A stretch of DNA of 64,000 nucleotides, taken from positions 1,364,001 to 1,428,000 of the forward strand of contig NZ_CP130060.1 in NCBI RefSeq assembly GCF_030644385.1. The letters run 5' to 3'. Below are positions 1 to 64,000 of this stretch, piece after piece (within the stretch, counting starts at the first letter, position 1; each line of letters starts with the position of its first letter). Below the pieces are notes generated by a model. It worked only from the letters and a program-made list of their open reading frames with translations, had not been told where the DNA came from and did no database searches. The translations under genes and the position numbers were made by a program. Source of the DNA: Stomatobaculum sp. F0698 (lineage in GTDB: Bacteria; Bacillota; Clostridia; Lachnospirales; Lachnospiraceae).

Positions 1-385
1 GGAAGCCGAGGTAAGCCGCCATCACACGGCCGTTCAGATATTCTCCGCGACTCGCCGCATATTCTCTGCCGCAATGTGCGCGGAAGTTCTTTTCGAGTTC
101 GGCAAATTCCGCGCCGAGATCCAGATCCAGCGAGAGTCCGTCGATGATTTCCTGATAGCGCCCCTTGATTTCCTTCAGCGTCTCCTGAAAGCGCGCCTCA
201 TCTTCCGTGCTGTCATAGAGCTGATAGAGGAGATCGGTGACCTTCGTGTCATTGCTGAACCGCTTGCCCGGCGCACTCGGCACGACATAACGCCGCGCCG
301 CATCGCTCCGGATAATCTCACCGACCTTCTTAAACTGCTCCGCACTGGCGAGGGAACTACCGCCAAATTTTACTACCTTTTTCAT
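1..385 (-). CDS. Aspartate kinase, N-terminal part (cut by window edge)
   Basis: Catalyses ATP-dependent phosphorylation of L-aspartate, the first step towards lysine, methionine and threonine. The N-terminus reads MKKVVKFGGSSLASAEQ, the KFGGSS nucleotide-binding signature of the amino-acid kinase fold, followed by VPSAPGKR and DLLYQLYD typical of the family. About 128 codons are visible; the catalytic core and any ACT domains lie outside the window. The ATG at 385 follows a good GGAGAGTAGGAG ribosome site. It lies 46 bases downstream of purL on the same strand and could be read from the same message. Homoserine dehydrogenase and threonine synthase of the same pathway occur elsewhere in the window. 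The family is clear, but the isoenzyme type (lysine- or threonine-sensitive) cannot be told from this piece. Confidence 0.9.
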   Translation of the reverse strand, partial: MKKVVKFGGSSLASAEQFKKVGEIIRSDAARRYVVPSAPGKRFSNDTKVTDLLYQLYDSTEDEARFQETLKEIKGRYQEIIDGLSLDLDLGAEFAELEKNFRAHCGREYAASRGEYLNGRVMAAYLGF

Positions 386-431
386 GCACTCCTACTCTCC
401 TTACTGATTTGTTTCTTTTGGGATGGAGAGC

Positions 432-3400
432 TCACCCGCGAAAATACGCTACACCCGCGGCAAAGATGCCGAGATCCTGGCGGAGCGGAATATTCTTGTT
501 AATGTGTTCTCCGATTCTCTCCGGATGCGCCATCTTACCGAAGACGCGTCCGTCCCGACTGGTAATACCTTCGATTGCCGCGTACGAACCGTTCGGCGTC
601 CAGAGCTCGTCGGTCGAAACTCTGCCCTCGAAGTCGCAGTACTGCGTTGCGACCTGGCCTGCCCTAAACAGTGCCTCAATGGTCTCCGCCGGTGCGACAA
701 AGCGTCCCTCACCGTGCGAAATCGGGTTCGCGTAGACGCCGCCGAGCTCCGCGTTCTTAAGCCACGGCGACTTGTCCGAGACAACCTTGAGGTTCACCAT
801 ACGGCTCAAGTGTCTGCCGATACGGTTCATCGCAAGGGTCGGTGCATTCGGCGCCTGCTCCTTGATGTCCGCATCCGGCAGAAGGCCGAGCTTAATCAGC
901 GCCTGGAAGCCGTTGCAGATGCCGAGCACCAGGCCGTCGCGCTCGTTTAAGAGCTTTAAGAGCTCCTCCTTCACGACCTCGTTCCGGAAGACCTGCGCAA
1001 AGAACTTTGCGGAGCCGTCCGGCTCATCGCCCGCCGAGAAGCCGCCCGGGAACATCACAATCTGTGCGTTCCGGATTTCGTTCCGATAAGCCTCGACCGA
1101 GGAGGCAATGTCCTCCGCCGTCAGATTGCGGAAGATGGGGGCGTTCACAACGGCACCCGCCGCCTCAAAGACACGCACCGAGTCATAGTCGCAGTTCGTG
1201 CCCGGGAAGACCGGGATAAAGACACGCGGCGTGCCTATCTTGTGGCTGCAGACCGCAACGCTCTCCGCACGGAAGAGCGGGCGATCCTGAACTTCGCCGC
1301 CCTCGGTGACGCGGGTCGGGAAGACTTCTTCGAGGGTCTTACTCCAAGCGGCCTCCGCTTCCGCAAGCGAAATCTCTGTGCCGCGGTAGGAAAGCACGGG
1401 CTCCGCCGTCACCTCACCGAAGCGCTCCGTGCGGCAGGACAGAGTCTCGACCGCATCCGCCTTTACTTCGAGCAGGAGATTGCACCAGCCCGGCGCGAAG
1501 AGGGTCTCCTCCGTGACGCTCTCGTCAAGCTTCACGCCGAGGCCGTTTCCGAAGGCCATCTTTGCGACAGCTTCCGCCGCGCCGTGGCGCTCCAAGACAT
1601 AGGCACTCACCACGCGCTTTGCCTTGATATCTTCCGTGAGGGCGCGGTACTGCGCCTTCAAATCTTCATAGTCCGGCAAAAGATCGCTGTCGCGCTTTAC
1701 CGTGAGCAGCACAAGGCGATTGCCCGCCGCTTTCAGTTCCGGTGTGATGATATCCTTCACCGAGGCGACATCGACCGCAAAGCTCACCAGAGTCGGCGGC
1801 ACATCGATCTCGTTAAAGGTACCGGACATGGAGTCCTTGCCGCCGATCGAAGCGAGTCCCAGCTCGAGCTGTGCCTCATAGGCACCGAGCAGGGCCGCGA
1901 AGGGCTGCGACCATCTCTCCGGCTTGTTGTCGTCCATGCGGCGGAAGAACTCCTGGAAGGTCAGGTGAATCTTGTCGATATCGCCGCCCGCCGCAGCGAC
2001 CTTTGCGACCGAGTCGCAGACCGCGTAGACAGCGCCGTGATAGGGACTCCAGCTCGAGAGATAGGGATCGAAGCCGTAGCTCATAACGGTTGCCGCATCG
2101 GTTTTGCCGCGAAGCAGCGGAATCTTTGCGATCATGCTCTGGGTCTCGGTCAGCTGGTGCTTACCGCCGTAGGGCATGGTGACCGTGCCCGCGCCGATCG
2201 AGGCATCGAACATCTCGACCAGCCCCTTCTGCGAGCAGACATTCAAATCGCCGAGGACCTTGAGCCACTGCGCCTTGACATCGCTGCCGCCTGCATAGTC
2301 GAAGGGGTTCTCGCTCCGCTTCGGCAGTTCCACTTCGACTTCCGCCGTCAAGTGCGCGCCGTTCGTGTCGAGAAAGGCGCGGGACAGGTTCACAATGTCC
2401 TTGCCTCTCCAGTTCAGCACGAGGCGCGGCTCTGCCGTGACCACGGCAACCGGCGTCGCTTCCAAGTTCTCTTCCTTCGCATACTGCAAGAAAGTATCCA
2501 CATCTTTCGGATCGATTACGCAGGCCATGCGCTCCTGCGACTCGGAAATGGCAATTTCCGTGCCGTCGAGACCCGCATACTTGAGAGGCACCTTGTCGAG
2601 CTCGACCTTCAGGCCGGGCGCGAGCTCGCCGATTGCGACCGCGACGCCGCCTGCGCCGAAGTCGTTGCACTTCTTGATTAAGAGGCTCACCTCCGGACGG
2701 CGGAACATGTGCTGAATCTTCCGTTCGGTCGGCGCGTTGCCCTTCTGCACCTCGGCGCCGCAGCTCTCGATCGAAGAAGTCGTATGAATCTTCGAGGAAC
2801 CCGTCGCACCGCCGATGCCGTCGCGTCCGGTTCTGCCGCCGAGCAATACAATCACATCGCCCGGGTCGGAACTCATGCGCACCACGTTCTTTCTCGGTGC
2901 CGCCGCGATGACCGCGCCGAGCTCCATGCGCTTTGCGACATAGTCGGGGTGATATATCTCTTTCACGTAGCCGGTCGCAAGACCGATTTGGTTTCCGTAG
3001 GAAGAATAGCCGTGTGCCGCCTCCGTGACAAGCTTTCGCTGCGGGAGCTTGCCCGGCAGCGTTTCTGCGAGCGGACGGGTCGGATCCGCCGCGCCGGTGA
3101 TGCGCATTGCCTGATAGACATAGGTTCTGCCGGAGAGCGGGTCGCGGATGGCACCGCCGAGGCAGGTCGCCGCGCCGCCGAAGGGCTCAATTTCCGTCGG
3201 GTGGTTGTGGGTCTCGTTCTTAAAGTTGACGAGCCACTCCTCCTCCTTGCCGTCGACCGTAATCGGCACGACAACGGAGCAGGCATTGATCTCATCCGTC
3301 TCTTCCTGGTCCGTGAGCTTGCCGTCCCGCTTTAAGCGGCGCATGCCCATCAGCGCGAGGTCCATGAGACAGATGAACTTATCGCTTCTGCCGCCGAGCA

Positions 3401-4184
3401 AATCCTCGTGATCGCGGAGGTAGCGCTCATAGGTCTTCGTGAGGCGCTCGCGGAAGTCTCCGTCGAGGAAAGCAATCTTTGTGAGCTCGGTCTGGAAAGT
3501 CGTGTGACGGCAGTGGTCGGACCAGTAGGTGTCCAGCACCCGGATTTCGGTCACGGTCGGATTTCTCTTCTCGCCCGCAAAGTAGCGGCGAATCTCCAGG
3601 AAGTCCTCATAGGTCATCGCGAGACCGAAGGAGGCATAAAGTTCGCGGAACTCATTTTCCGGCATGTCAATGAAGCCCTCGACGGTCTTCACATCTTCCG
3701 GCGCGGGGAAGTTCTGGCTCAGGGTTGCGGGCTTCTCTTCCGCGCACTCTCTGGAGTCCACGGGATTAATGCAGAAATTCTTGATGGCCGCGAGTTCCCG
3801 CTCGCCGAGCTTGCCCGAGAGCACATAGGTCGTCGCGGTGCGAATGAGCACCTCCGCGTCCTTGTCAATCAGGCGGACGCACTGCTCCGCGGAGTCCGCG
3901 CGCTGGTCGAACTGTCCCGGCAGAAACTCGGAAGAAAATACCGAGTCGCCGTCCTCGCGGGGAAATGTCTCCTCATACAGCAGGTCGAGCGGCGGCTCGG
4001 AAAAAATGGTGCCGCGCGCCTTTTCGTAGGTGCCGTCCTCGATATTCTCGATATCGTAGCGCACCAGAACGCGCACGCGCTCAATGCCGGAAATACCGAG
4101 ATAGGTCTTAATGTCCTCAAAAAGCTCTCCGGCGCGCACGGCATATTCCGGTTTCTTCTCTACATAGATCCTTCTAACGCTCAT
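432..4184 (-). CDS. purL: Phosphoribosylformylglycinamidine synthase, single-chain type
   Basis: Fourth step of purine synthesis: converts FGAR plus glutamine and ATP to FGAM in the cytosol. At 1250 residues it is the large fused form. A PurS-like N-terminal part (about 1-160) is followed by a linker, two AIR-synthase-type ATP-binding halves (about 200-950; glycine-rich motif GYSSYGNQIGLATG near 390, later FGAGGVAVAIGELAPG) and a C-terminal class-I glutamine amidotransferase domain (about 985-1250). The latter shows MFPGGFSAGDEPDG, the nucleophile motif GICNGFQALI and HGEGRF of the catalytic triad. Many Firmicutes use separate PurS, PurQ and PurL; the fused form is common in Lachnospiraceae and Gammaproteobacteria. 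It starts 27 bases after a sigma-like gene. No purine riboswitch or other purine genes were seen nearby. Confidence 0.96.
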   Translation of the reverse strand: MSVRRIYVEKKPEYAVRAGELFEDIKTYLGISGIERVRVLVRYDIENIEDGTYEKARGTIFSEPPLDLLYEETFPREDGDSVFSSEFLPGQFDQRADSAEQCVRLIDKDAEVLIRTATTYVLSGKLGERELAAIKNFCINPVDSRECAEEKPATLSQNFPAPEDVKTVEGFIDMPENEFRELYASFGLAMTYEDFLEIRRYFAGEKRNPTVTEIRVLDTYWSDHCRHTTFQTELTKIAFLDGDFRERLTKTYERYLRDHEDLLGGRSDKFICLMDLALMGMRRLKRDGKLTDQEETDEINACSVVVPITVDGKEEEWLVNFKNETHNHPTEIEPFGGAATCLGGAIRDPLSGRTYVYQAMRITGAADPTRPLAETLPGKLPQRKLVTEAAHGYSSYGNQIGLATGYVKEIYHPDYVAKRMELGAVIAAAPRKNVVRMSSDPGDVIVLLGGRTGRDGIGGATGSSKIHTTSSIESCGAEVQKGNAPTERKIQHMFRRPEVSLLIKKCNDFGAGGVAVAIGELAPGLKVELDKVPLKYAGLDGTEIAISESQERMACVIDPKDVDTFLQYAKEENLEATPVAVVTAEPRLVLNWRGKDIVNLSRAFLDTNGAHLTAEVEVELPKRSENPFDYAGGSDVKAQWLKVLGDLNVCSQKGLVEMFDASIGAGTVTMPYGGKHQLTETQSMIAKIPLLRGKTDAATVMSYGFDPYLSSWSPYHGAVYAVCDSVAKVAAAGGDIDKIHLTFQEFFRRMDDNKPERWSQPFAALLGAYEAQLELGLASIGGKDSMSGTFNEIDVPPTLVSFAVDVASVKDIITPELKAAGNRLVLLTVKRDSDLLPDYEDLKAQYRALTEDIKAKRVVSAYVLERHGAAEAVAKMAFGNGLGVKLDESVTEETLFAPGWCNLLLEVKADAVETLSCRTERFGEVTAEPVLSYRGTEISLAEAEAAWSKTLEEVFPTRVTEGGEVQDRPLFRAESVAVCSHKIGTPRVFIPVFPGTNCDYDSVRVFEAAGAVVNAPIFRNLTAEDIASSVEAYRNEIRNAQIVMFPGGFSAGDEPDGSAKFFAQVFRNEVVKEELLKLLNERDGLVLGICNGFQALIKLGLLPDADIKEQAPNAPTLAMNRIGRHLSRMVNLKVVSDKSPWLKNAELGGVYANPISHGEGRFVAPAETIEALFRAGQVATQYCDFEGRVSTDELWTPNGSYAAIEGITSRDGRVFGKMAHPERIGEHINKNIPLRQDLGIFAAGVAYFRG

Positions 4185-4211
4185 AGTCTCTCCTTCCGGC
4201 TTTCACCTGAC

Positions 4212-4814
4212 TCACTCGAGTGCCTGCATACTCATCGCAAGAAGACGCTGTACCTCATCGAGCGGGATGCCGAGACGAACGGCAAGATCCTCCGGACTCG
4301 CCTCCCTGCCGAGCTCCGCTGCGAGTTCGCTCGCAATGTCGCTCATCGCATTCAGACGCTCCGCGAGCGTATGCTCTTCCGCATCGCTCTGACTTTCCTC
4401 CTGTACGGCCTCCTCCAGCGCGGTATGCACGTTACGCTTTATGGTATCACGAAGTACAGCGCTTTCCAACGTTTTTTCATCGCAGAGGGCTGCGGTCAGC
4501 GCGAGATTCGCGACGCCGATCAACTCTCCGACATCCATTCTGCCGAGATACGGGCGAATTTCCGCGAGCGCTGTCTCGAGATAAGCTTCGGTGAGGCGTT
4601 TCCTGGCCCGACTGTCCTCTCGGTCGACCCGCAGTTGTTCGAGTAGCCTTGCCTCTTCCTCTGCTTTTAACGTGGGAATCTGCTTTAAGTCCTCTAAGTA
4701 GAGCGCGAGCACATCTTCGCCCTGCCCTTCCTCACGCGCTTCTTCCTCGCACGCCGCTTCGTCTCGTAGCGCTTCGTCTTCTCTCCCGTCCGAAAGTTCA
4801 CCCGCTCGTCTCAT
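4212..4814 (-). CDS. Truncated sigma-70-like protein without region 4
   Basis: A 200-residue protein that looks like part of a housekeeping sigma factor. After an acidic N-terminus (1-33), residues about 35-65 (LALYLEDLKQIPTLKAEEEA) match sigma region 1.2. Residues about 70-110 (RKRLTEAYLE...DVGELIGVANLALTAAL) resemble region 2.1-2.2, the core-polymerase contact. The part of region 2 that melts and reads the -10 box is not recognisable. Residues about 150-198 (SELAAELGREASPEDLAVRL) match region 3, and the protein stops there with no -35-binding region 4. It may bind core RNA polymerase or be an anti-sigma or decoy, but this is inference. It sits between a DUF5721-like gene (10-base gap) and purL (27-base gap). 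Confidence 0.7.
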   Translation of the reverse strand: MRRAGELSDGREDEALRDEAACEEEAREEGQGEDVLALYLEDLKQIPTLKAEEEARLLEQLRVDREDSRARKRLTEAYLETALAEIRPYLGRMDVGELIGVANLALTAALCDEKTLESAVLRDTIKRNVHTALEEAVQEESQSDAEEHTLAERLNAMSDIASELAAELGREASPEDLAVRLGIPLDEVQRLLAMSMQALE

Positions 4815-4824
4815 ATCTGCCTCC

Positions 4825-5322
4825 TTACAGTTCAGCGATTACCAGTCCCATTTTGCGAAGCCGCTCCGCCGCGCTCCTGTCCCAAAGTTGCTCGAGCGCC
4901 TTGTCTCCCGGGAACACTTTCACACTCACACCGCTCACAATGCGAAGTGTCTTCTCCTCGTAATTTAAATTCAAATAGAGCCCGCTCACTTCTTCCTGCC
5001 GGAGCTTACTGCCGCTCTCCGCGAGAAAGGCAGCAGACTCTGCGCGGTCCGGACGCAGCACCACGCGAAACGCGCGCGGCGCGCGCTTGCCGCGTATCGC
5101 CTGAAAGGCCAAGGCCTTCACCTCGCCCCAGCGGACAAAGTCCTCGACCTCTCTGCTCTCTCTTTCCTCTTCACTGTACCAGTCCTTGGCAACTCTGCCG
5201 TCCAGCGTGAGCGAAAACGCCGTCTGAAAGCTCGCCTCTACGACGAGGAAGCGGTCAAAGCTGTCGCCTCGAAACAGGGCCTCGGTAAACGCTCTCAGTT
5301 CCTCTGCCTTATACGCCTTCAT
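4825..5322 (-). CDS. Conserved hypothetical protein, DUF5721-like
   Basis: A 165-residue soluble protein of unknown function. The pattern EELRAFTEALFRGDSFDRFL at the start, followed by a YSEEE segment and FRVVLRP, resembles a small Lachnospiraceae family I remember as DUF5721; this is from memory and not certain. There is no signal peptide or membrane segment and no cysteine pair or nucleotide-binding motif. The start overlaps the end of the upstream PrsA-like gene by 14 bases, so the two are probably translationally linked. It is followed after 10 bases by the sigma-like gene. Confidence 0.65.
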   Translation of the reverse strand: MKAYKAEELRAFTEALFRGDSFDRFLVVEASFQTAFSLTLDGRVAKDWYSEEERESREVEDFVRWGEVKALAFQAIRGKRAPRAFRVVLRPDRAESAAFLAESGSKLRQEEVSGLYLNLNYEEKTLRIVSGVSVKVFPGDKALEQLWDRSAAERLRKMGLVIAEL

Positions 5323-6322
5323 AGCGCAGCGCCTCCCGGACCGCCGTGAAAAAGTTGCCGCCGCTGTAACTCTTGCCGACCGCTGCCTCTACGCTGTCCC
5401 AAAGTCCCTCGTTTTCGGCAAAGGGGTGCGCGGCGAGGTAGCGCTCGTAGGCTTCGCGCACCAGATTCTGCAGTCTCTCGTCCTGCAGTTTTTTTCTGCG
5501 CTTTGCCGTCTCTTCCTTATCGTAGCTCTCGGTGCACTTGAATACATAATACTTTCCGTCCAGTTCGGTCACCGCGCTCACGGTATTGTCTTCCATTGCA
5601 AACGCGACCCGCTCAAGTTCCGGCGCGAGCTCGCCGCGCGCAACTTTTTTCGCCGGCGCATCCCCCCCGCCGTACTTTCGCGCAAGCGTCCGGAAGTCAT
5701 TGCCCGCCAAGGCTTCCTCGCGCAACTTTTCCGCATTGTCGCGGCTCTCGCAGGCGGCGCTCTGCAGATGAATGACCTTGGCTTCGCTCTCGCTGACCTC
5801 CGCCTTTCTGTCTTCGCGCATCACTTTGCGCAGTTTCAGCGCACGCGCATATTGCTGAAACATGAACTCGACCTCCTCCTCGCTGAGTGAGCCGAAAGCG
5901 CTCTGCCCCTGCACCGATTCCGTGTAGAAACGCTGCGCTGCGTCGTGCAGCCGCCTCGTCTCCTCGGTGTCAAGCTTTACGTTGCGCTCTTCCGCCATGC
6001 CGTTCAGCGCACTCAATTCATAGAAAAACTGTCTGAGTTCATCGAAATAGGCTTCCGAGAAGGTCTTGGTTCCCCCACTCACACGTTTCTCCCAGATTTC
6101 GCTTCCGTAGACCGCCTCGGTCTCCTGCCGCGCGGAAGCGATAATCATGAGCAGCTGGTTTTCGCTGTAGGGAAGCGCCGTCCCGGCAACATTCTCCTCC
6201 TTTTTTTCCCGGCTGCAGGCCGCAAAAAACAGGCAACAAAATATGACAAGAAGCAGGGTGACAAATTTCTCACCCCGCTTCCGAAAGCGATTCGTTCTCT
6301 CTCTCATCAATCTCGTATCCAT
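5309..6322 (-). CDS. PrsA/SurA-like peptidyl-prolyl isomerase lipoprotein
   Basis: Probably an extracytoplasmic foldase anchored to the membrane. The N-terminus has basic residues, a hydrophobic stretch and a lipobox (CCLFFAAC, Cys about 36), then a charged SREKKEE stretch. A helical SurA_N-like region (about 50-175) is followed by a degenerate parvulin-type rotamase domain (about 180-270; FRTLARKYGGGDAP and GELAPELERVAFAMEDNTVS are typical) and a helical C-terminus. The first ATG at 6322 has its GGAGG directly against it; an ATG at 6307 is about 15 bases from the same site, so the exact start is uncertain. The gene begins next to the stop of the PAP2-like gene and overlaps the next gene by 14 bases. 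Isomerase activity is not certain because the domain is divergent. Confidence 0.8.
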   Translation of the reverse strand: MDTRLMRERTNRFRKRGEKFVTLLLVIFCCLFFAACSREKKEENVAGTALPYSENQLLMIIASARQETEAVYGSEIWEKRVSGGTKTFSEAYFDELRQFFYELSALNGMAEERNVKLDTEETRRLHDAAQRFYTESVQGQSAFGSLSEEEVEFMFQQYARALKLRKVMREDRKAEVSESEAKVIHLQSAACESRDNAEKLREEALAGNDFRTLARKYGGGDAPAKKVARGELAPELERVAFAMEDNTVSAVTELDGKYYVFKCTESYDKEETAKRRKKLQDERLQNLVREAYERYLAAHPFAENEGLWDSVEAAVGKSYSGGNFFTAVREALRYEGV

Positions 6323-6327
6323 CCTCC

Positions 6328-6795
6328 TCAGCGGTAGAACCCATACTCCGCGACGAGCGCAACCAGGATGCCGACCACAACGCCCGCCATCACCTGAAGC
6401 GGCGTATGCCCCACCAATTCCTTCAGCTTCACGGGGAGTAAATCGGGATCTTCCGTCTTCCAGAAATCCGTCTCCATCATCTTATTCAGAAGCTTTGACT
6501 GTTTTCCGGTCTCTTGCCGCACACCGATTGCGTCCGTCATCACAATCATCGCAAGGATAAAGCTGATTGCAAACTCAAAGGAGCTGACACCGTGGCAGTA
6601 GGCCGCGCTCACGGAGAGTGCCGTGACCGTAGCGCTGTGCGAACTCGGCATACCGCCGTTTCCGAGCAACCGCCCGAAGTCTGTTTTCCCCGTTGCCCGA
6701 AACTCAATCAGGAATTTGACCAGCTGTGCCACGAAAAAGCCGAGCACCGCGCTGATCAGCACCTGGTTCGCTTGCAATTGATGAAATATACTCAT
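6328..6795 (-). CDS. Divergent PAP2 family membrane protein (YuiD-like)
   Basis: A 155-residue integral membrane protein of the divergent PAP2 (acid phosphatase/vanadium haloperoxidase-related) family, comparable in length to Bacillus YuiD. Hydrophobic segments lie near residues 10-30, 55-70, 75-95 and 130-152. The conserved blocks are GNGGMPSSHSATVTAL near 46-61, MTDAIGVRQETGKQS near 87-101 and ELVGHTPLQVMAG near 126-138. The PSSH and GHTP histidines are the likely phosphatase residues; the substrate is unknown, perhaps a lipid phosphate. It lies 34 bases after glgA and is directly followed by the foldase lipoprotein, so it is part of the same run. Confidence 0.88.
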   Translation of the reverse strand: MSIFHQLQANQVLISAVLGFFVAQLVKFLIEFRATGKTDFGRLLGNGGMPSSHSATVTALSVSAAYCHGVSSFEFAISFILAMIVMTDAIGVRQETGKQSKLLNKMMETDFWKTEDPDLLPVKLKELVGHTPLQVMAGVVVGILVALVAEYGFYR

Positions 6796-6829
6796 GCAAC
6801 CCTTTCCTTATTTTCCTCACATCGCGGGC

Positions 6830-8275
6830 TCAATACCCGATCAGCCAGTCGTAAAGCTCCTGGTACTTGAGCGCCGACCGCTGCCAAGAATAGTCTGCCT
6901 GCATCGCGCGATCCACAATGTGATTCCAGTCCCGACGCCGTTCGCTGTACACCCACTTTGCATAGCGAATGCAATCCAGCATTTCGTGGGCGTTATAGTT
7001 CGTAAAGCAGAAGCCGGTTCCCGTGTTTTCATATTGGTTGTAAGGCTCTACGGTGTCCTTTAAGCCGCCGGTTTCCCGGACTATGGGCAGCGTTCCGTAG
7101 TGAAGCGCAACCATCTGCGAGAGGCCGCAGGGCTCAAAGAGCGAGGGCATCAGATAGGCATCCGCGCCGGCATAAATCGCGTGGGCCACATCGTCCGAAT
7201 AATAAATCTGCGCCGAGAGCTTGTCGTGATACTTCCAGTCGTAGTGGCGGAACAGATTTTCGTAGCGCTCATCCCCGGTGCCGAGCACCACAAACTGCAG
7301 GTCTTCCTGACAAAGCTCCTCAATGACACCCTGAATGAGATCGAAGCCCTTCTGGTCGGTAAGACGCGAGACAACACCGATCACAAATTTCTTCTCGTCG
7401 ACCGGCAGCCCCAGGCGTTCCTGCAGCGCGGTTTTATTTTTTTTCTTCTCGTGGCGGAAGGTTTTCACGTCGTACTGCCGCGCGATTTTGGGATCCGTCG
7501 CCGGCTCGAACTCTCGGTAGTCAATGCCGTTTACAATGCCGCGGAGCGAGTTGCGACGCGCACGCATGAGCCCGTCTAAGCCCTCCCCGTAAAACGGGGT
7601 CTGAATCTCCTCGGCATAGGTGGGACTCACGGTCGTAACCGCATCCGCATAGACGATGCCGCCCTTTAAATAATTTCCGTTCTTATAGGACTCGAGCTTA
7701 TCCGGCGTAAAGAAATAGTCGGAGAGCCCCGTGATTCTCTGAATGGTCTCGACATCCCAGACGCCCTGGAACTTCAGGTTATGTATGGTCATGACCGACT
7801 TGATGCCCCGGAAAAACTCGCCGCCCGCAAAGCGCTCCTTTAGGTAGACCGGGACAAGACCGGTCTGCCAGTCATGGCAGTGAATCACATCCGGACGGAA
7901 GCCGATCAGCGGAAGCGCCGAGAGCAGCGCACGGGAAAAGAAGGCAAATTTCTCGAGGTCGTAGAGCCAGTCGCCGTAGGGACGCGGTCCGCCGAAATAG
8001 CCCTCGTTGTCAATGAAATAAAAGGTGACGCCGTTTTCAACATACTTTAACACGCCGACATAGCGCTCCGCACCGTTAAAGTCCATGTAAAAATGGGTCA
8101 CATATTCCATCCCGTTCCGGTATCTCTCCGGAATCGCAAGATACTTCGGAAGCACGACACGCACATCAAAGTATCTCGAGTCGAAACAGGCCGGCAGGGA
8201 TCCGGCGACATCTGCGAGCCCTCCGGTCTTTATGAAGGGGACCGCCTCAGAAGCAGCAAATAAGATGTTCTTCAT
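6830..8275 (-). CDS. glgA: Glycogen synthase (ADP-glucose type)
   Basis: Extends alpha-1,4-glucan chains from ADP-glucose in the cytosol. The 481 residues match the usual length. The N-terminal Rossmann domain begins with NILFAASEAVPFIKTGGLADV, whose KTGG motif binds ADP-glucose. HDWQTGLVPVYLK (about 135-147) and the GT5/GT-B C-terminal signature (PSLFEPCGLSQMVALHYGTL near 378-397, then VRETGGLKDTV) are present. Its start overlaps the recN stop by 4 bases (ATGA), so it is translationally coupled to a DNA-repair gene. No glgB, glgC, glgD or glgP is in the window, but an amylosucrase, which also makes alpha-glucan, is encoded at 44-46 kb. Confidence 0.95.
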   Translation of the reverse strand: MKNILFAASEAVPFIKTGGLADVAGSLPACFDSRYFDVRVVLPKYLAIPERYRNGMEYVTHFYMDFNGAERYVGVLKYVENGVTFYFIDNEGYFGGPRPYGDWLYDLEKFAFFSRALLSALPLIGFRPDVIHCHDWQTGLVPVYLKERFAGGEFFRGIKSVMTIHNLKFQGVWDVETIQRITGLSDYFFTPDKLESYKNGNYLKGGIVYADAVTTVSPTYAEEIQTPFYGEGLDGLMRARRNSLRGIVNGIDYREFEPATDPKIARQYDVKTFRHEKKKNKTALQERLGLPVDEKKFVIGVVSRLTDQKGFDLIQGVIEELCQEDLQFVVLGTGDERYENLFRHYDWKYHDKLSAQIYYSDDVAHAIYAGADAYLMPSLFEPCGLSQMVALHYGTLPIVRETGGLKDTVEPYNQYENTGTGFCFTNYNAHEMLDCIRYAKWVYSERRRDWNHIVDRAMQADYSWQRSALKYQELYDWLIGY

Positions 8276-9939
8276 CTCATTCCTTCCTTTCTCTTCTCTG
8301 CAAGTTGCTTCATTTCCTCGGCTGTCTTTAAAACGCCGTCCGTAATCTCGGCGCCGCCGATCAGCCGTCCGAGTTCCCGGTAGAGCGCCTCTCCCGTGAT
8401 TTCGCGGATTTCCGTCTCGGTCCGGCTGCCGTCCGTCGCCTTCTCGATGAGATAGTGGTGGTCCGCCATGGCCGCGAGTTGCGGGAGATGGGTGATGCAG
8501 AGCACCTGACGGGAACGACTGATTTCCATCAGCTTTTCCGAGACCAACTGCGCCGTGCGCCCGCTGATTCCGGCATCGATTTCGTCAAAAATGAGCGTTT
8601 CGACCCTGTCGTTTGCCGCGAGTACCGCGCGGAGCGCAAGCATGACGCGGGACAATTCGCCGCCGCTCGCAATCTGACGCAGCGGCTTGACCGCTTCGCC
8701 CGGGTTGGTTCGAATATAAAATTCCGCGCTCTCGCCTCCCTGTTCCGTGTATTCGGGCTGCTCTTCGAAGCGAATTTCAAAGCGCGCATCCTTGAAATTG
8801 AGGGCTGCCAACTCCCGCTCGACACGTTCCGAAAGTGCGGCGGCAGCGGTGTGGCGAAAACGCCTGAGCGTTTCCGCAGCGGTCCCGAGGGCCGCCATAG
8901 CGTCTTCGCTCTGCTGTTTCAAGCGCGCCGCATCTTTGATAAGGCTTTCAATCTCTGCCGCGCGCGCCTCTTTTTCCGCAAGCAGCGAAAGGAGCCCCGC
9001 CTCGTCGCAGTCGTACTTCGCCTCGAGGTGTCGAATTAAATCGAGGCGCTCGCCGAGCCGATTTAAGCCCTCTTCATCGCTCTCGATTTGATTGCGCTCC
9101 GTGCGCACGGCTTCCTCGGCATCCTGTAAGAGGGCATCCAACTCTGTCAGCTGTCCCTCCAGGGCGCCGAGCGCGTCCGAATAACGCAGCACCGAGCGAA
9201 CCGCGCGCAGCGCCTCACTGACCGCATCGGTGCGGAGCGCCTCTTCCGCAATGCCGAGCGCCTCTTCCAGTCGCGCCGCATTCTTGGCGCGGGTATAGGC
9301 TGCGGCGAGTTCCGCTTCTTCCCCGGGGCGTATGCCGCTCTCCGAGAGTTCGCGCAGTTCAAAGGAGAGTAAGTCCGCCTCGCGGAGCAGGGCCGCGCGG
9401 TCGGAACCCTCGCGCTCCCGCTTTTTCAACGCGCGGTAATTTCGATAGGCAACCGCATAGGCCTCTTTTGCAGCCAGTCCCTCGGGGGACAGGCTCTCGT
9501 CGAGCAGCTCTCCGTGCATCTCGGTCGAAAACAGAGTCTGCACCTCATGCTGCCCGTGGATGTCGATCAGCAGGGCGGCAAGTTCCCTTAACTGCCGCGC
9601 CGTTGCCGCCTCCCCGTTGATGCGGGACAGGCTTCGATTCTTTTGTATCTTACGGCTCACAATCACCGTTCCGTCCTCTTCCGGAAACACGGAAAGCGCA
9701 GCCAGCTTTTCTCTCAGTTCTTGCCGCTCGACGGAAAAAACAAGCTCCAAATATGCCGCCTCTTCGCCGCTCCGTATCATATCCCTGCCTGTCTTTGCGC
9801 CGAGCAGGGCGGAAATGGAGTCGATCAGTATGGATTTTCCGGCACCGGTCTCACCGGAGAGCACCGTGAACCCCTCCTCAAACGAGAGGCTCGCCTCTCG
9901 AATCAAGGCAAAGTTCTTCACCCGCAATCCTAGCAGCAT
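8272..9939 (-). CDS. recN: DNA repair protein RecN
   Basis: SMC-like ATPase that acts early in double-strand-break repair. It is 555 residues, the family's length. The Walker A motif GETGAGKSILIDSI is near residues 29-42. A central coiled coil (about 150-370) separates the head halves. The C-terminal half has the ABC signature-like SGGELSRVMLALRA near 422-435, Walker B LIFDEIDAGISG near 448-459 and the ITHLPQLAAMADHH block. It follows argR by 8 bases in the classical Firmicutes nusB-to-recN order, and its stop overlaps the glgA start. Assignment is secure. Confidence 0.97.
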   Translation of the reverse strand: MLLGLRVKNFALIREASLSFEEGFTVLSGETGAGKSILIDSISALLGAKTGRDMIRSGEEAAYLELVFSVERQELREKLAALSVFPEEDGTVIVSRKIQKNRSLSRINGEAATARQLRELAALLIDIHGQHEVQTLFSTEMHGELLDESLSPEGLAAKEAYAVAYRNYRALKKREREGSDRAALLREADLLSFELRELSESGIRPGEEAELAAAYTRAKNAARLEEALGIAEEALRTDAVSEALRAVRSVLRYSDALGALEGQLTELDALLQDAEEAVRTERNQIESDEEGLNRLGERLDLIRHLEAKYDCDEAGLLSLLAEKEARAAEIESLIKDAARLKQQSEDAMAALGTAAETLRRFRHTAAAALSERVERELAALNFKDARFEIRFEEQPEYTEQGGESAEFYIRTNPGEAVKPLRQIASGGELSRVMLALRAVLAANDRVETLIFDEIDAGISGRTAQLVSEKLMEISRSRQVLCITHLPQLAAMADHHYLIEKATDGSRTETEIREITGEALYRELGRLIGGAEITDGVLKTAEEMKQLAEKRKEGMR

Positions 9940-9947
9940 AAGTCACC

Positions 9948-10397
9948 TCAACCCACAACCATTTTTCTGACCTGTTCCATGAGGAGCAGGGCATCATCCG
10001 TGGAGCGCGTCGCGCAGAAAACCGTGTCATCGCCCGCGACACAGCCCACCGCCTCGTGAAGATGCATGGCGTCGAGCGAAGCCGCGACTGCCATGGCCAT
10101 GCCGGAGACGGTTTTCACGACCAGAATATTCTGTGCTCTGTCCATTCCGACATAGCTGTCCCGCAGAATGCGGACGTACTTTTCGATCTTCGGATCCTCA
10201 TTCTGCATGACGGTATAGCGCTGCTTGCCGTTATCCGTAGCGACCTTCGTGAGACGCATCTCGCGAATATCGCGGGACACGGTCGCCTGCGTCACACGAA
10301 AACCGGCCAGCCGAAGTTCCTCGACCAGCTCCTCCTGTGTCTCAATCTCTTTCTTACCGATTAACTCAACAATTTTCGAATGTCTCTCTAACTTCAT
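9948..10397 (-). CDS. argR: Arginine repressor ArgR
   Basis: Hexameric arginine-responsive transcription regulator of 149 residues. The N-terminal winged helix reads RHSKIVELIGKKEIETQEEL and continues to the recognition segment VTQATVSRDIREMRLTK near 35-51. The C-terminal domain (about 80-149) has the oligomerisation and arginine-binding pattern, including GDDTVFCATRS near the end. It stands between nadK and recN, its usual place in Clostridia, where it is co-transcribed with housekeeping genes. No arginine biosynthesis genes are in the window. Confidence 0.96.
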   Translation of the reverse strand: MKLERHSKIVELIGKKEIETQEELVEELRLAGFRVTQATVSRDIREMRLTKVATDNGKQRYTVMQNEDPKIEKYVRILRDSYVGMDRAQNILVVKTVSGMAMAVAASLDAMHLHEAVGCVAGDDTVFCATRSTDDALLLMEQVRKMVVG

Positions 10398-10406
10398 CTG
10401 CCCCCC

Positions 10407-11243
10407 TCATAGCGCAGTCATCTTGCTGCGCAATTGTGCCAAAAAGCTTTCCGCCCCGATGCGGATAACCGGTGTTGTCAGCTTGCTCTCCGAAATGCGC
10501 ACACTGTCGCCGCCGAGCAACTGCTCGGACGCGGCGCCGTCAAAATCCGCGCTCTGAATGCCCCGCTCTTCCGGGGGTATGCATACCTCGAGCTCATCCT
10601 CCGCGCGAAACACAATGCTCGCGCGATACAGCGAGTGCGGACATATCGGTGTCAAGACTGTCATTCGGGCGACCGGATCGATGACGGGTCCTCCCGCGCT
10701 CAGATTGTAAGCGGTAGATCCGGTCGGTGTTGAGATAATAATACCATCTGCCTTATATTCATTCAAGAAAGCGCCGTTTACTTTGATGCGAAAATGCACC
10801 GGTCCCGCGTTGTATTTGCGGGATACGACCACTTCGTTCAGCGCGAGCCACTCCCGGTCGCGCGGGCTCTCGTGTCCGTTTCGGATAATACGCCCCCTGA
10901 GCATCATGCGCTCTTCGACTGTAAAATCATCCAAAATCAGTTTTTCCAAAACGCGCGGTATTTCTGCATCCTTACTCGCAACGGTGAGATAGCCCATGTG
11001 TCCGAGGTTAATGCCGACGAGCGGGAGGCCGCTCCCGGCAAGTCCCCTGGCCGCGCGAATCAGCGTTCCGTCGCCGCCGAGTGTAATGACACAGTCATAG
11101 TCGAGTGCGGTAATCCCCTGTGTGCTTTGGTCCTCGATATCGACGCGCATTGCGCCGAGTCTGAGGAGCTGCTCCCGTATGGCCTTTGCCTTCTCGTCGG
11201 CCCGCTCTTTCCTGCGGTTTACAAAAAGTAAAAAGCGCTTCAT
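10407..11243 (-). CDS. nadK: NAD kinase
   Basis: Phosphorylates NAD to NADP in the cytosol. The 278-residue protein carries the ATP/NAD-kinase motif LGGDGTLIRAAR near 55-66, the NLGHMGYLT block near 79-87 and the NE/D-type motif WLALNEVVVSR near 131-141. It also has the C-terminal glycine-rich region with STPTGSTAYNLSAGGPV near 178-194. The start overlaps the end of tlyA by 4 bases (ATGA); argR follows after 9 bases. Confidence 0.96.
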   Translation of the reverse strand: MKRFLLFVNRRKERADEKAKAIREQLLRLGAMRVDIEDQSTQGITALDYDCVITLGGDGTLIRAARGLAGSGLPLVGINLGHMGYLTVASKDAEIPRVLEKLILDDFTVEERMMLRGRIIRNGHESPRDREWLALNEVVVSRKYNAGPVHFRIKVNGAFLNEYKADGIIISTPTGSTAYNLSAGGPVIDPVARMTVLTPICPHSLYRASIVFRAEDELEVCIPPEERGIQSADFDGAASEQLLGGDSVRISESKLTTPVIRIGAESFLAQLRSKMTAL

Positions 11244-12064
11244 TTCTTTCCCCCCGCAAGCGTCTCATGCGCAGCGGCGACCACCGCGCGCGCGGTCTCT
11301 GCCGTCACCTCGGCGGTCATATTCTCGCCCTCCTCGACGGTACGAAGCCAAATCAAATACTCGATATTGCCCTCCGGACCGCGTATCGGAGAAAAACTTA
11401 AGCCGAGCGGCACAAAGCGGGAGGCCGCCGCATAGTCGAGCACATGTTCTATGACTTCGACATGAACCTTTGCATCCCGCACCACGCCGTGTTTTCCGAC
11501 CTGCTCTCTCCCCGCCTCAAACTGGGGCTTGATGAGGGCCACCACTTCCGCCTCCGCCGCGAGCAGGGCGCGCACCGCGGGGAGAACCTTGGACAGAGAG
11601 ATAAACGAGACATCGATGGAAGAAAACGCAATCTCTTCCGGAACCTCCGCCCGCGTCGCATAGCGGATATTGGTCTTCTCGAGACACACGACGCGATTGT
11701 CGTTTCTCAGCTTCCAGTCGAGCTGACCGTGGCCCACATCGACCGCATAGACCTTTACGGCGCCTTGCTGCAACATGCAGTCCGTAAAACCGCCGGTCGA
11801 AGCGCCGACATCCATACAGATTTTACCGGCGAGTGAGAGCGGGAACTCCTTCAGCGCCTTTTCCAGTTTTAAACCGCCGCGGCTCACATAGGGGAGGCGG
11901 TTTCCGCGCACTTCGATCGTGACTTCGGACGGGAAGTTCTGTCCCGCCTTGTCCTCTCTCTGCCCATCCACATATACCAGACCCGCCATGATGAGCGCTT
12001 TTGCCTTCTCGCGACTCTCCGCAAGGCCGCGCCCCGTCATCAGAACGTCCAGTCTTTCCTTCAT
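11240..12064 (-). CDS. tlyA: TlyA family rRNA (cytidine-2'-O)-methyltransferase
   Basis: Predicted 2'-O-methyltransferase of 16S/23S rRNA. I chose the ATG at 12064, giving MKERLDVLMTGRGLAESREK, 274 residues. An upstream in-frame ATG at 12196 would add a tail that overlaps dxs and has no family similarity. Domains are an N-terminal S4 RNA-binding domain (about 1-65) and an FtsJ-type methyltransferase (about 75-265) with the SAM motif MDVGASTGGFTDCMLQQGA near 83-101 and the VALIKPQFEAG block near 175-185. It lies 19 bases after dxs and overlaps nadK by 4 bases. Some TlyA proteins were first described as haemolysins; the methylase role is better supported. Confidence 0.93.
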   Translation of the reverse strand: MKERLDVLMTGRGLAESREKAKALIMAGLVYVDGQREDKAGQNFPSEVTIEVRGNRLPYVSRGGLKLEKALKEFPLSLAGKICMDVGASTGGFTDCMLQQGAVKVYAVDVGHGQLDWKLRNDNRVVCLEKTNIRYATRAEVPEEIAFSSIDVSFISLSKVLPAVRALLAAEAEVVALIKPQFEAGREQVGKHGVVRDAKVHVEVIEHVLDYAAASRFVPLGLSFSPIRGPEGNIEYLIWLRTVEEGENMTAEVTAETARAVVAAAHETLAGGKK

Positions 12065-12083
12065 TCCTCTTCCTTCCCCCCGC

Positions 12084-13949
12084 TCACCAGTGATACTTAT
12101 CGCGCAATACCGCGACCACGGAATCCGAATCGATGCCCAGATGCTCCCGAAGCACCGAGACATCGCCGTGCTCCACATAGGCGTCCGGCAGCGCAATGTG
12201 CGTCACCGAAAGCTCCTTTTTCTGTGAGGAAGCCCATTCGGCCACCTCGAGGCCGAAGCCGCCGCGCAGTACATTCTCCTCGAGCGTCACAAAATTCTCG
12301 TGGGTCTTTGCGAGTTCGGCGAGCATTTCCTTGTCGATCGGCTTCGCAAAGCGCATGTTGACCAGCGTACAGGGCTGTCCGAGCGCCTTCAATTTCTCTC
12401 TGACATGCTCCGCCGTACTCACCATGCTGCCGAGCGCAAGCAGGGCTGTCTTCTCCTCCCGGTAAATAAGCTCTGCCTTGCCGAAGCGTATCGGTTCCCT
12501 GAACTCCGCCAATCCGCGATAGGCCTTGCCGCGCGGATAGCGTATCGCAATCGGGCCGCCGTAGGAAAACGCAAAGCGAAGCTCTTCCTCAAGTTCAAAA
12601 CAATTCTTCGGCGCGAGTATGGTCATATTCGGAATACAGCCGAGATACGAGAGGTCGAAGACTCCCTGGTGGGTCTCTCCGTCCGCCCCGACCAGTCCCG
12701 CGCGGTCAATCGCAAAGACCACCGGCAGGTTCTGAATACAGACATCGTGCAGCACCTGGTCGAAGCCGCGCTGTAAAAAGGAGGAGTAAACCGCGACCAC
12801 AGGCTTCATGCCGCCCGCCGCAAGGCCCGCAGCACTCGTCACCGCGTGCTGCTCGGCAATGCCAACGTCAAAACAGCGCTGCGGATAGCGCCTGCCGAAG
12901 GCCGCGAGTCCCGTGCCCTCCGGCATCGCCGCCGTCACCGCGACAATGTCGGGGTCTTCCGCCGCGAGCCGAATCAAAGTTCTGGAAAAGACATCGGTGT
13001 AATCCGGATACTGTTTGTTCTTTTTCGGGACGCCGGTTGCCAACTCAAAGGGTCCCACGCCGTGAAAGAGGTCCGGATGCCGCTCCGCGGGGCGGTAACC
13101 CTTGCCCTTCTCCGTGATGACATGCACGAGAACGGCGCGCGGCAAACGGCGCGCCTCTTCAAAGACACGCATCAGTTTTTTGATATCGTGCCCGTCCACC
13201 GGTCCCAGATAGGTCACGCCGAGGTTCTCAAAGAACATGCCCGGAACAAAGAGCTGCTTGATGCCGTTCTTTGTGGTCCTGAGGCTCTCGACCATGTGCT
13301 TTCCGATGCCGGGAATCGCAAAGAGCGCCTCCGCGACATTCTCTTTCAGACGGTTGTAACCGGCGGAAGTGCGTATGGAATTCAGATAGGCGGACATGCC
13401 GCCCACATTCTCGGAAATCGACATGCGGTTGTCGTTTAAGACAATGATGAAGTTCGACTTCATGCGGCCCGCGTTATTCAGCGCCTCGTAGGCCATACCG
13501 CCGGTCAGGGCTCCGTCGCCGATCACCGAAATGACCGCGTGCTGTTCGCCGCGGAGATCCCGCGCCGTCGCCATGCCGAGTCCCGCCGAAATCGAGGTCG
13601 AGGAGTGCCCCGTATTAAACGCGTCGCAGGGACTCTCGTTTCGCTTCGGGAAACCGGCAATGCCGCCGAAGCTCCTGAGTCCCGCAAAGTCTTTCTTGCG
13701 TCCGCTCAGGATTTTATGCGTGTAAGACTGATGTCCCACATCCCAGATAATCTTATCCGTCGGCGGACAGAAGCTCAAATACATGGCCATCGTGAGTTCC
13801 ACGACGCCGAGATTGCTCGCGAGATGCCCGCCGCACGCCGAACAATGCGAGATCAGAAAGCGTCTGATCTCCGCGGCCAGCGCATCCCATTCCCCGGGGG
13901 AAATCCGCTTGATATCCTCCGGGCCGTTGATGTAATCCAATCGCCCCAT
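12084..13949 (-). CDS. dxs: 1-deoxy-D-xylulose-5-phosphate synthase
   Basis: Thiamine-diphosphate enzyme joining pyruvate and glyceraldehyde-3-phosphate, the first step of the MEP isoprenoid pathway. The start at 13949 (MGRLDYINGPEDIKR) gives 621 residues, the normal length; the reading frame stays open another 20 codons upstream but that part is not family-like. The TPP motif GDGALTGGMAYEALNNAG is near 148-165. A transketolase central domain contains MPEGTGLAAFGRRYPQR and FDVGIAEQHAVTSAAGLA, and a C-terminal domain begins near IAIRYPRGKAYRG. It sits 14 bases after ispA. ispD of the same pathway is at 47 kb. Confidence 0.96.
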   Translation of the reverse strand: MGRLDYINGPEDIKRISPGEWDALAAEIRRFLISHCSACGGHLASNLGVVELTMAMYLSFCPPTDKIIWDVGHQSYTHKILSGRKKDFAGLRSFGGIAGFPKRNESPCDAFNTGHSSTSISAGLGMATARDLRGEQHAVISVIGDGALTGGMAYEALNNAGRMKSNFIIVLNDNRMSISENVGGMSAYLNSIRTSAGYNRLKENVAEALFAIPGIGKHMVESLRTTKNGIKQLFVPGMFFENLGVTYLGPVDGHDIKKLMRVFEEARRLPRAVLVHVITEKGKGYRPAERHPDLFHGVGPFELATGVPKKNKQYPDYTDVFSRTLIRLAAEDPDIVAVTAAMPEGTGLAAFGRRYPQRCFDVGIAEQHAVTSAAGLAAGGMKPVVAVYSSFLQRGFDQVLHDVCIQNLPVVFAIDRAGLVGADGETHQGVFDLSYLGCIPNMTILAPKNCFELEEELRFAFSYGGPIAIRYPRGKAYRGLAEFREPIRFGKAELIYREEKTALLALGSMVSTAEHVREKLKALGQPCTLVNMRFAKPIDKEMLAELAKTHENFVTLEENVLRGGFGLEVAEWASSQKKELSVTHIALPDAYVEHGDVSVLREHLGIDSDSVVAVLRDKYHW

Positions 13950-13963
13950 AGCTGTCTCCGTCC

Positions 13964-14860
13964 TCAGAAGTTGCGCTCCGTGAGATAGGCTATGAGCGCC
14001 GCCAAGCATTTTGTGTCTCCCGGAAAGCCCTTCAGGCGCTGCGCCGCTATCTCGCTCTGCTGTCTGACCGCCTCTTTCGCGCTCTCCAAGCCGTACAGGG
14101 AGACATAGGTCGTCTTCTGATTTTTTTCGTCCGAGTGGAGCGGTTTTCCGAGTTCCGCCTCACTCGCCGTCTCATCCAAAATATCGTCGCGTATCTGGAA
14201 CGCAAGCCCCACTGCCGCGCCGATTTGCTCTGCGATCCGCAGCTCTTCTTCCGTCGCGCCGCCGAGCGCCGCTCCCATCATAAAGGCCGCCTCGAGAAGG
14301 GCTCCTGTCTTCAAGCGGTAGATGAAGTCAAGCGTCGTCGCATCCAGACGCTCTCCGGTCTTCTCCACATCCACGGACTGACCGCCGAGCATGCCGAACA
14401 CGCCGCTCTTCTCGCCGAGTATCGCGAGGGCGCGCGCCGCTCTCTCCGGGTGCTTGGACGCAGCCACCGCTTTCCCCGCCAGGGTGAGCGCCTCCAGCAC
14501 AAGGCCGTCGCCCGCAAGCGTGCCCATGGCCTCGCCGTAGATATACCAGGTGGTCGGCTTTCCCCGCCTGAGGATATCATTGTCCATGCAGGGAAGGTCG
14601 TCGTGCACCAGCGAAAAACTGTGTATCATTTCGAGCGCCGAAAGGAAGGGGGCAGCCTCTTCCTTCCAGCCGCTCTCGCCCCTTGCCTCCGCAAAACATT
14701 TGCAGCTCTCAAAGAGTAAAATCGGGCGTATGCGCTTGCCGCCGTTTTCGACCGCCTCGCGCATCGCGCGTATCACCGTGCGCTGCAGCCCGTCTTCGCG
14801 GGGCAGCGAAGCGCGAATCAGCGCCTCTACTTCCGACTTGTCATAGGGAAGGCTCTGCAT
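13964..14860 (-). CDS. ispA: Polyprenyl (farnesyl/geranyl) diphosphate synthase
   Basis: Condenses isopentenyl diphosphate with allylic diphosphates, giving geranyl or farnesyl diphosphate. I start at the ATG at 14860 (MQSLPYDKSEVEALI), giving 298 residues. The first aspartate-rich motif, LVHDDLPCMDND near 80-91, and the second, QIRDDILDETAS near 215-226, both hold their metal-binding Asp residues; GKRIRPILL near 43-51 binds IPP. The start overlaps the stop of xseB by 20 bases. Chain length cannot be fixed from sequence, but the spacing fits a short-chain bacterial type. Confidence 0.94.
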   Translation of the reverse strand: MQSLPYDKSEVEALIRASLPREDGLQRTVIRAMREAVENGGKRIRPILLFESCKCFAEARGESGWKEEAAPFLSALEMIHSFSLVHDDLPCMDNDILRRGKPTTWYIYGEAMGTLAGDGLVLEALTLAGKAVAASKHPERAARALAILGEKSGVFGMLGGQSVDVEKTGERLDATTLDFIYRLKTGALLEAAFMMGAALGGATEEELRIAEQIGAAVGLAFQIRDDILDETASEAELGKPLHSDEKNQKTTYVSLYGLESAKEAVRQQSEIAAQRLKGFPGDTKCLAALIAYLTERNF

Positions 14861-15092
14861 AACGATCCTCCAATACTTCCATCTGCTCTTCGACAAACTG
14901 CAGTTTCTCGTTAATTTCACCCGCGAGCTTCATACCTTTTTCATAGAGCGAAAATGCATCCTCGAGACTGGTCTCGCTCGCCTCGAGTTCCGCAAGCAGC
15001 TGCTCGAGCAACTCCATGCTCTCTTCGACCGAGCGCTTGCTCTTACGTCTGCCTGTCTTACGCTCCTTCTCCCGCTCAAGCTTCTCGTCCAT
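14841..15092 (-). CDS. xseB: Exodeoxyribonuclease VII small subunit
   Basis: The small subunit of ExoVII, which with XseA degrades single-stranded DNA. The 83-residue protein has a lysine/arginine-rich N-terminal tail (1-22) followed by the conserved helical hairpin SMELLEQLLAELEASETSLE and DAFSLYEKGMKLAGE near 26-57, the family's hallmark. It overlaps xseA by 17 bases upstream and ispA by 20 bases downstream, indicating tight coupling. Confidence 0.93.
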   Translation of the reverse strand: MDEKLEREKERKTGRRKSKRSVEESMELLEQLLAELEASETSLEDAFSLYEKGMKLAGEINEKLQFVEEQMEVLEDRYAEPSL

Positions 15093-16311
15093 GCTTCTCC
15101 TCTGTCTCCGGCTGTCTCCGGGAAATCGTTTCTACTGTGACACCTGCCTCGCCGTCCAAGAAACGAAGGCGAAGCTGCTCGCCGGTTTCCAGTGCCGAGA
15201 CCCCCGTAACGGCACTGCCGTCCGCATGCGCCGCATAGGCATAGCCGCCTGTCAGGCGGTTTAAGGGTGAGGCCGCGCGAAGCCGCGCCGCAAGCAGCCG
15301 AAACTCTGCCAGCCGCGCGTTCTTTTTGTTGAACAGTTCGCTCCTGAGTTGTCTTCGCAACTCCTCCACGCGCAATTTGCGCGCGCGTATCAGTTCCTCC
15401 GGTGTATTGAGCCGAAGCAGGAAATTCGCGCGGCGCGACCTTTCCCGAAGGAGATTCACCTTGGTTTGCAAAGCGTAACGCAGGCGTTCCCGCGCGCGCG
15501 AAAGGAGCGCGAGTTCCGCCTCCAAGTTCGGAACACCGCGCTCTGCCGCCGCAGAGGGCGTTGCCGCGCGAAGATCTGCGACAAAGTCCAATATTGTGAC
15601 ATCGGACTCGTGGCCGACCGCCGATATAACGGGAGTCTTACAGGCATGCGCCGCCCGCGCAACCCGCTCGTCGTTAAAACACCAGAGATCCTCCATGGAG
15701 CCGCCGCCGCGCCCCACTATCATCACGTCCACGCCGTAGGCATCCAGCGCGCGGATACCGCGCACAATGCTGGCCGGGGCGTCCTGTCCCTGGACCAGCG
15801 CCGGAAAGAGTACTATCTTGACATAGGGATTCTGCTGATAAGCGACGGTCTGAATGTCATGGATGGCTGCGCCGCTCGGGCTGGTCACGACCCCGAGGGT
15901 CTTTACGAATCTCGGCAGCGGCTTTTTATGTGCCGGGTCAAAGAGGCCCTCGGCCTCCAGTGCGCGGAGGCGCTGCAAATAGAGCTCGTAGAGCTCTCCC
16001 TGTCCGAGTTTCTCTACCGCCTTCGTGTTCAGCTGGTAGACGCCCGCTCTCTCATAGACCGTCACCGCGCCCGTGCAGACAACCTGCATGCCGTCCTTCA
16101 GCCGCTCGCGAAGCGAGAGCGCATTCTGACGGTATACCACGCCGCGGAGCTCTGCCTCGCTGTCCTTTAAGGTAAAGTAGATGTGCCCGCTCGCATGATA
16201 TTTGACATTCGAGAGTTCACCGCGTATGCGCACGCCCCCAAGCAAAAAATCCTCGCGAAAGAGATTGCTCACATAGGCGTTCAGCTGCGCAACCGTATAT
16301 GTTTTAGCCAT
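15076..16311 (-). CDS. xseA: Exodeoxyribonuclease VII large subunit
   Basis: Catalytic subunit of ExoVII. The 411-residue protein has an N-terminal OB-fold for single-stranded DNA (about 1-100, with VRIRGELSNVKYHASGHIYF). The catalytic domain contains LGVVTSPSGAAIHDI near 138-152, VMIVGRGGGSMEDLWCFNDE near 196-215 and ISAVGHESDVTILDFVADLR near 232-251, all highly conserved. A coiled-coil segment (about 270-350) follows. It directly abuts the nusB stop (start at 16311, stop at 16312) and overlaps xseB by 17 bases. Confidence 0.96.
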   Translation of the reverse strand: MAKTYTVAQLNAYVSNLFREDFLLGGVRIRGELSNVKYHASGHIYFTLKDSEAELRGVVYRQNALSLRERLKDGMQVVCTGAVTVYERAGVYQLNTKAVEKLGQGELYELYLQRLRALEAEGLFDPAHKKPLPRFVKTLGVVTSPSGAAIHDIQTVAYQQNPYVKIVLFPALVQGQDAPASIVRGIRALDAYGVDVMIVGRGGGSMEDLWCFNDERVARAAHACKTPVISAVGHESDVTILDFVADLRAATPSAAAERGVPNLEAELALLSRARERLRYALQTKVNLLRERSRRANFLLRLNTPEELIRARKLRVEELRRQLRSELFNKKNARLAEFRLLAARLRAASPLNRLTGGYAYAAHADGSAVTGVSALETGEQLRLRFLDGEAGVTVETISRRQPETEEKHGREA

Positions 16312-16728
16312 TTAGACCAATTTTGCGAGGACACCGTTCACGAAGGAGGGAGCCTCATCTCCGCCGAATTTTTTTGCGAGTTCAACCGCCTCGTTGATGG
16401 CTACCTTGTCCGGAATGCTCTCGTCAAACCGCAGTTCGTAGCAAGCCAGGCGAAGGATGGTCAGTTCCACGCGTCCCATCTGCCGAAGACTCCAACCGGA
16501 TGAGGCCTGTGTGAGCGTCTCGTCGATCTCGGCAAGCTTCGTAAGAACAGCTGCGACGCGCTCCCGGCAGAGTTCCCGCTGATCCTCGCTGAATTCGGGA
16601 CTCTCGTCCTCTTCGTCCGGGACCTCGCATAAATACGCATCTATCTGCTCTTCCGCCTCCGAGGGAGTACAAAAGTTGGTGCTGAACAGCATCTTGAAAC
16701 AATGCTCTCTGAGCGCTCGTCTTGTCAT
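16312..16728 (-). CDS. nusB: Transcription antitermination factor NusB
   Basis: Binds boxA RNA with NusE (S10) in rRNA transcription complexes. The 138-residue helical protein opens with TRRALREHCFKMLF and ends with the conserved DKVAINEAVELAKKFGGDEA and FVNGVLAKLV blocks. It is the first gene of the nusB-xseA-xseB-ispA-dxs-tlyA-nadK-argR-recN run and is preceded by a clear promoter at 16763-16791. Confidence 0.95.
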   Translation of the reverse strand: MTRRALREHCFKMLFSTNFCTPSEAEEQIDAYLCEVPDEEDESPEFSEDQRELCRERVAAVLTKLAEIDETLTQASSGWSLRQMGRVELTILRLACYELRFDESIPDKVAINEAVELAKKFGGDEAPSFVNGVLAKLV

Positions 16729-16762
16729 CTCCTATCCTTTCCAAAGCACATACTTACTCCGC

Positions 16763-16791
16763 AGTATATCGCAATTTGCGCCGATTCACAA
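16763..16791 (-). promoter_or_regulatory. Promoter of the nusB operon
   Basis: On the minus strand TTGTGA (16786-16791) and TATACT (16763-16768) are 17 bases apart, 35 bases before nusB. The -35 box overlaps the last codons of addA. No terminator separates addA from this promoter, so read-through is possible. Confidence 0.75.
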
Positions 16792-19700
16792 GGTTAGAAG
16801 CTCGCCCGGACTAAGCGCATAGATGAGCTTCTCCGCAACCTGTTTTCCCTCCGTCATTTCGAGCGCGAGCGCATAAAGCGAAAGCTGGGCTGTATAGTTC
16901 TCACGATAATGTTCGGGATCCCGATTTCGGTCCGTCTTATAGTCGAGGAGTATCATTTTGCCGTTCTCCTCAAACCAGGCATCGATTACCCCCTGTACGA
17001 CCACCGCTTCCTCGCTTTGCACGGAAGGGTCCGCTTCTCGCGCGGGAACGGCCATGACAAACGAGGACTCCCGATGCAGTTTTTTCTCGCGCTCCGCACG
17101 CGCCATGCGCGTAGCGAGCTCGCTCGACAAAAAGTTCAGTATCGGCTCCGCCGAAAGCAGTTCCCTGTCCTCTTTCTCCAAGGCGCCGCAGTGCTCGAGC
17201 TCATCCAAAAATAAGTTCAGTTCCGCCTCATTCCAATTTTTCCCGAAGTCAAGGGTCTCAAAGACCTTGTGGTAGGCTGTACCGCGGCGTGCCGCGGTCT
17301 CGGCGCCGCCGTTTAACGGCAAGAAAAACAGGGGCTCCGATATCCCTTCCTCCGCCGCTTCGTGAAGACGCTTTAACTCGGACGCGCTTCGCTTCACCTG
17401 CAAATTGACATCCGCCGCATGTGCATAGGGAAGGGAGAGCGGCAGAAAGCGCCTACGCTCCTCTTCACCGGCCTTCGCCTCGCAGGCCGCAGAGAGCGCC
17501 TCTTTGAGCGCCGCGACCTCGACCGCCTCCCCGAGCACCGCCTCTGCCCGCGACACAGCGCTCTCGCGCCTAAGCGCGATTCCGCAGCCTGCACTGTCCC
17601 GCGCCCTTGCGGCCAGGATCCAGTCGAGAAAGCAATTCGCAGTTTTAAGCTCCGCGCTCGAAAGCTGCGCTTCGTCAAAATCCGGTAAAAGCGTCTCTGT
17701 CTCTTTTTCGCCTGCCTTCACCGAAGCGCTCAGAATAAGTTTTTCTTTGGCGCGCGTCATCGCGACATAGAGGACACGGAGCTCTTCGCCGAGGGCCTCT
17801 GCCCGCAAATGCCAGGCAAAGGCTGCCTTCTTCTCCGTGCCGCCCTTCGCGTGCAGGTCAAAATCGACCGCATCCGCCGCAATGCCGAGCTTCTGGTCAT
17901 AGAGTATGCTTTTACTGCTGTCCCTGCGGTTAAAGCGCTTTGATAAGCCGGAAAAGAAGACGATGGGAAATTCGAGGCCCTTTGACTTGTGAACGGTCAT
18001 GATACGAACAGCCGCGGCCTCCTCACCCGGCAGCTGGGCTGCGCCGTAATCGGCATTGTACTTTTTCAGATTGTCGATGTAGCGCACAAAATCGCTGAGT
18101 CCCCGGTAGCCGATGCGCTCAAACTCCTCCGCCTTCACGATGAGCATCTGCAGATTCGCATAGCGAAGCTCCCCGCCCGGGCGCGCTGCCTGCTCTCTCT
18201 GATAGCCGCTCTCCTCATAGAGCGCCCTTAGAAACTGCGGGAGTTCCGTATAGCTCTCCTGTTCCCGCCAAGCGGCGAGTTTCGAAAACAGCGCCGCCGT
18301 CTTTTTTGCGGCTTCGCTCTCCCCGTCTTTTAAAATCGCAGCCTCGAGCCTCTCATAGAGACTCACGCCCTCGCCCTTCGCGGCGAGGGCGGCGAGTTCC
18401 TCTTCGCTGAGCCCCCCCACGGACGCATGGAGCACGGCCGCCAGAGAGATATCGCGGAAGGGATTATCGATGGCGCGAAGCAAGCTCAGCACGGTTCTGA
18501 CCTCTGTCGCGTCAAAATAGCCTGTCTTCTGCTCGGCGAGCGCCGGAATACCGTGACTCATCAGCACTTCGACAAAGCGCTCCGCCTGCCCCGAGGCCGC
18601 GCGGAGCAATACGGCTATGTCGCCGTAAGCCGCGGGACGCAGCCCGCCCGCACCGTCGGAGACCTTAATACCCGTTTCGGGATCCAGGAGTTCCAGGATG
18701 CGTCGTGCCACAAGTTCCGCTTCGAGCACAGAATCGGCGTCCTCGCTCTCCGCTTCCCGCTCACAGAGCAAAAGTTCTGTCTCGTAGGCTCCGGCTTCTC
18801 CTGCCGGAAAGACAGCCCCCGGATAAAGCGCCGCGTCGTCATCGTAGGCAACACCGCCGAGCTCCTCCCGCATGAGCCGCCGGAATACGGCGTTGCAGCT
18901 TGCAAGCACTTCCTCGCGGCTGCGAAAGTTCTTTCGGAGATCCACTTTGGTGTCCAGATTCGGCGGGAGTTCCCCGCCGCTGTCCTTATGATAGCTTCTG
19001 TACTTCTCGGCAAAGAGCTCCGGCTTCGCATGGCGGAAGCCGTAGATGGACTGCTTGATGTCGCCGACCAGAAAGAGTCTTCCGGCCTCGATTGCGCGGA
19101 GCAGTTCTTCCTGTACCCCGTTCGAGTCCTGATATTCGTCCACATAAATCTCGGCAAACTGACTCCGGTACTCCCGCGCAATTTCGCTCGGCTGTCTTTC
19201 GCCGCTCGCATCCTGCTCCCAGAAAAGCGCAAGCGTCTCGTGCTCGAGGTCCGAAAAATCCAGTAGATTTTTCTCCTGCTTCTTTGCCCGGTAACGCGCG
19301 GAAAAGCTGCGTGCCAGAGAAATCAGGGTGAGTACCGTCTCCGCATCGCCGCTCTCGCTTCCTGTCTCCGCATCGCCGAAGTCCTCTGCCGCCTTTTTGA
19401 GCGGCTTCTTCCAGAATTCGCGAAGGGCCTTTACCTGCTCCGCGAGCTCCTTGTCGCTGTCCTTCTTATTTGCTTTCAGCCGGTCGAACGTTTGAAACGC
19501 CCCCATTGCCTGCTTTGCCGCCGCATAGCTTTCCGCACGGCAAAGCGCCCGTATTTTTTCAAGATCGCTGTGCACAGCGGCCTCGTAGCCGCCGAGCGCC
19601 CCCGTCTCGCAGAGTTCCCTTGCCTCCTCCGCAGAGGGCAGGAGCTCTTCGCCGAGTGCCCTTAATTCCGCCGCCATGTATGCCGCCCAGACAGGCTCGG

Positions 19701-20337
19701 TTTCGGAGACTTCTCCCTCCTGCTTCGCCTCTTCCTCGCAGCGAAGAAACCACTCTTCCGGCCAGGGCATGCTCTCGGCAAATTGGCAAAGCGAAAGGAT
19801 TTGCTCGCCTATGCCGAGGTCCGCCTTCCCCTGGGAAAAGGCCTCCGCAAAGCGCAAAAAACCGCTCTCGCCCGCCTCATACTGTTCTTCGAGAAGTGAC
19901 TCCAGCACATCGCTTTTTAAGATGCGAAGTTCCTCTTCGCTGCCCACGCGAAAGGCCGGGTCCACCGGAAGGCGGTCCGCATGCTCCCGAAGCACCGAGA
20001 GACAAAAGCTGTCTATGGTTGTAATCTGCGCGGCATCGAGCGCCGCGAGTTCCCGCTTGGCACGCGCCGCACTTCCTGCCTTTCCCGCGCGCACGGCTGC
20101 CTCGAGGCTATCCTCCATGCGGCGCCGTATGCGCTCCCGCATTTCCGCAGCCGCCGCACGGGTAAAGGTCATAATGAGCAAGCGGTCGATGTCGACCGGC
20201 CGCGTTTCATCCAACACGCGCGACACGATGCGCTCGGTGAGAACGGCGGTCTTTCCGCTGCCCGCCGCCGCGGAGATTAGCAGCCGGCGCTCGGAGAGCG
20301 CTATGGCTCTCCCCTGTTCTTCGGTCCAACGCGTCAT
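16786..20337 (-). CDS. addA: ATP-dependent helicase/nuclease subunit A
   Basis: UvrD-type helicase and nuclease subunit of AddAB, which resects double-strand breaks for RecA, replacing RecBCD in Firmicutes. At 1183 residues it shows Walker A ISAAAGSGKTAVLTERI near 21-37, motif II YVDEYQDSNGVQEELL, GDIKQSIYGFRHAKPELF, and motifs V-VI (MTVHKSKGLEFPIVFF, LRVLYVAMTRAKEKL). The C-terminal RecB-type nuclease motif is ILLDYKTDR near 1135. The start overlaps the addB stop by 4 bases (ATGA). Confidence 0.97.
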   Translation of the reverse strand: MTRWTEEQGRAIALSERRLLISAAAGSGKTAVLTERIVSRVLDETRPVDIDRLLIMTFTRAAAAEMRERIRRRMEDSLEAAVRAGKAGSAARAKRELAALDAAQITTIDSFCLSVLREHADRLPVDPAFRVGSEEELRILKSDVLESLLEEQYEAGESGFLRFAEAFSQGKADLGIGEQILSLCQFAESMPWPEEWFLRCEEEAKQEGEVSETEPVWAAYMAAELRALGEELLPSAEEARELCETGALGGYEAAVHSDLEKIRALCRAESYAAAKQAMGAFQTFDRLKANKKDSDKELAEQVKALREFWKKPLKKAAEDFGDAETGSESGDAETVLTLISLARSFSARYRAKKQEKNLLDFSDLEHETLALFWEQDASGERQPSEIAREYRSQFAEIYVDEYQDSNGVQEELLRAIEAGRLFLVGDIKQSIYGFRHAKPELFAEKYRSYHKDSGGELPPNLDTKVDLRKNFRSREEVLASCNAVFRRLMREELGGVAYDDDAALYPGAVFPAGEAGAYETELLLCEREAESEDADSVLEAELVARRILELLDPETGIKVSDGAGGLRPAAYGDIAVLLRAASGQAERFVEVLMSHGIPALAEQKTGYFDATEVRTVLSLLRAIDNPFRDISLAAVLHASVGGLSEEELAALAAKGEGVSLYERLEAAILKDGESEAAKKTAALFSKLAAWREQESYTELPQFLRALYEESGYQREQAARPGGELRYANLQMLIVKAEEFERIGYRGLSDFVRYIDNLKKYNADYGAAQLPGEEAAAVRIMTVHKSKGLEFPIVFFSGLSKRFNRRDSSKSILYDQKLGIAADAVDFDLHAKGGTEKKAAFAWHLRAEALGEELRVLYVAMTRAKEKLILSASVKAGEKETETLLPDFDEAQLSSAELKTANCFLDWILAARARDSAGCGIALRRESAVSRAEAVLGEAVEVAALKEALSAACEAKAGEEERRRFLPLSLPYAHAADVNLQVKRSASELKRLHEAAEEGISEPLFFLPLNGGAETAARRGTAYHKVFETLDFGKNWNEAELNLFLDELEHCGALEKEDRELLSAEPILNFLSSELATRMARAEREKKLHRESSFVMAVPAREADPSVQSEEAVVVQGVIDAWFEENGKMILLDYKTDRNRDPEHYRENYTAQLSLYALALEMTEGKQVAEKLIYALSPGELLTL

Positions 20338-23300
20338 TCTCCCACCTCCTCATTCAGCGCGGCATCCATCTCGGCAAATACTTCTTCCGCCTTCCGCTTC
20401 TTATTTTTCCGCGCGCGATACCCCGTGATTTTGGCGTCAAAGGCACAGATATCGCGGTGCGGGCAGTACTCACAGCTCAACTGTCCGTCCTCTTCGAGCG
20501 GCAGGGCGCGAACATCGCCGCCCAGTATGGCCTCACCTGCCTCCTTCAGTTTCTCCTTGGCATAGGCCTGCAGTTTCAAAAAGCGCTCCGCGCTCACCGT
20601 GTTCTCACCGAGGCGTATCTTTCCGTCGCTCAGCTTGAGCGGCAGAAAGGCGCCGGCATCTTCTCCCTCACCGGCGAGCAGGGAGAGCGCGGTTTCATCG
20701 CTGTTCATGAGCCCGCTCGGCATGAGTTCCTTTAACTTTGCCTTGCGCATATCCTCTCTGTTTTTCACCTTGTCGAGATCCAAAAAGGCATCTCCGATCG
20801 GCGCATAGAAAATTGCGCCCGGCAAAATCTGTTTCTCCGGGTACTGACGCTCGACAAGCTCTGTGACCGCCGAGAGGTAGATAAGGAGCTGTAACTGCGA
20901 GCCGCTCAGAATGCGGTAGGGTTCCCAGCTCGTCGCACCGGTCTTATAGTCGACAATTTTTATATAGAGCTGACCCTCGTGTTCCGCCGTATCCACGCGG
21001 TCTATCTTTCCGCGGAGCCGCATGCTTCCGCCGCTGAGTTCCGGTGTGATCCCCGGCGCGTCCTGACTCGAGAACTGCAGCTCTTCCGCAGAGGGACGGT
21101 AGGCTCCCCGGCGCAGCTGTTCCGCCATAACCAGTATGCTCCCGGTGACAATTCTCGTTAATTTTTTGACAATCCAGCGGTTTTTCGCGCTGTCCTGATA
21201 GAGTTTACGCGCATCCGCCGCCACAGCCTCCTCGACCGCCTTGGCCGCGAGTTCCGCAAGATCCTCGTCGCTCTTTTCGCCGAGCTGTCTTCCCTCGGCC
21301 GCCGCTGCTTGAAACACAAGCTCAATCGCGCGGTGCGCGAGGCTACCCAGATCCTGCTGCGCGATTTCAAATTCGGGCAGCTGACGAAGCCGCAGTCCGA
21401 AATCGGCAAAATGGCGGAAGGGGCAGCGGAAAAACGACTCGATGCGGGTCACGGAGCCGGTGAGTACTTCCCCGTAGAGAGCCCGGGCGGTCTCCCGGAA
21501 CAGCTTTCCGCCCGCGTAAAGCGTGCAGGCGGAGGCCGTGAGTTCCCTGGCCTCCGTGCGCCTCTCCTCGTCCGATGAATAGGCGCGGAGCAGCGAAACC
21601 GCCGCTTCGCGTGCCGTCTCTGTTTTACCGCCTGCCTCCGCTTCTTTGCGCGCCGCGCGGAGTGCCTTTAAGAGCAGCTCCTCCGCCTCGCTGCGGGAAT
21701 AAAAAGCACCGTTATCCGGCTGTTTCGCCCTTCGGAGCCCCGGCAACAGCTGTTCCAAATGGCGGAGCAAGAATGAGGGGCGCATGGCCTTGCCGCCGCG
21801 GTTTACCGCGGAAAAACTGATGTGAAGTCGGTCCGAAGCCTCGGTGAGCAGACGGTATAAGTAAAAGCGCTGTTCGTAGAGCTGTTCCTTGGCACCGGGC
21901 GCGAGGATAAGCCCCTCTCCCTTTAGTTTTTCCCGCTCTCGCTCGCTGAGCACACCGCCCTCATCCCGTCGCTTCGGGAGCGCGTTGTCGTTTGCCGCGA
22001 GCAGGAAAAGGACCTTTGTGTCGAGAAAACGGGTGCGCATCATATCGCCTATGGTCACGCGGTCCGCATAGGCCGGAATCTGGCCGATGTGAATTTCCCG
22101 AAGGCCGCTCTCCAGCACGCCCGCCATATCCGCGCGGGACAGTCTCTCGCCCGAAAGCACTTCGCGCATCTCGGTGAGAATGCGCTCCGTCTCCGCATAA
22201 ACCTCCGAAAACTCCCTTGCGCGGGAGGCATCTCCCCGCTCCGTAAAGCGAAGGGCAGCGGCCGCAAGCTTCTCTTCGACCGAGAGCGCTTTCATCAGAT
22301 CGGATAATAAAGCCGCCACCTCGCCGACATCCGCCTCGCCGCCCTGAAAGGCTTCTCGAAGCGGCAGGAGAAGGCCCAGCATCTCCTCCTTGAAGCGATT
22401 TAACGCGTCCATGTCCGCTCCCTCAAGTTCGCGCGGACAGTAGGAAAAGGGCTCTTTGAGGCGCGTAAAACTCCGCACGCCGGTGAGTCCCATGTAATTT
22501 TCGAGCAGCGCGGTCTGCTTCCACGCTTCCGTGACCAAGGGATTGTGCAAGAAACGGAAAAAAGCGCGCGGCGAAAAGCCCTCCTGAATACATAGCAGGG
22601 CTGCGTTTAAAAGTTCCGGCAGCGGGTTGGCGCGCACCGAGAGGTTTTCATCGAGATGGGCGGGGATACCCGCCGCAAGAAAAGTATGCGAGAAGAATTC
22701 GCCCATGCCCTCAAAATCCGCGACCACGACCGCAATGTCGCGATAGCGGTAGCCCTCCTCTTTGACGAGGCGGAGTATATTCCTGGCCGCAGCTGCCGCT
22801 TCTACCTCCGGGGAGGCGAGCGCCGCAACCGTGACCGCCTTTACCTCTCCCTCGTATACCACGCCGTCATAGCGCAGCGCATGCGCGTCCAGAAAGGCAA
22901 GTTCCGGCGCCTTGAGGCGCGCGGACCCCGTGACAAAACAGTCCTGCCCCCGGGGCACGCGAAGTTTCTCCGCAGTATCCCGAATGTGACGCACATACGC
23001 GGTCGAGAGATGAAAGAGTTCTTCCTCCGGCAGTCTCTGATCCGGATCGAGGCCCGGATCCAGAGAAAGCACGAAGCGAAGATCCGCCGCAACCGCGAGC
23101 AGTTCTTCCAAAACACGGTACTGCACAGGCGTGAAGCCGACAAAGCCGTCGATTAAGAAGTGCGCGTTCCGGAGCAGCTTTGACTCCGGGATACAGGCCG
23201 CAAAGTGCCCGAGTATCTCTTCCTTCGGCAACTGCTTTCCGCGAATAAAGTCCTCGACGCCCTGATAGATGAGAGAAAAGTCGCGGAGCTTCATCGCAAG

Positions 23301-23750
23301 CAGGCGCTTTTCTTCCTTCTCCGCGAGTTCCGAGAAGCGCGAAGGCGCGGCGCCGTACTGCAGACACTCCGAAATCATGGACTTCACCTGCTCCGCAAAA
23401 CCTGTCTTTTTGACCTTACCCTTCCAGAGCAGCAAGTCTTTTTCGAGCATACCGCCGACACGCCGAACGACCATGGCCTTGCCGCTCTCATCCATGATGG
23501 GCGGGAGCTTCCGGTTTAACTCCTGAAACACCCGGTAGGCAAGGCGATTTAAGGAAAGTGCCTCCAAATTGCGGGAGGCATGGCGCGGGTGCAGCTCCAA
23601 GAGTTTCTTTTGCACGAGCATGCTGTACTGTTCCGGCACAATGACAAAAAAGCGCTCTTCCGGCGCCTCGAGGGAAGCCTCGATGATGTCCAGAAAAGCG
23701 CGCTCGGTTTTTCCGCTTCCGGAAGTACCGAAATAAAAAGAATAAGCCAC
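20334..23750 (-). CDS. addB: ATP-dependent helicase/deoxyribonuclease subunit B
   Basis: Second subunit of AddAB, a helicase-like protein with a nuclease and an iron-sulfur cluster. The 1138 residues begin with YFGTSGSGKTERAFLDII, a Walker A motif. The C-terminal nuclease motif IKIVDYKTGATSWEPY is near 930. The cluster cysteines are one at about 782 (FFRCPFRHFADFG) and the CEYCPHRDIC trio near 1096. The start codon is GTG at 23750, with GGAGGG five bases ahead. It follows hflX by 27 bases and overlaps addA by 4. Confidence 0.95.
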   Translation of the reverse strand: MAYSFYFGTSGSGKTERAFLDIIEASLEAPEERFFVIVPEQYSMLVQKKLLELHPRHASRNLEALSLNRLAYRVFQELNRKLPPIMDESGKAMVVRRVGGMLEKDLLLWKGKVKKTGFAEQVKSMISECLQYGAAPSRFSELAEKEEKRLLAMKLRDFSLIYQGVEDFIRGKQLPKEEILGHFAACIPESKLLRNAHFLIDGFVGFTPVQYRVLEELLAVAADLRFVLSLDPGLDPDQRLPEEELFHLSTAYVRHIRDTAEKLRVPRGQDCFVTGSARLKAPELAFLDAHALRYDGVVYEGEVKAVTVAALASPEVEAAAAARNILRLVKEEGYRYRDIAVVVADFEGMGEFFSHTFLAAGIPAHLDENLSVRANPLPELLNAALLCIQEGFSPRAFFRFLHNPLVTEAWKQTALLENYMGLTGVRSFTRLKEPFSYCPRELEGADMDALNRFKEEMLGLLLPLREAFQGGEADVGEVAALLSDLMKALSVEEKLAAAALRFTERGDASRAREFSEVYAETERILTEMREVLSGERLSRADMAGVLESGLREIHIGQIPAYADRVTIGDMMRTRFLDTKVLFLLAANDNALPKRRDEGGVLSEREREKLKGEGLILAPGAKEQLYEQRFYLYRLLTEASDRLHISFSAVNRGGKAMRPSFLLRHLEQLLPGLRRAKQPDNGAFYSRSEAEELLLKALRAARKEAEAGGKTETAREAAVSLLRAYSSDEERRTEARELTASACTLYAGGKLFRETARALYGEVLTGSVTRIESFFRCPFRHFADFGLRLRQLPEFEIAQQDLGSLAHRAIELVFQAAAAEGRQLGEKSDEDLAELAAKAVEEAVAADARKLYQDSAKNRWIVKKLTRIVTGSILVMAEQLRRGAYRPSAEELQFSSQDAPGITPELSGGSMRLRGKIDRVDTAEHEGQLYIKIVDYKTGATSWEPYRILSGSQLQLLIYLSAVTELVERQYPEKQILPGAIFYAPIGDAFLDLDKVKNREDMRKAKLKELMPSGLMNSDETALSLLAGEGEDAGAFLPLKLSDGKIRLGENTVSAERFLKLQAYAKEKLKEAGEAILGGDVRALPLEEDGQLSCEYCPHRDICAFDAKITGYRARKNKKRKAEEVFAEMDAALNEEVGE

Positions 23751-23777
23751 GCGAACCCTCCTCCGTAAAAAGCGGAA

Positions 23778-25037
23778 TTATATTTCTTGCGTGAGTTGCT
23801 CATAGAGTGCGTTCGGAACCTCCGCGCGCACGTAGATGCCCTCTGCCTCGTAGCGCTCCTCGAGCAGCTTCCCCTGCTTTCGTATGCTCTGGATGCGCCC
23901 CGCCGCAGCATAGGGAAACAGAGCCTCAAAAGCTCGGCGACTCTTCTTCTTTTCCGCCGAAATCAGCTCTTTGAGTGTCTCAAGCCCCTCTCCGGTCGCC
24001 GCCGAAATGCGAACGGAGGCCGCTGCATGGATGTCCTTCGGAAGCGTCTCCGCGCCCGGCAGATCCGTTTTATTGTAGACCGCGATGATGCTGTGCTCCT
24101 CCAAGGCTTCGAGCTCCCGCAGGGTCTCATAGACCACAGCCATCTGCGTATCCGCCTCCGGCGAAGACGCATCGACCACATGCAGGATGAGGTCTGCATA
24201 ACGGGCCTCCTCAAGTGTCGAGTGGAAGGCCTCAATCAGCTGGTGCGGCAGCTTCCGTATGAAGCCGACGGTGTCCGTGAGCAGCACTTCTTCGCCGCCC
24301 GGCAACGCGAGTTTTCGCGTGGTCGGATCCAGGGTCGCAAAGAGCTTATTTTCCGCGAGTATTCCCGCATCGGTGAGCCGGTTCAGCAAGGTCGACTTGC
24401 CGGCATTCGTATAGCCGACCAAGGCCACAATATAACTCCCGCTTCTCTCCCGCTGCGCCCGCGCGACCTCGCGATGCCGCTTCAGTTCGCCGAGTTTTTC
24501 GCGCAAAAAACTAATGCGTGCGCGGATGGCGCGACGGTCGAGCTCCAGCTTCTGTTCGCCCGGACCTCTGGTTCCCACACCGCCGCCGAGTCTGGAGAGC
24601 GACGAACGCATGCCGAGGAGATGTGCCTGCGTGTAATGAAGTTGTGCGAGCTCCACCTGGAGCTTACCCTCCGCCGTCACCGCGTGCCGCGCAAAAATAT
24701 CGAGAATAATCATGGTTCTGTCCATGACCTTGACACCGAGTGCATCGCTCAGATTTTTCATCTGTGCCGGTGATAACTCATCATCCGCCGCAACGGCATC
24801 TGCCTCAAGGCTGAAAAGCAGTTCCTTCAACTCTTCTATTTTGCCTTTTCCGAAATAGGTTCCGGGATCCGGCGCTTCGCGCGGCTGCATGAGACGGCCG
24901 ACCGGCTCTGCTCCCGCGGTCTTCAGCAGTTCCCCGAGCTCCGTCAGCGATTCCTCGCTTCCGTCCCGTTCTCTCTGCTGAATGCCGATCAGCACGACCC
25001 GTTCTTTCGCCTCTTCGGTCACAAACAGCTCAGCCAT
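23778..25037 (-). CDS. hflX: GTPase HflX
   Basis: Ribosome-associated GTPase thought to split stalled or stressed ribosomes. The 419-residue protein has an N-terminal HflX domain (about 15-110), a coiled-coil linker with SRLGGGVGTRGPGEQKLELD near 150-169, and a TRAFAC G domain. Its G1 is GYTNAGKSTLLNRL near 209-222, G3 DTVGFIRKLPHQLI near 257-270, and NKTD near 333. I place the start at ATG 25037, five bases after GGAGGG; a GTG three bases upstream is possible. The start overlaps the end of the TPR lipoprotein gene by 8 bases. Confidence 0.95.
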   Translation of the reverse strand: MAELFVTEEAKERVVLIGIQQRERDGSEESLTELGELLKTAGAEPVGRLMQPREAPDPGTYFGKGKIEELKELLFSLEADAVAADDELSPAQMKNLSDALGVKVMDRTMIILDIFARHAVTAEGKLQVELAQLHYTQAHLLGMRSSLSRLGGGVGTRGPGEQKLELDRRAIRARISFLREKLGELKRHREVARAQRERSGSYIVALVGYTNAGKSTLLNRLTDAGILAENKLFATLDPTTRKLALPGGEEVLLTDTVGFIRKLPHQLIEAFHSTLEEARYADLILHVVDASSPEADTQMAVVYETLRELEALEEHSIIAVYNKTDLPGAETLPKDIHAAASVRISAATGEGLETLKELISAEKKKSRRAFEALFPYAAAGRIQSIRKQGKLLEERYEAEGIYVRAEVPNALYEQLTQEI

Positions 25038-25839
25038 CACTGCCCTCCACTCTGGTCTTCAAAAACGCAATCTCATGTTCTATTTCTTCCCGGTTTCCCT
25101 GCCCGCTCTCAAGGAGCGCCGTGAAGCGCTGCAGCGCGTCCGCATACTCCCCGCGATATTCTTGACAAATCGCCTCGCGCTGCCGAAAAACCGCTTGCTG
25201 CGCAACATCGGCGGCCGTCAGGGTCTCGCCTGCCTCATACATCGCAAAGGCCTCATCCAGTTTTTTGGCGCTGACCAAGAGATCTCCGTAGTGCAGAAGA
25301 AAGCGACTGTCCTCCTTCGCGCTCGGATACAATTTCTCATACGCCGCACGCACGGTCTCCAGTTCATCCGCCGCTCCTCCGGCCCGCGCACTCTCCGCGA
25401 GCAGGTAGAGTGTCTCCAGATGCAGTTCTCGGTCCCCGCCCTTTTTCTCTGCCTCTTCGTAATAAGGCAGGGCGCCTTCCATGCCCTTGCCCGCCTTCAC
25501 GGCAGCGGCACAGGCCAGATCCAAATAGGCAGCTTTTCTGCCTCCTTTTCGGAGCAACTGCTCATAGTGCTCCAACGCCTCCTCGTACTTTCCCGCACGG
25601 TACTCCGCCTCCGCAAGGTAACTCAGAATATCCGCCTCTTCTTCATCCTGATGTGCGGTCCCGTAGTAGTCCATCGCATGACGGAAGGCGTCGATTGCCG
25701 CCTCGTAGTTTTCCTTCTGTAACTCCGTAATGCCCAGTGAACGGTATTTCTGTACCGCTTTTCTGCGCTCACTGCATCCGCTCAGCAATACCACCAGGGA
25801 AAGCACTATGACAATCCCGATTCCCCTCGTCTTCCGCAT
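25030..25839 (-). CDS. Tetratricopeptide-repeat lipoprotein
   Basis: A 269-residue predicted lipoprotein. The signal sequence runs MRKTRGIGIVIVLSLVVLLSGC, with the lipobox Cys at about 22. TPR-like helix pairs follow (GITELQKENYEAAIDAFRHA near 36-55, AEAEYRAGKYEEALEHYEQL near 75-94, and further degenerate units to about 250). Such modules usually bind protein partners on the outer face of the membrane; the partner is unknown. It lies between dut (12-base gap) and hflX (8-base overlap). No specific function can be assigned. Confidence 0.82.
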   Translation of the reverse strand: MRKTRGIGIVIVLSLVVLLSGCSERRKAVQKYRSLGITELQKENYEAAIDAFRHAMDYYGTAHQDEEEADILSYLAEAEYRAGKYEEALEHYEQLLRKGGRKAAYLDLACAAAVKAGKGMEGALPYYEEAEKKGGDRELHLETLYLLAESARAGGAADELETVRAAYEKLYPSAKEDSRFLLHYGDLLVSAKKLDEAFAMYEAGETLTAADVAQQAVFRQREAICQEYRGEYADALQRFTALLESGQGNREEIEHEIAFLKTRVEGSDG

Positions 25840-25851
25840 CGCTCTGCCTCC

Positions 25852-26283
25852 TCACCGAATACCGGTGCTGCCGAAACCGCCGCGGTTCTCTCCCGTGAGT
25901 TTCTCCACTTCCCGGAACGAGAGCACCGGCTGATGCTCCATGATGCGGAACTGACAGATTCTGTCGTTGACATGAATTTCGGTGTCTCGTACCGCGAGCG
26001 CCGGGAAAAACCACTGATCATCGTCCCCGCCGTAACTCTCATCGATGACACCCATAGAATTCACCTGGAGAATGCCGAAATTTTTGAAGGTCGAGCTGCG
26101 CGGCACCACATGCGCCTCATGGCCTGCCGGAAGCTGCATCGCAATGCCGAGCGGAATCAGGGCAAATTCTCCCTTTTTGAGGCTCACATCCGCCGCCGCG
26201 CGGAGATCCACCCAGTCACTCTTTCCGTCGATATAGCGCAGTCGTTCGATCGCTTCGCTAAAATACTTGATTGCAATCTCCAT
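25852..26283 (-). CDS. dut: dUTP diphosphatase
   Basis: Hydrolyses dUTP to dUMP and pyrophosphate, keeping uracil out of DNA and feeding thymidylate synthesis. The 143-residue protein is a trimeric-type dUTPase. The motifs are [20 protein letters not shown] near 39-58, [24 protein letters not shown] near 76-88, DRICQFRI, and the flexible C-terminal motif RGGFGSTG, which closes over the nucleotide. It lies 1 base after the scpB stop. Confidence 0.94.
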
Positions 26284-26284
26284 C

Positions 26285-26890
26285 TCAGACTTCCTCCCCC
26301 AGTTTTCCCTCTTCCGTTCCGAAGCGGTAGTTTAACTCCCGCTTGACTTCTTCCTGGATTTCCGCCTCCTGATCCGGTGTGACCGAGGGCAGATCCTGCT
26401 TCGAGTCCACACCGAAGCGCCGCAAAAATTCTTCGGTGGTCGCAAAGAGGGCTGGACGCCCCGGAGCGTCCAGCCTTCCGGCTTCATAGATGAGTCCGTA
26501 CTCGACCAGCTTATTGACCGCGTGGTCGGAAGACACACCTCGTATCTTTGAAATTTCCATCTTGGTGACGGGTTGACGGTAGGCAATGATCGCGAGGGTT
26601 TCCAGAACAACCTGACTCAAAACCTGACGTCTGGGCTCTTTTGCGACACGGATCAAAGCATCGTAAAACTCCCGCTTGGTGCCGAGCTGCCAGGCATTCT
26701 CCAGACGGAGTAAGTGAACCCCGCGGTCATTTGCCTCATAGCGCTTTGCCAGTCGCTCTGCCGCGGCCTCTGCCTCCGCCGTCGTGCACTCCAGTGCCGC
26801 CGCAAGCAAGCCGGTCTCGACCGATTTTCCCATTGTAAAGAGCACCGCCTCTACCACGGCTTCCTGCCGCTGCATTTCCGCTTCTGTCAT
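26285..26890 (-). CDS. scpB: Segregation and condensation protein B
   Basis: Kleisin-associated subunit of the SMC-ScpAB condensin. The 201-residue protein has the family's paired winged helices. Typical blocks are [12 protein letters not shown] near 13-24, [13 protein letters not shown] near 59-71, [19 protein letters not shown] near 92-110 and [22 protein letters not shown] near 112-133. The usual partner scpA is not upstream; instead there is a promoter and then an unrelated secreted repeat protein, so scpA must be elsewhere. Confidence 0.94.
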
Positions 26891-26919
26891 GCGCCTTCCT
26901 CCACTCGATAGTATGTTCT

Positions 26920-26949
26920 ATTATACCCCGTCCTTTCCGCTCTTGTCCA
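26920..26949 (-). promoter_or_regulatory. Promoter of the scpB operon
   Basis: Minus-strand TGGACA (26944-26949) and TATAAT (26920-26925) with an 18-base spacer, about 30 bases before scpB. It probably drives scpB-dut-TPR-hflX-addB-addA. No terminator is visible between the upstream repeat-protein gene and this promoter. Confidence 0.75.
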
Positions 26950-26993
26950 TGTGGCTTTTCCCGTCATAAGTGCCATCCGTGGCGAAAGAAAAC

Positions 26994-29900
26994 TCAGTTG
27001 TTCTTTACTTTCTTCTGCTTGCCGTTATTACTCTTGTCGTTCGATCTCTGCTCCTTCTTATTGTCTGAACGCTTCTGCTTCTTGTTGTTTTCGTTCTTTC
27101 TTCCGCTGTCCTCAGGGCGCTCCGGACGATTGTTCTCTTCAAACCCGCCGTTCTGCTCAAAGCCCTGCGGGCCGTTTCCACCAAAGCCACCGAAGCCCTG
27201 CGGACCGTTTCCGCCGAAGCCGCCGAAGCCCTGCGGGCCGTTGTTTCCGCCGAAGCCGCCGAAGCCCTGCGGGCCGTTGTTTCCGCCGAAGCCACCGAAG
27301 CCCTGCGGGCCGTTTCCGCCGAAGCCACCGAAGCCCTGCGGACCGTTTCCTCCGAAGCCACCGAAGCCCTGCGGACCGTTTCCGCCGTTCATATCATTCT
27401 CTCTTCCTCGGCCCTGCTGCGGTCTGCTTCCCTGCTGTCCGCGCTGACGTTTACTCTGCACGCGTCGGTTTCCGGACTTGCCGCCTCTTCGGCTGCCGTT
27501 CTCCGAGCGCTCCGGACGTTCGCCGCGCTCGCTTCTGTTTCCGCTCTGCTCCCCGGACTTGCCGCCCTTTCGGCTGCCGTTCTCCGGGCGTTCCGGACGT
27601 TCGCCGCGCTCGCTTCTGTTTCCGCTCTGCTCGCCGGACTTGCCGCCCTTTCGGCCGCCTTTCTCCGGGCGCTCACCGCGCTCGCCCTTACTTCCGCTCT
27701 GCTCCCCGGACTTGCCGCCCTTTCGGCTGCCGTTCTCCGGGCGCTCCGGGCGCTCGCCGCGCTCGCTCTTATTTCCGCCCTGCTCCCCGGACTTGCCACC
27801 CTTTCGGCCGCCGTTATCCGGGCGCTCACCGCGCTCACCGCGCTCGCTCTTACTTCCGCTCTGCTCCCCGGACTTGCCACCCCTGCGGCTGCCGTTCTCC
27901 GGGCGCTCCGGGCGCTCGCCCTTACTTCCGCTCTGCTCGCCCGACTTGCCGCCCCTGCGGCTGCCGTTCTCCGGGCGCTCCGGGCGCTCGCTTCTGTTTC
28001 CGCTCTGCTCCCCGGACTTGCCGCCCCTGCGGCTACCGTTCTCCGGACGCTCACCGCGCTCGCTCTTACTTCCGTTCTGCTCGCCCGACTTGCCGCCCTT
28101 TCGGCTGCCGTTCTCCGGGCGTTCCGGACGCTCACCGCGCTCGCTTCTGTTTCCGCTCTGCTCCCCGGACTTGCCGCCCTTTCGGCTGCCGTTCTCCGGG
28201 CGCCTTCTCTCACCGTTTCCTTCCTGCGAGCTATCACTTTCCTTTAAATCATTCTTCAGTTCTCCGTCTCTGTCTTCTTCGGAGCCACTGTTCCGCATCC
28301 TGCCGGACGGGCGCTTTCTCTCGCTTCTTTCGCCACGCGAACTATCCTGCGTTGTATCGCTGCTTTTCGCATTTTCACTCTCGCTTCCGGCTGCCGGCTG
28401 AACCTTTCCCGCTTCGCCCTGTGCCGCTGTTTCTCCGCCCTCTTCCGCCGCTGATGCGCGCTCACTGTTCTGGCTCGTACCTACCGTCCCATTCTCCGGA
28501 AGGAGTAGACTCGTATTCGTGTGTTCCGCAGGAACAGCGAGCGTCTCATCGCGATTCCCTTCCGGCGGCGTTTGACGCTTCCGCTCCGGCTTCTCACTCG
28601 GATTCGAATTCTCCTCCTGTCCGCCGAATGCTTCGTTCATGCCACCGTTTTCCGGACGCTCCGGACGATCTCCGCGCTGAAAACCGCCGTTCTCTTTATT
28701 TTCGCCGCCCTTACCCGGGCGCTCCGGACGATCTCCGCGCTCAAAACCGCCGTTCTCTTTATTTTCGCCGCCCTTACCCGGGCGCTCCGGACGATCTCCG
28801 CGCTCAAAACCGCCGTTCTCTCCGTTTTCGCTGCCCTTACCGGGGCGCTCCGGACGATTGCCGCGTTCAAAGCCGCCGTTCTCTTTATTTTCGCCGCCCT
28901 TACCCGGGCGCTCCGGACGATCTCCGCGCTCAAAACCGCCGTTTTCTCCGTTTTCGCTGCCCTTACCCGGGCGCTCCGGACGCTCGCCGCGCTGAGAACC
29001 GCTGTTCTCTCCGTTTTCGCTGCCCTTACCCGGGCGATCCGGGCGCTCGCCGCGTTCAAAGCCGCCGTTCATGCCGCCCTGCGGGCCGTTCCCGCCCTGG
29101 TTTTCGCCGATGTTGTTTACGGTATCGCTGATGCTCACCGTTTCGCTCTGCTCACCGACGGTCACGGTATAGTTCTCTCCGCTCTTTAAATCCGCCGCGC
29201 TGAAGAGTACGGTATTAAACGCCTGCGTGGTGCCGCTGTTCTCGTAAATGACATTTCCCTTAGAATCCGCAACGACAACCTTGGTTCCCGCGGCCTGCGT
29301 CTCCGAGAGATAATAGACAATGCTGTTCTGGGTAGAACCGCTGTCATTTAAGCTCTGGAACATACCGCTGTCGCCGCTCACAAAGACCGTGCCGCCGCTG
29401 ATCACGCCCTTGCCGTCATAATCAATCGGTGCGTTCCCGCCGTCCGAGGGGCCGTCTACCACAACCGTTCCGCAGCTGATGATGAGGTCGCCGTTCGAAT
29501 CAATACCGTCACCACTCGCTTTGACCGTGAGTACGCCGCCGCTGATGCGAATTTCCGCACCTTCGGTCGCCTGACCCGGCGCTTTGTCCGAGCCGGAGCC
29601 GTCCGATGCATTGAGGCCGTCATCGCTCGCATTCACCGTGATATCTCCACCCTGAATGTCCACGACCAGGCCCTCCAGGCCTTCCTCCGACTCAAGTACC
29701 GTTACCTTACCGTCCAGTATGGTCAGAGTCTCATCTGCGTGGATAGCATCATCGCCTGCCTTCAGATTGATGGTACCGCCCTGCACCGTGACATTGGTCT
29801 TACTGTGAATCGCATCTTCGGCAGTGCCCGTCACATCCAGGGTGCCGTTCCCGGAAATCGTAAGATCCGACTTTGTGTAGATGGCCGCCTTATTTTCCTC

Positions 29901-30335
29901 CGCACTGCTCCGGAGATCCGTGACCGCATTCTCGCTGCCGTCCTTCAGTACCAGAGTAATCGAGCTGCCGCTCTCAAACAGCAGCGGTGCATCGGTCGAG
30001 TTGCTGATCTTGAAGCCGTCGAAAACCAAGGTGATCTCCGCGCCTTCCTCAGCATCCACCAGGAGCTGACCTTCCTCAAGCGTTCCGCTCAGCAGATAGG
30101 TTCCGGCTTTCCGGATGGTCACCTTTCCGTTTTCCGCAACCGCACCGTCGCCTGTTACAACAATGCTGTCACCGCTCGCCGCAATCTGCGTTGCACCCTC
30201 GGTGTTCGTAAGCGTTGACTCTGTTGCCGCCTTCGCATTTTTCTTGGTCGCCGCGTCTGCGTAGCTCTTGTAAGCCCCTATGGTCAGAGCCAAAGAGAGG
30301 GTTGCCGCCGCCAGTGCAACATGTTTCTTCTTCAT
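26994..30335 (-). CDS. Exported beta-helix protein with long tandem-repeat tail
   Basis: 1113-residue secreted or surface protein. Residues 1-27 are a signal peptide (MKKKHVALAAATLSLALTIG, cut near SYADA). Residues about 45-330 form right-handed beta-helix rungs (IYTKSDLTISGNGTLDV, DAIHSKTNVTVQGGTINLKA, ISGGVLTVKASGDGIDSNGD). This resembles the 'carbohydrate-binding domain-containing' family related to Clostridium thermocellum Cthe_2159, an acidic-polysaccharide binder; that match is from memory. The rest is low complexity: 21-residue RGxRPERPGKG units, a Ser/Glu-rich stretch, 24/27-residue ENGSRKGGKSGEQ units, NGPQGFGGFGG units and a lysine/asparagine-rich end. No sortase LPXTG motif is visible; basic repeats could bind anionic wall polymers. 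Its promoter carries tandem 11-bp repeats. The repeats keep long antisense frames open, which I do not regard as genes. Confidence 0.85.
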   Translation of the reverse strand: MKKKHVALAAATLSLALTIGAYKSYADAATKKNAKAATESTLTNTEGATQIAASGDSIVVTGDGAVAENGKVTIRKAGTYLLSGTLEEGQLLVDAEEGAEITLVFDGFKISNSTDAPLLFESGSSITLVLKDGSENAVTDLRSSAEENKAAIYTKSDLTISGNGTLDVTGTAEDAIHSKTNVTVQGGTINLKAGDDAIHADETLTILDGKVTVLESEEGLEGLVVDIQGGDITVNASDDGLNASDGSGSDKAPGQATEGAEIRISGGVLTVKASGDGIDSNGDLIISCGTVVVDGPSDGGNAPIDYDGKGVISGGTVFVSGDSGMFQSLNDSGSTQNSIVYYLSETQAAGTKVVVADSKGNVIYENSGTTQAFNTVLFSAADLKSGENYTVTVGEQSETVSISDTVNNIGENQGGNGPQGGMNGGFERGERPDRPGKGSENGENSGSQRGERPERPGKGSENGENGGFERGDRPERPGKGGENKENGGFERGNRPERPGKGSENGENGGFERGDRPERPGKGGENKENGGFERGDRPERPGKGGENKENGGFQRGDRPERPENGGMNEAFGGQEENSNPSEKPERKRQTPPEGNRDETLAVPAEHTNTSLLLPENGTVGTSQNSERASAAEEGGETAAQGEAGKVQPAAGSESENAKSSDTTQDSSRGERSERKRPSGRMRNSGSEEDRDGELKNDLKESDSSQEGNGERRRPENGSRKGGKSGEQSGNRSERGERPERPENGSRKGGKSGEQNGSKSERGERPENGSRRGGKSGEQSGNRSERPERPENGSRRGGKSGEQSGSKGERPERPENGSRRGGKSGEQSGSKSERGERGERPDNGGRKGGKSGEQGGNKSERGERPERPENGSRKGGKSGEQSGSKGERGERPEKGGRKGGKSGEQSGNRSERGERPERPENGSRKGGKSGEQSGNRSERGERPERSENGSRRGGKSGNRRVQSKRQRGQQGSRPQQGRGRENDMNGGNGPQGFGGFGGNGPQGFGGFGGNGPQGFGGFGGNNGPQGFGGFGGNNGPQGFGGFGGNGPQGFGGFGGNGPQGFEQNGGFEENNRPERPEDSGRKNENNKKQKRSDNKKEQRSNDKSNNGKQKKVKNN
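27160..27390 (-). repeat. NGPQGFGGFGG tandem repeat array
   Basis: Seven near-identical 33-36 bp units inside the surface-protein gene, encoding NGPQGFGGFGG with an occasional extra Asn. The last unit decays to NGPQGFEQNGG. Third-base differences between units (for example ccgtttccgcc versus ccgttgtttccgcc) show that they are not all recent copies. Confidence 0.9.
27465..28198 (-). repeat. ENGSRKGGKSGEQ tandem repeat array
   Basis: Nine full units and a partial tenth within the surface-protein gene. Each unit reads ENGS(R)(K/R)GGKSGEQ(S/N/G)G(N/S)(R/K), then SERGERPERP or a shortened SERPERP/GERGERP. Unit length is 24 or 27 residues (72 or 81 bp), differing by an in-frame 9-bp block. Confidence 0.9.
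28641..29062 (-). repeat. RGDRPERPGKGGENKENGGFE tandem repeat array
   Basis: Six full 63-bp (21-residue) units and a partial seventh directly after the beta-helix domain. The core is RG(D/E/N)RPERPGKG, then alternating SENGENGG or GENKENGG. The alternation suggests an ancestral duplication of a two-unit block. Confidence 0.9.
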
Positions 30336-30393
30336 AAGATACTCCTTTCTGCTTCTAAGTAAGTCCGAAGCCTTTGCTTCGCTTGCTTGTTTG

Positions 30394-30440
30394 TTGATAC
30401 CGACACTTTACCAAGCAAAGCTGAAAGGAAGCTGAAAGGA
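30394..30440 (-). promoter_or_regulatory. Promoter of the repeat-protein gene with tandem 11-bp operator
   Basis: On the plus strand AGCTGAAAGGA occurs twice with no gap (30419-30429 and 30430-30440); read in the gene's direction it is TCCTTTCAGCT twice. A -10-like TATCAA (30394-30399) or TAAAGT (30405-30410) lies downstream without a good -35 box. Perfect tandem 11-bp repeats in place of a -35 box are the usual layout of an OmpR/PhoB-type response-regulator site. No regulator gene is nearby. Confidence 0.6.
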
Positions 30441-30469
30441 TCAAGCTTTTTCGTGAAGGAAATGTGAAT

Positions 30470-30502
30470 AAAAAAAGAGCCGCTCGCCGAAGCGGGCAGC
30501 TC
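30470..30502 (-). terminator. Rho-independent terminator after the phosphoribosyltransferase gene
   Basis: Minus-strand hairpin GAGCTGCCCGC-TTCG-GCGAGCGGCTC, with one mismatch and a UUCG tetraloop, followed by seven T. It lies 20 bases after the stop codon. Confidence 0.9.
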
Positions 30503-30521
30503 TCTCAATACAGAAGCAAAC

Positions 30522-31172
30522 TCAGTTTTCGCCGAGCGGTGCAAAGCCGTATGCATTCACCAGCGCATCCACCTTTTTCCCGTCACGGCAAAGCGGGCAT
30601 TCCCGGTAATCATAGGATGCATAGTCCGGGATATCCTTTTTCCCGAACACTGCGGAAATCGGAATATCGTGGTAGGTCTCAAAGGCACTGAAGATAGACG
30701 ATACACCCGCAAGGGTTCCGCCGTAGTACTGGATACACTCGAGCACCTTATCGAGCGTGCGTCCCGTCGTGATACTGGACATCAGCACCATGATGTTCTT
30801 GCCTGCAATCTCCGGGAGCAGGTTGTTGCGGAAGATGAGCTGGGAGTTCGAGTTGAATTCCGGATGCACCACATACATGGTCTTGTGCGCATTCGTCGAG
30901 AGGAAGCCCTCTTTGGTCAACTCATCCGCGAGGTAGGCACCGATCACATCCGTTCCCTCCATGCAGACAATGGTATCTATCACCGTTCCGAAGAGATAGG
31001 TACCTGTCAAAAAGCGCGCTATTTCCTTTGCCTCACCGCTTCTTGTCTTCAAGGTCGTCACATCGATGTAATAGTTGATGTGTGCATGATTCGAGGCGAA
31101 ATGTCCTTTCCGAATCTTGAGAGGCGCATCACAACCGGCAGTGTAAATCTTTGTATAATTGATTTCTTGCAT
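30522..31172 (-). CDS. Orotate phosphoribosyltransferase-like protein
   Basis: A 216-residue type-I phosphoribosyltransferase-fold protein. The start at 31172 (MQEINYTKIYTAGC) has GGAGG seven bases ahead. A hood-like N-terminus (HFASNHAHINYYIDVTTLKT) precedes CMEGTDVIGAYLADELTK near 72-89. The PRPP-loop position reads MVLMSSITTGRTLDKVLECI near 130-149. There the usual acidic pair before the TTG is replaced by Ser-Ser, so PRPP binding may differ. Near the C-terminus ECPLC is a CxxC pair. Annotation as orotate phosphoribosyltransferase is common for such clostridial proteins, but the substrate is uncertain. It is monocistronic between its own promoter and terminator, with no pyrimidine genes alongside. 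Confidence 0.75.
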   Translation of the reverse strand: MQEINYTKIYTAGCDAPLKIRKGHFASNHAHINYYIDVTTLKTRSGEAKEIARFLTGTYLFGTVIDTIVCMEGTDVIGAYLADELTKEGFLSTNAHKTMYVVHPEFNSNSQLIFRNNLLPEIAGKNIMVLMSSITTGRTLDKVLECIQYYGGTLAGVSSIFSAFETYHDIPISAVFGKKDIPDYASYDYRECPLCRDGKKVDALVNAYGFAPLGEN

Positions 31173-31207
31173 AACGCTTCCTCCTTTTGACAAGTCTTTA
31201 TAGGATT

Positions 31208-31236
31208 ATTGTAAAAGAACTCGGAGATGAATGCAA
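31208..31236 (-). promoter_or_regulatory. Promoter of the phosphoribosyltransferase gene
   Basis: Minus-strand TTGCAT (31231-31236) and TACAAT (31208-31213) with a 17-base spacer. The -35 box lies just downstream of the T-run of the rRNA/tRNA operon terminator, so the two units are packed without spare DNA. Confidence 0.75.
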
Positions 31237-31237
31237 C

Positions 31238-31265
31238 AAAAAAACTCAGAGCCTCTGCTCTGAGT
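31238..31265 (-). terminator. Terminator of the rRNA/tRNA operon
   Basis: Minus-strand hairpin ACTCAGAGC-AGAG-GCTCTGAGT, a perfect 9-bp stem, followed by seven T (31238-31244). It lies 9 bases after the tRNA-Leu gene. Confidence 0.92.
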
Positions 31266-31273
31266 TACAATCC

Positions 31274-31359
31274 TGCCGGCGACCGGGGTCGAACCGGTAC
31301 GGTCATTCCTGACCACAGGATTTTAAGTCCTGGGCGTCTGCCTATTCCGCCACGCCGGC
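31274..31359 (-). tRNA. tRNA-Leu(TAA)
   Basis: 86-nt type-II tRNA with a long variable arm. Acceptor GCCGGCG pairs with CGCCGGC, discriminator A; anticodon loop ACTTAAAAT gives TAA. The 3' CCA is not encoded. It is the last gene of the rRNA operon. Confidence 0.95.
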
Positions 31360-31383
31360 AAATAGCATCAACGCCTGATGCAG

Positions 31384-31457
31384 CGACCCGAAACGGACTT
31401 GAACCGTCGACCTCCGCCGTGACAGGGCGGCGCTCTAACCAACTGAGCCATCGGGCC
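31384..31457 (-). tRNA. tRNA-Asp(GTC)
   Basis: 74-nt tRNA. Acceptor GGCCCGA pairs with TCGGGTC (one G-U), discriminator G; anticodon loop CTGTCAC gives GTC. The 3' CCA is not encoded. Confidence 0.95.
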
Positions 31458-31461
31458 AAAA

Positions 31462-31534
31462 CTCCTCGTGTTGGACTCGAACCAACGACACCGCGGTTAA
31501 CAGCCGCGTGCTCTACCGACTGAGCTAACAAGGA
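31462..31534 (-). tRNA. tRNA-Asn(GTT)
   Basis: 73-nt tRNA. Acceptor TCCTTGT pairs with ACGAGGA, discriminator G; anticodon loop CTGTTAA between CGCGG and CCGCG gives GTT. The 3' CCA is not encoded. Confidence 0.95.
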
Positions 31535-31547
31535 ATATACCATAGAG

Positions 31548-31621
31548 TGGAGCTTCGGGGACTCGAACCCGGGACCGATCGGTTATGAGCCGACTGCTCT
31601 AACCAGCTGAGCTAAAGCTCC
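31548..31621 (-). tRNA. tRNA with CAT anticodon (Met elongator or Ile2)
   Basis: 74-nt tRNA. Acceptor GGAGCTT pairs with AAGCTCC, discriminator A; the anticodon loop CTCATAA gives CAT. The GGCTCATAACC stem-loop resembles the Ile2 (lysidine-modified) type of Firmicutes as much as elongator Met. It is not the initiator type, which begins with a mismatched C. Identity needs tRNA-specific models. Confidence 0.85.
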
Positions 31622-31644
31622 AAGGAGAGTTCCGAAAACTCTAG

Positions 31645-31716
31645 TGACCCCAACGAGGTTCGAACTCGTGTTACCGCCGTGAAAGGGCGATGTCTTAACC
31701 GCTTGACCATGGGGCC
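31645..31716 (-). tRNA. tRNA-Glu(TTC)
   Basis: 72-nt tRNA. Acceptor GGCCCCA pairs with TGGGGTC (one G-U), discriminator A; anticodon loop CTTTCAC gives TTC. It is the first tRNA after 23S. Confidence 0.95.
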
Positions 31717-31723
31717 ATCTTTA

Positions 31724-31747
31724 CACCCTGAAAACCGCACACAGAAT
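31724..31747 (-). other. 3' half of the pre-23S processing stem
   Basis: 24 bases just after the 23S 3' end are complementary, allowing G-U pairs, to 34829-34852 just before the 23S 5' end. They would close the long helix cut by RNase III to release pre-23S rRNA. Confidence 0.75.
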
Positions 31748-31777
31748 TCTATCTATTCATCTCTTTTCCCAAACCCT

Positions 31778-34672
<2,895 letters not shown>

Positions 34673-34828
34673 TTACATGTTCTCTAGCGTAAGAACATGC
34701 GGGTTGGTCAACTCTGCTCTCACAGAGTTACGTATTATTTACATTATAGACATGACTTTCGTCACATCTATCGGATACGACTTTCGTCGTATCACCTCGG
34801 ATGTCTAGATATTCTTAATTGAATATTC

Positions 34829-34852
34829 ATTCTGTATGCGATTTTCAAGGTG
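34829..34852 (-). other. 5' half of the pre-23S processing stem
   Basis: Complementary to 31724-31747 (read on opposite sides of 23S), so the transcript can fold into a long helix around 23S. It lies directly downstream of tRNA-Ala. Confidence 0.75.
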
Positions 34853-34857
34853 CAAAA

Positions 34858-34930
34858 TGGAGATGGAGAGATTCGAACTCTTGACCCCCTGCTTGCAAGG
34901 CAGGTGCTCTCCCAACTGAGCTACACCCCC
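34858..34930 (-). tRNA. tRNA-Ala(TGC)
   Basis: 73-nt tRNA. Acceptor GGGGGTG pairs with CATCTCC (two G-U), discriminator A; anticodon loop CTTGCAA between CCTGC and GCAGG gives TGC. It lies between 5S and 23S in the operon; tRNA-Ala in the 16S-23S spacer is common, but usually without 5S. Confidence 0.95.
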
Positions 34931-34938
34931 ATAATAAT

Positions 34939-35053
34939 CCGGCGCCCGCCTATTCTCCCATGCCGTTACCAGCATAGTACCTTCGGCCGTCTTCCTCTTA
35001 ACCGTCGTGTTCGGGATGGGAACGGGTGTTTCAAGAAGACGTATCGACACCGG
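34939..35053 (-). rRNA. rrf: 5S ribosomal RNA, located between 16S and tRNA-Ala
   Basis: About 115 nt, ends pairing CCGGTG/CGCCGG. The conserved interior CACCCGTTCCCATCCCGAAC and the segment GAAGGTACTATGCTGG are present. It follows 16S by about 60 bases and precedes tRNA-Ala by 8 bases. No second 5S lies after 23S, so this is the only copy in the operon. Confidence 0.95.
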
Positions 35054-35062
35054 AAATCCGGT

Positions 35063-35100
35063 GAACCTTTGATCAAAAACCAGACAGCACAAACAACCCT
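35063..35100 (-). other. 3' half of the pre-16S processing stem
   Basis: 38 bases between 16S and 5S that are complementary to 36795-36834 in the 16S leader. In RNA the two would pair over about 35 positions, giving the RNase III helix that frames 16S. Confidence 0.78.
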
Positions 35101-35108
35101 TACTTCTT

Positions 35109-36645
<1,537 letters not shown>

Positions 36646-36794
36646 AAGTTTGTTCGTTCCGGTCAAAATAACGTTGGTCTTTCTCAGTTATTTTACCCGT
36701 TATTACTTGGTTTGGTTCTTTTTTGAAATTCTTTTGGAAGCTCACGAACACATTCGAAAAATGTCCGCAAGCCCTCTGTTTTCACAGAGATTTC

Positions 36795-36834
36795 AGGGTT
36801 GTTTGTACTGTCTGATCTTTGATTTTCAAGGTTC
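36795..36834 (-). other. 5' half of the pre-16S processing stem
   Basis: Complementary to 35063-35100 on the far side of 16S. It lies between tRNA-Ser(GGA) and 16S, so processing would also separate that tRNA from pre-16S. Confidence 0.78.
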
Positions 36835-36854
36835 TTTGCCGAACGAGTCGGCAG

Positions 36855-36943
36855 CGCAGAAGGAGGGATTTGAACCCTCGCGCCGCTATTAACGACCTAC
36901 TCCCTTTCCAGGGGAGCCCCTTCAACCACTTGGGTACTTCTGC
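36855..36943 (-). tRNA. tRNA-Ser(GGA) in the rRNA leader
   Basis: 89-nt type-II tRNA with a long variable arm. Acceptor GCAGAAG pairs with CTTCTGC, discriminator G; anticodon loop CTGGAAA between CTCCC and GGGAG gives GGA. It sits about 210 bases before 16S and about 80 bases after the inner promoter, so it is the first gene of the operon. Confidence 0.95.
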
Positions 36944-37021
36944 AAAAAAGTACTGTGCCTGAGCCGAAACTTTTATTCAGTTTGCTCGGCGACACTCCGT
37001 GCTGCTGATTACAGCTTAATC

Positions 37022-37050
37022 AGTATAAATACCTGCATTCAAAAAGTCAA
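37022..37050 (-). promoter_or_regulatory. Inner rRNA operon promoter P2
   Basis: Minus-strand TTGACT (37045-37050) and TATACT (37022-37027) with an exact 17-base spacer, A/T-rich upstream. A perfect 11-bp inverted repeat (TTCAAAAAGTC, 3-base spacer, GACTTTTTGAA; 37038-37062) covers the -35 box. Confidence 0.85.
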
Positions 37051-37062
37051 CGACTTTTTGAA
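37038..37062. repeat. Perfect inverted repeat over the P2 -35 box
   Basis: Arms TTCAAAAAGTC (37038-37048) and GACTTTTTGAA (37052-37062), spacer AAC. It could be a protein-binding operator or a chance by-product of an A/T-rich UP element. Confidence 0.7.
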
Positions 37063-37144
37063 AATCTTTTTTCGATCTTATTCTCGGGTTCGCACGCTCC
37101 GAAGACACTTCCCTCAAGAAGGCTCCGAAGGGTGGTGTTGAATC

Positions 37145-37174
37145 AGTATAACACAAAGCTCAGGTTCTTTCCAA
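37145..37174 (-). promoter_or_regulatory. Outer rRNA operon promoter P1
   Basis: Minus-strand TTGGAA (37169-37174) and TATACT (37145-37150), 18-base spacer. It shares the TTATACTGATT -10 context with P2. The IS30 element and its flanking repeat begin 10 bases upstream of the -35 box, so any native UP element has been displaced. Confidence 0.65.
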
Positions 37175-37184
37175 GCATAAATTT

Positions 37185-37200
37185 CAGAATCATTCGAGCG
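37185..37200 (+). repeat. Left 16-bp direct repeat flanking the IS30 element
   Basis: CAGAATCATTCGAGCG, identical to 38329-38344 on the other side of the element. It reads as a target-site duplication. Confidence 0.85.
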
Positions 37201-38328
37201 GATGATTGTAAGATGAACTAGGACAATAAAAAAGAGCCGATGACGAACTCGTGGTATGATGAAGCTACCACACACCAACACACCAGGAGGTTCGCCATGG
37301 CCCAGAACGAGTATACCACAAATAGAAAATATCGCCACCTGACACGCGAAAAGCGTGCACAGATTGAAGTGCTGCTGCAATTAAAGCTCCCCAAAAGTCG
37401 CATCGCGCGCGAAATCGGGATTGCAAGGTCAACTTTATATAATGAACTTGCCAGAGGTACTGTACAGCAGTTAGGACGGAATCTGGAGCCATACACTCGG
37501 TACTTTGGAGATTCGGGACAGCGTGTCTACGAACATCGAAGACGAAATAGTCATTGCCCCATGAAGCTGGTGAAAGCTAAGAAGTTCGTGTCTTTTGCAG
37601 TAAAGCAGATACTGACAAAGCATCTGGCACCTGATACGATTTGCGGTCTTGCCAAAGAAAAGGGCTGTTTCACCGAGCTGGTTTGCAGCAAGACACTTTA
37701 TAACTATATTGAGCGTGGATTGTTAAAAGCTCGAAATATCGATCTCGCGCTAAAGGTCAAACGTAAACAACACCGTAAGGGACATCCGCAGCATAAGCGG
37801 CTGTATGGCCTGAGTATTGAAGCTCGCCCCCAAGTAGTCAATCAGCGGGAGGAGTTTGGGCATTGGGAGATTGATACCGTGGTCGGTCGAAAGGAGTCAC
37901 AATCCGTTTTGTTGACACTGGATGAGCGAATCACAAGATTTCGACACATTATAAAGATACCCGGTAGAAGCACACAAGCGGTCGAGCAAGGTTTAAAAAC
38001 GCTCCGAGAGCTATACGGAGAACGATTCAGCCAAGTCTTTCGCTCCATCACAAGTGACAATGGCAGTGAATTTGCTTCACTGCCACAGTTGCTTTCCACG
38101 ATACCCATATACTATGCCCATCCTTACTCCGCCTACGAACGCGGACTGAATGAAAAGCAGAACTCATTGATTCGCCGGTTCTTACCAAAAGGGAGTTCTT
38201 TTGATGTAGTTACGGATGAGCAGATAAGAGAGATACAGAACTGGATCAATCAACTCCCTCGAAAATCCTTTCATTACAGTTCGCCGGAGGAATTATTTCA
38301 GACTGTCCTACTTGATCTTGCAATCTAG
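37201..38328 (+). mobile_element. IS30-family insertion sequence
   Basis: 1128-bp element bounded by imperfect inverted repeats. Positions 37204-37227 and the complement of 38302-38325 match at 20 of 24 bases (for example GATTG.AAGAT.AA.TAGGACA). One transposase gene fills it and its TAG stop forms the last 3 bp. Exact 16-bp direct repeats flank it. It lies just upstream of the rRNA promoters and looks lower in G+C than its surroundings. The open transposase and intact ends suggest it may be functional. Confidence 0.88.
37297..38328 (+). CDS. IS30-family transposase
   Basis: 343 residues from the ATG at 37297, which has AGGAGG six bases ahead; an upstream in-frame ATG at 37240 lacks such a site. 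The N-terminal helix-turn-helix is LPKSRIAREIGIARSTLYNE near 32-51, in the IS30 HTH_38-like region. The DDE integrase core has HWEIDTVVG near 191-199 (first Asp), SITSDNGSEF near 247-256 (second Asp) and ERGLNEKQNSLIRRFLPKG near 279-297 (Glu), the IS30 signature. It ends flush with the right end of the element. No frameshift or stop interrupts it. Confidence 0.95.
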   Translation: MAQNEYTTNRKYRHLTREKRAQIEVLLQLKLPKSRIAREIGIARSTLYNELARGTVQQLGRNLEPYTRYFGDSGQRVYEHRRRNSHCPMKLVKAKKFVSFAVKQILTKHLAPDTICGLAKEKGCFTELVCSKTLYNYIERGLLKARNIDLALKVKRKQHRKGHPQHKRLYGLSIEARPQVVNQREEFGHWEIDTVVGRKESQSVLLTLDERITRFRHIIKIPGRSTQAVEQGLKTLRELYGERFSQVFRSITSDNGSEFASLPQLLSTIPIYYAHPYSAYERGLNEKQNSLIRRFLPKGSSFDVVTDEQIREIQNWINQLPRKSFHYSSPEELFQTVLLDLAI

Positions 38329-38344
38329 CAGAATCATTCGAGCG
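38329..38344 (+). repeat. Right 16-bp direct repeat flanking the IS30 element
   Basis: CAGAATCATTCGAGCG, identical to 37185-37200. The 168 bases from here to 38512 hold no gene I recognise. Confidence 0.85.
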
Positions 38345-38512
38345 AAGACTCGCCCTCTCCCTCGGAAAGGAGCGCGAAGCGGGAACCTGCGCAAATCGGG
38401 AATACCGCGAAGCAACACCTATGACCTGGCTTCCGACAAAAGACGCACTGCGCCCCGGTACCGCAGCGCGGAGCTATGGCGCTCTCTCAGGCGGCAGAAT
38501 GATTCCCCTATC

Positions 38513-39061
38513 TCACAGATAGTGCGGCAGGAGTAAGCCGAAATTTATGAGCATAAATCCCAAGGTAATGCAAAAACCATAGGCAAATCCGAATGCGATA
38601 GATCTGTTCGGATAGACGCGGAAGGAGAAGCGCGCATAGTCGACCGGTTTTCTGCCAACGACCTTCCCGACATTTGAGAGCAATCTGTCACCGAGGCTCG
38701 CATCCCCCGTCCGCGTTAAGGTATAGTTGCCGGCATCCGCATAAAAGGTATAGAGCTCCATGCGTGCCGTCCCGATGCCGCTTACGGTGGTGCGCATCAA
38801 CGGTCTGCTGAGCGGAATCATCTCCCCCGTCTCTTTGATTGAGAGTTGCAAGCCGAATTCCCCATACGGGGATTTGCTGTACTGCTTTCCGTTTAACCAA
38901 ATGCCGTAGTTTCCCGGCTCCGTGACAGTAAAGCTGCCGCTCTCTTCGATGTAGGGCTGCTCGTATAGAAGCTTCACCTTCACGTTAGCGATTATCCCGC
39001 GTATACCGAAAATAATGAGCGCCGCTCCGAGCGGCACCAAAAGATAACACAGTTGTTTCAT
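38513..39061 (-). CDS. Hypothetical membrane protein with two end helices
   Basis: 182 residues, not recognised. There is an N-terminal membrane helix (about 4-26, LCYLLVPLGAALIIFGIRGI). An outside domain rich in beta-type residues (about 30-150) contains SFTVTEPGNYGIWLNGKQYS and YTFYADAGNYTLTR, both with a GNY pattern typical of small all-beta folds. A C-terminal membrane helix (about 154-176, AFGFAYGFCITLGFMLINFG) completes it. It stands alone between the rRNA/IS region and the PTS operon. A -10-like TACAAT is at 39114-39119, but no good -35 was found. Confidence 0.75.
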   Translation of the reverse strand: MKQLCYLLVPLGAALIIFGIRGIIANVKVKLLYEQPYIEESGSFTVTEPGNYGIWLNGKQYSKSPYGEFGLQLSIKETGEMIPLSRPLMRTTVSGIGTARMELYTFYADAGNYTLTRTGDASLGDRLLSNVGKVVGRKPVDYARFSFRVYPNRSIAFGFAYGFCITLGFMLINFGLLLPHYL

Positions 39062-39408
39062 ACGCTGTCTCCCATGACTTCACATTGCGGTCTCTGTTTC
39101 AATCCGATTTTTTATTGTACCACATTAACTTTCCGCGCAGTAGAAGCATTCCTCCGACTTCGCCTTGCGCTTCGCATTACCGAAACGCAAGCCTTTTACC
39201 CCCACACCGTCATCGAGCCGCTTGAAACTCAGTTACACTTCTTCTCTCCTCGCACAAGCTTTGCTCATATTTAAGTTGCTCTCTCAAAGACTATCGTGTG
39301 CTCTTTGATAAAAATAAGCGTCCGCCCTTGCGCCGTGTTTCGGCAAAAGGGCGGACACTATCGTTTCTTCTGTATTTCCGTGTTTCTGCTTTCAGAGCTT
39401 AACTCGCT
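39062..39408. other. Intergenic stretch without a gene
   Basis: It holds a weak upstream signal for the membrane-protein gene (TACAAT on the minus strand, 39114-39119) and the terminator of the PTS operon at 39308-39358. I see no conserved open frame, RNA or repeat in the remaining about 190 bases. Confidence 0.6.
39308..39358 (-). terminator. Terminator after ptsI
   Basis: Minus-strand hairpin with arms of about 17 bases (GTGTCCGCCCTTTTGCCG and CGGCGCAAGGGCGGACGC, one internal mismatch) followed by TTATTTTTAT. It ends the amylosucrase-PTS operon. Confidence 0.88.
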
Positions 39409-41088
39409 TTAATCTGTCGTCGTACCCACTGCTTCCGTCTCATCCGTTAGACCCGCGCCCGGTTCCTTCCGAAGGTCGATGCCGCGAATAATCTTCCGGA
39501 GCGGCAGGACAGATACCGGGTTTACCGAAAGTTCGTCAACGCCCATGCGGAGAAAGGTCTCCGTGAGTGCGAGATCGGCGCCGAGTTCACCGCAGATGCC
39601 GACCCAGATGCCTTGGCGATGGCCCGCATCAATGGTCATCTTAATCTGCCGAAGCACAGCCGGGTGATGCTTTGCGAGGAAGGGATCCAGCCCCGCGTTC
39701 TGCCGGTCGATGGCCAGCGTATACTGTGTGAGGTCGTTGGTTCCGATCGAGAAGAAATCGCATTCCGCCGCGAGCTCATCGGCAATCAGAACGGCTGCCG
39801 GTGTCTCAACCATGATACCGACTGCGTAATTGCCAAGCTTCACGCCCTGCTTCTTCAGTTCTTCCGCACACTCCGCGAGCAACTCCTTGCACTCTCTGAG
39901 CTCCCGCATCGAAATAATCATCGGGAACATGATGCCGAGGTTGCCGTAGGCCGATGCACGGAGCAGTGCTCTCAACTGGGTCTTAAAGAAGTCCTTCCGG
40001 GTCAGGCAAATGCGGATTGCGCGCACACCCATGGCCGGATTCTCCTCCTTCGCCATGTTCATGTACTCAACCTGCTTGTCCGCTCCGATGTCACAGGTAC
40101 GGATGATGACCTGCTTCGGCGCAAGCGTCTCGACCGCCAGACGATAAGCATTAAACTGCTCCTCCTCACTCGGATAGTCTCTCGAATTGAGGTAGACAAA
40201 CTCCGAGCGGAAGAGGCCCACGCCCCCCGCATCGTTTTGCTGTACAAGACCGATGTCGGAGGGGCCGCCGATGTTCGCATAGACCTGAATGGTCTTGCCG
40301 TCTATGGTCGTATTGCTCTTTCCCTTTAACTCCTGTAAAAGCGCCTTTTGCTTGGCGTCCTTTTCCTTGCGCTTCCGAAGTGACTTCGCAAGATCCTCGG
40401 TCGGTTCGATATAGGCGCAGGAATTATAGCCGTCGATGATGGCTTCCCGTCCGTCCCAGTCTTCGTCCACGTCCTTGCACTGCACCAGGGCAGGAATGCC
40501 CATGGAACGCGCAAGTATCGCTGTGTGACTGTTGAGCGATCCCTCTTTGGTGATGATGCCGAGGAGAAGCGACTTATCGAGGCGCACGGTCTCGGAGGGT
40601 GTAAGGTCCCTGGCTGCCAGAATACAGGGCTCCGTACCCTGCAGCGCATCCGCATTGATGCCGAAGAGATAGTTCAGCACCGCCTGCTCGATGTCGTAGA
40701 TATCCGCCGCTCTCTCCCGCATGTACGGATCATCCATTTCCGCAAAAACCTTGGCCTGATTGTCGAAGGCCACCTTGACCGCATACTCCGCCGTGTGCTT
40801 TTGCGTCTTGATGATTTCGTTGGTTGCATCCAGAAGATCGTCGTCCTCAAGCATCATCGCATGGACGGAGAACACCTCCGCGCTGTCCTCACCGGCATCG
40901 ACCAGCGCCTTTTCGTAGAGCGCATTCTGCTGTTCGATGGCGCGCTCTCTGGCGTCGTCGAAACGCTTCAGTTCGGACTCGACATCCTCAATCAGGCTGT
41001 CGCTGATTTCGAGCTTCGGCGCCTTATAAATTTTAATTTTTCCGATGGCAATCCCGTTTAAAACGCTCTTGCCGGTAGCTACCTGCAT
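39409..41088 (-). CDS. ptsI: Phosphoenolpyruvate-protein phosphotransferase (Enzyme I)
   Basis: Transfers phosphate from PEP to HPr, the first step of all PTS sugar uptake. At 559 residues it is near the usual 570. The HPr-binding N-terminal helical domain (about 20-140) is followed by the swivelling phospho-histidine domain with GSLNSHTAILARSMGIPAL near 183-201, whose His is the phosphorylation site. The C-terminal PEP-binding barrel contains GVGLFRSEFVYLN near 286-298, VRAIRICLTRKDFFKTQLRA, and SIGTNDLTQYTLAIDR near 449-464. It lies 16 bases after ptsH. It normally serves every PTS in the cell, so its place in a sugar-specific operon is of note. Confidence 0.96.
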   Translation of the reverse strand: MQVATGKSVLNGIAIGKIKIYKAPKLEISDSLIEDVESELKRFDDARERAIEQQNALYEKALVDAGEDSAEVFSVHAMMLEDDDLLDATNEIIKTQKHTAEYAVKVAFDNQAKVFAEMDDPYMRERAADIYDIEQAVLNYLFGINADALQGTEPCILAARDLTPSETVRLDKSLLLGIITKEGSLNSHTAILARSMGIPALVQCKDVDEDWDGREAIIDGYNSCAYIEPTEDLAKSLRKRKEKDAKQKALLQELKGKSNTTIDGKTIQVYANIGGPSDIGLVQQNDAGGVGLFRSEFVYLNSRDYPSEEEQFNAYRLAVETLAPKQVIIRTCDIGADKQVEYMNMAKEENPAMGVRAIRICLTRKDFFKTQLRALLRASAYGNLGIMFPMIISMRELRECKELLAECAEELKKQGVKLGNYAVGIMVETPAAVLIADELAAECDFFSIGTNDLTQYTLAIDRQNAGLDPFLAKHHPAVLRQIKMTIDAGHRQGIWVGICGELGADLALTETFLRMGVDELSVNPVSVLPLRKIIRGIDLRKEPGAGLTDETEAVGTTTD

Positions 41089-41104
41089 GCCTTGCCTCCT
41101 CGAC

Positions 41105-41362
41105 TCAGAACGTCTCCTTCAGGAACTTCTCAAGCTCTGCAGCGCAGGCTTCCTCATCTTCTCCCTCAACCCGGACGGTCACAAGATCGCCCTGCTTGAC
41201 GCCGAGGCCCATGAGTGCGAGCAGTTTCTTCATGTCGACGTTCTTATCGCCCTTAAAGATGGTGACGGTACTCTTATAAGCCTTGAGCTGCTTGACCAAG
41301 AGGCCTGCCGGACGAGCGTGGATGCCATTCGGGTCGGTAACGGTGTAGGTGAATTCTTTCAT
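41105..41362 (-). CDS. ptsH: Phosphocarrier protein HPr
   Basis: 85-residue phosphocarrier between Enzyme I and the sugar permeases. The active His is in NGIHARPAGLLV near residues 12-23. The regulatory site, normally Ser46 in a (L)KSIMGVMSLG context, reads MKKLLALMGLGVKQGD here, with Lys at the serine position. So it should not be phosphorylated there by HPr kinase, which weakens a CcpA-type catabolite link through this protein. It is preceded by GGAGATAACATC and followed after 16 bases by ptsI. Confidence 0.96.
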   Translation of the reverse strand: MKEFTYTVTDPNGIHARPAGLLVKQLKAYKSTVTIFKGDKNVDMKKLLALMGLGVKQGDLVTVRVEGEDEEACAAELEKFLKETF

Positions 41363-41400
41363 GATGTTATCTCCTTCTCTCGCTTACTCTGGTTATTCTG

Positions 41401-43275
41401 TCAACTGATTTCTACGCTCGTGTAATCGTCCGAGTTGGTGAGCAACACGACGACCAGATCCGGATGCCCCGCTGCCTTGATCTTCTCTCTGGAGAAGCGG
41501 AGTATCGGCTGACCCAGCTTCACGCTGTCGCCCTCGGAGATCAACGGCTCGAAACCGTCTCCATTCATTGCCACTGTGTCGATGCCGACATGAATCAACA
41601 GCTCCATATCGCCCGCACCGCTGATGCCGATTGCGTGCTTGGACTCCGCAACCGAGGAAATCGTGCCGTCAAAGGGCGCATACACCACGCCTTCCTCCGG
41701 CTGAATGCCGAGGCCCGCACCGAGTATGCCCTGGGCAAAGGTCTCGTCCGGAATATCCTCCTGCTTTACCGCCTGTCCCTTGACCGGTGCCGCAATCGTG
41801 CCCGCCTCACAGCGAATCACAACTTCGCCGATAAAGTTCTCTTCTTTTGCGGGTGCTTCCTTCTTCTCTTCCGCAGCCGCCGGAGCTTCCGTGTTCTCTT
41901 CCTTAAACAGGACCCAGGACGCCGCGAACGCAATGCCGCCGGAAATCGCAAGCAACACCGTATAGAGCAGCGGCTTGTTGACGGTGAGGTAGCCCGGGAG
42001 ACCGGTCACACCGTAAGCCGTTGCGCCGAGGCCCATCAAGGCACCGAAGAGTGCACCGACCGCGCCGCCGACCATACCCGCGAGGAAAGGCTTATAAAAG
42101 CGCATGTTGACACCGAAGATTGCCGGCTCGGTAATGCCGAGAGAAGCGGAGAGCGCCGAGGGCACCGCGATGCTCTTGGTCTTCTGACTTCTCGCCTTGA
42201 TGCCGACCGCGAGGCAGGCACCGAACTGTGCGAAGTTTGCCGCACTTGCAATCGGCATCCAGGTGTTTAAGCCCACGGAACCGAGCATGCCCGCCTCAAT
42301 CACATTATACATGTGGTGCAGACCCATGACGACGGTCGCCGGGTAAATCGCACCCATAATCATAGCGCCGAGCGGATTGTGCACCAAGAGTTCCGCGCCG
42401 TTTAATACCATGGTCTCAAGACCCGAGAAAATCGGTCCGATTACCATAAAGGTGAGGAGCGCCGTGATCATCACCGTGCAGAGCGGGGTAATGAAGAGAT
42501 CCAGCATCTCCGGCACGTGGTCGTGGAACCACTTCTCAATCTTACTCATACAGAAGACAGACAGGATGACCGGAATCACGTGGCCCTGATAGCCGAGCTG
42601 GTTAATCTGTCCCAGGGCATAGTTCGGGAAAATCTGTATCTTTCCGAAGAGATACCAGACCTCATAGCCGTTCGCCGCATTCCAGCCGTTCGTCAGCGAA
42701 GAGTGAATCATCAAGAGACCCACGACCGCGCCGAGGAAGATGTTGCCGCCGAAGACACGTGCCGCCGAAACCGCCACGATGACCGGCAGGTAGGCAAAGG
42801 CCGTGTTCGCGACCATGTCGAGGAAGGCAAACCAGTCGGAACCGGCAAAGCCGAGTCCCGGAATCTTAGCGAGTGCCTCCACCAGTCCCATCATGAGACC
42901 CGAGGCGACAATGGCCGGCAGAATCGGGACAAAGACATCGCCGATCGGCTTTAAGAGTCTCTTCCAGAGCGGCTGCTGTGCGGCCGCTGCGGCCTTGACA
43001 TCGTCCTTCGTGGCCGCCGTCATACCGGTAATGTTCAGGAACTCCTCATAGACCTTGTTGACCGTTCCCGTGCCGATGATCAGTTGCAGCTGTCCGTTCG
43101 ACTCAAACATGCCTTTGACGCCTTCCACATTGTCGAGGTAGTTCTTGTCGACCTTGCTGTTGTCCTGGATCACCAGCCTGAGTCTCGTCGCGCAGTGCGC
43201 GGCCTGTGCGACATTCTCACGCCCACCGATGTGGTCGACGATTTCCTGTGCGCACTTCCTGTAATCCAGTGCCAT
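41401..43275 (-). CDS. PTS permease EIIBCA, sucrose/beta-glucoside family
   Basis: Membrane permease that phosphorylates its sugar during uptake. The start at 43275 (MALDYRKCAQEIVDH) has AAAGGGG eight bases ahead, giving 624 residues. The IIB domain (about 1-85) has the phospho-Cys in AHCATRLRLVI near 26-36. IIC (about 105-460) has about ten membrane helices and the family blocks HNPLGAMIMGAIYPATVVMG and SLGITEPAIFGVN. IIA (about 475-620) has the phospho-His in ELLIHVGIDTVAMNG. The IIB/IIC text looks closest to sucrose permeases (ScrA/SacP) as I remember them; trehalose or beta-glucosides are alternatives. It is preceded by the HAD gene (81-base gap) and followed by ptsH. Confidence 0.85.
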   Translation of the reverse strand: MALDYRKCAQEIVDHIGGRENVAQAAHCATRLRLVIQDNSKVDKNYLDNVEGVKGMFESNGQLQLIIGTGTVNKVYEEFLNITGMTAATKDDVKAAAAAQQPLWKRLLKPIGDVFVPILPAIVASGLMMGLVEALAKIPGLGFAGSDWFAFLDMVANTAFAYLPVIVAVSAARVFGGNIFLGAVVGLLMIHSSLTNGWNAANGYEVWYLFGKIQIFPNYALGQINQLGYQGHVIPVILSVFCMSKIEKWFHDHVPEMLDLFITPLCTVMITALLTFMVIGPIFSGLETMVLNGAELLVHNPLGAMIMGAIYPATVVMGLHHMYNVIEAGMLGSVGLNTWMPIASAANFAQFGACLAVGIKARSQKTKSIAVPSALSASLGITEPAIFGVNMRFYKPFLAGMVGGAVGALFGALMGLGATAYGVTGLPGYLTVNKPLLYTVLLAISGGIAFAASWVLFKEENTEAPAAAEEKKEAPAKEENFIGEVVIRCEAGTIAAPVKGQAVKQEDIPDETFAQGILGAGLGIQPEEGVVYAPFDGTISSVAESKHAIGISGAGDMELLIHVGIDTVAMNGDGFEPLISEGDSVKLGQPILRFSREKIKAAGHPDLVVVLLTNSDDYTSVEIS

Positions 43276-43356
43276 AAATCCAACCCCTTTCCGAAGCAAC
43301 CCGTATTTCACGGGACCTTTGTATCCGCCTCCGCCGTCCGGCGGTAAACTGAATGA

Positions 43357-44178
43357 TTACAGGAGCCCGAGTTTTTCGAACGCGATATAAATCCCGTCTT
43401 CCGAGACCGCCGGGCAGACCCAGTCGGCGCGCTCTTTGAGCGCCGGAGAACCGTTCTCCATGCAGACCGCATACCCGACAGTCTCCATCATCTCCAAGTC
43501 ATTCATGCTGTCACCGAACCCTATGGTATCTGCGATATCCGCGCCGAAATAGTCGACGATACGGCGAACACCCTTGCCCTTGTCAAAATCGTGGCTCACG
43601 ATTTCGCCGTTCACACAGCCGTGGGCCGGCACATCTTGGATGACAAAGTGAAAGTCTTTTTCGAGCAACTGCTTGCACTCCGCAAGCTGCGATGCTTCCC
43701 GCGCCATAATGACGATTTTATGAATCTCCTCTCCCGCGTACTCGGACATAGGCCGTATGCCGAGACTCGCGGACAAGGCTTTGCGCCAGCGCTCAATCTC
43801 GGAATTTCCGCCCTCGGTACTGTCGAGAAAGTCCTTCAAATCCGCATCGCCGAAGGACCCTTCCGTTCCCTCTATGGTGCAGAAGACACCATTCCGATGA
43901 AGGGTGTCCAGCGCGAGCTTTAAGGTCTCCGCGGGAATCGGGTGGTCGTAGAGCACCTTATCCCCGACTTTAACATAGCCGCCGGAACTTGCCACCATGC
44001 CGTCAAAGGGATAGCGGAGTAACGGCCGCAACATATCCGGATTTCTACCGGTACAAAGAAAAAGCTTGTGCCCCTTTTTCCGCGCCTGTTCCATGGCGCG
44101 CACCGCGGAGTCGGGCGGCGTATTGGTACCGGCCTCTGTCAGGGTTCCGTCAATGTCCAGAAAAATTAACTTACTCAT
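43357..44178 (-). CDS. HAD-superfamily Cof-type sugar phosphatase
   Basis: 273-residue cytosolic hydrolase of the HAD IIB (Cof) type. The motifs are I, KLIFLDIDGTLTEAG near 3-17 (nucleophile Asp); II, LFLCTGRNPDML near 39-50; III, Lys in DFDKGKGVRRIVDYF; and IV, DTIGFGDSMNDLEMMETVG near 218-236. A C2-type cap lies between about 85 and 185. Members dephosphorylate sugar phosphates or similar small molecules; specificity is not readable. Its start overlaps the amylosucrase stop by 4 bases (ATGA). Between amylosucrase and a sucrose-type PTS, it could act on the phosphorylated sugar; this is inference. Confidence 0.88.
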   Translation of the reverse strand: MSKLIFLDIDGTLTEAGTNTPPDSAVRAMEQARKKGHKLFLCTGRNPDMLRPLLRYPFDGMVASSGGYVKVGDKVLYDHPIPAETLKLALDTLHRNGVFCTIEGTEGSFGDADLKDFLDSTEGGNSEIERWRKALSASLGIRPMSEYAGEEIHKIVIMAREASQLAECKQLLEKDFHFVIQDVPAHGCVNGEIVSHDFDKGKGVRRIVDYFGADIADTIGFGDSMNDLEMMETVGYAVCMENGSPALKERADWVCPAVSEDGIYIAFEKLGLL

Positions 44179-46469
44179 TTCTTTGTACCCTTTTTCTTTC
44201 CGGCGTCCCGCTTCGTCTTACCGGCTTTTCCGGACTTCTTCGCGGCCTCCTCTGCTCGCATCACGGCCTCGACCGTCTTGCGCGCCGCTTCTTCGGCCGC
44301 TTTCCTTTCTTCGGCCGCCTTCTGTTTTGCGGCTGCTTCCTGTTCTGTGGCCTCCTCGCTTGCTTTCTCGTCGGCCTTTTTCATTTCTTCCGCTTTTTCG
44401 ACCGTCTTCTTTGCTGCCGTTTCCTCGGCTTCTTCCTTTGCCTTGACTTTCTTATCGGCCTCCTGTTCGGCTTCTGCGACCGGCTTTTGTTCCGGCTTCC
44501 GTTCCGTTTTCTTTGCACCGGAGGCCTTCTTTTTCTCGGCTGTCTTCCGCTCTTTCTCAGCTTCCTTTGCCGCAGCCTCCCGCGCGGCCTCCGCCTCCCT
44601 TTCTCGCTTCTCTTCTTCTTCCCGACTCCACAGGAGCCAAGCAAAATCGAAGGCCGGAATGCCGACTGCCTGTGCGCGCCGCGGCACGCCCGTCATGAGA
44701 TCCGTGTAGTTTTCCGGCTCATTGACCCAGGCGGTCTCATCCTGAGGACTGAAGTTAAACAGTGCCACCAGCTTCTCCCCGTCATAATAACGGCCTATGC
44801 CGAGAACATGATCGTTGTAGGTCTCGATAATCCAGGTGTCCGCAGCCGTCAGGAAGACCGGATGTTCGCTCCGCATGGTCTCGAGTTTTCGGAGCGCATT
44901 GAAAATCCTGCCCTCTCGGCTCTCCGTATCTTTTCGAAGTGCCGCCTCGTCCCAGGAGAAGTTACCTCTGTGCAGGTAGCGCGAATCGTCCCACTTATAG
45001 GGATCGTTGTGGTAGCCGTAATCGTTCAACTGACCGATCTCATCTCCGGAATAAATGACCGGAACACCGGACTGGGTGAAGAGAAAGGCGTGCAGCATGA
45101 TGTGCAGGCGAATCGCGCGGTCCAGTTTCCAAACATTGCCCTCGTATTCCGCCGCCTCAATGCCGCAGAGCGAGGCCGTGGTTCCGCAGAGTCTTGCGTC
45201 TCCGAGTCGCGGATCGTCGTTATAAAGCTCTCCTCTTGCATCCGAGCCGTAGAAATAACCGCGGAGGCAGTCGTTTAAGAAGCGCTTATGCCCCACTTCA
45301 TCTATGCCGAACTGCTTTAAGAAGCCGTAATCCAAGCCCCAGCCGATGTCGTCGTGGCAACGCAGGTAGTTGAGGAATAAATACTGCTTCGGCAGCGCAA
45401 AAATCTGTCCGAGCTGGTGCTTTAAGAGGCGCACATCCTTGGTCGCCACCGTGTGCCAGGTCGTCGCCATGGTCGTGACATTGTAGAGTATGTGGCACTC
45501 CGGCTTTTCGAGCGTTCCGAAATAAGGCACAACCTTCGAAGGCTCCATTACGACTTCGCCGAGAATCTGCGTTGCCGGGCACACGATTTCCGCTGCCATC
45601 CGCATGATGCGGACTATGGTGTGCACCTGCGGGAGGTTACGGCAGTCCGTGCCGAGCGACTTCCAAATGTACGGAATCGCATCGAGGCGGATGATATCCG
45701 CGCCCTGGTTGCAGAGAAAGAAGAGGTTCTCCGTCATGTCGTTAAAGACCGTCGGGTTCGCGTAGTTCAAATCCCACTGATAGGGATAGAAACTGGTCAT
45801 AACCACCTTTCCGACTTCATTACACCAACTGAAATTTCCCGGCGCGGTCGTCGGGAACACCTGCGGCACCGTGCGATCAAAGTCGTTCGGGATATTCCAG
45901 TTGTCAAAGAAGAAATAGCGGTCCTGGAACTCCTTCTCACCGGCGCGGGCGCGTCTCGCCCACTCGTGATCCTCCGAAGTGTGGTTCATTACAAAATCAA
46001 GGCATACGCTCATGCCGCTTTTATGGCAATCCGAGGCAAGTGCCGCGAAGTCTTCCATGGTCCCGAGCTCCGGCTCTACCTGACGGAAGTCCGCCACCGC
46101 ATACCCGCCGTCCGAACGCCCCTTGGGACTTGCGAGCAGTGGCATGAGATGAATGTAAGTCACACCTGCCTCTTTGAGATAGGGAAGTTTTTCCCGCACG
46201 CCGCGAAGATTTCCAGCGAAGCAATTCGTGTACAGCATCATGCCGAGTACTTCGTTGCTGCGATACCAGCCCGCACTCTGCTCCCGCTCCCGATCCAGGA
46301 CCTTGAGTTCCTCCGGACGCGCTTCGTACATCCGCTCGAGCATGGAAAGAAAATACCGAAAGGCATTTTCGTCATTATGGTACAGTTCCGCATAGAGCCA
46401 CTTTAACTCGTCCAGACGTTTCTCCAAGCGCTCCGCAAACTCTCTTGTAAGTCCTGCACGTTCTCCCAT
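44175..46469 (-). CDS. Amylosucrase-like GH13 enzyme with charged helical tail
   Basis: 764-residue GH13 enzyme of the amylosucrase type, which builds alpha-1,4-glucan from sucrose and frees fructose. No signal peptide. An N-terminal helical domain (about 1-90) precedes the (beta/alpha)8 barrel. Region I is LDFVMNHTSEDHEW, region II GADIIRLDAIPYIWK (nucleophile Asp), region III ILGEVVMEP (acid/base Glu) and region IV NYLRCHDDIGWGLDYG. FDRTVPQVFPTTAPGNFSW is also typical of amylosucrase. A beta-domain ends near 610. Residues about 615-764 are a Lys/Glu/Ala-rich, probably helical tail not usual for the family. Sucrose hydrolase activity is an alternative. It is the first gene of the PTS operon. 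Confidence 0.87.
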   Translation of the reverse strand: MGERAGLTREFAERLEKRLDELKWLYAELYHNDENAFRYFLSMLERMYEARPEELKVLDREREQSAGWYRSNEVLGMMLYTNCFAGNLRGVREKLPYLKEAGVTYIHLMPLLASPKGRSDGGYAVADFRQVEPELGTMEDFAALASDCHKSGMSVCLDFVMNHTSEDHEWARRARAGEKEFQDRYFFFDNWNIPNDFDRTVPQVFPTTAPGNFSWCNEVGKVVMTSFYPYQWDLNYANPTVFNDMTENLFFLCNQGADIIRLDAIPYIWKSLGTDCRNLPQVHTIVRIMRMAAEIVCPATQILGEVVMEPSKVVPYFGTLEKPECHILYNVTTMATTWHTVATKDVRLLKHQLGQIFALPKQYLFLNYLRCHDDIGWGLDYGFLKQFGIDEVGHKRFLNDCLRGYFYGSDARGELYNDDPRLGDARLCGTTASLCGIEAAEYEGNVWKLDRAIRLHIMLHAFLFTQSGVPVIYSGDEIGQLNDYGYHNDPYKWDDSRYLHRGNFSWDEAALRKDTESREGRIFNALRKLETMRSEHPVFLTAADTWIIETYNDHVLGIGRYYDGEKLVALFNFSPQDETAWVNEPENYTDLMTGVPRRAQAVGIPAFDFAWLLWSREEEEKREREAEAAREAAAKEAEKERKTAEKKKASGAKKTERKPEQKPVAEAEQEADKKVKAKEEAEETAAKKTVEKAEEMKKADEKASEEATEQEAAAKQKAAEERKAAEEAARKTVEAVMRAEEAAKKSGKAGKTKRDAGKKKGTKK

Positions 46470-46495
46470 GGAAATCCCCCCTATTTTTTGTCTAT

Positions 46496-46524
46496 ATTAT
46501 ATCGAAGCCACCTCTTCTCCGCAA
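46496..46524 (-). promoter_or_regulatory. Promoter of the amylosucrase-PTS operon
   Basis: Minus-strand TTGCGG (46519-46524) and TATAAT (46496-46501), 17-base spacer, about 27 bases before the start codon. No catabolite-responsive element was recognised around it. It is divergent from the tRNA-Ser promoter 30 bases away. Confidence 0.65.
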
Positions 46525-46553
46525 TCAAAATACCGGCAAAATTGTTGCGGGCA

Positions 46554-46583
46554 TTGACAGAGATTGCCGCTTTCATGTATACT
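46554..46583 (+). promoter_or_regulatory. Promoter of tRNA-Ser(TGA)
   Basis: TTGACA (46554-46559) and TATACT (46578-46583) with an 18-base spacer, 15 bases before the tRNA. Confidence 0.85.
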
Positions 46584-46598
46584 TCATTCACTACACTT

Positions 46599-46684
46599 GG
46601 AGAGGTGTCGGAGCGGTCATAACGAGGCGGTCTTGAAAACCGTTAGTCCTTCGGGGCACATGGGTTCGAATCCCATCCTCTCCG
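46599..46684 (+). tRNA. tRNA-Ser(TGA)
   Basis: 86-nt type-II tRNA. Acceptor GGAGAGG pairs with CCTCTCC, discriminator G; anticodon loop CTTGAAA gives TGA; the long variable arm is present. It has its own promoter and terminator. The 3' CCA is not encoded. Confidence 0.95.
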
Positions 46685-46691
46685 CGAAGAG

Positions 46692-46736
46692 AGAAGCACG
46701 CAAATAGGCCAAAGGTGGCTTAGATGCGTGCTTTTT
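46692..46736 (+). terminator. Terminator after tRNA-Ser(TGA)
   Basis: Stem AAGCACGCA (46694-46702) with TGCGTGCTT (46725-46733), then a run of T to 46736. The loop contains a smaller GGCC/GGTGGC pairing. Confidence 0.85.
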
Positions 46737-47146
46737 CTGTGCCCCGTTGTGTCGAAATATCTGCCGCAGCAGATGAAAAACCTCCGCAATTGGGTACACA
46801 TGCAACACGAATGCAACACGTCCCCACTGCGATAAGCAACACGGCATTCAACCGGGGCGTCACGCCGGTGGCAGGGACACCCGGGGCTCTGCTTCGGCAC
46901 CCTTCATTTCGCTTTTCTCACGCTTTATTCCGGCAGTATTCGCTGATATTATCAGCGTTTTTGTTCATATCTCTTTCCTGCGATGAATGGCTATAACTAT
47001 ATTTTTACTTACGGTTCCGCTGTGTGTCTCCACACCCGCACAGCTTATTTTGCACTTCCGAGAATCTTGCCGTTTTTACGCTCCCGCTAAGCTCGATCCC
47101 TCTTCGCATGCTCCGTATTCCCTATACCGAGCACCCCTATTCCCGA
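46737..47146. other. Intergenic stretch without a convincing gene
   Basis: About 410 bases between the tRNA-Ser terminator and the ispD terminator. The only pattern seen is the octamer GCAACACG three times at 46802, 46813 and 46836. The short open frames here have no start site or family pattern I recognise. It could be the remnant of an integrated element next to the tRNA, but no integrase or second tRNA end is visible. Confidence 0.5.
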
Positions 47147-47187
47147 ACAAAAACACCGGCAGCGAATTCTCTTTCGCTGCCGGTGTT
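47147..47187 (-). terminator. Terminator after ispD
   Basis: Perfect 15-bp stem AACACCGGCAGCGAA (47152-47166) with TTCGCTGCCGGTGTT (47173-47187), followed on the minus strand by TTTTTG. It ends the ACT-to-ispD operon. Confidence 0.92.
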
Positions 47188-47221
47188 CATTTGATGATTG
47201 CACATGTCACACTGTAGCGGC

Positions 47222-47953
47222 TCAGTGCCGCGTCTCACGACTTTTAATCCAAAGCTCCGCCCTTGCCATATCTTCCGGCGTGGTGAGCTTCTGATTTTGT
47301 TCTTCACCTACCACGAGCTTCACGGGACAGCTGCCGAACAGTTCCATGACCTGCGCGTCATCGGTCGCGAGCCGGGCGCACGCATCCTTTGCCGCACGCG
47401 CCCGGGCATAGGCCTCGTAGGCCGCACAGATCTCCGCATAGAAGAAAACCTGCGGGGTCTGCGCCGCAAAGAGCAGGGCGCGCGGCGGTGTGTCCGCGAC
47501 AAAGCCCTCCGGATTCCCGAGCTTAATCGTGTCCTTTACCGGCAGCACCGGAATGGCCGCGCCGTAGCGCTCTCCCGCCTCCCGCATGCGCGTAAGAAGT
47601 TCCCGCGATACAAAGGGGCGCGCGGCGTCGTGGATGAAAACCAGCTCCGTACCGCGCGGTCGAAGGGCAGTGAGTCCCGCAAAGACCGAGTCACAGCGCT
47701 CCGTGCCGCCCTCCACGGCAGCGACCAATTTGCAAAAGCCGTACTCCTCCCGATATGTCCGGTAGAGGGCTTCCGCCTCTCCCCGCGGTGTGACCAAAAC
47801 AATCTCTTCGATCTCGCTCTCCGAGAGCGCCTTCAGCGCATGCCAGAGCACGGTATGCCCTGCGAGCAGCAAAAACTGCTTCGGAATTTTGCTCTGCATG
47901 CGCGCGCCGTGCCCGCCCGCAAGCAGGACAGCCGCCATCTTTTTTCTCTCCAT
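47222..47953 (-). CDS. ispD: 2-C-methyl-D-erythritol 4-phosphate cytidylyltransferase
   Basis: Third step of the MEP isoprenoid pathway: makes CDP-methylerythritol from MEP and CTP. The 243-residue protein has the nucleotide-binding loop AAVLLAGGHGARMQSKIPKQ near 7-26, the FIHDAARPFVSRELL block near 102-116 and VPVKDTIK-like IPVLPVKDTIKLG near 133-145. It has TPQVFFYAEI near 167-176 and the C-terminal TDDAQVMELFG and TTPEDMA motifs. The gap to tsaD is 1 base. It is the last gene of the operon. Confidence 0.94.
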   Translation of the reverse strand: MERKKMAAVLLAGGHGARMQSKIPKQFLLLAGHTVLWHALKALSESEIEEIVLVTPRGEAEALYRTYREEYGFCKLVAAVEGGTERCDSVFAGLTALRPRGTELVFIHDAARPFVSRELLTRMREAGERYGAAIPVLPVKDTIKLGNPEGFVADTPPRALLFAAQTPQVFFYAEICAAYEAYARARAAKDACARLATDDAQVMELFGSCPVKLVVGEEQNQKLTTPEDMARAELWIKSRETRH

Positions 47954-47954
47954 C

Positions 47955-48965
47955 TCAGCGCTCCCCGAGTTTCAGATTCGGAACGGCATTCAAATCCCAG
48001 CCGCTTCTTCTGCCCGCCTGATACTCATAGTAGGCCGCGGAACCTATCATGGCCGCATTGTCCGTGCAAAGCCCGAGCTCCGGATACGTGAGGGTATAGC
48101 CGGCCGCCTCACAGGCAAGCCGCATGGCCTCGCGGAGCGCGGAGTTCGCAGCGACGCCGCCCGCCATGGCAATGGTCTTGCAGCCATAATCCCGCGCGGC
48201 CTCCATGGTATGGGAGACCAGAACCTCCACGGCCGCTTTTTGAAAGGAGGCCACGAGATCGGCGACCGGAATCTCCTCCCCCGTCATCTTCGCGTGATTC
48301 TGATAGTTCAACACCGCACTCTTTAAGCCGCTGAAGCTGAAATCATAGGGCGAACCCGCGACCTTGGCGCGCGGAAAGGCGATGGCATCGGGATTTCCCT
48401 CCCGCGCCTTTTTATCGATCTTCGGCCCTCCCGGGTAACCGAGCCCCACCGATCTCGCCACCTTGTCGAAGGCCTCGCCCGCCGCATCGTCCCGGGTTTG
48501 CCCGAGGATGCGGAACTTTCCGTAGTCTTCGACCATCACGAGATTTGTGTGTCCGCCGGACACAATGAGACAGAGGAAGGGCGGCTTTAAATCCGGATTC
48601 GCAATAAAATTCGCCGAGACATGCCCCTCGATGTGGTTTATACCGATTAAGGGCTTGCCCGCCGCCCAAGCCATGGCCTTTGCCGCAGAGACGCCGATTA
48701 AGAGCGGTCCCACGAGTCCGGGACCGTAGGTCACCGCGACGGCATCCACCTCCCGAAGCGTCATCTCCGCGTTTTCGAGTGCCTGCTCTACGACCTGGTT
48801 GATTTTTTCGATGTGCGCACGCGATGCGATCTCCGGAACCACACCGCCGTAGAGCGTGTGGGTCTCAATCTGGGAGTAAATCACATTCGACCTCACGGTT
48901 CTGCCGTCCTCTACGACCGCCGCCGCCGTCTCATCGCAAGAACTTTCGATTGCAAGAATTCGCAT
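47955..48965 (-). CDS. tsaD: tRNA N6-adenosine threonylcarbamoyltransferase TsaD
   Basis: Transfers the threonylcarbamoyl group to A37 of ANN-decoding tRNAs, working with TsaB and TsaE, both encoded upstream. The 336-residue ASKHA-fold protein begins [20 protein letters not shown]. The metal site is [11 protein letters not shown] near 108-118. The nucleotide blocks [19 protein letters not shown] near 130-148 and [15 protein letters not shown] are present. The start shares one base with the rnz stop (TAATG). Assignment is secure. Confidence 0.97.
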
Positions 48966-49879
48966 TACGCCTCCTCCGGGAAATCCAGTTCCATGGTCCA
49001 GCCGTCCTTCGCCGCCTTGGCCGCCGGGAAGATTTTTCGGATCCCCTCCATAAATTCTTCCGGGTAGTTGAGCGAGGGGCTGTAGTGCGTGAGCCAGAGC
49101 TCCTTCGGCTTAGCCTCCGCCGCGAGCTTTGCCGCCTCCTGCATGGTCATGTGCTTATGCTCCCGCGCCTTCTGCTGCTTGTCCGGCTCACCGTACATGC
49201 CCTCGCATATCATGAGATCCGCATCCTTTGCGTATTCCGCAATGGCCGGGACCGGACGCGTGTCGGTGCAATAGCTGACCTTGAGTCCGCGCCGCGCTTC
49301 GCCGAGCACCATGTCCGGCGTATAGACCTTGTCCCCGTCCGTGATGGTCTGTCCCTTCTGCAAGGGGTTCCAGAATTTCAGCGGTATGCCCTGCTCCTTG
49401 GCGCGCGCCGCGTCAAAGCGGCCGATGCGGGGTATGCTGATGCAGTAGCCGTAGCAGAGCACATTGTGATTTACGCGGTAGGCCTCGATGACATAGGGGC
49501 CGAGCTTCCGCTCCTCTCTCTGCTCGCTGAGTTCCGAAAAGTAAATCGGAAACGGGAGTTCCGGCGCAATGCTCCGGAGAGCCGTCACCACGCGCTCCAA
49601 GCCCTTCGGACCTATCATGAGCAGCGGCTCGTGGCGCTCTGCGTTTCCCATGGTGAGGAGCAAACCCGGCAGCCCGCTGATGTGATCCGCGTGGTAGTGC
49701 GTAAAGCAAATCACATCGATGGAACGCGGGCTCCAGCCCTTCTCCCGGAGCGCTATCTGCGTGCCCTCCCCGCAGTCAATGAGCAGCGAGGAGCCGTTGC
49801 AGCGCGCCATCATAGACGTGAGCCAGCGATACGGCAGCGGCATCATGCCGCCGGTTCCAAGGAGACAAATATCAAGCAT
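48965..49879 (-). CDS. rnz: Ribonuclease Z-like metallo-beta-lactamase protein
   Basis: Predicted endonuclease that trims the 3' ends of pre-tRNAs. The 304-residue MBL-fold protein has the zinc motif [20 protein letters not shown] near 59-78, an early [13 protein letters not shown] segment, [20 protein letters not shown] near 202-221 with [11 protein letters not shown], and [13 protein letters not shown] and [14 protein letters not shown] near the end. This matches short-form RNase Z (BN) order. None of the tRNA genes here encodes CCA, so an RNase Z would be needed to process them. It lies in the tsa operon. Confidence 0.88.
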
Positions 49880-50351
49880 CCGTAACCTCTTCTTTCCAAT
49901 CAGATAAACTTCGATTCCAGTAAATCAGCGCATCCTCTACCGGATTTTCGTAATACATCTTTCTTCTGCCCGCAAGCAGAAAACCATGTTTCTCATACAG
50001 TCGAATCGCAGCTGCGTTTCCGGCTCTCACTTCAAGCGTGGCCGCCTCCGCGCCCCGCGCACACATTTCGGCAAGCCCCGCGCGAAGCAGTGTAAGCCCG
50101 CAGCGCTTTCCCCTCTCCTCCGGAACGACCGCAATGCGCATCAGTTCCGCCTCATCGCCGAGCACACGCACGTTTACATAGCCGAGCAGTGTGTTCTCGG
50201 AGACAAGCACAAAGACGCTGTCATAGGGGGATACAAGAAGTTCCGAGAGCAGCCGAAAAGACCAAGGATCCGGAAAACAACGGCGTTCTGCTTCCGCCAT
50301 TGCCTCCAGATCCGATGCGACCGCGCGTCGCAATTCGGGCTCTGCGCTCAA
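49872..50351 (-). CDS. rimI: Ribosomal-protein-alanine N-acetyltransferase RimI
   Basis: GNAT-fold acetyltransferase; RimI acetylates the N-terminal alanine of ribosomal protein S18. 159 residues. The acetyl-CoA loop is IAVVPEERGKRCGLTLL near 72-88, the later LEVRAGNAAAIRLYEKHGF near 101-119 is the family's signature, and YYENPVEDALIY is near the end. The start codon is TTG at 50351, overlapping the tsaB stop (TTGA). Clustering with tsaB, tsaE and tsaD is the usual bacterial arrangement. Confidence 0.92.
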   Translation of the reverse strand: MSAEPELRRAVASDLEAMAEAERRCFPDPWSFRLLSELLVSPYDSVFVLVSENTLLGYVNVRVLGDEAELMRIAVVPEERGKRCGLTLLRAGLAEMCARGAEAATLEVRAGNAAAIRLYEKHGFLLAGRRKMYYENPVEDALIYWNRSLSDWKEEVTDA

Positions 50352-51133
50352 CGCTCCGCCCTCGCTTTTTTCGGGCTCACGCCTGCCGCGAGTTCCCGCT
50401 CCAAATCATATTGTATCGCTTCCTCGCGCTCGCGCTCTGCCTGACTCTTTCTCAGATACTCCGGGGCAAAGTCTTCCGCGGGAACGGTCTTTCCCGCCGC
50501 CGCGTAAATCTCTCCGAGCGCCGCGACCGAGGCCGCACGCGCACGGCTGTTGTTCGGCGCCGCGACCGCATACGGCACGCTGAGCAAGGCCGCAAGCCGC
50601 GAAACCACCGGAACGCCGTCGCCGAGGAAAATAACCGCCTCGCCGCGCGCATTGAGTTCTTCGATCAAAGCCTCTGCCGCTACGGCGCGCGGCGCCGTTA
50701 CTTCCGCGAGACAGCCGCTTTCCCCGAACGCGGATTGCTCTTTGCGCGTCCAACGGTAAAGGCCGTTGTAGAGCTGATTCCGTCTCGCGTCCATGACCGG
50801 GCAGATCAACGAATCGCTGCCCGCCAGGTTAAAGGCGAGCGCTTCCAGGGTGGAAACCGCAACCAGCGGCTTTCCGAGCGCAAGACCCAGGCCCTTTGCC
50901 GTCGCCGCGCCGATACGAAGCCCCGTAAACGAACCCGGCCCCGCGGAAATCGCAATGGCATCGATTTCGGCGGGGTTCAGTTCCAATATACGCTTTACTT
51001 CATCGAGCATGGGCAGCAGGGTCTGCGAGTGTGTTTTTTTGTCGGTCACGGTATATTCCGCCGTCAAAATTCCGTCACTCACAAGCGCGACCGAAGCGGT
51101 CAGTGCCGCGCTTTCAATTCCGAGTATTTTCAT
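50348..51133 (-). CDS. tsaB: t6A modification protein TsaB
   Basis: Non-catalytic ASKHA-fold partner that stabilises TsaD in t6A synthesis. 261 residues beginning [20 protein letters not shown]. The conserved block [19 protein letters not shown] near 58-76 and the [11 protein letters not shown] block near 93-103 are typical. The C-terminal about 40 residues are charged and repetitive ([19 protein letters not shown]). Both ends overlap neighbours by 4 bases (tsaE and rimI). Confidence 0.94.
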
Positions 51134-51582
51134 GCTTCGCCTTCCTTTGCCGGAAAGCCGGAAACGCGGAGTTCTCGCACATCGTCTCCACGTTCCGGCA
51201 CACGGGAAATCTTAACGTGCACGGTGTTTTCCGGGAGGCAGTCCGGCATTCTGGAAGCCCATTCCACCAGACTGACGCCCTCCCCGTAAAAGCAGTCTTC
51301 GTAGCCGATCTCATCCATCTCGCCCTCGTCTTCGAGACGATAGAGGTCGAAATGCCAGAGCGGCAGACGTCCGCCCTCGTAGCTCTGTAAAATGGTAAAG
51401 GTGGGACTGGTCACCGGCTCCGTGATGCCGAGGCCGCGCGCAAATCCGCGCGCAAAGGCCGTCTTGCCGGCGCCTAAATCTCCCTCGAGCGCAATCACGG
51501 TTCCGGGCGGAACCACCGCCGCGAGTTCGGCCGCAAAGCGCTCGGTTTCCTCCTCCGAGCGACTCTCGCGCGTCAAATTCAT
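51130..51582 (-). CDS. tsaE: t6A modification ATPase TsaE
   Basis: P-loop ATPase that drives the TsaBDE cycle. 150 residues with Walker [21 protein letters not shown] near 31-50, [20 protein letters not shown] near 58-77, and [20 protein letters not shown] near 78-97, the switch-like region. [11 protein letters not shown] follows near 108-118. The start overlaps the homoserine dehydrogenase stop by 4 bases (ATGA). Confidence 0.95.
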
Positions 51583-52796
51583 TCCGCGAGCTCCGCGCGT
51601 ATCATCGCGAGGATATTCGGAACCTTGGCCGCTCTCTCGCGATAGGTAAACTCTGTCATCGGCGCGCTGACAATCGCGACTTCCTCAAGTCCGGGCAGCT
51701 GAATCACGCGCTCTGCCTCAAACTGCTCCTTCGCGGCCGCAAGCGAAGCCGCATCGCCCGAGAGACGCACAAAGTAGCGGTGCTTTTCGCTCTCGTGAGA
51801 AGTGACCGTCTGACGCTCCGCCGTCCAACCGAAGCGCACATTCTCGTTCTTATGCTTGCCCGCCTCCATCATGTCCGCGAGCACCGCACTTGCGGTCGGG
51901 AGCTTACCCGCGCCGCTGCCGTAGAGCATGGTCGTGCCGAGAAGATTCCCCTTAATCACAATGCCGTTGTAGACACCGTGTACCGCATAGAGCGGATTCT
52001 CATCGCTTACAAGCAGCGGGAACACGCTGACCGTGACCTGATCTCCGGCAAACTGCGCCGAACCGACCAGCTTAATCGAAGCTTTGAGCTCGGATGCATA
52101 GCGGAAGTCCGTGCTGTCGATCTTCGAAATGCCCTCGGTGTAGACATCCTCGAAATTCACCTCTTTGCCCGTGACCAGCGAGGAGAGGATGGCAATCTTC
52201 CGGCAGGTGTCATGACCCTCGATATCCGCCTCCGGATTCCGCTCCGCATAGCCGAGGCGCTGCGCATCCGCAAGCACATCGCCGAACTCTGCGCCCTCGC
52301 GGTCCATACGCGTCAAGATGTAATTGGTCGTGCCGTTCAAAATACCGGTAATCTCCGTAATTACCTGGCCCTGATATCCGGTTCCGAGCGTGCGAATCAC
52401 CGGGATGCCGCCGCCGACCGCAGCCTCGAAGAAGAAGTTGACCTTCTTTTCGCGCGCAATCCGCAAAAGCTCCGTGCCGTGCGCCGCGACCAGTGCCTTA
52501 TTGCTCGTCACGACATGCTTGCCCTTTAAGAGTGCCGCCTTGACAAACTCATAGGCCGGCGTCGTGCCGCCCATGGTCTCGACGACCAAGGAAATCTCCT
52601 CATCCTCTTCGATGTCCGAAAACTTATCCGTAATCAGCTTCTCCGCCGGATCTCCCGGAAAACTTCTGAGGTCCAGAATGCGCTTGATTTCAATTCCCTC
52701 TCCGACTTCTCTCTCAATCACCGCCTGATTGACCTTAACCGCCTCGTAGACACCTGCACCGACGGTACCGTAACCCATAATTGCTGCTTTGATCAT
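51579..52796 (-). CDS. hom: Homoserine dehydrogenase
   Basis: NAD(P)-dependent reduction of aspartate semialdehyde to homoserine on the route to threonine and methionine. 405 residues. The Rossmann motif MGYGTVGAGVYEAV is near 8-21. The substrate block NFFFEAAVGGGIPVIRTLG is near 119-137, then GILNGTTNYILTRM near 149-162, whose Lys/Asp neighbourhood is the active site. A C-terminal ACT-like regulatory domain (about 335-405) is present. It lies 4 bases after the ACT-domain regulator gene and overlaps tsaE by 4 bases. Confidence 0.95.
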   Translation of the reverse strand: MIKAAIMGYGTVGAGVYEAVKVNQAVIEREVGEGIEIKRILDLRSFPGDPAEKLITDKFSDIEEDEEISLVVETMGGTTPAYEFVKAALLKGKHVVTSNKALVAAHGTELLRIAREKKVNFFFEAAVGGGIPVIRTLGTGYQGQVITEITGILNGTTNYILTRMDREGAEFGDVLADAQRLGYAERNPEADIEGHDTCRKIAILSSLVTGKEVNFEDVYTEGISKIDSTDFRYASELKASIKLVGSAQFAGDQVTVSVFPLLVSDENPLYAVHGVYNGIVIKGNLLGTTMLYGSGAGKLPTASAVLADMMEAGKHKNENVRFGWTAERQTVTSHESEKHRYFVRLSGDAASLAAAKEQFEAERVIQLPGLEEVAIVSAPMTEFTYRERAAKVPNILAMIRAELAE

Positions 52797-52800
52797 TGTT

Positions 52801-53244
52801 TCACTCCCTCGATAAAATCGTTACTTCGCGGACGCCCCGCAGTCCCTCCATCTCCTCTACCATGCCGGACAGATCCCCGGTCTCCTGCCGCACCTCGAGT
52901 GAGAGCGAGACCGTTGCCATCCCGTTTAAGGGAATCGACTGGTGTATGGTGATGATATTCGCCTGTGAGCGCGCAACCGCCGCGAGCAAGTCCGCGAGCA
53001 ATCCCGGCTCATCCAAAATATCAATGGAGAGCGTGATTCTCTGTCCGCTCACACTGTCGCCGAACGGAAAAATGTCGTCTTTGTACTTATAGAATGAGCT
53101 TCTGCTGATTCCGGTCTGCTCGGTCGCCTCACTGACCGACATACCCCGATTGGCCCGGAGCAGTCTCTTGGTCTCGACGACGCGAAGCAGCACTTCCGGT
53201 ACCGCCTTGCGGCGGACGACAAAGTATCTGCCTTCTTCTTCCAT
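52801..53244 (-). CDS. ACT-domain regulator (PheB-like, UPF0735 type)
   Basis: 147-residue protein joining a small N-terminal helix-turn-helix-like part (about 10-60, MSVSEATEQTGISRSSFYKY near 35-54) to a C-terminal ACT domain (about 68-147, RITLSIDILDEPGLLADLLA near 69-88). ACT domains bind amino acids. Relatives stand next to homoserine dehydrogenase or chorismate genes in many Firmicutes. Here it is the first gene of the hom-tsa-ispD operon, 4 bases before hom, so a role in sensing threonine or a related amino acid is plausible but unproven. Confidence 0.88.
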   Translation of the reverse strand: MEEEGRYFVVRRKAVPEVLLRVVETKRLLRANRGMSVSEATEQTGISRSSFYKYKDDIFPFGDSVSGQRITLSIDILDEPGLLADLLAAVARSQANIITIHQSIPLNGMATVSLSLEVRQETGDLSGMVEEMEGLRGVREVTILSRE

Positions 53245-53283
53245 CTGTACGTCCTCTAAAAACAGTTGTTTCTCACAGGGGGA

Positions 53284-53312
53284 ATTCTATCACGCAGTTT
53301 CCGGAAGCGCAA
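53284..53312 (-). promoter_or_regulatory. Promoter of the ACT-hom-tsa-ispD operon
   Basis: Minus-strand TTGCGC (53307-53312) and TAGAAT (53284-53289), 17-base spacer, about 40 bases before the ACT gene. No T-box or amino-acid riboswitch is visible. Confidence 0.65.
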
Positions 53313-53342
53313 GTTACTCAAGACAAATTGGGAAGGCCGCAC

Positions 53343-53370
53343 AAAAAATCCCGGCGCATCCGCCGGGATT
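53343..53370 (-). terminator. Terminator after prfB
   Basis: Perfect 10-bp stem AATCCCGGCG (53347-53356) with CGCCGGGATT (53361-53370), followed on the minus strand by T-rich sequence. It ends the secA-prfB unit. Confidence 0.92.
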
Positions 53371-53377
53371 CGTTACA

Positions 53378-54517
53378 TTAATCGTCGCTGCCTGCGCCTT
53401 TCATATCCGGCTTGCCGAGACTCACCCAAGTGAGGTAGGCCGTCATAAAATCATCGAGATCGCCGTCGAGTACGGCGTCTACATTGCCGGTCGAAAAGCC
53501 CGTGCGGTGATCCTTGACCATCGTGTAAGGCTGTAACACATAAGAGCGAATCTGGCTGCCCCAGCCGTTGTCCTTCACGATGCCGCGAATCTCGTCCGCC
53601 TTTTCCGCCTGCTGCTGCTGTTCCAACATATAGAGCTTGGCCTCGAGCATCTGCATGGCCTTATCCTTGTTCTGGAACTGGCTGCGCTCGTTCTGGCAAG
53701 TCACAACGATGCCGGTCGGCAGGTGGGTGATGCGGATGGCCGAGGAAGTCTTGTTGATGTGCTGACCGCCTGCGCCGCTCGAACGATAGGTGTCGATGCG
53801 AAGGTCATCCGGGTTGATATCGACATGAATCTCATTCGTGAGCTCCGGCATGATGTCGCAGGAGACAAACGAAGTCTGACGCTTGCCCGCGGCATTGAAG
53901 GGCGAGATGCGCACCAGGCGGTGCACGCCATGTTCGCTTCGCAGTCTGCCGTAGGCATTTTCACCGTTGATCTGAATGGTCACGGACTTGATACCGGCCA
54001 CATCTCCGTCGAGGTAATCGAGCACCTCAATCGAGTATCCGTGGCTCTCTGCCCAGCGTGTGAACATGCGGTAGAGCATGGAGCACCAGTCCGAAGACTC
54101 CGTGCCGCCCGCACCCGCATTCAGGCGCAGGATGGCATTGTTCGCGTCGTACTCTCCGGTGAGCAGGGTCTCGGCCTTGAGGGCTTCCAGATCATGGATA
54201 AAGCCGTCCAGCATCTCCCGTATCTCCGGAATCAGTTCTTCGTCGCCCTCCTCGTTCCCGAGCTCAATCATGTCCGCAATATCTTGAAAGGCGCTCGAAA
54301 GCTTGTGAAAACGCTCCACCGTGTCCTTCAGGCTCTTGTTCTCCCGCACAATCTTGGTCGACTGTTCCGGGTTCTCCCAGAAGTTCGGCTCCTCCATCAT
54401 GCGGTCAAGCTCTGCGATGCGTTTCTCCTTGTTCTCAAGATCCAAGGAACCCTCCACCTCCTGAAGCGGCTTCTGATAGGTGGAGAGGGTGTATTTCATA
54501 TTATCTAATTCGACCAA
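53378..54517 (-). CDS. prfB: Peptide chain release factor 2
   Basis: Recognises UGA and UAA stops and triggers peptide release. 379 residues from a TTG start at 54517, five bases after AGGAGG. The GGQ-loop region reads SSGAGGQHINKTSSAIRITH near 243-262, and a tripeptide anticodon-like SPF is in VRISPFNAAGKRQTSF near 200-215. In many bacteria prfB needs a +1 frameshift at codon about 25 (CTT TGA C). Here the corresponding codons read TCC TTG GAT with no TGA, so it is made in one frame and that self-regulation is absent. It follows secA by 15 bases. Confidence 0.96.
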   Translation of the reverse strand: MVELDNMKYTLSTYQKPLQEVEGSLDLENKEKRIAELDRMMEEPNFWENPEQSTKIVRENKSLKDTVERFHKLSSAFQDIADMIELGNEEGDEELIPEIREMLDGFIHDLEALKAETLLTGEYDANNAILRLNAGAGGTESSDWCSMLYRMFTRWAESHGYSIEVLDYLDGDVAGIKSVTIQINGENAYGRLRSEHGVHRLVRISPFNAAGKRQTSFVSCDIMPELTNEIHVDINPDDLRIDTYRSSGAGGQHINKTSSAIRITHLPTGIVVTCQNERSQFQNKDKAMQMLEAKLYMLEQQQQAEKADEIRGIVKDNGWGSQIRSYVLQPYTMVKDHRTGFSTGNVDAVLDGDLDDFMTAYLTWVSLGKPDMKGAGSDD

Positions 54518-54532
54518 AGCTGCCTCCTGTTA

Positions 54533-57331
54533 TTAAAGCTGTACCGGTGCCGGTCCCTGCTCTCCGTTCTGCTTGAAGAGCTTGCGTCCGCAGCACTGCT
54601 TGAACTTTTTGCCGCTGCCGCAGGGGCAGGGATCGTTCGGCATAATCTTCTTCTGCTCATTGACAATCGGCGCCTTCACGAGACCGCTGTCCTTGTTGGT
54701 TCCGGTGATGACCGGCGTCTCGCTGCGCTCAATCGCATCCTTACGCTCGATGCGAAGGTGGCAGAGCAGGCGAACCGTGTCGTCCTCAATGCCGGCAATC
54801 ATCTCCTCGAACATGTTGTAGGCTTCCATCTTGTACTCGACCAGCGGATCTCTCTGGCCGTAAGCCTGAAGGCCTATGCCCTGGCGGAGCTGCTCCATGT
54901 CGTCGATGTGATTCATCCACTTCGCGTCGATTGCGCGAAGCAACACAACGCGCTCCACCTCGCGCATCTCATCCGGCGTCGGGAACTCCTTCTCCTTCGC
55001 CTCGTAGAATGCAATTGCCTGCTCCTTGAGCTGCTCGAGCAGCTCCTTCTTCGTCATACCGGTCTTATCCTCGGTATACACGACAGGCTCAAGTGGAATC
55101 ACCGAGAGCAGAAGATGATTCAACTCCTGGTAGTCCCAGTCCTTCGCCGCGCTGTCTTCGCCGATTGCGCGGTTCACCGCGCGCTCCACCACGTGGCCGA
55201 CCATGCTGAGTATGGTTTCCCGCATGTTCTCACCCTCAAGCACCTTCTCTCGCTCCGCGTAAATTACTTCGCGCTGGTCGTTGTTGACCTCGTCGTACTT
55301 TAAGAGCTGCTCGCGAATACCGTAGTTGTTGGTCTCGATCTTCATCTGCGCCTTCTCGATCGCATTCGTGAGCATCTTGTGCTCAATGCGCTCGCCCTCC
55401 GGCACACCGAGGGCATTGAACATGCCGATCAGGTGCTCGGAGCCGAAGAGACGCATCAAATCGTCCTCGAGGGAAATGTAGAAGCAGGAAGAACCTGGGT
55501 CGCCCTGACGTCCGGAACGGCCGCGCAGCTGGTTGTCAATGCGGCGCGCCTCATGGCGCTCGGTGCCGATCACACGGAGACCGCCGAGTCCTCTGACCTC
55601 GGCCTGCAGTTCCTTCGACTTCTCGCGCGCAAGCTCGTCCATCTTCGCGAATGCGTCGGAGTCATAGTTCTCGCTCTCCGGATCGTACTTCTCCTGCTCT
55701 TCCTTCGGCAGTGCCTTGATTAAATCGTCGCGAATCACTTCGAAGCTGCCGCCGAGCAGAATATCGGTACCGCGGCCCGCCATGTTGGTTGCAATCGTGA
55801 CCGCGCCCTTCTTACCTGCCTGGGCGATGATTGCAGCCTCCTTCTCGTGATACTTCGCATTCAAAACCTCGTGGGGAATGCCCTCGCGCTTTAAGAGCTT
55901 CGAGAGCATCTCGGAGGTCTCAATCGTAATCGTACCGACCAGCAAGGGCTGCCCCGTCGCATGGTGCTCGCGGATGTCCTCGACAACTGCGTCAAACTTC
56001 TCTTTCTTGGTCTTAAAGACCGCGTCCGCCTCGTCCTTTCTCGCAACCGGCGTGTTGGTCGGAATCTCGATGACGTCCATGCCGTAGGTGTTGCGGAACT
56101 CCTTCTCCTCGGTCAAAGCGGTACCCGTCATACCTGCCTTTTTCTTGAACTTATTGAAGAAGTTCTGGAAGGTGATGGTCGCGAGGGTCTTAGACTCCTG
56201 GCGCACGTTCACGTGCTCCTTCGACTCGATGGCCTGGTGCAGGCCGTCGGAGAAACGTCTGCCCGGCATGATGCGTCCCGTGAACTCATCGACAATCAGA
56301 ACCTCATCGTCTTTCACGACATAGTCCTTGTCGCGGTGCATCAGTTCCTTCGCGCGGAGCGCTAAAATCACGCAGTGCTGAATCTCAAGGTTTTCCGGAT
56401 CCGAGAAGTTCTCGATGCCGAAGAACTTCTCAACCTTCTCGACACCTTCCTCGGTCAGGTTCACGACCTTGTCCTTCTCATCGACCACGTAATCACCGGT
56501 CTCGGTGATTTCTTCGCCCATGATGGCGTTCATCTTGGTAAACTCGCCGGATGCCTCACCGCGCTCCAACTGGTTTGCGAGCACCGTGCAGGCCTCGTAA
56601 ATCTTGGTCGACTTTCCGGACTGGCCCGAAATGATGAGCGGCGTTCTCGCCTCATCAATCAGGACCGAGTCCACCTCGTCGATGATGCAGTAGTCGAGGT
56701 TTCGGAGCACCTGCTGGTCCTTATAAATCGCCATGTTGTCGCGCAGATAGTCAAAGCCGAGCTCGTTGTTCGTGACATAGGTGATATCGCAGGCATAGGC
56801 CTTCTTTCTCGCCTCCGAATCCATGGAGTTCACGACCACACCGACCGTGAGTCCGAGGAAGCGGTGAATGCGTCCCATCCACTTCGCGTCACGCGCCGCA
56901 AGGTAGTCGTTGACCGTGACAATCAAGACACCCTTGCCCGCCAGTGCGTTCAGATATGCAGGTGCGGTGGAGACCAGGGTCTTACCTTCACCGGTCTTCA
57001 TCTCCGCAATGCGGCCCTGATGTAAGACAACGCCGCCGATCAGCTGCACCTTGTAGTGCTCCATGCCGCCTTCATACGTTCCGTCCGCGCGCTTCACGCC
57101 GGTCGCGCGACGCGCCGCCTCGCGCACGGTCGCAAATGCCTCCGGCAGAAGGTCATCCAGGGTTTCGCCCGCAGCGAGGCGCTCCTTGAATTTTCCGGTC
57201 TGCGCCTTCAGCTCCTCATCGCTCATCGCGACCATGGTGTCACGTAACGAAAGGATCTTTTCAACCTGGGGATTAATCAGTTTCAACTCTCGCTGGCTGT
57301 GCGTTCCAAAAATACTCTCAATTAAATTCAT
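54533..57331 (-). CDS. secA: Preprotein translocase ATPase SecA
   Basis: Motor that pushes unfolded proteins through SecYEG. 932 residues. Walker A EMKTGEGKTLVSTAPAYLNA is near 102-121, the DEVDSVLIDEARTPLIISG block near 217-235, and the helicase motif IATNMAGRGTDILLGGSFE near 520-538. Preprotein-crosslinking and scaffold domains are intact. The C-terminal zinc-binding SEC-C motif is DPCPCGSGKKFKQCC near 900-914, all Cys present. It is divergent from hpf (256 bases between starts) and co-directional with prfB. Confidence 0.98.
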   Translation of the reverse strand: MNLIESIFGTHSQRELKLINPQVEKILSLRDTMVAMSDEELKAQTGKFKERLAAGETLDDLLPEAFATVREAARRATGVKRADGTYEGGMEHYKVQLIGGVVLHQGRIAEMKTGEGKTLVSTAPAYLNALAGKGVLIVTVNDYLAARDAKWMGRIHRFLGLTVGVVVNSMDSEARKKAYACDITYVTNNELGFDYLRDNMAIYKDQQVLRNLDYCIIDEVDSVLIDEARTPLIISGQSGKSTKIYEACTVLANQLERGEASGEFTKMNAIMGEEITETGDYVVDEKDKVVNLTEEGVEKVEKFFGIENFSDPENLEIQHCVILALRAKELMHRDKDYVVKDDEVLIVDEFTGRIMPGRRFSDGLHQAIESKEHVNVRQESKTLATITFQNFFNKFKKKAGMTGTALTEEKEFRNTYGMDVIEIPTNTPVARKDEADAVFKTKKEKFDAVVEDIREHHATGQPLLVGTITIETSEMLSKLLKREGIPHEVLNAKYHEKEAAIIAQAGKKGAVTIATNMAGRGTDILLGGSFEVIRDDLIKALPKEEQEKYDPESENYDSDAFAKMDELAREKSKELQAEVRGLGGLRVIGTERHEARRIDNQLRGRSGRQGDPGSSCFYISLEDDLMRLFGSEHLIGMFNALGVPEGERIEHKMLTNAIEKAQMKIETNNYGIREQLLKYDEVNNDQREVIYAEREKVLEGENMRETILSMVGHVVERAVNRAIGEDSAAKDWDYQELNHLLLSVIPLEPVVYTEDKTGMTKKELLEQLKEQAIAFYEAKEKEFPTPDEMREVERVVLLRAIDAKWMNHIDDMEQLRQGIGLQAYGQRDPLVEYKMEAYNMFEEMIAGIEDDTVRLLCHLRIERKDAIERSETPVITGTNKDSGLVKAPIVNEQKKIMPNDPCPCGSGKKFKQCCGRKLFKQNGEQGPAPVQL

Positions 57332-57495
57332 GTTCCCGCTCTCTCCCGCTGTCCGCAGAAATAAAGTTTTGTCTGTCTTTTCCGTCCCATAAAATTCCGT
57401 ATATCCGTTTCATTCTATCACCTCTGTTTCCAAATCGCAATGGAGCGATTCCGCGTTATTTTACGCTGAATTTTGCTTCTCTTTTTCATGATTTA

Positions 57496-57504
57496 TGCTA
57501 TACT
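57496..57504 (+). promoter_or_regulatory. Extended -10 promoter of hpf
   Basis: TGCTATACT, an extended -10 box, 84 bases before hpf; the best -35 match (TTCTCT, 16-base spacer) is weak. Hpf genes are often switched on in stationary phase. I could not identify an alternative-sigma site. Confidence 0.55.
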
Positions 57505-57587
57505 GAAGTCAGTAACACCGCGGTGTTTTCGTCAAATTGTCGAAGATTTCCGCGTCCCTGCATCACATTTGAAAGGAGCAGAACAGT

Positions 57588-58118
57588 ATGCGTATCACCA
57601 TTAGCGGAAGAAACATCGAACTGGGCGACAGACTGAAGAATCAGGTGAACAAAAAGCTCGGGAAACTCGAGAAATACTTTGCTCCCGAGACCGAGGCGCG
57701 CGTTGTTCTGAGCCGTCGGAAAGACGCCGAAATTATCGAGGTCACGATTCCGACGAAAACCGGATTTATCCGCGCCGAGGAAGCGACCGATGACTTCTTC
57801 GCATCCATCGATCTCGCCGAAGAGACCATTGAGCGCCAGATCAAGAAGTACAGAACCAAGCTGGTCGACAAGAAGCAGTCCGCACTTGCCTTCTCCGAGC
57901 TCTTCCTCGACGAGGGGGAGGATGAGGGCGAAGCGGAAATTCGCATCGTGAAGAACAAGAAGTTTGAATTGCAGCCCATGAACCCCGAGGAGGCTTGTCT
58001 CCAGATGGAAATGCTGGGACATGCGTTCTTCGTCTTCTTAAACGGCGACAGCGGTGCCGTAAACGTGGTGTATAAGCGCCGCGACGGCAGCTACGGCCTG
58101 ATTGAGCCGAGCATCTGA
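57588..58118 (+). CDS. hpf: Ribosome hibernation promoting factor, long form
   Basis: Binds the 30S decoding site and joins 70S ribosomes into inactive 100S dimers when growth slows. 176 residues, the long form. The N-terminal RaiA/S30AE domain (about 1-100) begins MRITISGRNIELGDRLKNQV, and the C-terminal dimerisation domain (about 118-176) contains FVFLNGDSGAVNVVYKRRDG. The start is preceded by AAAGGAG ten bases ahead. It is one of three plus-strand genes here and lies opposite secA, its usual neighbour in Firmicutes. Confidence 0.95.
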   Translation: MRITISGRNIELGDRLKNQVNKKLGKLEKYFAPETEARVVLSRRKDAEIIEVTIPTKTGFIRAEEATDDFFASIDLAEETIERQIKKYRTKLVDKKQSALAFSELFLDEGEDEGEAEIRIVKNKKFELQPMNPEEACLQMEMLGHAFFVFLNGDSGAVNVVYKRRDGSYGLIEPSI

Positions 58119-58147
58119 GGTCCTTTTATCACATGTTCCGAGAAGCG

Positions 58148-58179
58148 AAAGAGGTCGCGCATCTGCGCGACCTCTTTTT
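58148..58179 (+). terminator. Terminator after hpf
   Basis: Perfect 10-bp stem GAGGTCGCGC (58151-58160) with GCGCGACCTC (58165-58174), then TTTTT. It could also serve weakly for the convergent CODH gene, whose stop is at 58213. Confidence 0.9.
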
Positions 58180-58212
58180 GTTTGCGACTCGTTTTTTCCT
58201 TGCGCCTTTCGC

Positions 58213-60441
58213 TTACGGCGCAACCGCCTTACGCTTCTCGCCCGGAACGACCCAGCCGAGCGCGCGGCGCTTTGCCTTGATGTCCTCAACCAGCTTCTCT
58301 GCGAGCGCCTTCGGATCGGTGTCGACGTGCATCACCGAACCCAGGGTCTCGCGGGTTCCCTCTTTCAGGAACTCAATGACATTCTTCGAGCCGTGAATCT
58401 GTGCCTCCACGCAGTGATAGGAGTTGATTCCCATCAGCCGAAAGCCGAGCGATGCGTCGATGCCCTTCTCATTGCTCCACTCCGGAGAGGTGAAGGCAAA
58501 GGGCATGTCCTTTAAGTCCTTGCCGAACTCATTCGCAATGCCCGCAAAAATACCGGAGGAACGGGTGTTATCGATGCACTCGCCGACATGCCAAACCGGC
58601 GGAAGGTCGGGCGAGAGGAAGTTCCGAAGCGATTCTCCCGCTTTCGGCAGTCCGTCCTTCATGTTGCAGTAGCCCATCTTCATGAGCGGGAAGGAAACAC
58701 AGCCGTTGGTCAGGATGAGAATATTGTTCTGCAAGAGGATATCCGCGACATCCAACGCGGTTTTCTCGTAAAGCACCTTCGGATTGTTGCAGCCGACCAT
58801 GTTCACAATGCCGAGAATTTCACCGGACTTCACAGCCTCCGCGAGCGGTGCCATGCTGCCGAAACGCTTGTGGACATACTCGACCGAGAAGCCGACTTCG
58901 GCATCCACCTCGTAGGGCGGAATGTAGACCGGAACACCCTTTCTGTTTTCAAAGCTCTCGATGGCGCGCTTCACAATGCGCTCCGCGAGCTCTCTGGTCT
59001 CACCGATGTTCGAATGGCGGTGATCGTACTCAAAGCGCTCCGCACCGGGCAGACGCGCCGACTCGGAAGTCGTAATGACGGTCGTTTGGAAGCACTTTGC
59101 GACTTCCATGATGGACGGGAACACGTCCTGGACATCCGCAATCCAGAGATCCAGAGCACCGGTACCGAGCACCAGCTCCGCGGAGACCGCATTGCTGAGC
59201 GGAATCACGCCGGCGTAGCGGTACATCGCCGAGAGTCCGGAGCAGCAAATGCCGTAGAAGCGTATGCCCTTTGCACCCGCCTTCTTTGCGAGTTCAATGA
59301 ACGCCTCCTCCTGACCGACCTTGACAATCTGACTGACCAGGGTGGGCAGATGGCCGTGCACCGCAATGTTCACATACCCCTTCTGAAGGGCGCCGATGTT
59401 CACCTTCGAGGTCACGCGGTCGCCGACACCGAAGAGACTGTCGGTCGCAATCGCGGTCGAGACGACACCCGAAAAGGTAAAGGCAAGGCCGCAGCGCAGG
59501 AACTGCTGCATGATACTTCTCCAGTCGCCGTCCGTGCCGACACCGCTCTTATGGTAGGCCTCAAAGACCTCGTGGTAGGCGCTGATCGGAATGATGTCCA
59601 AATCCTTCCAGACCTTTTGGCGCTCCGCCGGGGCACAGGCCTTGATGACCTCGTAGTCGTCCGGAACGGTTCTGGACATATCCTCGAGCAGCTTGTCCGC
59701 GAGTTCGGAGGCAATGCGCTTAATGCTTCTTCTCTCGGTCTTAATGCCGAAGGCCTTTGCCGTATCGCGAATCTTCTGCTGGCCGAGAATCGGAAGATCG
59801 AGCTTCCCCTCCGCGGCCCACTTGAGCGACAGAATGACCTCTCTGCCGTGCATGCCGTGCTGCGCGGCACCCGCTGCCGCAGAGCGAAGCAGGTTTCTCG
59901 CGACAATCAAATCCGCATCCGCGCCGCAGATGCCCTTCGGGCTCTTCGGCGTGATCTTACATGGTCCCATGTTGCAGATTTTGCAGCAGATGCCCGCGAG
60001 ACCGAAGCTACACTGCGGCTTCTGCTTGTCAAAGCGGTCAAAGGTCGTGTCAAAGCCGAGCTGTTCCGCGCGGAGCAACATCTCACGCACGGCCGGGTCC
60101 GGCGTGTTGTCAATGACATCCTGCTTCGAGGGGAAGGTTTTCTTATACTCGGCGACCGCATTCATGTAGTCGCGGATAAACTCGTTCTCATCCTGCTCAT
60201 CCTGATGATCCGCCTTAACAACCACCGTCGGCACACCGTGCTTGTCAAAGCCGATGATGTTTCTGTGGCTGTGGATGTGCGCGGGGGCATCGGCATCGTG
60301 TTCGTGTGTATGCGCATGGGTGTGCCCGTGCTCGTGTGCGTGCTCGTGCTCATGGGTGTGCTCGTGGGTGTGCTCGTGCTCGTGGGTGTGCTCATGTGCA
60401 TGCACATGCTCGTGGTTCTGTCCTTTTTTCTCTCCGCTCAT
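58213..60441 (-). CDS. Carbon-monoxide dehydrogenase homologue (CooS family), altered active site, His-rich N-terminus
   Basis: 742 residues from ATG 60441 (GAGG five bases ahead). The family oxidises CO with a Ni-Fe-S cluster C fed by clusters B and D. Residues 10-59 hold 23 His, mostly alternating, a likely Ni/Zn-binding tail not usual in CooS. The B/D-cluster Cys are all there (C144, C152, C153, C156, C161, C172). Of the cluster-C ligands, VHGH (362-364), GICC (399-400), C551, C581 and C622 are present, but the conserved Cys of the DVQC motif is Asp439 (ADVQDVFPS). By hand alignment the catalytic Lys near the C-terminus is Arg697 and two His of the proton path are missing. CO oxidation is therefore doubtful. 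No cooC, cooF or acetyl-CoA synthase gene is nearby. Confidence 0.85.
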   Translation of the reverse strand: MSGEKKGQNHEHVHAHEHTHEHEHTHEHTHEHEHAHEHGHTHAHTHEHDADAPAHIHSHRNIIGFDKHGVPTVVVKADHQDEQDENEFIRDYMNAVAEYKKTFPSKQDVIDNTPDPAVREMLLRAEQLGFDTTFDRFDKQKPQCSFGLAGICCKICNMGPCKITPKSPKGICGADADLIVARNLLRSAAAGAAQHGMHGREVILSLKWAAEGKLDLPILGQQKIRDTAKAFGIKTERRSIKRIASELADKLLEDMSRTVPDDYEVIKACAPAERQKVWKDLDIIPISAYHEVFEAYHKSGVGTDGDWRSIMQQFLRCGLAFTFSGVVSTAIATDSLFGVGDRVTSKVNIGALQKGYVNIAVHGHLPTLVSQIVKVGQEEAFIELAKKAGAKGIRFYGICCSGLSAMYRYAGVIPLSNAVSAELVLGTGALDLWIADVQDVFPSIMEVAKCFQTTVITTSESARLPGAERFEYDHRHSNIGETRELAERIVKRAIESFENRKGVPVYIPPYEVDAEVGFSVEYVHKRFGSMAPLAEAVKSGEILGIVNMVGCNNPKVLYEKTALDVADILLQNNILILTNGCVSFPLMKMGYCNMKDGLPKAGESLRNFLSPDLPPVWHVGECIDNTRSSGIFAGIANEFGKDLKDMPFAFTSPEWSNEKGIDASLGFRLMGINSYHCVEAQIHGSKNVIEFLKEGTRETLGSVMHVDTDPKALAEKLVEDIKAKRRALGWVVPGEKRKAVAP

Positions 60442-60477
60442 ACTTACCTCGCTTCCGAATTGCAAAACCTTAAAACC

Positions 60478-60508
60478 CTATATACATACTTCATTTATTG
60501 GTATATAG
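60478..60508. repeat. Inverted repeat upstream of the CODH homologue
   Basis: Arms CTATATAC (60478-60485) and GTATATAG (60501-60508) with a 15-base spacer, 37-67 bases before the start codon. The size fits an operator for a dimeric regulator; the A/T content also makes chance pairing possible. No clear -35/-10 pair was found, so the promoter is unplaced. Confidence 0.5.
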
Positions 60509-60523
60509 CTTCCAAGAAGTTTA

Positions 60524-60560
60524 AATGAAAAGAGTGCCGTTGTCAAGCCAACGGCACTCT
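60524..60560 (-). terminator. Terminator after thrC
   Basis: Perfect 11-bp stem AGAGTGCCGTT (60531-60541) with AACGGCACTCT (60550-60560), followed on the minus strand by TTTTCATTT. Confidence 0.85.
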
Positions 60561-60620
60561 CTTTCGCAATTCGTTTTTTTTATCCGAAGCAATCAAAAAT
60601 TGATATTCCGCACGCTTACT

Positions 60621-62111
60621 TCAGGAGAATAAAATCTCGCGGACCTGCTCCTTCATCTCTTCCGGCTTGCAGCTGCGCGTGTGACGCACCTCCGCATTCC
60701 GAATCTCCTCGACCGCCGGCGGGAAGGGAATTCCCGCTTTCTCACGGAGCTCATCCAGCACCGCAAAGTCGTCGAGTGCGCTCACATCGCCCGCAATTGC
60801 CTCCATGACGGCGCGGGAGAACTTAAACGGACTCGCCGTACTCGCAATGACGGTCGGCTTTGTGTCGCCGCTCTTTTTCCGGTAGTCTTCGTAGACCTTG
60901 GAGGCGACCGCCGTATGCGTATCAATCACGTAGCCGGTCTTCTCATAGAGCGAGCGAATGCGCTCCGCCACTTCCTCCTGCGTCGCAAAACCGCCGGTAA
61001 AGTCCGCCATGGCAGCCCGCATTTCCGCGCTCAGCGCGTACTTGCCGCCGCTCTGCAGTTCCTCCATGAGCGCCTTGGTTTTCGCCGCATCACAACCCGC
61101 GCTCAAGTACAGCAGGCGCTCCAGATTGCTCGATACGAGGATGTCCATGGACGGAGACGTTGTCAGAATGAACTCGCGATTCTTGTCGTAGACACCGGTC
61201 TCAAAGAAGTCAAAGAGCACCTTGTTGTCGTTCGACGCGCAAATCAGCTTGTCAATCGGCAGCCCCATGCGCTTTGCGAAGTAAGCCGCGAGGATATTGC
61301 CGAAGTTTCCGGTCGGCACGCAGACATTGATCTTCTCGCCCTCGGCAATCTTTTCCTCCTTCAGGAGTTCCAGGTAAGCGTGGACATAGTAGACAATCTG
61401 CGGCACCAGGCGGCCGATGTTAATCGAGTTTGCGCTGGAGAGCTGCACCTTTTTTGCCGCGAGCTCCGCCTCAAACGCGCGGTCCCCGAAAATCTGCTTG
61501 ACCGCGGTCTGCGCATCGTCAAAATTGCCCTCGATGCTCACGACCGCCGTGTTATCGCCCTTTTGCGTGATCATCTGGAGTTCCTGGAAGCGGCTCACGC
61601 CGCCCTTCGGATAGAAGACCACAATGCCGGTGCCCGGGACATCCGCAAAGCCCGCCATAGCCGCCTTGCCGGTGTCACCGCTGGTCGCGGTCAGAATCTC
61701 AATCTTGTTGGTGACGCCGTTCTTTTTTGCCGCCGTGGTCATGAGATAGGGCAAAATCGAGAGCGCCATATCTTTGAACGCAATGGTTTTACCGTGGAAG
61801 AGCTCGAGGTAATAAGCATCGTCCGCGAAGGTGAGCGGCGCAATTTCGGGCGTGTCGAACTTCTCGTCGTAAGCGCCCTGAATGCAGGCGCGAAGCTCCT
61901 CTTCGCTGTAATCGGTGAGCAGAAGACGCATCACGCGATAGGCCGCTTCCTGATAAGAAGCATCCTTTAATTCCGGAAGCGCAAAGTCGAAGCGCGGAAT
62001 TCGCTCCGGCATGAAGAGTCCCCCGTCTTTGGCAAGACCCTTGAGCACAGCCTCCGAAGCCGTGCAACCGGTCTCGCCGCCCCGCGTGCTACTGTAAAGC
62101 AATTCACCCAT
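60621..62111 (-). CDS. thrC: Threonine synthase
   Basis: PLP enzyme that converts O-phosphohomoserine to threonine. 496 residues, the long (class I) form. An N-terminal segment carries STRGGETGCTASEAVLKGLA near 8-27. The PLP lysine is in FHGKTIAFKDMALSILPYLM near 109-128 and the phosphate-binding loop is TATSGDTGKAAMAGF near 142-156. NSINIGRLVPQIVYYVHAYL follows near 230-249. With aspartate kinase, the ACT regulator and hom it belongs to threonine synthesis, though it is in a separate unit. It starts 41 bases after the TPM-domain gene, so it may share that message, and has its own terminator. Confidence 0.95.
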   Translation of the reverse strand: MGELLYSSTRGGETGCTASEAVLKGLAKDGGLFMPERIPRFDFALPELKDASYQEAAYRVMRLLLTDYSEEELRACIQGAYDEKFDTPEIAPLTFADDAYYLELFHGKTIAFKDMALSILPYLMTTAAKKNGVTNKIEILTATSGDTGKAAMAGFADVPGTGIVVFYPKGGVSRFQELQMITQKGDNTAVVSIEGNFDDAQTAVKQIFGDRAFEAELAAKKVQLSSANSINIGRLVPQIVYYVHAYLELLKEEKIAEGEKINVCVPTGNFGNILAAYFAKRMGLPIDKLICASNDNKVLFDFFETGVYDKNREFILTTSPSMDILVSSNLERLLYLSAGCDAAKTKALMEELQSGGKYALSAEMRAAMADFTGGFATQEEVAERIRSLYEKTGYVIDTHTAVASKVYEDYRKKSGDTKPTVIASTASPFKFSRAVMEAIAGDVSALDDFAVLDELREKAGIPFPPAVEEIRNAEVRHTRSCKPEEMKEQVREILFS

Positions 62112-62152
62112 TCTTCTGTCTCCTTACTTTCCAAAGATAAGCGTATGTCTCA

Positions 62153-63028
62153 TTAAAAACTTCTGCCGCCGCCGCCGTGCGATCTGCCGCTCGAGCTCGT
62201 ATGGGTCGAGCTGCTGCCGTGGGGGCCGCTGCTGCGCCCGCCGCCGGAACCGCCGCTGCTCCGCGGTATGCGGCGCCGCACACTGTTTCGGTCAAGCAGT
62301 CGGTCCGTTATGTTGCGGAAGCCGAAGACCGCCCCGCTCGCGGAAACAATGCCTGCAACCGTGGAAGCGCGCTTTGCCGCGCCGTCCTGCATTTTGTAAT
62401 TACGCTTGACGCCCGTCACCGCACCGAGCGCCGTGAGCAGGGATGCCGCCAAAGATCCGAGCGCCGCCAGAGGCGAGACGTGTTTCTTTTTGGTCCAGAC
62501 GCCGCTCTCCGCATTATAGCTCCAGCCCTTCTGCTTGGCTCTGTCATACGAATCCTGAATCCCCGCAAGCACCTTCTCCGCGCTCGCCGCATAATGTCCC
62601 TCGGTGACCTCGCTGTAGCCGAGGTTCAAAAGCGTTTCGATTTCGCTGTTCGAGAGCAACTGAATCGCACCGCCCGCCGTGCTGATATGAATGCGGCGGT
62701 TATCCATGTCGATGAGATAGAGGGCACCGGAGAGCTTGCTGCCGTAGCCGTAGTTTCCCGCATCGTAAAAATCGTCCGCGTAAGCCTCGGAACTCTTGCC
62801 CTCGGCACTGCCTGTCGTCACCACGACGAGATCCAGCTTGGTCTTTGCGCTGACCCGGGCCACCGTGCGCTCAATCTCCGCTTTCTCGCTCTCGGAGAAG
62901 AGATTCGCGTTGTCAAAGACCCGCGTTCCCTCCGCCCGGGCGGAGAAAGCGCCCGGGATGCAGAAACCGAACAGGAGCAGGAACAAAAGCACAAAGCCCG
63001 AAAATTGTCTCTTGAATTTTTCTCTCAT
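62153..63028 (-). CDS. TPM-domain membrane protein with Gly/Ser/His-rich tail
   Basis: 291 residues. A signal or anchor helix (about 8-32, FSGFVLLFLLLFGFCIPGAF) precedes a TPM (YgcG/TLP18.3-type) domain (about 38-170). Its VFDNANLFSESEKAEIERTV near 38-57, KLDLVVVTTGSAEGK and GALYLIDMDNRRIHISTAGG are typical. A weak second membrane segment lies near 190-215 (PLAALGSLAASLLTALGAV). The C-terminus (about 250-291) is Gly/Ser/His-rich and ends in HGGGGRSF, the usual end of this family. TPM proteins have been linked to membrane-protein quality control; the role here is unknown. It lies 9 bases after the zinc-ribbon gene, so the two form a pair. Confidence 0.87.
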   Translation of the reverse strand: MREKFKRQFSGFVLLFLLLFGFCIPGAFSARAEGTRVFDNANLFSESEKAEIERTVARVSAKTKLDLVVVTTGSAEGKSSEAYADDFYDAGNYGYGSKLSGALYLIDMDNRRIHISTAGGAIQLLSNSEIETLLNLGYSEVTEGHYAASAEKVLAGIQDSYDRAKQKGWSYNAESGVWTKKKHVSPLAALGSLAASLLTALGAVTGVKRNYKMQDGAAKRASTVAGIVSASGAVFGFRNITDRLLDRNSVRRRIPRSSGGSGGGRSSGPHGSSSTHTSSSGRSHGGGGRSF

Positions 63029-63037
63029 GCCGCCTCC

Positions 63038-64000
63038 TCACGAAATAAAGTACATCAGCGCAAGCAGCGCGATAAACAGCGGTATGAAAATCGAAAGGAA
63101 ATAGCGGAACAGTTTCCCGTTGTCCACCGGCAGCTCGCCGACCACCTTGCCGCTCTGTCCGTTCAGAGAGAAATAATAGAGTTTGGAGGAGCCGGGCTCA
63201 CGATAGGTCATGGTCCAGACAGGCATGAGCGCATACTCGAGTTTTTCGTCGCTGAGCCAGATATTGTCCGGGGTGACCGAGATTCCGTCATACTCCGAAA
63301 CCGAATTCCGGAGAGCCGCAAGCGCATAGCGCGCCACTTCCTGTCGGGTCTCGGACTGCACGTCTTCGCTCGCCACATCCTTTCGTTCCGCGACAAAACC
63401 GGAGAGATAGCTCGGCGCAAACGGCTTTAAGCTGTTCACGTCAAAGGGCTGTACACTTTCCGCAAGCACACGGTTCGCCTTTTTCAAAGCGTTCCGGGCA
63501 ACCATATCCACCGGGAGCTCACCGTTTCGTTCCACCTGAAACTTGCTGGTGATAATCTCTTCCGTGTCGCCGTGGCGACGCCGCTCCACACTCGTACCGA
63601 CGCCGGAAAGTTCCGAATGCGCCTTACAACTGTAAATCAGATAGGGGAAATAGACGCCCGTAAACTTTTCGATCTGCTTTTCGTCATAAAAGGCGCGCGG
63701 AACAAACTTTTTCTTTCTGATCCAGTCACCGAATATGCCGAGTGCCTTTTTTCGATCTATGCTGAAGGGCAGCACATAACGCGGCCCCTCCTCGCCGGAC
63801 AGACGCCCGACCAAGACCACGGGGTTATGGCAATAATAGCAGAAGGTCGCCGCCGTACTCTCCTCGGTCACGATCTCCGCACCGCAGTTCGGACAATTGT
63901 AGCGAAGCAGTTCCTCGCTTGCCGCCGCCTTTTGCTCCGCGGCCTGTCCTTTTACGCCCTCTGCCGCTTCCCGCTGCTCATAGAGCGCCTTAATCTTGTC
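63038..64000 (-). CDS. Zinc-ribbon membrane protein, start outside window
   Basis: About 321 residues are visible; the frame continues beyond the window edge. Near the visible start a zinc ribbon CPNCGAEIV is followed by CYYCHNPVVL, four Cys in two CxxC pairs. A long soluble part has no recognised motif (KFVPRAFYDEKQIEKFTGVY, MPVWTMTYREPGSSKLYYFS). A single membrane helix lies at the C-terminus (LFRYFLSIFIPLFIALLALM). It resembles 'TFIIB-type zinc ribbon-containing' membrane proteins often found beside TPM proteins in Lachnospiraceae; function unknown. Upstream of the ribbon there is a helical, Ala/Glu-rich stretch. Confidence 0.8.
   Translation of the reverse strand, partial: DKIKALYEQREAAEGVKGQAAEQKAAASEELLRYNCPNCGAEIVTEESTAATFCYYCHNPVVLVGRLSGEEGPRYVLPFSIDRKKALGIFGDWIRKKKFVPRAFYDEKQIEKFTGVYFPYLIYSCKAHSELSGVGTSVERRRHGDTEEIITSKFQVERNGELPVDMVARNALKKANRVLAESVQPFDVNSLKPFAPSYLSGFVAERKDVASEDVQSETRQEVARYALAALRNSVSEYDGISVTPDNIWLSDEKLEYALMPVWTMTYREPGSSKLYYFSLNGQSGKVVGELPVDNGKLFRYFLSIFIPLFIALLALMYFIS

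Follow-up and report, generated by a model that had tools for sequence, protein, structure and literature searches.

A clade B carbon monoxide dehydrogenase homologue in Stomatobaculum with an aspartate at a C-cluster ligand position and a predicted role in sulfur acquisition

Among the homologues of carbon monoxide dehydrogenase (CODH), structural group B-1 of clade B is marked by a His-rich N-terminus and by a carboxylate residue, Asp or Glu, that takes the place of the second C-cluster Cys (Inoue 2019; PMC6344411, here and below as far as the accessible part of that article goes). The role suggested there for the NitT/TauT transporter that accompanies most relatives is metal import for nickel insertion, whereas we propose sulfur acquisition. 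A 2026 study, in its accessible portion, links clade B to transporters, considers its function not deducible and reports no characterised member (PMC13056359), and a Megasphaera CODH in a cysteine-synthase context appears in part of another article as a minor type to which no function is given (PMC11338639). A partial search of the literature yielded no published link between CODH and sulfur that we recognised; the sulfur reading of clade B function developed here appears to be new, the sequence class itself having been described in 2019. Three other systems invite comparison. CooS-V of Carboxydothermus hydrogenoformans (clade D) is also a CODH scaffold short of one C-cluster Cys, but there Cys295 is replaced by Glu and the cluster is a hybrid Fe/S/O one, at another position and in another clade (PMC9311411). 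Methylthio-alkane reductase, according to the part of its description available, is a nitrogenase-like enzyme in which a small-gas metalloenzyme scaffold scavenges organic sulfur anaerobically; its fold is unrelated, and its activity is proven whereas that of clade B is predicted (PMC12552129). The Staphylococcus aureus operon NWMN_0115-0119 is, in the accessible text, repressed 11.5-34 fold by sulfide and a member of the CymR regulon, and its fifth gene is labelled formate dehydrogenase rather than acyl-CoA-dehydrogenase-like (PMC5480029). Its gene order suggests that it encodes the same transporter family as Staphylococcus-like loci discussed below; it shares with clade B this putative transporter, here under sulfide and CymR control, but contains no CODH, and the homologous loci carry an acyl-CoA-dehydrogenase-like ORF.

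The gene studied here lies in a window of 64,000 nucleotides (the whole stretch of DNA analysed) from the single-contig genome of Stomatobaculum sp. F0698. It runs on the minus strand from an ATG at 60441, preceded by GAGG, to a stop at 58213. Its product matched the CODH chains of the PDB (best E = 1.4e-124) and passed both the NCBIfam CODH model (502.6 bits for a cut-off of 478) and Pfam Prismane. Its main features, the single residues being numbered against CODH-II by alignment, are the following:

58213..60441, minus strand: clade B (group B-1) CODH-like protein, 742 aa, from the ORF, PDB and NCBIfam matches and the tree
60265..60414, minus strand: His-rich N-terminal segment, residues 10-59, predicted to bind metal (23 His in residues 1-60)
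59857..59859, minus strand: His195, at the position of His93, the acid-base histidine, conserved
59125..59127, minus strand: Asp439, codon GAC, at the position of Cys333
58576..58581, minus strand: Glu621-Cys622; Cys622 is at the Ni-ligand position (Cys526), and Glu621 is specific to the group with Asp or Glu at Cys333 (D/E group)
58465..58467, minus strand: Lys659, at the position of Lys563, the catalytic lysine, conserved

A preliminary description of this gene, made from the sequence alone, had read residue 439 as Asp and had considered the B- and D-cluster cysteines and five C-cluster positions intact. The alignment with CODH-II bears this out: the codon facing Cys333 is GAC, five of the six C-cluster ligands are kept (H364, C400, C551, C581 and C622 for His261, Cys295, Cys446, Cys476 and Cys526, respectively), and the D-cluster cysteines (C144 and the next cluster cysteines) as well as those of the B-cluster are present. 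The protein thus departs from the five Cys and one His that characterise the C-cluster of canonical Ni-CODHs (clades E/F) by the change of Cys333 to Asp, and no Cys adjoins residue 439 in the sequence. An extra Cys of clade B (C592, CODH-II position 487) is found in at least 97% of 110 rows, including those that keep Cys333. By contrast, the earlier assignment of the catalytic lysine to Arg697 was a misalignment, since Lys563 of CODH-II aligns with K659, within the motif EWSNEK, a lysine present in 77/77 named relatives. The replacement of two proton-path histidines by Glu and Leu was read correctly: E201 and L204 stand at the positions of His99 and His102. In the same alignment the solved chain 6elq, which we take to be CODH-IV, has D and E at positions 99 and 102. 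CODH-IV is described as active (PMC9311411). Because 6elq also lacks both histidines, these changes are no argument against CO chemistry. Two further traits, the His-rich N-terminus and E621 beside the Ni-ligand Cys C622, had been omitted from the preliminary description.

That description had also called for a CODH tree, and both alignment and tree now place Asp at the Cys333 position and the protein within clade B. The tree (76 rows, a quick method with SH-aLRT as the only support, several long branches being flagged among other CODHs) gives a support of 100 to the D/E group, of 100 to its sister group keeping Cys333 (10 rows) and of 99 to both together; the 44 rows of the D/E group comprise the window protein, 25 hand-picked rows of the 77 named ones and 18 further D/E rows. 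The window protein is therefore a member of clade B and of structural group B-1, both hallmarks of which it possesses, together with a type II D-cluster and the conserved His and Lys; we found no difference from this group in the protein, as far as the available part of its description allows comparison (PMC6344411). The missing Cys is accordingly no novelty of this gene but a trait already described for group B-1 (Inoue 2019). It is also constant: out of 80 named loci, 77 had a readable CODH ORF (L072, L119 and L127, where no ORF was called, were dropped), with D at the Cys333 position in 73 and E in 4, and since all 77 carry D or E this residue is not a matter of chance. The residue before the Ni-ligand Cys is Glu in at least 97% of 97 D/E rows, Gly in 13/13 Cys333 rows and Ser in 15/22 other CODHs, so that in the D/E group two new carboxylates occupy or adjoin ligand positions of the cluster. 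The median number of His before the first cluster motif is 11 in D rows (91), 10 in E rows (6) and 1 in Cys rows (12), two rows without that motif having been dropped. Two D-type genes, those of L162 and L277, have no His-rich tail, and in L162 a CooC-like gene adjoins; the tail and this CooC-like gene suggest that nickel still matters. The sister group includes Calderihabitans maritimus, shows 76% identity to a Moorella thermoacetica protein and, by the names Calderihabitans and Moorella, fits group B-4 of Inoue. It shares with the window protein its clade (SH-aLRT 99) and, with the D/E group, the same transporter, but retains Cys333, has no His-rich tail and has cysK directly adjacent.

In its own locus the window gene is an orphan. 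Its neighbours resemble housekeeping genes; neither a transporter nor a sulfur gene is among them, and no riboswitch was found nearby:

60621..62111, minus strand: upstream neighbour ORF, presumably threonine-synthase-like; no transporter or sulfur gene adjoining
57588..58118, plus strand: downstream convergent neighbour ORF, which we take to be ribosome-hibernation-factor-like

In a relative of the same genus (L171) the CODH gene likewise has a 496-aa ORF upstream. The absence of acetyl-CoA synthase and cooC genes, noted before for the vicinity, extends to the whole genome (2.15 Mb, one contig), where neither PF03598 nor a full-length CooC was found, a CooC-like query giving a weak partial match (E 2.6e-6 over 64 residues). 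The transporter substrate-binding protein (SBP) found beside most relatives had no match in this genome either. The same genome contains one good CysK match (66%), a second Prismane-family gene (571 aa, HCP-sized; L001) and a NIR_SIR ORF that is the third of an AsrABC-like trio (G000:C1:576658-579484, or L278:7658-10485), the first two genes of which we take to be AsrA and AsrB. Within the genus, NIR_SIR occurs in 2/2 genomes with a clade B CODH (including G005) and in 0/5 without it (p 0.048), three of these five being drafts of 82-95% completeness. As the transporter was not found, the role of the protein in this genome rests on its clade membership, the AsrABC-like reductase and CysK.

The clade as a whole provides a much richer context. 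Neighbours within five genes were identified by BLAST, using protein families drawn from the loci themselves, and counted without the window gene; the counts for named loci are lower bounds because their contigs are short, and the 40 control contexts were taken in list order, not at random, from 70 places of other clades. The SBP of an SsuA-like ABC transporter was found in 64/77 named and 15/18 further D/E loci, that is, 79/95 pooled (L096, a named locus, shares its genome with G368, and G368 is not one of the 18), and in 10/10 Cys333 sister loci, 9 of which had been found through the SBP and are thus biased towards this link, vs 0/40 loci of other clades. CysK or MetY were detected in 9/77, 6/18, 10/10 and 0/40 loci, respectively (Fisher p = 0.005 for 15/95 D/E loci vs 0/40 controls, related loci being counted as independent), with cysK in all ten sister loci; the reference sets were clade B neighbours, which may bias these counts towards clade B, and matched elsewhere at 41-73% identity. 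Rrf2 occurred in 6/77, 1/18, 0/10 and 1/40 loci, and CooC in 0/77, 1/18, 0/10 and 20/40. Searching 299 genomes with the SBP returned 16 matches; among the 13 whose surroundings were fetched, 10 adjoin a clade B CODH, one (L151) lies by an acyl-CoA-dehydrogenase-like ORF and two on short contigs (L152, L161) have neither partner. A search of 398 genomes with the CODH only gave 15 loci, 14 of them of the sister type (13 checked as Cys333), and in 13/14 a CysK ORF adjoins the CODH, the fourteenth being L276, where parts of both share one ORF. Five Lachnoanaerobaculum-type loci have no transporter.

Several loci tie the CODH gene to sulfur metabolism more closely. In L094 a single directon reads cysK-metY-Rrf2-SBP-permease-ATPase-CODH, and L101, L102, L079 and L068 combine sulfur genes and CODH in other orders. 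L160 has a same-strand run, metI-metC-cysK-CODH-SBP-permease-ATPase (metI and metC being type names), whose genes are separated by no more than some 100 bases and which is preceded, at a distance of 51 bases, by a SAM riboswitch (87.5 bits); riboswitch and metI/metC-type pair recur in L276, of the same genus code, and sulfur riboswitches were absent from the other 27 of the 29 loci scanned. The Pseudobutyrivibrio locus L282/L096 unites CODH and transporter with CysD/CysN-like genes, a sulfite reductase and TusA-, ThiF-, JAB-, HemC-, CobA/HemD- and Met8-like genes followed by MetY and CysK, several of these names having been assigned by reading the sequence. In L154 and L156 NIR_SIR and a ThiF-like gene are divergent from cysK-CODH. 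At the genome level, NIR_SIR was present in 15/22 D/E, 9/10 sister and 4/14 comparison genomes, some of them related and some drafts; G208, one of the 14, is not a clean negative because it holds a 155-residue clade B-like fragment. The idea that the clade B protein is itself the sole sulfite reductase finds no support in this distribution, and, since 7/22 D/E genomes have no NIR_SIR, the enzyme must be able to work without a sulfite reductase at its side.

On balance we lean towards the view that the window protein is a clade B CODH-fold metalloenzyme serving sulfur acquisition rather than CO oxidation. The support consists of its family and clade, the ligand change, the conservation of His, Lys and the Ni ligand, and sulfur gene neighbourhoods that recur across the clade. 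It further includes the sulfide and CymR control of the S. aureus operon, the acyl-CoA-dehydrogenase-like partner of the transporter family in Bacilli, the distribution of NIR_SIR within the genus, and 41 SBP columns that have one residue in at least 90% of sequences whichever of the three partner groups is considered (77, 10 and 17 sequences). Against a sulfur role speak the orphan state of the window gene, the transporter-less Lachnoanaerobaculum-type loci, the presence of CysK or MetY in only 15/95 D/E loci, the non-independence of related loci, the rarity of sulfur riboswitches, an SBP score below the SsuA cut-off (131.3 vs 163.5 bits), the formate dehydrogenase label in the S. aureus operon and the signs of metal import discussed below. 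A CODH fold with another role, as the preliminary description had it, remains the best reading, for a different reason, namely the clade-wide sulfur gene context. The enzyme would free reduced sulfur from a small sulfur compound, which most relatives would take up through a sulfonate-type ABC transporter, and its product would feed cysteine and methionine synthesis. This product is predicted to be either sulfide, used directly by CysK or MetY, which the seven D/E genomes without NIR_SIR favour at least in their own case, or sulfite, subsequently reduced by a sirohaem or AsrABC reductase. The cluster probably still holds nickel, with the His-rich N-terminus taking over the part of CooC, and may be retuned by Asp439 and perhaps Glu621. 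The imported compound would reach the C-cluster site, where the kept His and Lys would give protons and the Ni/Fe pair, which handles CO2 by two electrons in CODH, would cleave a sulfur-containing analogue in a two-electron reduction in place of an O2-dependent step. We advance only tentatively, as a specific scheme with appreciably less in its favour than the general role, that clade B has turned the CODH scaffold into an O2-independent desulfurising reductase, whose Ni,Fe cluster, with Asp439 as a carboxylate ligand and Glu621 by the Ni ligand, would cleave an imported sulfonate or other small CO2-like sulfur compound in anaerobes; in aerobic Bacilli the equivalent task would fall to a flavin oxygenase that accompanies this transporter. 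If true, this would be a CODH-family enzyme beyond CO/CO2 and N-O chemistry, outside which we know of no earlier member of the family, and a candidate route for O2-free sulfur gain by fermenting anaerobes of gut and rumen. The sulfur linkage makes the open question of clade B function testable, and the label 'carbon monoxide dehydrogenase' in gut genomes may mislead.

The strongest competitor, which we nevertheless consider unlikely, is a working Ni-CODH for which the ABC transporter imports nickel and the His-rich tail loads it, CO oxidation giving electrons. In its favour, only one of the six C-cluster ligands is changed and the catalytic His and Lys persist, the tail resembles Ni chaperones, and a CooC-like gene adjoins the tail-less D-type gene of L162. 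Metal import was proposed by Inoue (2019), and 3un6, an S. aureus protein that is the best solved relative of the SBP, is called metal-binding in the accessible part of that work (PMC6344411). In Bacilli, where the SBP occurs in 18/250 genomes, a protein of the Pfam 'nickel responsive SCO4226-like' family (two members scanned) accompanies the transporter in 14 of the 17 loci examined, which fits nickel import. However, in the same 17/17 loci (L241-L256, L151) the transporter family pairs with an acyl-CoA-dehydrogenase-like ORF instead of a CODH, a partner to which the O2-dependent step would fall, and nickel supply leaves cysK, metY, the SAM riboswitch, CymR control and the sulfite reductase loci unexplained. 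In two of these Bacilli loci, L244 and L249, MetY or CysK are also nearby.

That CO oxidation supplies low-potential electrons to sulfite reduction in sulfur assimilation seems improbable to us. Such a role would accommodate the sulfur neighbourhoods, the full catalytic set of the sister group and the co-occurrence of sulfite reductase and CODH in the window genus, but it would make a sulfonate-type transporter superfluous, and it agrees poorly with the lack of NIR_SIR in 7/22 D/E genomes and with the altered cluster ligand of the D/E group. An HCP-like or CooS-V-like redox enzyme for hydroxylamine or stress chemistry, a comparison drawn in the preliminary description and lent some colour by CooS-V, where one ligand change makes the C-cluster an Fe/S/O hybrid (PMC9311411), is rejected as very improbable because both markers of those proteins, a Glu at the Cys295 position and a Glu two residues before the lysine (PMC6344411, accessible part), are Cys400 and Asn657 in the window protein, which alters Cys333 instead, while its genome has another, HCP-sized Prismane-family gene and the gene context is unfitting.

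Some further observations concern the loci themselves. In L276 a single ORF (L276:9149-10840) has a CysK-like start and a CODH-like end, either a fusion or an assembly fault. Two families of small proteins, f3 (~103 aa) and f4 (~130 aa), predicted by eye to be membrane proteins and with no Pfam or NCBIfam family above cut-off, lie near the CODH in 24/77 and 23/77 named loci (L059, L061, L068, L083 and others). Elsewhere in the window, in the rRNA operon at 31274-36943 on the minus strand, the 5S gene does not follow 23S but lies, with a tRNA gene after it, between 16S and 23S.
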